Below, piece after piece: positions 1-35,887 of a stretch of 35,887 nt of DNA (positions are counted from its first letter, which is position 1; every line of letters begins with the position of its first letter). Position numbers and translations under genes: made by a program. A model generated the notes under the pieces. It made no database searches. It saw nothing but the letters and a program-made list of their open reading frames with translations, and was not told the origin of the DNA. Source of the DNA: Anaerolineales bacterium (lineage in GTDB: Bacteria > Chloroflexota > Anaerolineae > Anaerolineales > Villigracilaceae); assembly GCA_030824405.1 (NCBI GenBank), contig JAVBXV010000087.1:1-35887 (forward strand), given 5' to 3'.

Positions 1-131
1 ATCTGCGCCACTGCGGTTTCGAAGGCGGCGGTCATTTGAGTGTTGATATCCTGGGTGGCTGGTGCGGGTTGGCAGGATGCCAATAGCAGGGCAAGCAGGC
101 TCAGGTTAAGGAAGAGGCGGTTTTTTGTCAT
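1..131 (-). CDS. Lipoprotein, N-terminal fragment (runs off the window)
   Basis: Reading the minus strand from an ATG at 131 gives 43 codons with no stop before the window edge. The protein begins MTKNRLFLNLSLLALLLASC: a short basic stretch, a hydrophobic core, then a lipobox (L-A-S-C) with the lipidated cysteine at residue 19. This is a clear type II signal peptide, so the mature protein should be anchored to the outer face of the membrane. The part after the cysteine (QPAPATQDINTQMTAAFETAVAQ) looks like a flexible Pro/Ala linker and gives no functional clue. The gene lies just downstream of the ino1 terminator on the same strand. A TAGAAT box (138-143) ends six bases before the ATG, which would fit a leaderless transcript. 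Function unknown. Confidence 0.72.
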   Translation of the reverse strand, partial: MTKNRLFLNLSLLALLLASCQPAPATQDINTQMTAAFETAVAQ

Positions 132-154
132 GGGCGAATTCTACCAATAAAAAA

Positions 155-179
155 AGGGGCGGCTACAAGAACCGCCCCT
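155..179 (-). terminator. Intrinsic terminator of ino1
   Basis: An 8-bp perfect GC-rich stem (155-162 with 172-179) and a 9-nt loop are followed on the minus strand by a T-rich run (about 147-154). It sits directly after the ino1 stop codon at 186. Confidence 0.85.
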
Positions 180-185
180 GCTGCA

Positions 186-1271
186 TTATTCGTCTGATCT
201 GCCTGCGATGAAGTCTTCGACTTTATCACGGCAAACATCGTCGCGGAATTGCTTGGGCGGCGTTTTGAAGAAATAGGAGGATGGGCCAATGATCGGGCCT
301 GAAAGTTCGCGGTCGAGCGCGATCTTGGCGCAGCGCACGGCATCCATCATCACGCCTGCGGAGTTGGGGCTGTCCCATACTTCGAGTTTGAGTTCGAGGT
401 TGAGCGGCACGTTGCCGAAGGTGGTTCCTTCCATGCGAATGTAGCACCACTTGCGGTCGGTGAGCCAGGGGACGTGGTCGCTGGGGCCAACGTGGACGTT
501 ATCCTTGCCCATGTCATACGGAACCATGCTGGTGACGGCGTTGGTCTTGGAAATCTTTTTGCTTTCGAGACGTTCGCGTTCGAGCATGTTGAGGAAGTCT
601 GTATTGCCGCCAAAGTTGAGTTGATAGGTGCGATCGATCTTCACGCCTCGATCTACGAACAAGCTGGTCAGCACACGATGAACAATCGTCGCCCCGACCT
701 GACTCTTGATGTCGTCGCCGAGAATGGGCAGGCCTGCATCTGCAAAGCGTTTGCCCCAATATTCAGAGGATGCAATGAAAACAGGAATGGCATTGACGAA
801 TGCGCAGCCCGCTTCGATCACTTGTTCCACATACCATTTGGTGGCCATTTCTGAACCAACAGGCAGGAAGTTGATGACCACGTCTGTTTTTGTATCACGC
901 AGTAATTTGACAATGTCTGCGGTGGAACCTGGAGCCTTGGTAATGATCTCGCTCAGGTATTTGCCGAGTCCATCGTGGGTCATGCCGCGCACAACAGGTA
1001 CATTGAGATGGGGGACATCTGAAAATTTGTAGGTGTTGTTGGGTTCGGCGAAGATGGCTTCGGAAAGATCCTTGCCAACCTTGGTGGCGTTGACATCGAT
1101 CGCGAGGGTGAATTCAATATCACGGACGTGATATTCTCCGAGCTGGGTGTGCATGATGCCTGGAATGGCTTCATCGGCCTGGGCATTTTTGTAGAATTCA
1201 ACGCCCTGCACGAGGGAGGATGCACAGTTCCCCACGCCAATAATGGCGACACGTACTTTTTTACTTGCCAT
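186..1271 (-). CDS. ino1: Inositol-3-phosphate synthase (short actinobacterial type)
   Basis: Converts glucose-6-phosphate to 1L-myo-inositol-1-phosphate with tightly bound NAD, the first step towards inositol lipids or inositol-derived solutes; cytoplasmic. The 361-residue protein matches the short bacterial/archaeal form rather than the eukaryotic one of about 500 residues. Visible are an N-terminal Rossmann motif ([13 protein letters not shown]), the block [14 protein letters not shown], the conserved [12 protein letters not shown], and the strongly conserved [17 protein letters not shown] and [12 protein letters not shown] stretches. As I remember it, the mycobacterial enzyme shares these nearly word for word. 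The ATG at 1271 is chosen over an upstream in-frame start because AAGGAGAG lies just before it and the protein then begins at the usual [12 protein letters not shown]. It is transcribed divergently from the histidine kinase and ends in its own terminator. Confidence 0.95.
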
Positions 1272-1284
1272 AGTATTGCTCTCC

Positions 1285-1313
1285 TTGATATTTAATTGCA
1301 AAATCCTTATACT
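1285..1313 (+). promoter_or_regulatory. Sigma-70-like promoter for the GAF histidine kinase
   Basis: TTGATA (1285-1290), a 17-nt spacer and TATACT (1308-1313) form a near-consensus promoter pointing at the kinase ATG (1371). A second -10-like TATAAT at 1348-1353 lacks a good -35 and would give a leader of only about ten bases. The promoter lies in the 99-bp gap between divergent genes, so control of ino1 and the kinase may be linked. Confidence 0.55.
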
Positions 1314-1370
1314 GGTTTGAACAGTATTTTCAGATAGGTCAGTGAAGTATAATCTTACAGTGAGTAAAAT

Positions 1371-2636
1371 ATGCCCATAGAACAAACGAAAATGCTTGCG
1401 CGCCTTCTGGAAGTAACCCGCAACCTTAGTACATTTGCGGATCTGGAAACATATCTCCAGTCTATTTTATCGGCTGCGGCAGAACTAACTGATAGCGAAT
1501 CTGCATCCCTGATGGAGTATGACGAGACTTCACGGGAGTTCTATTTCAGGTTTGTGCCGTGGTTCCATCGGGATGCGATTAAGGATGCCAGGGTGCCTCT
1601 CACTGGAAGTGTGGCAGGCTGGATCTTTTTGCATGAAAAACCTTTGATCTTGAATGATGTAAAAAATGATCCGCGCCATTACTCAAAGATAGATGAGATC
1701 AGTGGCTTTATGACCCGTAGTTTAATGGGTGTGCCGCTGATCTTGCACGGCAAACCTGTGGGCGTCTTTGAAGTTTTTAACAAAACCACTGGTGTTGATT
1801 ATACTGATGAAGACATCCTGATCATGGAAGCGCTTGCCTCACTGGCATCCACTGCCATGCAGAATAACCTGCTTGAGAGGAACATTCAATCCTCGCAGGA
1901 AGGGGTTCGTGAGCTGGACCGACTCAAGAATGAATTCATCGCAATTACTTCTCATGAACTACGCACGCCGCTTGGCTTGATCCTGGGACATTCCACTTTC
2001 CTGCGCGAGCTTGTTGCTGGAGAATATCAGGAGCAAGTGGATGCGATCATTCGAAACGCTTCACGGCTGAAAGAGATCATCGAAAGTTTATCGAGCGTGG
2101 ATAATTACCAGACGGGCGGGGCTGCGCTTCGCCAGGGCAGGGTGTCCATTGCGCGCATTATCGAAGACGCTGTTCTATCATTTAGTGATCTGGCTATTCA
2201 GAAGGGGATTTCACTGCATACGAACCTTCCGAAGAATGACGAACTGATCGTAGATGTGGATGCAGCCAAGATATCCATTGTGGTCAGCAATTTACTTAAA
2301 AACGCGATCGCCTTCACCAACGAGGGCGGGAACATTACCATTCGCGGCGAGAAGGATAGTAGTTCCATAAAAGTAGCCGTGGAAGATGACGGCGTGGGCG
2401 TGCCTGCCAAGGACGTTCCGCATGTCTTCGAACGTTTCTATCAGGTGGAGTCTCATCTCACACGTAAACATGGCGGCATGGGTCTCGGCCTTTCTGTCGC
2501 AAAGGTTATGGTGGAGATGCACGGCGGACGCATTTGGGCGGAAAGCATGGAAGGGGTGGGCAGTACCTTCACCTTTATTCTGCCTGTTGGCGCGGCGCCC
2601 GTCCTGCCTGAAACCGCTCAACCTTTCAGTGATTAA
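1371..2636 (+). CDS. Soluble GAF-domain sensor histidine kinase
   Basis: A 421-residue cytoplasmic sensor kinase with no membrane segment. A GAF domain (about residues 25-165) would bind a small ligand or sense redox state. It is followed by a linker helix and a HisKA domain whose phospho-acceptor is His195 in SHELRTP. The HATPase_c domain covers about 295-405, with an N box (NLLKNA, 307-312), a G1 box (DDGVGVP, near 340) and a G2 box ([11 protein letters not shown], near 369-378). All catalytic boxes are intact, so it should autophosphorylate. No response regulator lies next to it, so the partner must be encoded elsewhere. The pfkB-like gene starts 27 bases downstream and is probably co-transcribed. 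The ligand cannot be read from the sequence. Confidence 0.93.
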
Positions 2637-2663
2637 TTTTTTCCCCATACACTAAAACTCATC

Positions 2664-3671
2664 ATGCCGCCAACCTTCGTCATTGCAGGAAAACTTCAAC
2701 GCGAATATATCCTGCCGCCATCCGGATATCCCTTGTTGGATGTACAAGGCGGCAATTTGCTGTACGCCGCAGGCGGACTGGCGGTCTGGAATTCAAGCCT
2801 GGGCATGCTCGCGCGTATCAATGAGGATTATCCTCCCGAATGGCTGCATGAACTTGAAAGACGCAACTTCGATGTGCGTGGCATCCGTATGGTTCACGAA
2901 CCGCCGCTCGATCTGCGCTATTTTGTTGCGTACACCGAGATGAATGAAAAAAGCTCAACCAATGTTGTTTCTCATTTTGCCCGCCGTCATTTAACCTTTC
3001 CAAAATCCCTGCTGGGGTATCAACCTGCTGACCCAGCCAAAAAAGATATTCACGAAATAGATCCCCAATCTCCCGCGGCTTTGGATGTTCCAAAGGAATA
3101 TCGGAGTATTGGCCACGTACACATCTGCCCAATGGACTTTACCAGCCAGAGTCAATTGGTCAACCTTTTTAGAGGCGGTTCAAACCAGACCGTCAGCCTG
3201 GATCCTGCTCCGAATTACATGCGTCCAGCTTATTGGCGTGAACTGCGGGTTGTGCTTCAAGGGGTGACCGTATTTCATTCTTCAGAAGAGGAGATGCGGG
3301 CGCTCTTCTGGGGCGAAACCAACGACCTGTGGGATATGGCAGATAAGATCAGTAATGTTGGCCCGCAGATCATTGTCATCAAACGCGGTGCCCATGGACA
3401 GTTTGTCTACGATGCTGTACAGAAACGCCGCTATGAAATTCCCGCTTATCCCTCCCGTCTGGCAGACCCCACCGGCGCAGGTGACGCATTTTGCGGCGGC
3501 TTTTTAGCGGGCTATCAAAAAACAAATGATCCATTAATGGCTGCGTTGCATGGAAGTATTTCCGCTTCCTTGAAAATAGAAGGCAGCGGCCCATTCTATC
3601 CATTGGATGTTCTGCCCGGTCTTGCTGAAGCACGTTTGAATGCCTTGCAGCAACTCGCTCGCGAAGTGTAG
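2664..3671 (+). CDS. PfkB-family carbohydrate kinase
   Basis: A 335-residue ribokinase/PfkB-like enzyme that phosphorylates a sugar, sugar-like compound or nucleoside with ATP. The diagnostic C-terminal signature is DPTGAGDAFCGGFLAGY (about 268-284), with the anion-hole GAGD and catalytic Asp. A G-rich N-terminal segment (DVQGGNLLYAAGGLAVW) stands where PfkB enzymes hold the substrate. The N-terminal half is poorly typical (long insert around 100-150), so the substrate cannot be named. Nearby ino1 makes an inositol-related substrate conceivable, but that is a guess. No Shine-Dalgarno is visible before the ATG. A TACACT box at 2648-2653 lies 10 bases upstream and could give a very short leader, or the gene may be read from the kinase promoter. 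Confidence 0.85.
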   Translation: MPPTFVIAGKLQREYILPPSGYPLLDVQGGNLLYAAGGLAVWNSSLGMLARINEDYPPEWLHELERRNFDVRGIRMVHEPPLDLRYFVAYTEMNEKSSTNVVSHFARRHLTFPKSLLGYQPADPAKKDIHEIDPQSPAALDVPKEYRSIGHVHICPMDFTSQSQLVNLFRGGSNQTVSLDPAPNYMRPAYWRELRVVLQGVTVFHSSEEEMRALFWGETNDLWDMADKISNVGPQIIVIKRGAHGQFVYDAVQKRRYEIPAYPSRLADPTGAGDAFCGGFLAGYQKTNDPLMAALHGSISASLKIEGSGPFYPLDVLPGLAEARLNALQQLAREV

Positions 3672-3701
3672 ACGCCGATCACTTAATGTATACTTAACTC
3701 T

Positions 3702-4802
3702 ATGACCACATTTTCCTCCCGCGTTCTTGACCTTGCCGTACAAATTCAACAGATTGCAGCTCCCACCTTTAATGAAGGTCCGCGCTCAGAGTTTGTGCGC
3801 AGTCAGTTCCTAAAGGAAAACCTCAAAGATGTTTCCATGGATTCGCTTGGGAATGTGTATGCGCGTCTATCTGGGAAAAACAATACGCTGGCTCCTTTGG
3901 TGGTCTCTGCCCATTTGGATACTGTCTTTCCAAACAGTATCAACTTGCAGATTAAGGAAGAAGCGGGCAAGGTGATCGCTCCAGGTATTGGTGATAATTC
4001 GCTCGGTGTGGCTGGGCTGTTTGGCATCGTCTGGGCTTTGCGTGAAAAGAAGATCGAGTTGGAGCATGATCTCTGGCTGGTTGCGAATGTGGGCGAAGAG
4101 GGACTTGGTGATTTGCGTGGAATGCGCGGCGTGACCGAACGTTTCGAAAAGGATGTGATCGGTTATCTGATTCTCGAAGGTCTTGCGCTTGGACATGTTT
4201 ATCATCGCGCCATCGGAGTGCGGCGCTATCGAATCCATGCCCGCACGGAAGGCGGACATTCATGGTCTGATTATGGACGCCCCTCGGCTGTGCATGAACT
4301 GGCTGTTCTGGTTACAAAACTCACTTCAATGAAACTACCGCGTGAACCGCGCACTACAATGAATATTGGAACGATCAGCGGCGGCACAGGTATTAATGTG
4401 CTTGCCTCAGATGCCAAGTGTGAATTGGACTTGCGTTCTGAAGACCCGAATGTGCTTGCGAAGATCGTGCGGCAGGTTGAAGAACTGATCCATGATGCAA
4501 ATCGTGCGGATGTAAATTTAACGGCGGATGTGATCGGTCAGCGGCCTGCTGGGGATATTCCAGCAGATCATCCGCTGGTTCAGTTGGCAGTTGACTGCAC
4601 ATACGAAGCGGGACTGGAAGCTGTGTTGACTTCAGGCTCCACCGATGCAAACATTCCGTTGAGCCAGGGATTCCCGGCAGTGGTGATGGGAATCACCACA
4701 GGCGGCAGCGCACACACCACGCACGAATATATCAATACAGAACCGATCACCAAAGGAATGGAAATTATCGTCAGGTTTGTCGAGCGAGCAGGGAGTTTGT
4801 AA
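3702..4802 (+). CDS. M20-family zinc metallopeptidase
   Basis: A 366-residue cytoplasmic peptidase or amidohydrolase of the M20 clan (peptidase T, ArgE/DapE relatives). Metal-site landmarks are in order: SAHLDTVFP (His and Asp near residues 69-71), GIGDNSLGVAGL (bridging Asp), GEEGLGDLRG (catalytic Glu-Glu), a later Asp/Glu ligand region and the C-terminal HTTHEY histidine. The dimerization domain lies between about 180 and 290 (GGHSWSDYGRPSA). Substrate not determinable: probably a di- or tripeptide or an N-acyl amino acid. The ATG has no clear ribosome binding site. TATACT at 3689-3694 places a predicted transcript start on or next to the ATG, suggesting a leaderless mRNA. Last gene before the shared terminator. 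Confidence 0.9.
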   Translation: MTTFSSRVLDLAVQIQQIAAPTFNEGPRSEFVRSQFLKENLKDVSMDSLGNVYARLSGKNNTLAPLVVSAHLDTVFPNSINLQIKEEAGKVIAPGIGDNSLGVAGLFGIVWALREKKIELEHDLWLVANVGEEGLGDLRGMRGVTERFEKDVIGYLILEGLALGHVYHRAIGVRRYRIHARTEGGHSWSDYGRPSAVHELAVLVTKLTSMKLPREPRTTMNIGTISGGTGINVLASDAKCELDLRSEDPNVLAKIVRQVEELIHDANRADVNLTADVIGQRPAGDIPADHPLVQLAVDCTYEAGLEAVLTSGSTDANIPLSQGFPAVVMGITTGGSAHTTHEYINTEPITKGMEIIVRFVERAGSL

Positions 4803-4835
4803 ATAGAGTCCTGCTTGCATTTTTTTTCACCACAT

Positions 4836-4880
4836 AAATAAAAAACTTCCGAGGAGATTGACCTCGGAAGTTTTTTATTT
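4836..4880. terminator. Bidirectional intrinsic terminator
   Basis: A 19-bp perfect inverted repeat (4836-4854 and 4862-4880) with a 7-nt loop. A GC core (CTTCCGAGG) is flanked by A and T runs, so each strand reads as stem plus U-tract. It separates the convergent M20 peptidase and cyclase genes and can serve both. Confidence 0.93.
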
Positions 4881-4898
4881 ATCACTTTTTTACTCAAA

Positions 4899-6608
4899 CT
4901 ACTTCAATCCCAGCACTTCAAACACTTCCAGCGGATGCGCCTTGCCCTTCACGGTCATTTCCGCGTGCGGCTTGGCTTCCACAAAATTGATCACGTGATC
5001 GTACGCATCTTTGCTGATCAGAATTTGATTCTTCGCCGAGTTCTCTTGAATACGTTTGGCGGTATTAACACTGTCACTGATGGCAGTGTATTCGAGGCGT
5101 TTTTCTGTGCCGATCAAACCGAGCACCGCGTCGCCGCAATGAATGCCCACGCCAAAAGCCAGATGTGAATCTGTCGGAAGTTCTTTGTATAACTTTTCAA
5201 TCGAGTTACGAATTGCCAGTGCGGTTTTTACTGCGCGCAAAGTATGGTCAGGCTGCGGGATGGGCGCATTGAACCAGGCCATGATGGCGTCGCCCATGAA
5301 TTTATCGATCGTGCCTTCATGTTCAAGAACAGCTTCCGCCATGGCGGCCAGATAAAGATTTAAGATGCTGACCAATTTTTCGGCTTCCATACTTTCGCTG
5401 AACGTGGTGAAGCCGCGAATGTCCGCAAATAGAACGGTGATGTTCGTGCGCTTGCCGCCAAGGTGCAGACTGTTCGGGTCAAGTTGTTCGATCACCGCTG
5501 GAGACACCATGCGCTCAAACAGACGGCGCTGCGCTTCCAACTTCTTTCGTTCTGTGAGGTCGTCGAGGACAATTGCCACGCCTTGAGTTTTCTGTCCCGC
5601 GTCCTTGAGCGGCGAGAGGTTCAAGCGCCAGTCCACATTTCCACGCGAGGCGGAGTTGTGGCTGATCTCAAGATCGACAATGGCTTTATCGGTTTCGCGC
5701 ACTTCTATCAGATGCGGATCGATCTCTTTTAAGACAGAAGCAAGCACCTCGTCCAGATGATGACCGACGATCTCAGGGTTGGTATGCCCCAGAATGTTCT
5801 CTGCGGCACGGTTGGCGAGAGTCACCTGATTGCCAATATCCGCAGTAATGACACCGCTGGCAATGGACGCAAAAACATTGTCCATCAGGTTCTTCAAACC
5901 AGTTACTTCTTCGAGTGTGTGTTTAAGGGAGGAGAACAAGCGCGCATTTTCAATTGCAACTGCGGCCTGGTTTGCAAAAGCAACCAGCAGGTTTTTTTCC
6001 GATTCAGTAAAGATGCCCGTGCGAATGCGGTTATCAGCATAGATCACGCCGATGAGTTCGTTTTTGACTTTAAGGGGAACACATAAAATGGAGCGCAGGT
6101 TGAAGGCAACGATACTTTCCTGCCCCACAAAGCGTTGATCTTCCTGCGCGTTGGTGGTGATGATCGGCTCACTCGTGCTGATCACGCGTCCTACAACAGA
6201 TTTGCTGACGGTTAACTCGGAAGAGTTGATCGACTCTTGTTCCCAGTTGCGGGCCATGCGTGTGACCATTTCCCCGTTTTCATCGCGGAGCATGAGAAAG
6301 CCGCGCTCGGCTTTGGTGAGGCGCACGATATTGTCCATCACGATGAGCAGAACTTCATCCAGTTCAAGCGAGGAGTTGATCACCTGTCCCACATTGGCGA
6401 TGGCGAGCATATTATTGTGTTCGCGTTGGAAGGCGTCGATCTTCTCGCTGATCTGCCGCAGGGTAAGCTCTAAATTCCGCAGATCTTCAATTGTTGTCTT
6501 TGGAAGTTTGAGTTTGCTCGCTTCCAATTCAGAACGCACTTTCCCGGCTTGCAGGCTGAGCGTCATGATTTGTTCGTTCACAGTGGTGGGGCGAGTCTGT
6601 TCATTCAT
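4899..6608 (-). CDS. GAF-PAS class III adenylate cyclase
   Basis: A cytoplasmic sensor enzyme of 569 residues likely to make cAMP. Domains: N-terminal helix, GAF (about 75-225), PAS (about 240-350, NRAAENILGH), class III cyclase homology domain (about 380-565). Catalytic residues are all visible: metal-binding Asp396 (VLFADIRGFT) and Asp440 (FMGDAIMAWF); Lys436 and Asp512 (SDSVN), the pair that selects adenine over guanine; and transition-state Asn515 and Arg519. So adenylate rather than guanylate cyclase is favoured. The ATG at 6608 is preferred over an in-frame TTG at 6620, though neither has a good Shine-Dalgarno. It starts 20 bases after the transglutaminase-like gene ends, so the two form an operon and may be translationally coupled. 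What the GAF and PAS domains sense is unknown. Confidence 0.93.
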   Translation of the reverse strand: MNEQTRPTTVNEQIMTLSLQAGKVRSELEASKLKLPKTTIEDLRNLELTLRQISEKIDAFQREHNNMLAIANVGQVINSSLELDEVLLIVMDNIVRLTKAERGFLMLRDENGEMVTRMARNWEQESINSSELTVSKSVVGRVISTSEPIITTNAQEDQRFVGQESIVAFNLRSILCVPLKVKNELIGVIYADNRIRTGIFTESEKNLLVAFANQAAVAIENARLFSSLKHTLEEVTGLKNLMDNVFASIASGVITADIGNQVTLANRAAENILGHTNPEIVGHHLDEVLASVLKEIDPHLIEVRETDKAIVDLEISHNSASRGNVDWRLNLSPLKDAGQKTQGVAIVLDDLTERKKLEAQRRLFERMVSPAVIEQLDPNSLHLGGKRTNITVLFADIRGFTTFSESMEAEKLVSILNLYLAAMAEAVLEHEGTIDKFMGDAIMAWFNAPIPQPDHTLRAVKTALAIRNSIEKLYKELPTDSHLAFGVGIHCGDAVLGLIGTEKRLEYTAISDSVNTAKRIQENSAKNQILISKDAYDHVINFVEAKPHAEMTVKGKAHPLEVFEVLGLK

Positions 6609-6628
6609 AGTAGGCGCCAATTGTAACG

Positions 6629-9037
6629 TTATTTTTGATAATCCTGTTTTTTGAAAACTCTGTTGCGTATGGTTTCGATCATTATTTTTCTACTGGCACG
6701 GTAGGCAGACTTTAAGTTTGCTGAATGATTGGTAAATAGCGCTGTCTGATATTGGAGGGTAAGCTCCTGAATCGCATCTTTTGCCAATGGTAATATATTT
6801 ATGAGGACATTGGCACGTTCTGCCGGTGTTTTGTAACCTGGTTGTGGATGCCCAAGCCAGTACAGGCTCAGGTTGATCGTATGGAAGGTTTTTTCGATCG
6901 GTTGTAACTTTGCCCATCTTGCCCATCTTGAAAGCCAGCTTTTCGAATTGGCTCCGTTCCTCGTATATTTTTCTGCGAGGTAAGCGGGCAGGCGTTGTGC
7001 AAGTGAATAGTGACGTGCGAGGAGAACTCCTGCAGTGAGCAGCATGGCTGCAACCAGAAAGATCACGAACCGCTGCCACAGGGGCATGCTTTGCCGCGCA
7101 GGCAGACTGCTGTCTTTGACAAATGTATGCGAATGGTTGAGGACGATGTCCTGCGCATCCACTGGCGCATCTTCAGGCAGATCTGTTTGCGGCACTTCGG
7201 TTGCAGTCGCTTCTTCTATATCCTGTTCATCTAAAACGGTTCCATCATCACGGGTGATCGGGCGTTCCAGCGGGAACTGATTGCCCGTAGGTTCAAACTC
7301 CACCCAGCCAATATTGGGGAAATACACTTCAGGCCACGCGTGTGAATTTTGACGCACCACTTCATATTGGTCAGCCTGCTCGTTGAAAACTCCTTCTGCA
7401 AAACCAACAGACATGCGTGCAGGGATGCCGATCGCGCGCAGCATAAGCACTTCCGCGCTGGCTGAATACATGCAGAAGCCTTTTTTATAGTCAAACAAAA
7501 CCCATAGCACTGGATCAATATTTTCTGGTGCTTCCTGCGTCAACTCTATTTCGTAGGCGATCTCGTCTCTTAAGTACGCAGTGATCGCGGCAGTTTTGTC
7601 GTATGCGGTTTCGTAGGGAGCAGTGATCTCCTCTGCCAGCACGCGTAGTTGAGGCTCTATGTTTTCAGGGATCTGTAAATATTCATCAGTAACCCAATTG
7701 GGATATTCCGTCTCTGCGGCGCGCAGTTCTTCAATGGATGGATTGGCGATCGAAGCGTGGACCTCGTACCTGCTGCCATTGACCAGACTTGTCTCGGCGA
7801 GCCAGGCAGCTACATCTGGTTGTGGGGAGGTGGGTGAGATCGTGAGTATTCTGCTGGCGCGGCCCACCCAAAGTGTTTCAGAGGGAGCGTAGATCAAATT
7901 TTGTTCTGCGAATAAATTGGTAAAGGTGAACTTGAATTCCGTTCGGTTCACGTCATTTACACTTTGCAATTCGTCAGTGACGGGTGAGAACTCTTTACTG
8001 AGTGTAGGCGAAGCGGTCCAACGGCCATTCACGTACACGTTGAAGACACGTCCACGCCAGTACATGCGTGGAGGAATCACTTCACTTTCTTCCATCTGCA
8101 CATAAAAAACAGGCGCATCTCCTGTTGCGGCTCTTTGTCCGAGTGAAAGCTCTCCGCCGTAGAAATCTCCAGTGGTGCCGCTGGAGCCATAGGGAGAATC
8201 CAATGCGGTGACAGCGGTTGAGAATCTATCCAAAAAAGGCCGCGAGAATTTTTCCCAGGCGTCTGCAGCTGGCCCAATGTTGGCGATCAAAGATGGTAGA
8301 GACCATGCGAACACCACCACCACAATTGCTGTGATCAACGTGCTGCTTGCAATTTCGCGCAGCGCATCGGTTGTGACCAGTACGCGTGATTTCTTCCAGG
8401 TTTCCTGATTCTCAAGAAAGAACAAACGTCCCAGTAGCAGCATGGAGATCAAAATATAAATTGCCAATCCCCAAACGCGGATGGATCTGGCTGGGTCGAA
8501 TAATTGCACGATCAACATGGCGATCCCTGCGGGAAGTACAGCAGGTAGAAAATTTCTGTTGCGCACAAGTTGATAGCTGGACCAAACCGAGATCACCCAA
8601 TATCCGATGCAAACCAGTGCAACAAAGAATAAGGGATCGTATGTAGGCTGGTCTCGCAGGAATTGCGCGAGAGAGGCAAAGAACCTGCTCGCCAGCGCAA
8701 GCAGATCCTGCCAAAGCAGGTCTGTTCGTTCAGTTGCATTGAGCAAGTGGGCAGGGATGATGAACAGTGCATACCAGAATGTAAACCTCATTACTCCCTT
8801 GCGTTCGAAGGAGCTATAGCCAAGTGCCAGCCCGAGAATTGTGCCGAAAAAACCTATCGTTTGAATGAAATATAAAAAGGGCGCCCATTCCGTGATCACA
8901 AGTCGAGCGGCTGAGATCTGTACGAGCGCAACGACCAATGCGGCAGCCTGCCAGTCCCATTTGCGGTTGGATAAACTTCTCTCGAAGAAAGACTTAATAT
9001 TATTAAAAATGTTTTCGGCTGGCGTCAAATTTTGCAT
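6629..9037 (-). CDS. Membrane transglutaminase-like protein (TgpA/DUF3488-DUF4129 type)
   Basis: An 802-residue membrane protein. About six hydrophobic helices span residues 30-250. They are followed by a long extracytoplasmic region with the transglutaminase core, one further membrane helix (about 670-690, FVIFLVAAMLLTAGVLLA) and a C-terminal cytoplasmic helical tail like DUF4129. The core shows Cys522 (KGFCMYSASAEVLMLRAIGIPARMSVGF region), His566 (NSHAWPEVYF) and Glu582 in WVEFEPTG. The third triad position is usually Asp (FDPT); Glu is seen here and in some relatives. Possible roles are proteolysis or crosslinking at the cell surface; the substrate is unknown. The ATG at 9037 is preferred over a TTG at 9073, because that TTG is the first half of a -35 box. 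First gene of an operon with the cyclase. Confidence 0.9.
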   Translation of the reverse strand: MQNLTPAENIFNNIKSFFERSLSNRKWDWQAAALVVALVQISAARLVITEWAPFLYFIQTIGFFGTILGLALGYSSFERKGVMRFTFWYALFIIPAHLLNATERTDLLWQDLLALASRFFASLAQFLRDQPTYDPLFFVALVCIGYWVISVWSSYQLVRNRNFLPAVLPAGIAMLIVQLFDPARSIRVWGLAIYILISMLLLGRLFFLENQETWKKSRVLVTTDALREIASSTLITAIVVVVFAWSLPSLIANIGPAADAWEKFSRPFLDRFSTAVTALDSPYGSSGTTGDFYGGELSLGQRAATGDAPVFYVQMEESEVIPPRMYWRGRVFNVYVNGRWTASPTLSKEFSPVTDELQSVNDVNRTEFKFTFTNLFAEQNLIYAPSETLWVGRASRILTISPTSPQPDVAAWLAETSLVNGSRYEVHASIANPSIEELRAAETEYPNWVTDEYLQIPENIEPQLRVLAEEITAPYETAYDKTAAITAYLRDEIAYEIELTQEAPENIDPVLWVLFDYKKGFCMYSASAEVLMLRAIGIPARMSVGFAEGVFNEQADQYEVVRQNSHAWPEVYFPNIGWVEFEPTGNQFPLERPITRDDGTVLDEQDIEEATATEVPQTDLPEDAPVDAQDIVLNHSHTFVKDSSLPARQSMPLWQRFVIFLVAAMLLTAGVLLARHYSLAQRLPAYLAEKYTRNGANSKSWLSRWARWAKLQPIEKTFHTINLSLYWLGHPQPGYKTPAERANVLINILPLAKDAIQELTLQYQTALFTNHSANLKSAYRASRKIMIETIRNRVFKKQDYQK

Positions 9038-9043
9038 TCTTTG

Positions 9044-9073
9044 AGTGTACAATGAAGAAAGCTGGTTCGTCAA
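9044..9073 (-). promoter_or_regulatory. Promoter of the transglutaminase-cyclase operon, probably leaderless
   Basis: On the minus strand TTGACG (9068-9073), an 18-nt spacer and TACACT (9044-9049) precede the ATG at 9037 by six bases. The expected transcript start falls on the ATG itself, and no Shine-Dalgarno is present. This arrangement also argues against the upstream TTG start. Confidence 0.55.
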
Positions 9074-9108
9074 TTCCTTTGTTGTAAAAAACCCTACTGG
9101 AGAACTAT

Positions 9109-10101
9109 ATGCAGAGCATTATTGAGAGTGGAATTGCAATCATTGTTGCGATTCAAAGCATGGGAGCATGGCTTGTCGTGCCAATGGAATTCTTTAGCAA
9201 CCTGGGCACTGAAGACTTTTTCTTTATCGTTCTACCCCTCATTTATTGGAGCATCAATTCAGCCCTTGGCATTCGAGTGGGATTTATCCTGGTTGCCAGC
9301 AGCACACTTAATTACATCGGTAAATTATTATTCGCCGGGCCAAGACCGTATTGGGTGAGTTCACAGGTCAAAGGCTTGTGGCCTGAAATAACATTTGGCG
9401 CGCCGTCTGGTCATGCTCAAAACGCAATGAGTGTCTGGGGCATTATTGCAATTCATTTTAAGAAAACCTGGGTGCGGGTTGCCGCAGGTCTGCTTATTTT
9501 TCTGATCGGTTTTTCACGTTTATATCTCGGCTCACATTTCCTGCACGATGTTCTGATCGGCTGGATATTTGGTGGCCTTCTGCTTTTTGCTTTTGCAAAA
9601 TTGGATGCGCCCGTAACCGCCTGGCTTGCAAAGAAAACAATGTGGCAGCAGATCGCCACTGGTTTTATTCTGTCTCTGATATTGGTTCTGTTCGGGTTTT
9701 TGGCGGTGACGTTGCGAGAGGATTTCCAACTCCCTGAGCTGTGGATGACCAACGCGCTTCTCGCTTCGACCGAGGTGCCTGTTCCTGTGGACTTGAACGG
9801 TATCTTCACCTCAGCAGGGACGTTCTTCGGGCTGGCAGTTGGTGCGGCGTGGGTAATGCAAAATGGTGGGTATCAGGCTGAGGGTCCAGTATGGAAGCGT
9901 GCTCTTCGTTATATCATCGGCCTGATTGGTGTGCTCATTTTCTGGATGGGGCTGGGCGAAATCTTCCCGCGTGGAGATGGAGTCATGATATATACGCTGC
10001 GTTATATTCGTTATGCGCTGGTGGGTTGGTGGGTGGCTGGCGGTGCGCCGTGGGTATTTGCCCGTCTTAATCTGTCAGAATATCTCAAACGCTCTATCTG
10101 A
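9109..10101 (+). CDS. PAP2-family membrane phosphatase
   Basis: An integral membrane phosphatase of 330 residues that removes phosphate from a lipid-like phosphate or pyrophosphate (phosphatidate or undecaprenyl pyrophosphate are typical family substrates). All three PAP2 signature motifs are exact: K-X6-RP (Lys72 to Arg79-Pro80, KLLFAGPRP), PSGH (His102), and SR-X5-H-X3-D (Ser136, Arg137, His143, Asp147). The catalytic histidines are therefore present. It has about eight hydrophobic segments, more than the six of minimal PAP2 proteins; the extra ones lie in the C-terminal third (about 180-330). GGAGA seven bases upstream supports the ATG. It is divergent from the transglutaminase gene and 36 bases from the first STK, which has its own promoter. 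Confidence 0.92.
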   Translation: MQSIIESGIAIIVAIQSMGAWLVVPMEFFSNLGTEDFFFIVLPLIYWSINSALGIRVGFILVASSTLNYIGKLLFAGPRPYWVSSQVKGLWPEITFGAPSGHAQNAMSVWGIIAIHFKKTWVRVAAGLLIFLIGFSRLYLGSHFLHDVLIGWIFGGLLLFAFAKLDAPVTAWLAKKTMWQQIATGFILSLILVLFGFLAVTLREDFQLPELWMTNALLASTEVPVPVDLNGIFTSAGTFFGLAVGAAWVMQNGGYQAEGPVWKRALRYIIGLIGVLIFWMGLGEIFPRGDGVMIYTLRYIRYALVGWWVAGGAPWVFARLNLSEYLKRSI

Positions 10102-10107
10102 TATAAT
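10099..10107 (+). promoter_or_regulatory. Extended -10 promoter for the first STK
   Basis: TGATATAAT (TG at 10099-10100, TATAAT at 10102-10107) overlaps the stop codon region of the PAP2 gene. There is no good -35, as expected for extended -10 promoters. Predicted start near 10114, giving a leader of about 24 bases before the ATG at 10138. Confidence 0.5.
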
Positions 10108-10137
10108 CCCGGCCATTCCTTACAGGGCTTGTTATTA

Positions 10138-12324
10138 ATGAATCTTGAAAAAAATACACTAATCCATAACCGTTATCGCATTGTAGAAATTCTTGGCCAG
10201 GGTGGCATGGGTTCGGTATACCAGGCCGTTGATGAAAATCTTGGTGCTACAGTTGCATTAAAAGAGAACCTGTTCACAACAGATGAATACGCGCGCCAGT
10301 TCCGCCTTGAAGCGGTGATTCTCGCGAATTTACGTCATCCTAATTTGCCGCGTGTGTATGATCACTTTGTATTAGGTGAACAGGGGCAATACTTGGTGAT
10401 GGATTTTATTGAAGGTGAAGATCTCCGCCAGCGCATGGAACGCATGGGGACGATCCTTGAAGATGATGCGGTTAATATCGGCGCGGCAATTTGTGATGCG
10501 TTGTATTACCTGCATTCACGCAAACCCCCGATCTTGCATCGTGATATTAAACCTGGCAATGTGAAGATCACACCGGAAGGCCATATCTTTTTAGTGGATT
10601 TTGGATTGGCCAAGGTCTATCAGGGCGCAGGCCAGGCAACCACTACGGGTGCGCGCGCAATGACCCCTGGATATTCACCTCCAGAACAATATGGAACTGC
10701 GCGCACTGACCCACGTACCGATATTTATTCACTTGGCGCAACCTTGTATGCAGCGCTGTGCGGAGTTATCCCTGAAGACGGCCTTGCCCGCGCCATGGAT
10801 AATGCACAACTTACCCCGCTTCGAAAGAGAAACCCGAAGATCTCGCGGCGGGTTTCTGCGGCCATTGAAAAAGCCATGGCCATTGACCCAAGTGATCGTT
10901 TTCAGTTGGCGGAAGAATTCAAAAAAGCTTTATTAAGCGCCAAGTCCAAGACTATGCAGATTGCGGGTGGTTATACAGTTGCGCCGCCTCCCGAACTTGA
11001 CGAGACGGATGAAGATGATGGCGATAGCACCCCAGTGGACAAGGGTACACGTCAACTGACTGGCCCATTGCCCACATCTACTCCAATGGAAGATGATCAG
11101 CCTTTTGTTTCTCCACTTAAGAGACAAAAAGAACGTGAGCGCAAGCGTCGTAACTCTTTGTTTAAATTTGTAGTTCTTCTTCTGATTCTATTTTTGGGAG
11201 GGATTGCAATATTTTCCCCTGGTTTGTTGCCAATGGAAATGCGCAATGCAATTCCGTTCCTTGCTCCAACCAGTACATCAACGCCGACCATTACCCCGTC
11301 GCCGCTTCCCACAAATACGGAAGTACCTACTTTCACACCTGTTCCGCCAACTGCCACCTTTACCAGAACACCAACCAATACAGTAACTCCCATTGCTTCT
11401 GCAGTGGCGGAAGCAACCGCTACGCCCACTATCCCTGTTGTACCTTTAGCGGGTACCCCCATGGGCGGTGGATCGGGACAGATCGCTTATTCTTCAAATC
11501 GTTCCGGGCTTCCTCAGATCTATCTACTTGATATAGCCAGCCAGGAAGTTGTTCAAGTTACTGATATGGTGGAAGGGGCATGCCAGCCTTCATGGTCGCC
11601 AGATGGCGAAAAGTTGGTCTTCATTACTCCATGTAAAGGTATGGATGATATCTACTATGAAGCAAGCCTCTATATCATTAATGCTGATGGGACGGGCCTA
11701 ACCCCGATTTCCACTGTGCCAGGCGGAGACTTTGACCCGAACTGGTCGCCAGATGGAAAGTCGATCGCGTTTACATCTCTGCGCACGGGACAGATGGAGA
11801 TCTTTGTTTTTGATGTGAAAACAGAGTCTATTGCACAGGTCACCAAGGGTGTTTCCAGCATTGAAGCACGCCAGCCGGCCTGGTCACCAGATGGCTCGCA
11901 GATTGCGTATACATTGAAGCGTTTTGGGGTGTATCAGATCTGGGTCATGAATTCAGATGGTACTAATCAAAGGCAGATTGTCCGAAGCGGAACATCATTT
12001 TCAGATTATTTGCCGACCTGGTCACATGATGGTCAGTTGATCCTCTTTAATCAGCGTTGTTCCACTTCGTTTTGTCTTCCTTATGTCATGCGTATTTCAG
12101 GCACAGACCGATCTGTTGAGCAGGGGACACGTTTGCCATTCAATGTCCTTACGATCGAAGATGTGGAATACTCTCCCGATGGCTTTTGGCTTGTCTATGA
12201 AGGCGAAGAGACAGGCGAAAACAATGACATTCTTTACATGACCGTGTCCGGAGCCAACCGTACGCGCCTGACCTCAGATGCGGGTTTGGATTTTGACCCC
12301 ACCTGGCGGCCTGTCTTAAAATAG
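10138..12324 (+). CDS. Membrane Ser/Thr protein kinase with extracytoplasmic PD40 beta-propeller
   Basis: A Hanks-type kinase of 728 residues. The kinase domain (about 10-270) has a P-loop GQGGMGSVY (21-29), Lys42 (VALKE), HRDIKPGN with catalytic Asp136, DFG at 154-156, an activation loop rich in Thr (TTTGARAMTPGYSPPEQYG) and the APE-equivalent SPPEQYG. After a charged juxtamembrane part comes one membrane helix (about 343-363), then a Thr/Pro-rich stalk (about 375-440), then five or more PD40/TolB-like propeller repeats with W-S-P-D-G cores. So a cytoplasmic kinase is joined to an external ligand-binding propeller. ATG 10138 is chosen over TTG 10129. It is a paralogue of the next gene. Confidence 0.94.
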   Translation: MNLEKNTLIHNRYRIVEILGQGGMGSVYQAVDENLGATVALKENLFTTDEYARQFRLEAVILANLRHPNLPRVYDHFVLGEQGQYLVMDFIEGEDLRQRMERMGTILEDDAVNIGAAICDALYYLHSRKPPILHRDIKPGNVKITPEGHIFLVDFGLAKVYQGAGQATTTGARAMTPGYSPPEQYGTARTDPRTDIYSLGATLYAALCGVIPEDGLARAMDNAQLTPLRKRNPKISRRVSAAIEKAMAIDPSDRFQLAEEFKKALLSAKSKTMQIAGGYTVAPPPELDETDEDDGDSTPVDKGTRQLTGPLPTSTPMEDDQPFVSPLKRQKERERKRRNSLFKFVVLLLILFLGGIAIFSPGLLPMEMRNAIPFLAPTSTSTPTITPSPLPTNTEVPTFTPVPPTATFTRTPTNTVTPIASAVAEATATPTIPVVPLAGTPMGGGSGQIAYSSNRSGLPQIYLLDIASQEVVQVTDMVEGACQPSWSPDGEKLVFITPCKGMDDIYYEASLYIINADGTGLTPISTVPGGDFDPNWSPDGKSIAFTSLRTGQMEIFVFDVKTESIAQVTKGVSSIEARQPAWSPDGSQIAYTLKRFGVYQIWVMNSDGTNQRQIVRSGTSFSDYLPTWSHDGQLILFNQRCSTSFCLPYVMRISGTDRSVEQGTRLPFNVLTIEDVEYSPDGFWLVYEGEETGENNDILYMTVSGANRTRLTSDAGLDFDPTWRPVLK

Positions 12325-12344
12325 TTTTTTGAATTTTTCATTAC

Positions 12345-12384
12345 GATACCGTCAGAATATACATGTTCTGGCGGTATCTTGTTT
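12345..12384 (+). terminator. Intrinsic terminator of the first STK
   Basis: A 13-bp stem (12345-12357 with 12366-12378, one G-T wobble) with an 8-nt loop, followed by a T-rich tail. It lies 20 bases after the stop codon. Confidence 0.85.
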
Positions 12385-12550
12385 TATAATACCTTTCAAA
12401 AATAACAATACAGACCCAACCGAATTGAAATAAAATAGAAATGAAGTGAAATCCCCTTAAGGGTAAAATACATTAGATTGTCGAGCCTGAAAGGGCGTTT
12501 TTTTTGAATGCTATTTGCCATGGGAAATTTTTATTTAAAATAAGGATTTG
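12385..12550 (+). other. Gap between the two STK genes
   Basis: A -10-like TATAAT at 12385-12390 follows the terminator but no fitting -35 is seen. A 10-bp palindrome (CCCTTAAGGG, about 12454-12463) and a very short hairpin followed by eight T (about 12484-12505) could be regulatory or a weak attenuator. The region is AT-rich and ends in the ribosome binding site AAGGA for the second STK. No gene seen. Confidence 0.35.
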
Positions 12551-14692
12551 ATGATTCTCGAACGCGACACACTATTACATAAGCGATATCGGATTCTAGA
12601 GAATCTAGGCCAGGGGGGAATGGGCTCCATCTATCGTGCTGTGGACGAAAGCCTCGGCATGGAAGTTGCTGTTAAAGAGAACCTGTTCACAACAGAGGAA
12701 TATGCGCGTCAGTTCCGCCTTGAAGCGGTAATTCTGGCGAATTTACGTCACCCCAATCTTCCGCGAGTGTCTGATCACTTTGTTTTTGCGGGAGAAGGAC
12801 AATATCTCGTCATGGACTTTATCGAAGGTGAGGATATGCGCCAGCGCATGGAGCGTATTGGCGTCCTCCCTGAAGATGAAGTGATACAGATCGGTGCGGC
12901 GATCTGTGATGCCCTTTCCTATTTACACACACGCAAGCCGCCTGTTCTACACCGAGACATCAAGCCGGGCAATGTAAAGATCTCACCAGACGGTCATATC
13001 TTCCTGGTGGACTTTGGTCTTGCCAAAGTGATCCAGGGGAATCAGGCAACCACTACCGGGGCACGTGCCATGACGCCCGGTTATTCACCACCTGAGCAAT
13101 ATGGCACTGCACGTACAGATGTGCGGACTGATATATATTCTCTTGGCGCAACACTATATGCTGGCCTTACAGGAATTATTCCTGAAGATGGTCTTGCCCG
13201 CGCCATGGACAATGCCCAGCTCACTCCGCTTAGAAAACGAAATCCAGATATCTCCCGCCGCCTTGCCGCTGTCATTGAAAAGGCAATGGAAGTTGACCCC
13301 AGCGATCGTTATCAAACCGCAGACGCGTTTCGATCTGCACTACTGAGTATAAAATCCAAGACCCAGCAATTGACAGGCACATACACTGTTACGCCGCCGC
13401 CTCCAACTAATAATATTGATATGGAGCGCACAAGTGACCCTAACAGAAAAGCGGCCTTCTTAACACATTCCACTCCGTTGGAGGAACAGGAATTTATTTC
13501 TCCGCGTAAAAAGCAGGCGCAAAGGACAACGCGAATGGTGCGGTCTGTGAGTCTCGCGCTTCTGGCGCTGATCACTCTTGGATTTTTGGCCTCTTTCTTT
13601 GTTGCTCCACAATTATTCCCCTCTTCAGCGCGTACTCTTTTCCCATTCATGCCTGCTGTAGATGATGCAACTACGGCCCCGACGGAATCGAATGCCATTT
13701 CTTCGCCAGTAGATATACAAGAAACATCTGAACCTGTTGTCGTCGAATCTACTCCAATTATGATATTGCCCGTGGAAGCTACGCAAACAGCAGTTTCCGC
13801 GCTTACACAAACTCTCGCTCCCACCCCCATTGGCGCAGATTATTTGCAGGTGGCTTATGTATCCACGCGGACAGGTTTGCCGCAGGTGTACTATACGGGC
13901 CTGCTGGGCGATGATGCGATACAGATCACCAATATGCCTGGGGGCGCATGTCAGCCATCATGGGCACCAGATGGAATGCGGATCGTTTTTATCTCCCCTT
14001 GCGGACTTAAAAAAGATTTATATCCACAAGCGAGTTTATATATTATCGATGTAGATGGAACTAATTTATTCCCCATCCCCACCAATGTGGGCGGTGATTT
14101 TGAACCTGCCTGGTCTCCTGATGGAGATGTGATCGCATTCACATCCCTTCGTGATGGATACATGCAGATATATTCATACAATGTTGAATCGGGCCGTACT
14201 GCACGGCTTGTCGAAACTCTATCGGATGCTCCTGCACGCCAGCCTTCCTGGTCTCCAGATGGAAAGCAGTTGATCTATTCCTATCAAAGAGTAACCACCT
14301 ATGAATTGTGGTTGATGGATAAATTTGGCACCAACGAACGACAGCTTTATGCCAGCGGTGATCAGCTCACTAATTTGAACCCTGTCTGGTCACTGGATTC
14401 CAAGGTTGTTCTGTTCAATCAGGCGAAGGTTGCCAATCTTAATTTGCCAGATCTATATGTGCTGACATTAGGCTCGGGAGATGCACCTCTGCGAATCTTC
14501 CTGGGGGTGATCTCTGCTGAAGGTGCGCATTATTCCCCAGATGGGATCTGGATCGCCTACGAAAGCGGCGGCGATCGCGGCTATCACGTCTACTACTCCA
14601 CGCCATCGGGTGGCAATCAGGCACGTGTGACCGAAGAGGTAGCCTTTGATGATTTTGACCCAGACTGGCGTCCCATTCTAAAAACCCCATAA
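12551..14692 (+). CDS. Second membrane Ser/Thr kinase with PD40 beta-propeller (paralogue)
   Basis: A 713-residue protein with the same layout as the preceding gene. The kinase domain (about 10-270) has GQGGMGSIY, Lys42 (VAVKE), HRDIKPGN (Asp136), DFG and the same TTTGARAMTPGYSPPEQYGTARTD activation-loop region. One membrane helix follows (about 328-350), then a Thr/Ser/Pro-rich stalk (about 365-425) and PD40 propeller repeats (SWAPDGMRIVF, AWSPDGDVIAFTS, SWSPDGKQLIY and others). Kinase halves of the two proteins are almost superimposable. Juxtamembrane, stalk and propeller differ much more, which suggests duplication followed by divergence of the sensor. The ATG at 12551 follows TAAGGA; a TTG codon just before it is rejected. 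All catalytic residues are present. Ligand and targets unknown. Confidence 0.94.
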   Translation: MILERDTLLHKRYRILENLGQGGMGSIYRAVDESLGMEVAVKENLFTTEEYARQFRLEAVILANLRHPNLPRVSDHFVFAGEGQYLVMDFIEGEDMRQRMERIGVLPEDEVIQIGAAICDALSYLHTRKPPVLHRDIKPGNVKISPDGHIFLVDFGLAKVIQGNQATTTGARAMTPGYSPPEQYGTARTDVRTDIYSLGATLYAGLTGIIPEDGLARAMDNAQLTPLRKRNPDISRRLAAVIEKAMEVDPSDRYQTADAFRSALLSIKSKTQQLTGTYTVTPPPPTNNIDMERTSDPNRKAAFLTHSTPLEEQEFISPRKKQAQRTTRMVRSVSLALLALITLGFLASFFVAPQLFPSSARTLFPFMPAVDDATTAPTESNAISSPVDIQETSEPVVVESTPIMILPVEATQTAVSALTQTLAPTPIGADYLQVAYVSTRTGLPQVYYTGLLGDDAIQITNMPGGACQPSWAPDGMRIVFISPCGLKKDLYPQASLYIIDVDGTNLFPIPTNVGGDFEPAWSPDGDVIAFTSLRDGYMQIYSYNVESGRTARLVETLSDAPARQPSWSPDGKQLIYSYQRVTTYELWLMDKFGTNERQLYASGDQLTNLNPVWSLDSKVVLFNQAKVANLNLPDLYVLTLGSGDAPLRIFLGVISAEGAHYSPDGIWIAYESGGDRGYHVYYSTPSGGNQARVTEEVAFDDFDPDWRPILKTP

Positions 14693-14709
14693 AAAATTAT
14701 ATTGACCCG

Positions 14710-14745
14710 ATAAAGCGGAAAGGCCACATGGCCTTTCCGCTTTAT
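14710..14745. terminator. Long hairpin terminator after the second STK
   Basis: A perfect 16-bp stem (14710-14725 and 14730-14745) with a 4-nt loop, A-rich at the left foot and T-rich at the right. The downstream U-tract is short, so termination strength is uncertain. It separates the STK gene from the hrcA promoter. Confidence 0.75.
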
Positions 14746-14783
14746 GATTCGCGCATTGTAAACAAATTCTTACACTCCTCTTA

Positions 14784-14812
14784 TTGACTTCCCTTTTTGC
14801 CACTGTTATCAT
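14784..14812 (+). promoter_or_regulatory. Promoter of the hrcA-grpE-dnaK-dnaJ operon
   Basis: TTGACT (14784-14789), a 17-nt spacer and TATCAT (14807-14812) form a vegetative sigma-70-type promoter. Predicted start near 14819, so the CIRCE operator begins at about +7. Confidence 0.75.
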
Positions 14813-14825
14813 TATTCTGTTACTG

Positions 14826-14852
14826 CTAGCACTCTCGCATCGGGAGTGCTAA
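14826..14852 (+). promoter_or_regulatory. CIRCE operator (HrcA binding site)
   Basis: The inverted repeat CTAGCACTC-N9-GAGTGCTAA matches the CIRCE consensus TTAGCACTC-N9-GAGTGCTAA at 17 of 18 arm positions. It lies between the promoter and hrcA. The right arm contains the likely Shine-Dalgarno (GGGAG, 14842-14846) of hrcA, so HrcA binding at the DNA level and hairpin formation in the mRNA could both limit expression. Established role: HrcA represses at normal temperature and is released by protein stress. Confidence 0.96.
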
Positions 14853-14855
14853 ATT

Positions 14856-15899
14856 ATGAATATGACAGATCTCACCGAACGCCAGAAGACCTTGCTTCTT
14901 CTACTCATACGCGATTACATCGAAACTGCTCAGCCCGTTGGCTCGAAGCGGCTGGTCGAACATTACCACCTCGACATTTCGCCCGCAACCATTCGCAACG
15001 AAATGGCCGCACTGACAGAAATGGGCTATCTGCGTCAGCCGCACACCTCGGCGGGGCGTGTTCCCTCCGAAGAAGGCTATCGCTATTTCGTCAGCCAGAT
15101 GATGCACAACGCCGAACTGCCTGAAACCGTTCAGCACACCATCTCGCACCAGTTTTATCAAGCCCGCCCTGATGTAGAACAATGGATGATCCTCGCGGCC
15201 TCCATCCTCGCGCATCAATCGCAGGGCGTTTCCGTGGTCACTGCCCCGCACACGCAGCAGACAAAATACAAACACGTTGAATTGATCTCCACCCAGGGCA
15301 GGCAGGTCTTGATGGTTTTGGTGATGGCGGGAGGAGAGGTCTCACAACAGATCCTCACCCTGGCAGAACCCGTTACACAAGAGCGACTCAGCCAAACCGC
15401 CACGCGTCTTAACGCCCTGTTAGCTGGTCTTACCGTGGACGCAATTGCCACGCTGTCAGTTCGCTCAGACGCGCTCGATCAGGATGTGCTAACCCTCATC
15501 CTGCGGGACATGCGCCGCGCCGCAAGCACAGTCTCTGGTGAAGTGTACACAGATGGACTCAAGAATGTTTTGGCCGAACCTGAATTCGCCGAGTCTGATG
15601 ATGCCCGTCGTGCGTTGAAGTTATTCGGTGAGCCATCCACATTGCAGGAACTGTTGGCACGTACCACCACGAACAGCAATATCGGTGGTTTGCAAGTGTT
15701 GATCGGCGGCGAAGGTGAATGGGACGAGTTACGTCAATGCTCGATGGTGATCGCAAGATATGGCGTCCCTGGCATGGCAACGGGCACGCTGGGCGTATTG
15801 GGACCCATGCGCATGTCCTATGCAAGAACGATCCCAACAGTAAGATATGTTGCTGGTCTATTAAGTGATCTGGTGAACGATACGATCTCTGATGAGTAA
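14856..15899 (+). CDS. hrcA: Heat-inducible transcription repressor HrcA
   Basis: Repressor of the chaperone operon, 347 residues, close to the family norm. An N-terminal winged helix-turn-helix (about 1-75) carries the signature region ATIRNEMAALTEMGYLRQPHTSAGRVPSEEGYRYFV. The GAF-like ligand and dimerization part (about 105-335) contains the conserved C-terminal GPMRMSYART. It binds the CIRCE element three bases upstream of its own start, so it is autoregulated. The first ATG (14856) is used; an in-frame ATG at 14862 is possible. It heads the operon, with grpE 43 bases downstream. A 7-bp hairpin (15906-15925) lies in that gap with no U-tract, so it is unlikely to terminate. Confidence 0.97.
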   Translation: MNMTDLTERQKTLLLLLIRDYIETAQPVGSKRLVEHYHLDISPATIRNEMAALTEMGYLRQPHTSAGRVPSEEGYRYFVSQMMHNAELPETVQHTISHQFYQARPDVEQWMILAASILAHQSQGVSVVTAPHTQQTKYKHVELISTQGRQVLMVLVMAGGEVSQQILTLAEPVTQERLSQTATRLNALLAGLTVDAIATLSVRSDALDQDVLTLILRDMRRAASTVSGEVYTDGLKNVLAEPEFAESDDARRALKLFGEPSTLQELLARTTTNSNIGGLQVLIGGEGEWDELRQCSMVIARYGVPGMATGTLGVLGPMRMSYARTIPTVRYVAGLLSDLVNDTISDE

Positions 15900-15942
15900 A
15901 TAACTCTGATCTTGTTTGAGATCAGGAAAAAAGGTGAGAGTA

Positions 15943-16485
15943 ATGACTGATAAAAAGAAACACAAACACGAAGAAGTACAAGAGACACAAGCTGAAGCAA
16001 TGCCTGGGATGACAGAGCAGGCTTCGGCGGAGTTGGAAACGTTGAAGCGTCAACTCGAAGAGGCTGAAGCCAAGGCGTCTGAATATAAGGATGGGTGGGC
16101 GCGGTCTCAGGCGGAATTCCAGAATTATCGGAAGCGCATTGAGCGTGATAACGAGTTGACCTATGTCAGCATGAAAAGCGACATCATCAAGAAGGTGCTG
16201 CCTGCATTGGATGATATGGAGCGCGCGTTGCAAAACCGCCCTGCGGATGATGCGTGGGCAAATGGCATTGAGTTGATCGCGCGTAAACTGCAGAACATGC
16301 TCGAAGGCGAAGGCTTGAAACGCATAGAAGCAAAGGGTCTGGCTTTTGACCCGAACTTCCACGAAGCGATTTCGCACGAACCCAATGAAACTGTTGAAAG
16401 TGAACATGTCATTGACGTGGTGCAAAATGGATATATGCTCGGTGAACGAGTAATACGACCCGCGTTGGTGCGGGTGGCACAGTAA
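15943..16485 (+). CDS. grpE: Nucleotide exchange factor GrpE
   Basis: Homodimeric co-chaperone, 180 residues, that releases ADP from DnaK. A charged, low-complexity N-terminus (KKKHKHEEVQETQAEA) is followed by a long coiled coil (about 30-80, ELETLKRQLEEAEAKASEYKDGWARSQAEFQNYRKRIERD) and the beta-domain ending in the GrpE signature region (VIDVVQNGYMLGERVIRPALVRVAQ). The ATG at 15943 follows AGGTGAGAG; an upstream in-frame TTG is rejected because it would add a hairpin-derived peptide. Second gene of the CIRCE operon. Confidence 0.97.
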   Translation: MTDKKKHKHEEVQETQAEAMPGMTEQASAELETLKRQLEEAEAKASEYKDGWARSQAEFQNYRKRIERDNELTYVSMKSDIIKKVLPALDDMERALQNRPADDAWANGIELIARKLQNMLEGEGLKRIEAKGLAFDPNFHEAISHEPNETVESEHVIDVVQNGYMLGERVIRPALVRVAQ

Positions 16486-16490
16486 ATTCA

Positions 16491-16544
16491 GTCAAAAGTT
16501 GAAGGTCTAAGGTCTGAATGACTTTCGACCTTTGACCTTCGACC
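16491..16544 (+). repeat. Inverted heptamer repeat between grpE and dnaK
   Basis: About four forward units of the form GTCNNNN (GTCAAAA, GTTGAAG, GTCTAAG, GTCTGAA) are followed at once by their inverted counterparts (TGACTTT, CGACCTT, TGACCTT, CGACC). The arms can pair over about 16 bp with one mismatch, giving a hairpin in the mRNA between grpE and dnaK. There is no U-tract, so this is more likely a processing or stability element than a terminator. Confidence 0.8.
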
Positions 16545-16561
16545 ATATCTTAGGAGCAATC

Positions 16562-18451
16562 ATGGCAAAAATTATAGGAATTGATCTTGGTACGACCAAC
16601 TCGGTGGCCGCTGTTATGTCTGGTGGTGAGCCGATCGTGATTCCATCTGCGGAAGGTGAAAGACTTGTCCCTTCTGTGGTGGCGATGAATAAAAATGGCG
16701 AACGTTTGGTGGGACGTGTGGCGCGCAATCAGGCGATCACGAATCCACAGAATACGATCTTTTCAGTAAAGCGTTTTATGGGACGCAAGTCTGACGATCC
16801 CGAAGTGGAGCGCACCCGCAAGCGCGTGCCGTATGCAGTCAACGCCGCCGAAAATGGTGATGTGCGCGTGCAGTTGGGTGAGAAGGATTATTCTGCTCCT
16901 GAAGTTTCGGCGATGATCCTTGCGAAGATCAAGGCAGATGCTGAAGCCTACCTGGGCGAGACCATTACCCAGGCCGTCATTACTGTGCCCGCGTATTTTA
17001 ATGATGCGCAGCGCAATGCTACAAAAGATGCAGGCAAGATCGCTGGTTTGGAAGTGCTCCGCATTATCAACGAGCCAACCGCTTCCTCGCTTGCGTATGG
17101 CCTCGATAAAAAGAAGAACGAAGTCATCGTTGTGTATGATCTTGGCGGCGGTACTTTCGACGTATCCATTTTGGATGTGGGCGAAGGCGTCTTCCAGGTG
17201 CGTGCCACGAGCGGCGATACCTTCCTCGGCGGCGATGATTTCGATCTGCGCATCATGGATCACCTGATCGAGACTTTCAAGAAAGATAACGGCATTGATC
17301 TAAATAATGACCGTCAGGCTTTACAGCGTTTGAAAGAGGCTTCTGAAAAAGCGAAGATCGAACTTTCAACCGTAATGCAGACCGAGATCAACCTTCCTTA
17401 TTTGACTGCGGATGCAACTGGCCCCAAACATTTAGTGATGACCATGTCTCGTGCCAAATTGGAACAGATCACAGCCGATCTTGTCGACCGAACGATTGCT
17501 CCTGTCAAACAGGCATTGGCTGACGCTGGATTGAATGCGGGTAACATCGACGAAATTGTTCTGGTGGGCGGCATGACCCGTATGCCCGCCATTCAAGATC
17601 GCGTGCGTGCTTTCTTCGGGAAAGACCCCCACAAAGGTGTGAACCCTGACGAAGTAGTTGCCATCGGCGCCGCCATTCAAGCAGGCGTGCTCGGTGGGGA
17701 AGTGAAGGATATTCTTCTTCTCGACGTGGCTCCTTTGACCCTGTCCATTGAAACTTTGGGCGGAGTGGCTACTCCACAAATTGAACGCAATACCACCATC
17801 CCAACCCGCCGCTCGCAGGTGTTCTCTACCGCTGGTGATAACCAGACCCAGGTTGAGATCCACATTTTGCAGGGTGAGCGCCCGATGGCGGCAGATAATA
17901 AATCTTTGGGTAAATTCATTTTGGACGGCATTCCCCCTTCACCGCGCGGCATGCCCCAAATTGAAGTGACCTTTGACGTGGATGCGAACGGCATCCTGAA
18001 GGTCAGCGCGAAGGACAAGGCAACAGGACGTTCACAGCATATTACGATCACCGCTTCTTCTGGCTTGAGTGACAGTGAAGTGGAGCAGATGCGCAAGGAT
18101 GCAGAAGCCCATGCCGATGAAGATCGCAAGCGCAAGGACTTGATCGAAGCACGCAACAATGCAGATAACACGGCCTATGCCGCTGAAAAAGCCATCCGCG
18201 AATTTGGTGACAAAGTACCTGCGGATGTACGCACTGACATCGAAGCCAAGGTGGCCGAGACCAGGTCTGCGGCGCAGGGCGAAGATGTAGAGAAGATCAA
18301 AGCTGCCACGGAAGCGTTGGGTCTGGCCATTCAAAAGATTGGCGCCAGCGTCTATGAACAGGGACAGGCTGCGGGTGAGGGCGAAGCGGCTGGTTCTGGT
18401 CCAAATCCGAGTGCCGACCCTGATGTGGTCGATGGTGAAGTGAAGGAATAA
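16562..18451 (+). CDS. dnaK: Chaperone DnaK (Hsp70)
   Basis: ATP-driven Hsp70 chaperone, 629 residues. The nucleotide-binding domain starts with [15 protein letters not shown] and carries [15 protein letters not shown] (about 190-205) and [11 protein letters not shown] (about 333-344). The linker [16 protein letters not shown] leads to the substrate-binding beta-sandwich and helical lid. The C-terminus is acidic ([11 protein letters not shown]). The ATG at 16562 follows TAGGAG. It sits between two heptamer-repeat hairpins (16491-16544 and 18458-18509), so its mRNA segment is bracketed by structure. Nothing is missing. Confidence 0.98.
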
Positions 18452-18457
18452 GTCCCA

Positions 18458-18509
18458 GTCGAAGGTCAAAGGTCGCACGTCAAAGACCTGTGACCTTCGA
18501 CTTTTGACG
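18458..18509 (+). repeat. Inverted heptamer repeat between dnaK and dnaJ
   Basis: Forward units GTCGAAG, GTCAAAG, GTCGCAC, GTCAAAG are followed by inverted ACCTGTG, ACCTTCG, ACTTTTG. The arms (18457-18474 and about 18486-18503) pair over 18 positions with one mismatch. A T-run (GTTTTTATT, from about 18509) follows, so partial termination or processing before dnaJ is possible. One arm is nearly the same sequence as an arm of the repeat before dnaK (about 22 of 24 positions). Confidence 0.8.
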
Positions 18510-18517
18510 TTTTTATT

Positions 18518-19657
18518 ATGAGCAGCAACCGAGATTATTACGAAGTACTTGGAATTCAACGGAACGCCAGTGATGATGAGATCAAAACTGCGTTTCGTAA
18601 ACTTGCGCGCCAGTATCATCCTGATGTGAGCAAGGAAGAACACGCCGAAGAGAAGTTCAAAGAGATCAATGAAGCCTATGGCGTGCTTTCGGATGCTGAT
18701 AAGCGCGGACGGTATGACCGCTTTGGTAAAGAGGGGCTTGGCGGCATGGGCGGCGGCGGGGGCGGTTTCCATGATTACAGCACTGACTTTGGCGATATTT
18801 TTGAAGAGATATTAGGCGGCTTTGGATTCTCGTCTGGTCGGCGTGGCGGCGCTTCGCGCAAATCTCCACGCCGCGGACGTGACCTGCAAATGGCCGTTCC
18901 GCTTACGTTTGAAGAAGCAGTCTTTGGCGTGGACAGGGATATTGAATTTGAACGTGATGAAACTTGTTCGCGTTGTAACGGCAACGGTGCAGAGCCTGGC
19001 ACCACCCCTGTAAAATGTTCCACTTGTAATGGGCAGGGTGAAGTGCGTCAGGTGCGCCAGACCTTTTTGGGCCAGATGGTGCAGACTGCTCCATGCCCAA
19101 CGTGCAGCGGTCGCGGTGAGGTAATTTCTTCGCCGTGTACCACCTGCCGAGGCGGCGGGTTGGAGCGCAAGCGCGTCAAGAAGAAAGTGCAAATTCCTGC
19201 GGGCGTCGATCAGGGCACGCAGATCCGTTTGACTGGTGAAGGTGGCCCTGGTGCATTCGGTGGCCCAAGCGGAAGTTTGTTTTTGGTGTTGGATGTCAAG
19301 CCGCATCAGTTCTTTAAACGCCGCGATAATGATGTGGTCTTGAATTTGGACATCAATGTTGCCCAGGCTGTTTTGGGTGCAGACGTGGATGTGCCAACTC
19401 TGGACGGTGAAGAGAAGTTGAAGATCCCTGCTGGCACGCAAACTGGCAAGGTCATCACGATGAAGGGTAAAGGCGTCCCTTATTTGCGACGCAAGGATCG
19501 CGGCAATCAATTGGTGATCGTGAACGTGGCGATTCCCACCAAACTGACAAAGGATCAGCGAGAACTGTTTGAGAAACTAGCTGAGAGTCTTGGCACAACG
19601 GTCAAGCCGCAGGAAAAAGGATTCCTCGATTGGTTGAATGAGACCTTGGGCTGCTAG
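18518..19657 (+). CDS. dnaJ: Chaperone DnaJ (Hsp40, type I)
   Basis: Co-chaperone of 379 residues that delivers substrates to DnaK and stimulates its ATPase. The J domain (about 5-70) contains the HPD tripeptide (YHPDVSK). A Gly/Phe-rich linker ([21 protein letters not shown]) is followed by the zinc-binding domain with four CXXCXGXG repeats ([32 protein letters not shown], about 149-214) and the C-terminal substrate-binding beta domains. All four zinc motifs are intact. No obvious Shine-Dalgarno precedes the ATG; the upstream repeat hairpin ends nine bases before it. Last gene of the CIRCE operon. Confidence 0.97.
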
Positions 19658-19688
19658 TGTTTCGTGAGAAGTACAAAGTAATTAGTGA

Positions 19689-19720
19689 CGAGCAGACGAG
19701 AGTCTGCTCGTTTTTGTTTT
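19689..19720 (+). terminator. Intrinsic terminator of the dnaK operon
   Basis: A 9-bp perfect GC-rich stem (19689-19697 and 19702-19710) with a GAGA loop is followed by TTTTTGTTTT. Confidence 0.94.
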
Positions 19721-19761
19721 GCGCATTTCTCACGGTCAATGGCTTATCATCTGCCGTCGTT

Positions 19762-19767
19762 TATAAT
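19762..19767 (+). promoter_or_regulatory. -10 box for the NUDIX-fluC-DUF190-prmA operon
   Basis: A perfect TATAAT ends 11 bases before the NUDIX ATG (19779), giving a predicted leader of about five bases. No convincing -35. No Shine-Dalgarno is seen before the ATG. Confidence 0.4.
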
Positions 19768-19778
19768 GTTTTTACCCT

Positions 19779-20234
19779 ATGATACGAACCCTTTTGAAAA
19801 TCTGGCGAGCCCTGCCCATGTGGATGCATGTCCTCGCGATACGATTGGTGCGTCCGAAATTCCGCGCAGCGGTGGCGGCGTTGATCTTTGATGAAGAGGG
19901 GCGTATTCTCCTTTTCAGGCATACCTATCGCAAGTTCGAGTGGGGACTTCCCGCAGGCGGGCTGGAGCATCGCGAACAACCTGTCGAAGCCATTGTGCGT
20001 GAATTTTTTGAAGAGACAGACATGCATATTCAGGTGGAGAAACTGCTAACCGTTGTCAGCGCCAGAGAAGACCATAATCTCAGCGCGATCTACCTGTGCA
20101 AAATTGTGAGCGGGGAATTCAAAGAGTCACACGAGATCTCGGAGATGAAATATTTCGATGTCCACGAACTGCCCGCCATGATGCTTACCGCGGAAAAAGA
20201 ATTGATACAATGGGCAGTGAAGGAAATTAAGTGA
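19779..20234 (+). CDS. NUDIX hydrolase
   Basis: A 151-residue Mg-dependent hydrolase of nucleoside diphosphates linked to another group. The Nudix box is GGLEHREQPVEAIVREFFEETDM (about 65-87): G-X5-E-X7-RE-U-X-EE is intact, including the Glu residues that bind metal, but the last conserved Gly (EE-X-G-U) is replaced by Asp. The N-terminus (about 1-25, RTLLKIWRALPMWMHVLAIRLVRPKFR) is hydrophobic and basic, like family members that may sit at the membrane. The substrate is not determinable. The stop codon overlaps the GTG start of fluC (GTGA), showing a translationally coupled operon. Confidence 0.9.
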   Translation: MIRTLLKIWRALPMWMHVLAIRLVRPKFRAAVAALIFDEEGRILLFRHTYRKFEWGLPAGGLEHREQPVEAIVREFFEETDMHIQVEKLLTVVSAREDHNLSAIYLCKIVSGEFKESHEISEMKYFDVHELPAMMLTAEKELIQWAVKEIK

Positions 20235-20614
20235 CAAATATTCTTCTTGTCGGCATTGGCGGCTTTATCGGCTCGGTCCTGCGCTATCTCGCCAGTGGAT
20301 ATGTCCAACAAGCCACGAAAAGTGTGGGCTTTCCGTATGGCACACTGGCGGTCAATGTTGTGGGCTGTTTTGTGATCGGCTTTCTTGCCCAGCTTGCCGA
20401 AGGACGCGGCGTTTTTACAAGTGAAGCGCGTGCTTTTGTTTTTATTGGCATTCTTGGCGGTTTCACCACATTCTCGTCTTTTGGAAATGAAACACTCAAC
20501 CTGGCCCGCGATAGTCAAATGATGAGCGCGCTTGCAAATGTCGGCGCAAATGTGGTCATTGGCCTGTTCGCTGTCTGGCTCGGACGCACGGTTTCATACA
20601 TGATCTGGAGGTAA
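20231..20614 (+). CDS. crcB: Fluoride ion channel FluC/CrcB
   Basis: A small membrane protein of 127 residues that exports fluoride as a dual-topology dimer. Four hydrophobic helices are visible. Family motifs: GGFIGSVLRYLASG (helix 1), GTLAVNVVGCFVIGFL (helix 2, with the pore Asn) and GGFTTFSSFGNETL (helix 3 break, with the Phe and Ser/Thr track). The start is GTG at 20231, overlapping the NUDIX stop by four bases. No fluoride riboswitch was recognised upstream. Followed two bases later by a DUF190 gene, a well-known partner of crcB. Confidence 0.95.
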   Translation: MTNILLVGIGGFIGSVLRYLASGYVQQATKSVGFPYGTLAVNVVGCFVIGFLAQLAEGRGVFTSEARAFVFIGILGGFTTFSSFGNETLNLARDSQMMSALANVGANVVIGLFAVWLGRTVSYMIWR

Positions 20615-20616
20615 AT

Positions 20617-20958
20617 ATGCACTTGCCAGAAGAAGGTTATCTACTCCGCATTTTCATTGGCGAATCAGATCGCCATGATGGCAAACCCTTGTATGAGTGG
20701 ATCGTTTTACAAGCCCGCGAACAGGGGCTTGCAGGTGCAACCGTGTTACGCGGCATCATGGGCTTTGGCGCAAATACACGCGTGATCCACACATTCAAAA
20801 TTGAACGGCTTTCAGAAGATATGCCCATGGTTGTTGAAATTGTGGATACGAAAGAAAAGCTTGAAGCGTTTCTAACTATAATAGATGAGCATATCCAGGC
20901 TGGCCTGGTCACTTTGGAGAAGGCTCAAATCCGATTTTATAAGGCAGATAAAAAATGA
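20617..20958 (+). CDS. DUF190 family protein (PII-like), FluC-linked
   Basis: A small cytoplasmic protein of 113 residues. The family signature is clear: LLRIFIGESDRHDGKPLYEWIVLQAREQGLAGATVLRGIMGFGA, followed by MPMVVEIVDTKEKLEAFL. DUF190 proteins have a PII-like fold and commonly lie next to crcB, which suggests a role with fluoride channels. The biochemical function is, to my knowledge, not settled. It begins two bases after crcB and its stop overlaps the prmA start (ATGA), so it is firmly inside the operon. Confidence 0.92.
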   Translation: MHLPEEGYLLRIFIGESDRHDGKPLYEWIVLQAREQGLAGATVLRGIMGFGANTRVIHTFKIERLSEDMPMVVEIVDTKEKLEAFLTIIDEHIQAGLVTLEKAQIRFYKADKK

Positions 20959-21875
20959 ATTGGCTTGAAGTATCCTTAACTGTAAATGGCGAACTCGCCG
21001 AGTCCGTTGCGGACGTGTTGGCGCGTTTTGCACCGAATGGCGTCATGACCGAGCAGGGTGTGCGCTTCGTCAATGACGAGGATGAAGGCACGGCTACGGG
21101 GCCGATCACCGTCCGCGCTTATTTGGAAGTCAACGATCAGCTCGAAGAGACACGACAGAAGCTCGAAGAGTCACTTTACTATTTGGGGATGATTCAACCT
21201 GTGCCGACTCCTGCCTACAAGCAGATCGCGGATCAAAACTGGATGGAAGCCTGGAAACAGCACTATAAGCCGATCCTCATCGGACAGAGACTCCTGATCC
21301 TGCCCGCGTGGTTGGAATCTCCCGAACCCAAAAGAATCCCGATCAAAATTGACCCTGGCATGGCCTTTGGCACAGGGACGCATCCCACAACGCAATTGTG
21401 CCTGGAATTGATGGAGAAACATTTTGATAATTGGGAAAAGTCAGCCGATTACCGAGTTATCGATGTCGGCTGCGGTTCAGGAATCCTCTCCATTGCCGCC
21501 TTGAAACTCGGCGCAAGCAAAGTCCTCGGCGTGGATATTGATATCGAGTCTGTCAAGAACTCCCGCGAGAATGCAGATACCAACGCAGTGGGCGAGGAGT
21601 TGATCCTCGGTCAAGGCTCGGTGACGGAAGTGCTTGCGGGTCAATTCCCGTTCAAGCAGGCTCCGCTGGTGGTGGCCAACATCCTTGGCCCGATCCTGAT
21701 CCGTCTCTTTGACGCAGGTCTCGCAGATCTGATCGAGCCAAATGGCGAGATCATCTTAAGCGGCATCCTCGATCACCAGGCAGAATCAGTCATTGCGGCT
21801 GGGCAGGCTAAAGGCTTGAAAAGAAGCGACCAGATCCAGATCGGTGATTGGGTCGCGATATCCATGAAAAAATAA
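20955..21875 (+). CDS. prmA: Ribosomal protein L11 methyltransferase PrmA
   Basis: SAM-dependent methyltransferase of 306 residues that trimethylates ribosomal protein uL11. The N-terminal substrate-recognition domain (about 1-100) begins MNWLEVSLTVNGELAESVADVLARF. The linker QNWMEAWKQHYKPI leads to the catalytic domain with PGMAFGTGTHPTTQLCLELM, the SAM motif VIDVGCGSGILSIAALKLGA (about 172-191) and VVANILGPIL, which is the PrmA form of motif IV. Start ATG overlaps the DUF190 stop by four bases. Last gene of the operon; a hairpin follows 8 bases after the stop. Confidence 0.95.
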   Translation: MNWLEVSLTVNGELAESVADVLARFAPNGVMTEQGVRFVNDEDEGTATGPITVRAYLEVNDQLEETRQKLEESLYYLGMIQPVPTPAYKQIADQNWMEAWKQHYKPILIGQRLLILPAWLESPEPKRIPIKIDPGMAFGTGTHPTTQLCLELMEKHFDNWEKSADYRVIDVGCGSGILSIAALKLGASKVLGVDIDIESVKNSRENADTNAVGEELILGQGSVTEVLAGQFPFKQAPLVVANILGPILIRLFDAGLADLIEPNGEIILSGILDHQAESVIAAGQAKGLKRSDQIQIGDWVAISMKK

Positions 21876-21882
21876 AAAAATT

Positions 21883-21925
21883 ATGTCATTGCTGAGAAGG
21901 TGTTAACCCACCCTCGCAATGACAT
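21883..21925. repeat. REP-like hairpin after prmA
   Basis: A 10-bp perfect inverted repeat (ATGTCATTGC at 21883-21892, GCAATGACAT at 21916-21925) encloses a smaller GC-rich inner pairing. On the minus strand it reads TGTCATTGCGAGG, a type of palindromic word that recurs in many bacterial genomes. The tail is TTCATTTG, a weak U-tract, so it may also end the prmA operon. Confidence 0.6.
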
Positions 21926-21944
21926 TTCATTTGTATTGTGCTAT

Positions 21945-21950
21945 CATAAT
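21945..21950 (+). promoter_or_regulatory. -10 box for the lamin-tail protein gene
   Basis: CATAAT (overlapping TATCAT at 21942-21947) ends seven bases before the ATG at 21958, so the transcript would start on or next to the start codon. No Shine-Dalgarno and no clear -35. Confidence 0.35.
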
Positions 21951-21957
21951 AACCACT

Positions 21958-22452
21958 ATGGATCGCCGTAAACTGGCTTATTACCTGCTCTTGAACATCT
22001 TCGTCTCGGCGTGCGTGACGGGGTCGATCCTGTTCTGGTACGATCGCAATTATCGCGCCGTGAGCCAGTCCACTGTTCAGCAGGCTGCCCCTTCTTCAAA
22101 CGAAAATCCGAATTCCACCTCCAATACCGATGTGCAAACAGACATTCCTGTGAAGATCAGTAGTGTCGTTGGAGCAGGTACGTTGACCTCTGAGATCGTT
22201 GTGGTGAAGTTCGAAGGCGAAGGCCAGTTGAATTTATCAGGCTGGCAATTGAAAGATGAAGACGGCAACACGTTTACATTCCCGCAGATCACACTTTACC
22301 CGAACGGCGCTGTACAGATCCACACAGCTACTGGTACAGATACCGTCATTGACCTGTACTGGGGCATAGGCGAAGGCGTGTGGAGTTCGGGAGAGAATGC
22401 ACGTTTATTTGATTCGCAAGGCAATTTGAGAGCGCTGTATCGAGTTCCGTAA
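21958..22452 (+). CDS. Membrane-anchored lamin-tail-domain (LTD) protein
   Basis: A 164-residue protein. The short basic N-terminus MDRRK is followed by one hydrophobic helix (about 6-25, LAYYLLLNIFVSACVTGSILFW), then a Ser/Asn/Thr-rich linker (about 38-60) and an LTD-like beta-sandwich (about 65-163) with the typical NLSGWQLKDEDGNTFTFP and GENARLFDSQGN stretches. The domain probably lies outside the membrane. Such domains occur at the ends of secreted nucleases and surface proteins; here the domain stands alone, so its role is unknown, perhaps binding or scaffolding. The second ATG (21958) is chosen because the longer start would begin inside the repeat. It is 65 bases from dnaX. Confidence 0.82.
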   Translation: MDRRKLAYYLLLNIFVSACVTGSILFWYDRNYRAVSQSTVQQAAPSSNENPNSTSNTDVQTDIPVKISSVVGAGTLTSEIVVVKFEGEGQLNLSGWQLKDEDGNTFTFPQITLYPNGAVQIHTATGTDTVIDLYWGIGEGVWSSGENARLFDSQGNLRALYRVP

Positions 22453-22481
22453 ATTTTGATCCGATACTTAACATTAACTTC

Positions 22482-22516
22482 ACCCCGAAACTTGACACCT
22501 GAAACCTGGTACCTAC
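22482..22516 (+). repeat. Period-7 repeat upstream of dnaX
   Basis: Five units in register (ACCCCGA, AACTTGA, CACCTGA, AACCTGG, TACCTAC) run up to the base before the dnaX ATG. The dnaX ribosome binding region is therefore made of this repeat; no classical Shine-Dalgarno is seen. Confidence 0.55.
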
Positions 22517-22517
22517 T

Positions 22518-24053
22518 ATGACCCAAGCCCTCTATCGTAAATATCGCCCCAAAGGATGGGATGCCGTCATTGGACAAGATCATGTTGTCCAGACGTTGAC
22601 TAACTCCATCAAAGCGGACCGTGTTGGTCACGCCTACCTGTTTGCTGGTCCACGTGGAACGGGCAAGACGACTGTCGCGCGTCTTCTGGCGAAAGCGGTC
22701 AATTGTCTCAACGAAGACCCCGCACAAAGACCCGATAACACCTGTGATTACTGTAAAGCGGTCAACGAAAATCGCTTTATGGATCTGATCGAAATTGACG
22801 CGGCATCCAACACATCTGTGGACGATATCCGCGATTTGCGCGACAAGATCAACTTCTCGCCCTCACAAGGCAAATACAAGATCTACATCATCGATGAAGT
22901 CCACATGCTTTCGACTGCGGCCTTCAATGCGCTCCTCAAAACACTCGAAGAGCCGCCACCGCATGCAATTTTCGTCCTGGCCACCACCGAAATTCATAAA
23001 ATCCCCGCCACAGTGCTCTCGCGCTGTCAGCGCCACGAATTCCGCCGCGTGCCCGTGGACGAGATCGTCACCAACCTCAAACAGATCGTCGCCGCCGAAA
23101 AACTCACCGCCGATGATGAAGCGCTCGTACTCATCGCCCGTCAGTCAGCGGGGGGCATGCGCGACGCGCAATCCCTGCTCGATCAGCTCGCGTCCACAGG
23201 CACAACAATCACGCTGGCGCTTGCGCAACAAGTCCTTGGCACAGCCACAAGCAAAACTGTCCTCGAGATCATCACGTCTATTCTCGATCACCAACCTGCG
23301 CACGGCCTCGAAACCATCCACCGCGCCCTAGATTCTGGCGCAGATCCGCGCTCATTGGCGCGTCAAATTGTGGAATATATGCGCGGCCTAATGCTCATTC
23401 AAATGGGCAACATTGAGCAGGTCGAAGCCACGCGCGAAGTCAAAACCCAAATGCAAACTCACGCAAATTCATTCAGCACTTCTGATGTTTTGCGAATGAT
23501 GAAGATCTTCAACAACGCCGCAACCGATCTGCGTGGGGGATGGCAGCCCTCTTTGAGTCTGGAACTCGCCCTCGCAGAAGTGCTGGACGCTCCAACAGAA
23601 TCTCCCGCGATTGCAGTGGCGCCTCGAACCAAGCCTCAGCCTGCTGCAACTCAAAAGGCAGAGTCTCAGCCCGAGGTTAAGAGCGAAGCGCCCGTCGCAG
23701 CAGATAAGCCGATCATCAACTCAGGCGAAATCGTCAAATCCTGGAAGTCACTAGCCGCGTCGCTGCCAAAGTCACAGGCGAACCTGTCTGCACTGCTAAA
23801 CTCAGTCAAGATGATTGATATTCAAGGCAAAACGCTTGTGCTCGGCCTTGCAAGTGATGTTCTAATTTCAAAGCTTGATAAGCCCGATCAGATTGAAGCG
23901 ATCCAAAAATTGATTAAAGACCACTTTGGCGTGGACGTGTCTGTTCGTTGTATCGTGACGAACGCCAAAGGCAAGATCCCAGCCAATGTTTCGCAAGATG
24001 GCATGGTCGCCACAGCCATTCAGCACGGCGGCGAAATCGTGGATGTAGATTAG
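22518..24053 (+). CDS. dnaX: DNA polymerase III subunit gamma/tau
   Basis: Clamp-loader ATPase of the replication fork, 511 residues. It begins with the classic ALYRKYRPKGWDAVIGQDHVVQTL. AAA+ motifs: P-loop GPRGTGKTT (44-52), DEVH Walker B (126-129) and SRC (168-170). The zinc module shows Cys63, Cys76 and Cys79; the fourth cysteine usual for the family is not seen in the expected place, so the zinc site is atypical or uses another ligand. A Pro/Ala/Lys-rich hinge (about 350-400) leads to a C-terminal tau-like domain. No AAAAAAG slippery site was found, so a gamma product by frameshifting is not supported. Followed by ybaB and recR, a widely conserved trio. Confidence 0.96.
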   Translation: MTQALYRKYRPKGWDAVIGQDHVVQTLTNSIKADRVGHAYLFAGPRGTGKTTVARLLAKAVNCLNEDPAQRPDNTCDYCKAVNENRFMDLIEIDAASNTSVDDIRDLRDKINFSPSQGKYKIYIIDEVHMLSTAAFNALLKTLEEPPPHAIFVLATTEIHKIPATVLSRCQRHEFRRVPVDEIVTNLKQIVAAEKLTADDEALVLIARQSAGGMRDAQSLLDQLASTGTTITLALAQQVLGTATSKTVLEIITSILDHQPAHGLETIHRALDSGADPRSLARQIVEYMRGLMLIQMGNIEQVEATREVKTQMQTHANSFSTSDVLRMMKIFNNAATDLRGGWQPSLSLELALAEVLDAPTESPAIAVAPRTKPQPAATQKAESQPEVKSEAPVAADKPIINSGEIVKSWKSLAASLPKSQANLSALLNSVKMIDIQGKTLVLGLASDVLISKLDKPDQIEAIQKLIKDHFGVDVSVRCIVTNAKGKIPANVSQDGMVATAIQHGGEIVDVD

Positions 24054-24063
24054 TCAATAACGG

Positions 24064-24077
24064 TATTTGATATTTGA
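24064..24077 (+). repeat. Heptamer pair between dnaX and ybaB
   Basis: Two exact tandem copies of TATTTGA (24064-24070 and 24071-24077) followed by a degenerate third. Same NNYYYGA theme as the repeats around dnaK. Confidence 0.45.
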
Positions 24078-24107
24078 ATACTAACTTTTTAAACAGCGAG
24101 GTATTTT

Positions 24108-24437
24108 ATGGCAAAAGGATTTAACAAAGGCCCAGCAATGGGCGGCGGGCAGGGCGGCATGATGCAGCAGATTCAGCGCATGCAAAAACAAATGGAAGAA
24201 GCGCAGGCGAAGCTCGCTGATGAAGTTGTCTCTGCGACAGCAGGCGGCGCTATCAAAGTCACCATGACGGGCGACCAGAAATGTAAATCCGTTGAGATCT
24301 CCCCAGACTTCATCAAAGACGCCGATGCTGAAATGCTGCAGGATTTGATTTTGTCCGCGGTCAATATGGCATTGGACGAATCCCGCGCCCTGCAAGAAAA
24401 GTTGATGGGTCCGCTCGCGGGTGGCTTGCCCTTTTAA
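24108..24437 (+). CDS. Nucleoid-associated protein, YbaB/EbfC family
   Basis: A small DNA-binding protein of 109 residues that acts as a dimer and has been linked to nucleoid structure and recombination. The N-terminus is Gly/Met/Gln-rich (MGGGQGGMMQQIQRMQKQMEEAQAKL), then comes the YbaB core with VSATAGGAIKVTMTGDQKCKSVEISPDFI, and a Gly/Leu-rich C-terminus (LMGPLAGGLPF). Length is typical. GCGAGGT about nine bases upstream supports the ATG. It lies between dnaX and recR as in many bacteria. Confidence 0.93.
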   Translation: MAKGFNKGPAMGGGQGGMMQQIQRMQKQMEEAQAKLADEVVSATAGGAIKVTMTGDQKCKSVEISPDFIKDADAEMLQDLILSAVNMALDESRALQEKLMGPLAGGLPF

Positions 24438-24441
24438 CGAT

Positions 24442-24462
24442 ATTTGATAATTCGATTTTCGA
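24442..24462 (+). repeat. Heptamer repeat between ybaB and recR
   Basis: Three units in register (ATTTGAT, AATTCGA, TTTTCGA) fill the 27-bp gap before the recR ATG, leaving no Shine-Dalgarno. Confidence 0.45.
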
Positions 24463-24464
24463 AT

Positions 24465-25070
24465 ATGCTCTTACCTGAATCCATCCAATCCCTGATCACC
24501 GCCCTTGAACGCCTTCCAGGCATTGGGCCAAAGTCCGCCTCACGGCTGGCGTTCTATCTACTCCGCGCGCCCGATGACATCTCGCAGGATCTATCTGCGG
24601 CGCTGGCGAATCTCAAGGTCAATACTGCCTTCTGTCAGGAATGCTTCAATATTACCGATGCAGGGCGGGTTCGCTGCGAGGTATGTGAGTCAACCAAACG
24701 CGATGCGTCAGTAATCTGTGTTGTTGAAGAAGCGTTGGATGTTCTTGCCTTGGAGCGCACGGGTGGCTTCCAGGGAAAGTACCATGTCTTGCAAGGTGTG
24801 TTATCTCCCATCGAAGGCATCGGTCCCGATGATTTGAAGATCAAGCAATTGGTGGCGCGTGTCGCCAGTGGGGAAGTGAAGGAAATTATTCTTGCTACCA
24901 ACCCCAGTATGGAAGGCGATGCAACTGCACAGTATTTACAAACACAACTAAAGAATTTTGATGTTCATGTTACCCGTCTTGCCAGAGGTCTACCCGTAGG
25001 CGGTGACCTTGAATATGCCGATCAAAACACCTTGCTAAGAGCTTTATCTGGAAGACAGGAAATGAACTAA
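24465..25070 (+). CDS. recR: Recombination mediator RecR
   Basis: DNA repair protein of 201 residues that works with RecO/RecF to load RecA at gaps. An N-terminal helix-hairpin-helix region (LERLPGIGPKSASRLAFYLL, about 15-33) is followed by the Cys4 zinc finger (Cys57, Cys60, Cys71, Cys74) and a Toprim domain (about 83-180, VVEEALDVLALERTGGFQGKYHVLQG). A Walker-like C-terminal part with ARGLPVGGDLEYADQNTLLRALSGR completes it. The ATG at 24465 gives the usual MLLPESIQSL start; an upstream TTG is rejected. A strong terminator follows. Confidence 0.96.
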   Translation: MLLPESIQSLITALERLPGIGPKSASRLAFYLLRAPDDISQDLSAALANLKVNTAFCQECFNITDAGRVRCEVCESTKRDASVICVVEEALDVLALERTGGFQGKYHVLQGVLSPIEGIGPDDLKIKQLVARVASGEVKEIILATNPSMEGDATAQYLQTQLKNFDVHVTRLARGLPVGGDLEYADQNTLLRALSGRQEMN

Positions 25071-25074
25071 AATC

Positions 25075-25110
25075 AAGTGACAGTCACCTCAAAGGTGACT
25101 GTCACTTTTT
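25075..25110 (+). terminator. Strong terminator after recR, abutting the next start codon
   Basis: A perfect 14-bp stem (25075-25088 and 25094-25107) with a 5-nt loop ends in five T (25106-25110). It starts four bases after the recR stop and ends six bases before the glycosyltransferase ATG, leaving no room for a downstream promoter. Confidence 0.93.
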
Positions 25111-25116
25111 ACTCTC

Positions 25117-26385
25117 ATGAATATCACCATCCTCACTTATGGCTCTCGCGGCGATGTCCAGCCTTTTCTACCCCTTTCGCGGGGTTTAATGGATCGCGGC
25201 CATCAAGTAATTCTTGCTGCGCCGCTTCGTTTCAAAAATTTGGTCGAGGAGCATGGCATAACCTTTGCTCCGCTTGCGGGCGATCCTGAAGAGCTTAGTC
25301 GCCGCTTGAATGATTCTGGCTACAACTACTTCAAGATGATTCGTGAGTTGATGGATCATGCAGTTAATATCGGCGCAGATGTCATGCGTCAAACTGAAGA
25401 AGCCTGCAAAGATGCCGATCTCATCATCCACACCTTCACCCATGCGGTGGGAGCACACACGCTTGCCCGCGAAAAAAATATCCCCGATATTCACATCCAA
25501 ACCTTTCCCGTGTTCACACCCACGGGCGATTATCCGAATATCGCCATGCCAAATCTTGGTGTGCGTGCACTCAATCGCCTTTCGCATGTTGCATCTTCAA
25601 AGATAACTTGGCTTACTTCGCGGATGGGATTTGAACAAGTCCGTCGTAAAGCAGGACTCCCCAAACGGAAATTATTCTGGCCTTTTGATGACAATCCGCC
25701 TCGCCTTCGGACCCCGATCCTGTGTGCGTGGAGCCCAAGCATTCTCCCCGCCTCAAGCGACTGGCCGCCGCGAGTACATGTCACTGGGTACTTTTTCCTT
25801 CCGCTCGACGAATCTTATTCCCCACCAAATGAACTTGATGTATTTCTGAAATCAGGTAAATCACCCGTATGTGTTTCGTTTGGCAGTATGGTCAATAAGG
25901 ATGCAGAACGAAACAACGATATTGTTGTTGATGCATTAAAGAAAACAAACAACCGTGGAATTATTCTCTCAGGTTGGGGAGGTGTAAAGAATCAATCATC
26001 CAAAGATTTGATTTACCTTGAATCCGTGCCGCATGATTGGCTATTACCATGCTGCAAGATGATCGTCCATCATGGTGGGGCAGGGACTACGTCCGCTGGG
26101 TTGCGCGCTGGTATTCCAAACATCGTTGTGCCATTTATGGCAGATCAACCATTCTGGGGAAATAGAGTCCATGCGATTGGTGTAGGCCCAAAACCTATTC
26201 TTGTTAAAAATATTTCTGTTGACAAATTAACGTATGCAATTGTTGAGGCTGAGTCAAATGTAATTCGTGGTCGTGCGCAAGTTATCGGTCAAGACATAAG
26301 AAGCGAAGATGGAGTAAAAGATGTGGTAAAGTTGATCGAAATGTATGCTGATGAGTTTCGTTCAAGTGTTGATCAAGTTGTTTAG
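25117..26385 (+). CDS. UGT-like glycosyltransferase (GT1 family)
   Basis: A 422-residue GT-B fold glycosyltransferase that uses a nucleotide sugar to glycosylate a small or lipid acceptor (sterol, macrolide and flavonoid glucosyltransferases are relatives). The N-terminus MNITILTYGSRGDVQPFLPLSRGLMDRGHQV is the acceptor-domain start. The donor-site block is VHHGGAGTTSAGLRAGIPNIVVPFMADQPFWGNRV (about 314-348), with the catalytic-type His-rich HHGGAGT. The acceptor is unknown. The ATG stands six bases after a strong terminator, so expression depends on readthrough or on a promoter inside recR. Codon use becomes AT-richer in the last third. It is not part of the rRNA operon that follows. Confidence 0.9.
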   Translation: MNITILTYGSRGDVQPFLPLSRGLMDRGHQVILAAPLRFKNLVEEHGITFAPLAGDPEELSRRLNDSGYNYFKMIRELMDHAVNIGADVMRQTEEACKDADLIIHTFTHAVGAHTLAREKNIPDIHIQTFPVFTPTGDYPNIAMPNLGVRALNRLSHVASSKITWLTSRMGFEQVRRKAGLPKRKLFWPFDDNPPRLRTPILCAWSPSILPASSDWPPRVHVTGYFFLPLDESYSPPNELDVFLKSGKSPVCVSFGSMVNKDAERNNDIVVDALKKTNNRGIILSGWGGVKNQSSKDLIYLESVPHDWLLPCCKMIVHHGGAGTTSAGLRAGIPNIVVPFMADQPFWGNRVHAIGVGPKPILVKNISVDKLTYAIVEAESNVIRGRAQVIGQDIRSEDGVKDVVKLIEMYADEFRSSVDQVV

Positions 26386-26437
26386 AAACGAATTTAAAAC
26401 CCGTGCGATTTTTTAAGGTTGAGTTTCTGTTTTACTA

Positions 26438-26465
26438 TTGACAATCTCTCGAGAATGCATATAAT
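26438..26465 (+). promoter_or_regulatory. rRNA promoter P1
   Basis: Perfect TTGACA (26438-26443), 16-nt spacer and perfect TATAAT (26460-26465). The strongest promoter in the window. Predicted start near 26472. Confidence 0.88.
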
Positions 26466-26626
26466 TGCCCTTCGCCAGTAGAAACGAAAAAGATTTCGTC
26501 ACCCAGACAAATCGATGACAACTGAGTAACCGTCCCACGTTAGAGACACAAACCATATGTTTTTGGTTTCGCAGTCTAACGAGCCGATGCAGAAAAAAGC
26601 ATCGGTATTTTAGTGTGTGAAAACAC

Positions 26627-26656
26627 TTGACAAAACGGTTATCGAGCAGGTAGAAT
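26627..26656 (+). promoter_or_regulatory. rRNA promoter P2
   Basis: Perfect TTGACA (26627-26632), 18-nt spacer and TAGAAT (26651-26656). Predicted start near 26663. Tandem P1/P2 promoters are usual for rRNA operons. Confidence 0.75.
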
Positions 26657-26676
26657 ACGGCTCGCTCAAATGGCAA

Positions 26677-26688
26677 GCACCTTAACAA
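26677..26688 (+). promoter_or_regulatory. boxA-like rRNA antitermination site
   Basis: GCACCTTAACAA resembles the boxA consensus GCTCTTTAACA. A second near-copy with its flank lies upstream of 23S (28769-28783), so the motif is repeated at both expected places. Confidence 0.5.
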
Positions 26689-26705
26689 CTGAAGAGTGAT
26701 AGGAA
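26684..26705 (+). other. 16S processing stem, 5' arm
   Basis: These 22 bases are complementary to 28366-28387, just before tRNA-Ile, with a single A-C mismatch. Such flanking arms form the RNase III stem that releases pre-16S rRNA. Confidence 0.8.
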
Positions 26706-26762
26706 GCAATAACTTTGTTGAATCAGTAAATCCGTAACTTACACTCGCAAGAGTGAAAATTT

Positions 26763-28272
<1,510 letters not shown>

Positions 28273-28399
28273 CTAGAGTTCTTGAGCGGTCTCCTTGGAG
28301 ATTTGCTCTACTCATTTGTACTACGCCCTTACGGTGTTTTGGGCGCTGATTTTTCAAAGGTACGTTTCCTATCACTCCTCAGTTGTTCAGGTAATTTGC
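28273..28399 (+). other. 16S-tRNA spacer
   Basis: Holds small hairpins (around 28284-28308 and 28324-28350) and the 3' arm of the 16S processing stem (28366-28387). No gene. Confidence 0.6.
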
Positions 28400-28473
<74 letters not shown>

Positions 28474-28488
28474 CTCCCAAGTAAGCTT

Positions 28489-28560
28489 GGGGATGTAGCT
28501 CAGTGGGAGAGCAGCGCGTTTGCAACGCGAAGGTCGCGGGTTCAAATCCCGCCATCTCCA
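28489..28560 (+). tRNA. tRNA-Ala (TGC anticodon)
   Basis: 72 nt. Acceptor stem GGGGATG pairs with CATCTCC (one G-T); D-arm GCTCAGTGGGAGAGC; anticodon loop TTTGCAA with TGC; T-arm GCGGGTTCAAATCCCGC. No encoded CCA. It lies 15 bases after tRNA-Ile. Confidence 0.97.
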
Positions 28561-28654
28561 CTGAAATACTATGTAAGTTTGGAGAGATATAAAAGATTGT
28601 TATACGGCAAGAAGACATAAATTTTGTAAAAGCACCGCATCTGTAGGTTTTTCT

Positions 28655-28686
28655 GACCTGGCGGTGGTTGCCGGGTCGTTTTTTCT
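28655..28686 (+). terminator. Terminator-like hairpin inside the rRNA operon
   Basis: GACCTGGC (28655-28662) pairs with GCCGGGTC (28670-28677), 8 bp with one G-T, 7-nt loop, followed by GTTTTTTCT. It looks like an intrinsic terminator but stands between tRNA-Ala and 23S, where full termination would abolish 23S synthesis. See findings. Confidence 0.6.
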
Positions 28687-28768
28687 CTAACAATAAAATA
28701 TGTTGAAGGGTAATCGATGCCCTTGATTTAGATCAAGAGTGTCGGTCACTGGTCAACAGTGAATATGA

Positions 28769-28783
28769 ACCTTAAAAACTGAA
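28769..28783 (+). promoter_or_regulatory. Second boxA-like motif, before 23S
   Basis: ACCTTAAAAACTGAA closely repeats the motif in the 16S leader (ACCTTAACAACTGAA, 26679-26693), as expected if the same antitermination complex reloads before 23S. Confidence 0.5.
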
Positions 28784-28829
28784 TAGTAATGATGATGTAG
28801 CGATAAAGCAATTTATCAAAAGTTAAATG

Positions 28830-28855
28830 AAAAGTATCAATTTCTCCGCATCACG
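28830..28855 (+). other. 23S processing stem, 5' arm
   Basis: 26 bases complementary to 31808-31833 with one G-T and one mismatch; the inner 14 (28842-28855) are perfect. This is the expected RNase III stem around 23S. Further pairing (28779-28790 with 31857-31868) extends it outward. Confidence 0.85.
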
Positions 28856-28856
28856 T

Positions 28857-31806
<2,950 letters not shown>

Positions 31807-31807
31807 G

Positions 31808-31833
31808 CGTGATGCGGAGAACTTGGTACTTTT
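31808..31833 (+). other. 23S processing stem, 3' arm
   Basis: Complement of 28830-28855. A second complementary block lies at 31857-31868 (ATTACTATTCAG). Confidence 0.85.
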
Positions 31834-31887
31834 CGAATGATACATCATCGTTTATAATTACTATTCAGCACAATCTAGTGAAATTGT

Positions 31888-32007
31888 CCCTTGGTGATTT
31901 GAGCGACAGAGGTACACCCGGTCCCATACCGAACCCGGAAGTTAAGTCTGTCAGCGCCGATGGTACTTGGAGGGCGACCTCCCGGGAGAGTAGGTCATTG
32001 CCAAGGG
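31888..32007 (+). rRNA. rrf: 5S ribosomal RNA
   Basis: About 120 nt. Helix I is CCCTTGG (31888-31894) with CCAAGGG (32001-32007). The conserved loop-C region CCGAACCCGGAAGTTAAG is near 31929, followed by GGGAGAGTAGGTC. Ends may shift by one or two bases. Confidence 0.95.
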
Positions 32008-32025
32008 GCTTTTCTTTATCAATTA

Positions 32026-32054
32026 CACGCGCGGTATCTTTTCATCCGCGCGTG
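32026..32054 (+). terminator. Hairpin after 5S
   Basis: A perfect 9-bp GC-rich stem (32026-32034 and 32046-32054) with an 11-nt loop, but no U-tract follows. It may mark the 3' end of the rRNA transcript by processing, or slow transcription only partly. It overlaps the -35 region of the next promoter. Confidence 0.5.
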
Positions 32055-32067
32055 AATCGTGTATAAT
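32039..32067 (+). promoter_or_regulatory. Promoter of the rpsU-infA leader
   Basis: Perfect TATAAT (32062-32067) with a weak -35 TTTTCA (32039-32044) at 17-nt spacing. Predicted start near 32074. It would transcribe the structured leader and, by readthrough, rpsU-infA. Confidence 0.55.
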
Positions 32068-32085
32068 TCCAAAAGCAGTTTCGGC

Positions 32086-32108
32086 GTGGATAAGAATCAA
32101 TTATCCAC
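32086..32108 (+). other. Leader hairpin 1
   Basis: A perfect 8-bp stem, GTGGATAA (32086-32093) with TTATCCAC (32101-32108), 7-nt loop, near the 5' end of the predicted leader RNA. It could stabilise the transcript or bind a regulator. Confidence 0.6.
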
Positions 32109-32127
32109 TGTTCAAATTCGAGGAGTT

Positions 32128-32145
32128 ATGAAGCGTGTCTTTTGA
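32128..32145 (+). CDS. Putative five-residue leader peptide MKRVF
   Basis: ATG AAG CGT GTC TTT TGA, preceded by CGAGGAG (32119-32125), the best Shine-Dalgarno in the whole region. It lies between a promoter and a terminator in front of rpsU. Such a strong ribosome binding site in front of five codons is hard to explain unless ribosome binding itself is the signal. Bases 32119-32124 (CGAGGA) can pair with 32186-32191 (TCCTCG), which covers the 5' arm of the terminator. Translation is inferred, not shown. Confidence 0.45.
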   Translation: MKRVF

Positions 32146-32187
32146 TCATAGGATCATTTAGTTCGTTTCTGTTCTTTTGATGAAATC

Positions 32188-32224
32188 CTCGGCCGACTCT
32201 GAGTGCAGGCCGAGTTTTTATTTT
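32188..32224 (+). terminator. Intrinsic terminator/attenuator before rpsU
   Basis: CTCGGCC (32188-32194) pairs with GGCCGAG (32208-32214), 7 bp, 13-nt loop, followed by TTTTTATTTT. Only 24 bases separate it from the rpsU start, so any transcript of rpsU-infA must read through it. Confidence 0.85.
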
Positions 32225-32248
32225 CCATGTGAAAGGTGGTGAATTTAA

Positions 32249-32446
32249 TTGGCAGGAGTAAATTTACGCAATGGCGAGTCTCAAGACTCTTTGCTCAAGC
32301 GCTTTCGTAAAAAAGTCGTCAAGAGTGGTGTGTTGAGCACCGTCCGCCGCAAACGCTGGTTCGTTTCAAAGAGTGAAACGCGCCGCATGGAAAAGAAGAA
32401 AGCAATTCGTCGCATCAAAAGACGTTCCTTTAAGGACACTGAATAA
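32249..32446 (+). CDS. rpsU: Small ribosomal subunit protein bS21 (TTG start)
   Basis: A very basic 65-residue protein. The bS21 pattern is clear: [53 protein letters not shown]. In the ribosome bS21 sits at the 30S platform beside the 16S 3' end and helps start-site selection. The start is TTG at 32249; AAGGTGGTGA (about 32233-32242) lies at good spacing and no in-frame ATG exists near the N-terminus. infA follows 14 bases later. The gene lies downstream of the rRNA operon and its leader, behind a terminator, so its synthesis is probably set by attenuation. Confidence 0.93.
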
Positions 32447-32460
32447 TTCAAGAGGCGTGT

Positions 32461-32712
32461 ATGACTAAAGAAGAAGGCAAAATCAAGGTTGATGGTATTG
32501 TGATCGAGGCTCTGCCTGGAACTCAATTCCGTGTACGGCTCGATAATGGTCATGAAGTCCTGGCATATCTTGCGGGTAAAATGCGCAAGCATTATATTCG
32601 TATCTTGCTTGGTGACCGTGTTGCGCTTGAAATGTCTCCCTATGATATGGCGCGGGCACGAATTACTTTCCGCCAGCGCAAAATTGCCCCTGTCGTCACT
32701 ACCAAAGAATAA
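32461..32712 (+). CDS. infA: Translation initiation factor IF-1
   Basis: An 83-residue OB-fold protein that binds the A site of 30S during initiation. Recognised by [64 protein letters not shown], which follows the IF-1 consensus closely. It has a few extra residues at both ends compared with the 72 of E. coli. AAGAGGCGTGT precedes the ATG. It is co-transcribed with rpsU; both proteins act on the decoding platform of 30S. Confidence 0.95.
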
Positions 32713-32740
32713 TTTCATCCTTAAATCTAATTTGCAAACA

Positions 32741-32772
32741 AAAGAGGCTCTCATTTCTGAGAGCCTCTTTTT
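32741..32772. terminator. Bidirectional terminator between infA and the DHOD-like gene
   Basis: A perfect 13-bp stem (32741-32753 and 32758-32770) with a TTTC loop, T-run on the right and A-run on the left. It serves infA on the plus strand and the convergent gene on the minus strand. Confidence 0.93.
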
Positions 32773-32791
32773 GATTCATATAAGTTGAAAT

Positions 32792-33793
32792 TTAGGGAAG
32801 TTCACGCCAGGAGCTGAGCACCTTCATGTAATTGGCACGTTCAAAAGCCGCAGGTTCGCGTACATTCCTCTGACTCATGCTGCCTTGCATTTGTTTGATG
32901 GACTCATATTCCCGTTCTTTCATCCAGGTTTGCAATTCGTCCAACATGGCTGGGATGACCTTTTCGCCATTGTGGAGGAGATTGGATGCCATCATTGCTA
33001 CTTTTGCGCCAGCCATCATGGATTTGAGCACATCTGCGGCGGTGTGAATGCCGCTGGTGAGCGCATAGTCTGTGTGAATGTTTCCGTACATGATCGAGAT
33101 CCAGCGAAGGGGAAGGCGCAGATCTGAGGATGAGCTAAGTTCCAGGTTATGGACAACATTTAGTTCATCGAGGTCGAAATCTGGCTGGTAGAAGCGGTTG
33201 AAGAGGACAAGCCCGTCAGCACCCGCCGCAACGATCCGTTTTGCGAAATTTGGCAGGGCTGTAATGTAGGGACTGAGCTTCACAGCCAGCGGAATACTGA
33301 TCGCGGACTTTACTTCAGCCACCAGTTCCACCTGAGCGTTTTCGACATCGTCGCTTTTCATATTGGGATCAGTGACCAGATAATACAGGTTCAATTCGAG
33401 CGCATCTGCGCCTGCTTCCTGCATTTTCTTCGCGTAACTGGTCCAGCCACCTTTGGAGACGCCGTTCAAACTGCCAATGACAGGGATGCTCAGAGCCTTC
33501 TTCATGGCTGTCAACTGGTTGAGGTACTTCTCGGGGCTGACGGCGTACATGCCGCCGTCAGGGAGATAGGTGAGGGCCTCGGCGAATGATTCAGTACCGC
33601 GAGACAGGTAATGGTCCAGTTCGAGCGATTCGTGGATGATCTGCTCTTCGAAGAGGGAATACATCACGATGGCGGAAATGCCCGCCTCTTCCAACCGTCG
33701 AGCTGTTTCGATCTTCTTTGAGAGAGGAGAAGCTGAAGCGACGAGCGGATTTTTTAAGTTCAAGCCAAGATAGGTAGTAGAAAGATCGGTCAT
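32792..33793 (-). CDS. Dihydroorotate dehydrogenase-like flavoprotein
   Basis: A 333-residue TIM-barrel protein of the DHOD/FMN family. Visible are DLSTTYLGLNLKNPLVASASPLSKK at the N-terminus, PVIGSLNGVSKGGWTSYAKKMQEAGADALELNLYYL (barrel strand with substrate-side Asn) and IPLAVKLSPYITALPNFAKRIVAAGADGLVLFNRFYQPDFD (FMN-phosphate side Lys). The usual pyrD catalytic Ser or Cys loop is not obvious, so its substrate may differ from dihydroorotate. Start ATG 33793 follows AAGGAAT; an earlier in-frame start inside the upstream gene is rejected. It begins 5 bases after the nifJ stop, so it is co-transcribed with nifJ and may exchange electrons through ferredoxin. Confidence 0.87.
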   Translation of the reverse strand: MTDLSTTYLGLNLKNPLVASASPLSKKIETARRLEEAGISAIVMYSLFEEQIIHESLELDHYLSRGTESFAEALTYLPDGGMYAVSPEKYLNQLTAMKKALSIPVIGSLNGVSKGGWTSYAKKMQEAGADALELNLYYLVTDPNMKSDDVENAQVELVAEVKSAISIPLAVKLSPYITALPNFAKRIVAAGADGLVLFNRFYQPDFDLDELNVVHNLELSSSSDLRLPLRWISIMYGNIHTDYALTSGIHTAADVLKSMMAGAKVAMMASNLLHNGEKVIPAMLDELQTWMKEREYESIKQMQGSMSQRNVREPAAFERANYMKVLSSWRELP

Positions 33794-33798
33794 GTCTG

Positions 33799-35887
33799 CT
33801 ATTCCTTTTTGTCGTTTCCGTAATGCATGGACGCCATTTGCTGATAGAGAGTCCAACGGGCTTTCGCGTCGTGCTGAGCTTCCTTCATCAGTTCCTCGGC
33901 ACGTTCCTCGTTCATTTGAGTGAGCATCTTGTAACGAGTTTCATTGTATGCGTATTGTGAGATCGGAATGCTCGGTTCCTTGGATTCGATTACGAGTGGG
34001 TTTTGGCCTTCGATCGCCAAACGTGGATCGTAACGGTACATGGGCCAGTGACCTGACTGTACCGCCAGTTTTGACTGATCGAGACTTCTGGCCATATCGT
34101 AGCCATGCGCAATGCAGGGACTGTACGCGATGATGAGGGATGGGCCGTCGTAGGATTCAGCCTCAAGCAGGGCACGCAGGGTCTGTTGGTCGTTGGCGCC
34201 CATGGCCACACGTGCCACATAAACGTAACCGTAGGACATGGCGATGAGACCGAGGTCTTTCTTGGGCAGACCTTTGCCGCTCATGGCGAATTTTGCAACT
34301 GCCGCACGAGGCGTGGACTTGCTAGCCTGGCCGCCTGTGTTTGAATACACTTCGGTGTCCAGCACGAGGATATTGACGTTACGTCCGCTGGCAAGTACAT
34401 GATCGAGGCCGCCGTAGCCGATATCGTACGCCCAGCCGTCACCGCCGATGATCCAGACCGATTTCTTGACGAGGTTGTCTGCGAGACTGACGAGATCTTT
34501 GGCGCGGGTATCGCTGGATTTTCCAAGCTTCTTTTTCAACTCAACGACACGTTCGCGTTGTGCTTGAATGCCTGTTTCGTCAGATTGGTTTGCAGAAAGC
34601 AGGGCATTGACCAGTTCTGTGCTCAATTCGGTTTCAAACGACTTGACCAATTCATGAGCGTATTCAGTTTGCTTGTCGATCGTCAGGCGCATACCCAAAC
34701 CAAACTCGGCGTTATCTTCAAACAACGAGTTCGACCAGGCAGGTCCGCGTCCGTCGGCGTTCTTGGCCCATGGGGTGGTGGGGAGGTTGCCGCCGTAAAT
34801 GGACGAACAGCCTGTTGCGTTCGCGATCACAGAGTGGTCGCCGAATAATTGAGAAACGAGTTTGACATACGGGGTTTCACCGCAGCCCGCGCACGCGCCG
34901 CTGAATTCAAACAATGGTTGCAGCAACTGTGAATTCTTGATCGTGGAAGGATTGAACAACTTCCTGTCCATATCTGGAATATTGATGAAGAAATCCCAGT
35001 TCTTGGCTTCGGCATCGCGCAGGGGCGGTTGGGCTTCCATATTGATCGCCTTGCGTCCCACCTGGGTCTTGTCCTTCACAGGGCAAACTTCCACGCACAA
35101 GGTACAACCTGTGCAATCTTCGGGAGCAACCTGCAATGTGTAGGCAAATCCAGTCGAAAATTCCTTGAACTTCGAAGCAGTGTGCTTGAACGTCTCAGGC
35201 GCGCCAGAGACCAATTTTTCATCATACACTTTGTGGCGAATGACCGCATGCGGACAAACCATCACGCACTTTCCGCATTGGATGCACAGATCCGCATCCC
35301 ATACGGGAATTTCGAGCGCGAGATTGCGCTTTTCCCATTGGGTCGTGCCTGTTGGGAATGTACCATCCACGGGGAAGGCAGAGACGGGGATATTATCGCC
35401 GTCAGAGTCGATGATCTGACCAAGCACATCGCGGACGAATTCAGGCGCTTCCTTCGGGACTGGGAGCCTGCGTGTCGTCTTTGAGGTTACCTTCGCTGGA
35501 ACTTTGACCTCATAAAGGTTCGCGACAGTGGCATCCACAGCCTCGAAATTCTTCTTGACCACGGATTCGCCGCGTTTGCCATAACTCTTTTCGATGGCGT
35601 GTTTGATCTCGGCAATGGCTGCCTCGCGAGGCAAAATGCCGCTGATGGCGAAGAATGCAGTCTGCATGATCGTGTTCATGCGGCCGCCCATGCCTGTCTT
35701 TTCGGCTACATCATAGCCGTTAATGACATGCAGTTTGAGCTTCTTTTCGATAATATCCTTCTGAACTTCCTGTGGAAGTTGATCCCAAATTTCATCGGGA
35801 CCGTACATGCTATTGAGCAGGAAGATCGCGCCTTCCTTGGCGTACTTGAGCATGTCCACGCGTTCGAGGAAGGCATACTGGTGACAA
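33799..35887 (-). CDS. nifJ: Pyruvate:ferredoxin (flavodoxin) oxidoreductase, C-terminal part (cut by window edge)
   Basis: About 695 C-terminal residues of a protein normally near 1170-1200 long. The reading frame continues to the window end; the residues just before the apparent start (CHQYAFLERVDMLKYAKEGA) fit the family, so the gene is not truncated in nature. It oxidises pyruvate to acetyl-CoA and CO2 and reduces ferredoxin. Seen in order: domain III (FLLNSMYGPDEIW), a two-cluster ferredoxin domain (CIQCGKCVMVCP and CTGCTLCVEVCP), the proximal cluster cysteines (GACAGCGETPY, NATGCSSIYGGN), and the TPP site (GDGWAYDIGYGGLDH with VYSNTGGQ). It points to anaerobic or fermentative metabolism. 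Operon with the DHOD-like gene. Confidence 0.96.
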   Translation of the reverse strand, partial: CHQYAFLERVDMLKYAKEGAIFLLNSMYGPDEIWDQLPQEVQKDIIEKKLKLHVINGYDVAEKTGMGGRMNTIMQTAFFAISGILPREAAIAEIKHAIEKSYGKRGESVVKKNFEAVDATVANLYEVKVPAKVTSKTTRRLPVPKEAPEFVRDVLGQIIDSDGDNIPVSAFPVDGTFPTGTTQWEKRNLALEIPVWDADLCIQCGKCVMVCPHAVIRHKVYDEKLVSGAPETFKHTASKFKEFSTGFAYTLQVAPEDCTGCTLCVEVCPVKDKTQVGRKAINMEAQPPLRDAEAKNWDFFINIPDMDRKLFNPSTIKNSQLLQPLFEFSGACAGCGETPYVKLVSQLFGDHSVIANATGCSSIYGGNLPTTPWAKNADGRGPAWSNSLFEDNAEFGLGMRLTIDKQTEYAHELVKSFETELSTELVNALLSANQSDETGIQAQRERVVELKKKLGKSSDTRAKDLVSLADNLVKKSVWIIGGDGWAYDIGYGGLDHVLASGRNVNILVLDTEVYSNTGGQASKSTPRAAVAKFAMSGKGLPKKDLGLIAMSYGYVYVARVAMGANDQQTLRALLEAESYDGPSLIIAYSPCIAHGYDMARSLDQSKLAVQSGHWPMYRYDPRLAIEGQNPLVIESKEPSIPISQYAYNETRYKMLTQMNEERAEELMKEAQHDAKARWTLYQQMASMHYGNDKKE

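What the first reader, a model, noticed from the sequence alone, without database searches (positions are those of the whole stretch)
32039..32260. Possible ribosome-sensing attenuator in front of rpsU-infA, with a five-codon ORF
Seen: promoter (TATAAT 32062), an 8-bp hairpin, a very strong Shine-Dalgarno CGAGGAG directly before a five-codon ORF (MKRVF), then an intrinsic terminator 24 bases before the TTG start of bS21. CGAGGA (32119-32124) is complementary to TCCTCG (32186-32191), which includes the 5' arm of the terminator. So the Shine-Dalgarno can either be bound by 30S, leaving the terminator free to form, or pair with the terminator arm and disrupt it. Inference: when free 30S subunits are plentiful the leader is occupied and transcription stops. 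When they are scarce the terminator is blocked and bS21 and IF1, both factors of the 30S platform, are made. The location directly behind an rRNA operon makes this economically sensible. I know of no described leader of this form.
Basis: partly seen in the sequence, partly recalled or inferred. Interest (0 to 1): 0.75.

Follow-up and report, generated by a model that had tools for sequence, protein, structure and literature searches.

The report
Conserved attenuator RNA before rpsU-infA
In a family of Chloroflexota bacteria, the genes for ribosomal protein bS21 and initiation factor IF1 are preceded by a conserved folded RNA that looks able to end transcription early or let it continue, and it carries a conserved ribosome-binding-like motif, so it may match bS21 supply to demand by a route not described before.

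Summary
Window 32068-32219 is a conserved, structured, attenuator-type leader. Homologues sit just before rpsU-infA throughout one family of Anaerolineales; nothing like it is in Rfam. The main antiterminator is not the SD-terminator pairing. It is a long-range helix P1 (32076-78 and 32081-85 with 32192-96 and 32199-201), which covaries; in folding simulations, blocking its 5' strand is what frees the terminator.

The SD-to-TCCTCG helix (P3) exists and matters in the window, where the two folds tie at -40.8 kcal/mol. In about half of the homologues it is weak or lost. The five-codon ORF is not conserved: 17 of 51 close homologues break it, and its start lies 2 nt from the SD. What persists is the SD-like element RAGGAG(U)GUG, with or without its pairing partner.

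rpsU's own SD is also exceptionally strong (-22.2 kcal/mol in a congener, beyond 263 sampled ORFs), as in Bacteroidota, where bS21 is autoregulated through the anti-SD.

Best reading: a feedback attenuator sensing bS21 or 30S status, ligand unproven.

The parts
32039..32067 (+). promoter: TTTTCA, 17 nt, TATAAT; CGTGTATAAT is kept in most relatives
32076..32085 (+). 5' strand of antiterminator helix P1 (CAG 32076-78, UCGGC 32081-85)
   Evidence: covariation; permutation test (z -8.2, 0 of 10000); masking it frees the terminator
32086..32108 (+). P2 hairpin, variable in sequence
32119..32125 (+). SD-like element CGAGGAG (family consensus RAGGAG, then U-GUG); pairs as P3 with 32186-32191 in this clade
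32128..32145 (+). possible five-codon ORF MKRVF; not conserved, probably not functional
32130..32169 (+). P4 (GAAGCG 32130-35 / CGTTTC 32164-69) enclosing P5 (TGATC 32143-47 / GATCA 32152-56); nearly invariant sequence in the close group, candidate binding domain
32186..32191 (+). TCCTCG, partner of the SD-like element (P3)
32192..32201 (+). 3' strand of P1 (GCCGA 32192-96, CUG 32199-201), overlapping terminator arm and loop
32188..32219 (+). intrinsic terminator CTCGGCC / GGCCGAG + T5, exclusive with P1 and P3
32232..32242 (+). extended SD of rpsU, AAAGGTGGTGA (-17.1 kcal/mol with the 16S tail)
32249..32446 (+). rpsU, ribosomal protein bS21
32461..32712 (+). infA, initiation factor IF1

Best explanation
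The leader is a feedback transcription attenuator of rpsU-infA. As RNA polymerase leaves the promoter, the nascent RNA folds P2, P4/P5, P3 (where present) and then P1; P1 holds the 5' arm of the terminator, so the default is read-through. A product signal acts on the RAGGAG(U)GUG element and the P4/P5 domain enclosed by P1, breaks P1/P3 and lets the terminator form. The signal most likely reports bS21 status: either a 30S subunit whose 16S 3' tail pairs with the element, or free bS21 bound to the domain. When bS21 is short the signal is absent and rpsU-infA is transcribed. Supported by computation: the conserved structure, the exclusivity of P1 and terminator, the SD-like element, the linkage to rpsU-infA. 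Inferred: termination and read-through in the cell, the identity of the signal and its direction.
For: P1, P4 and P5 pair in 95.6% of cells, 9 of 19 pairs change on both sides, 0 of 500 shuffles reach it; terminator 87% paired with 30 two-sided cells. P1 strands fit their own partner better than swapped partners, z -8.2. Masking the 5' strand of P1 raises mean terminator probability 0.26 to 0.82. The nascent RNA up to 32203 takes the antiterminated fold. All R1 matches in the order lie upstream of rpsU, infA follows in 95 of 95 testable loci, one copy in the own genome. rpsU's own SD is exceptional, as in Bacteroidota where bS21 is autoregulated through the anti-SD (PMC9976891). A congener lost the leader as a unit but kept promoter and SD.
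Against: No expression, binding or termination data. Free bS21 binding to a leader RNA is not known to me. Equilibrium folding does not show how occupancy of the SD-like element opens P1 in clades without P3. Shuffle and permutation tests do not fully correct for relatedness. No visible rRNA mimicry.
Confidence: 0.55

Rival explanations
1. Ribosome-sensing form: a 30S subunit docks on RAGGAG(U)GUG by SD/anti-SD pairing without starting translation; its presence breaks P3/P1 and causes termination. (A special case of the best explanation.)
For: The element persists where its internal partner P3 is lost; position -6 is A or G in 63 of 64, both of which can pair with U of the anti-SD; pairing with the 16S tail averages -12.4 against -8.0 kcal/mol for shuffles and is the best 18-mer of the leader in 84%; other families of the order have GGAG or GGAGG in unalignable leaders (9 of 10 against 4.2 expected); rpsU's own SD is exceptional.
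Against: In the window pairing with the 16S tail is only -9.0 kcal/mol. Masking the SD shifts equilibrium folding only modestly family-wide. A protein contact would conserve the same letters, and nearly invariant P4/P5 is not explained by anti-SD pairing.
Confidence: 0.27
2. Classical r-protein leader: free bS21 (or IF1) binds P4/P5 and the purine element and stabilises the terminator form, with no ribosome involved.
For: P4 and P5 are nearly invariant in sequence, including a G-U pair, as at a protein site; this is the common mechanism of r-leaders (PMC7247131).
Against: P4/P5 is not recognisable in distant genera of the family, while the SD-like element is. No similarity of the leader core to the rRNA operon above shuffles.
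Confidence: 0.27
3. Translation-coupled leader-peptide attenuator: ribosomes translating MKRVF set the fold.
For: A five-codon ORF can be read in 34 of 51 close homologues.
Against: Broken in 17 of 51, not kept in distant leaders; start 0-2 nt from GGAG; letters explained by P4 and P5; no run of regulatory codons.
Confidence: 0.03
4. No regulation: a terminator that merely insulates rpsU from the rRNA operon, plus a processed leader.
For: 57 of 92 leaders follow a 5S gene; one congener deleted the leader and kept promoter and rpsU SD.
Against: It has its own conserved promoter upstream of the terminator, a covarying alternative fold (P1) and conserved internal elements; 35 of 92 have no 5S end detected upstream.
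Confidence: 0.12

Closest known systems
Ribosomal-protein leaders with conditional terminators (r-leaders, PMC7247131; L10, L20, S15, S6:S18 types from general knowledge)
   Same: structured, covarying 5' leader of an r-protein operon with alternative terminator and antiterminator
   Different: no Rfam match; bS21, rpsU and infA are not mentioned in the 20-leader survey PMC7247131; ligand unknown; carries an SD-like element away from the gene start
bS21 autoregulation in Flavobacterium johnsoniae / Bacteroidota (PMC9976891)
   Same: rpsU with an exceptionally strong SD; a link between bS21, the 16S 3' tail and rpsU expression is proposed
   Different: there control is of translation by bS21-free ribosomes at the rpsU start; here a transcription-attenuator-type leader with a second SD-like site; many other genes here do use SDs
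Leader-peptide attenuators (trp/his type, from general knowledge)
   Same: SD-like motif, possible short ORF, alternative hairpins, terminator
   Different: the ORF is not conserved and is badly spaced; no regulatory codons

Membership tests
Ribosomal-protein leader (r-leader) | conserved structured RNA in the 5' UTR of an r-protein operon, with covariation | tested here: met
Ribosomal-protein leader (r-leader) | alternative fold that controls expression (terminator or SD occlusion) | tested here: met
   by sequence and folding only:
Ribosomal-protein leader (r-leader) | the operon's own protein binds the leader and represses | not testable with these tools
   needs binding and reporter assays
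Ribosomal-protein leader (r-leader) | match to a described Rfam family | tested here: not met
   (not required for the kind, but excludes known families at that threshold)
Leader-peptide attenuator | conserved translatable short ORF | tested here: not met
bS21 anti-SD autoregulation (Bacteroidota type) | rpsU has an exceptional, extended SD | tested here: met
bS21 anti-SD autoregulation (Bacteroidota type) | bS21 sequesters the anti-SD, and SD use is otherwise rare | tested here: inconclusive
   many other genes here do have SDs; no ribosome structure examined

The most novel reading that the evidence does not exclude
A transcription attenuator whose ligand is the small ribosomal subunit itself: free 30S with an available anti-SD docks on a non-coding SD in the leader and switches off the operon for bS21 and IF1, two factors of initiation competence, while bS21 shortage is also read by the extended SD of rpsU.
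Probability: 0.27. Interest if true: 0.87.

Novelty: new member of a known kind. Interest (0 to 1): 0.6.

Why it matters
How bS21 is regulated outside Bacteroidota is open (PMC10931766 states that E. coli rpsU regulation is unknown). A covariance-supported attenuator-type leader of rpsU-infA in Chloroflexota, together with an exceptional rpsU SD, makes it testable whether a ribosome or a ribosomal protein is the sensed molecule. If the 30S itself is the ligand, this would be a regulatory RNA that measures the assembly state of the machine its product completes.

Tried and rejected
MAFFT alignment alone mis-registers the GGAG block, so P3 looked absent; replaced by per-sequence anchoring and a covariance-model alignment. 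The simple terminator scan missed the terminator because of its 13-nt loop. SD x TCCTCG as the family-wide switch: rejected, weak or lost in many clades. Mini-ORF: rejected. rRNA mimicry: leader core against the rRNA operon scores no better than shuffles. Gene context to separate bS21 from IF1: uninformative, infA always follows. The permutation test ignores relatedness: control pairings also gave z about -2.5, so P3 (z -3.8) is only modestly above background while P1 (z -8.2) is clear. Literature: no paper found on a Chloroflexota rpsU leader among those held; subscription papers are mostly not held.

Full report
Observation. The two genes are bS21 and IF1 by Pfam. The leader folds 2.4 sd below dinucleotide shuffles, and Rfam has nothing for it.

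Conservation. bS21 homologues were collected from one GTDB family (150 genomes), from a genome collection (80 loci, all Anaerolineales or Chloroflexota by title), and from order, class and phylum. Nearly every rpsU of the family has such a leader. A covariance model, R1, built on 48 leaders finds the element in 42 of 301 genomes of the order, all in this family (8 genera); each listed match lies just upstream of an rpsU place found independently. The window's genome has one copy. More distant genera of the family keep the architecture but mostly score below R1's threshold (L093-L110, L118-L132). In other families of the order, 10 of 20 fetched rpsU upstream regions have a terminator-like hairpin before rpsU, and 9 of these 10 also carry GGAG against 4.2 expected from shuffles. 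They could not be aligned, so homology is open. The class and phylum loci fetched show no such leader on inspection.

Structure. The principal helix, P1, pairs the very start of the transcript (CAG..UCGGC) with the strand that also forms terminator arm and loop (GCCGA..CUG). On alignment A2 (66 sequences), P1, P4 and P5 pair in 95.6% of cells, nine pairs have two-sided changes, none of 500 shuffles reaches this, and sliding the partners drops pairing to 27-55%. A2 was fitted to this structure, which favours it; the anchored permutation test, which was not, gives z -8.2 for P1. The terminator pairs in 87% of cells with 30 two-sided cells. In distant genera P1 is rewritten (CACAG..CAGCC with GGCUG..CUGUG). 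In one sub-clade (L078, L079, L087, L088) the terminator has moved onto the CUCUGC segment, still exclusive with P1. P4 (GAAGCG/CGUUUC, with a conserved G-U) and P5 (UGAUC/GAUCA) are almost invariant in sequence in the close group, which suggests a specific binding site.

The SD-like element. GGAG preceded by RA and usually followed by U-GUG is the most deeply kept motif: position -6 is A or G in 63 of 64, -5 is A in 61 of 64, and GUG follows after one base in about 49 of 64. These sites were located by a GGAG pattern, so GGAG itself is 64 of 64 by construction; in the alignment, made without that pattern, only a few leaders lack it. Its pairing with the strand before the terminator (P3) is strong in the window's clade (CGAGGA/UCCUCG, -10.3 kcal/mol) and partly co-varies (GAGG/CCUC to AAGG/CCUU; CGAGG/CCUCG to UGAGG/CCUCA), but it is weaker than -4.5 kcal/mol in about half of 64 leaders and essentially absent in several. 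The element is therefore kept for something besides P3. It pairs with the 16S 3' tail of this organism (GGAUCACCUCCUUUCU) at -12.4 kcal/mol on average, against -8.0 for shuffles, and is the best such site of the leader in 84%; in the window the value is -9.0. Anti-SD pairing is one explanation and a protein contact another.

The mini-ORF. Of 51 leaders with P4/P5, 34 can encode a five-codon M/V/L-K-R-x-x peptide and 17 cannot: four have no start codon at the place with the stop spacing kept, four lack both, and nine have a shifted stop. The start sits 0-2 nt from GGAG, whereas rpsU in most relatives uses about 8 nt. Outside the P4/P5 type no such ORF is kept. The letters are accounted for by P4 and P5.

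Switch. In equilibrium folding the antiterminated fold dominates in most homologues (median terminator probability 0.08). Masking the 5' strand of P1 raises the mean terminator probability from 0.26 to 0.82 in 67 leaders; masking the SD gives 0.35 and a 32-nt footprint also 0.35. In the window the two best folds tie at -40.8 kcal/mol, P3 contributes about 7.5 kcal/mol, and the transcript up to 32203 folds into the antiterminated form.

What senses what. In Flavobacterium, bS21-free ribosomes preferentially translate rpsU through its extended SD (PMC9976891). Here rpsU also stands out: in a complete congener its SD is -22.2 kcal/mol, while 263 ORFs of at least 200 codons sampled over 400 kb have mean -7.9 and minimum -18.5 even with the most favourable start chosen. 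ORFs of the ribosomal-protein gene cluster reach at most -14.6. In other families of the class rpsU averages -20.3, measured with a best-window choice. This makes a bS21- or 30S-linked signal the best guess, with direct r-protein binding to P4/P5 an equal rival to 30S docking. Equilibrium folding does not show how occupancy of the element would open P1 in clades without P3, and this is the weakest step.

Natural variants. One congener (L031, genome G044, 99% complete) has lost the leader cleanly, with the promoter now directly before the rpsU SD. Several congeners carry tandem rpsU copies, of which the first lacks the leader or its GGAG element. The leader is thus modular and dispensable, as a regulator can be.

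Verdict. A real, apparently undescribed attenuator-type leader of rpsU-infA.

Noticed in passing
window 32232-32242; homologous positions in L015, L136-L159: rpsU's own SD is exceptionally extended (AAAGGAGGTGA) across Anaerolineae, stronger than 263 sampled ORFs of one genome and than the ribosomal-protein gene cluster; parallel to Bacteroidota.
   Followed up: partly
L057, L060, L068, L069, L070, L080, L081, L084: Tandem rpsU copies in several congeners: the upstream copy, next to the 5S gene, lacks the leader; L070:648-783 keeps terminator arms but no GGAG element.
   Followed up: partly
L031 (genome G044), upstream of rpsU: Natural clean deletion of the whole leader; the conserved promoter now lies directly before the rpsU SD.
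   Followed up: yes
L206, L207, L212, L217, L219, L221-L225: Other families of the order have a terminator-like hairpin upstream of rpsU, nine of ten with GGAG or GGAGG, but unalignable with the present leader.
   Followed up: partly
window 32743-32772: AGAGGCTCTC..GAGAGCCTCTTTTT, a probable terminator after infA.
   Followed up: no
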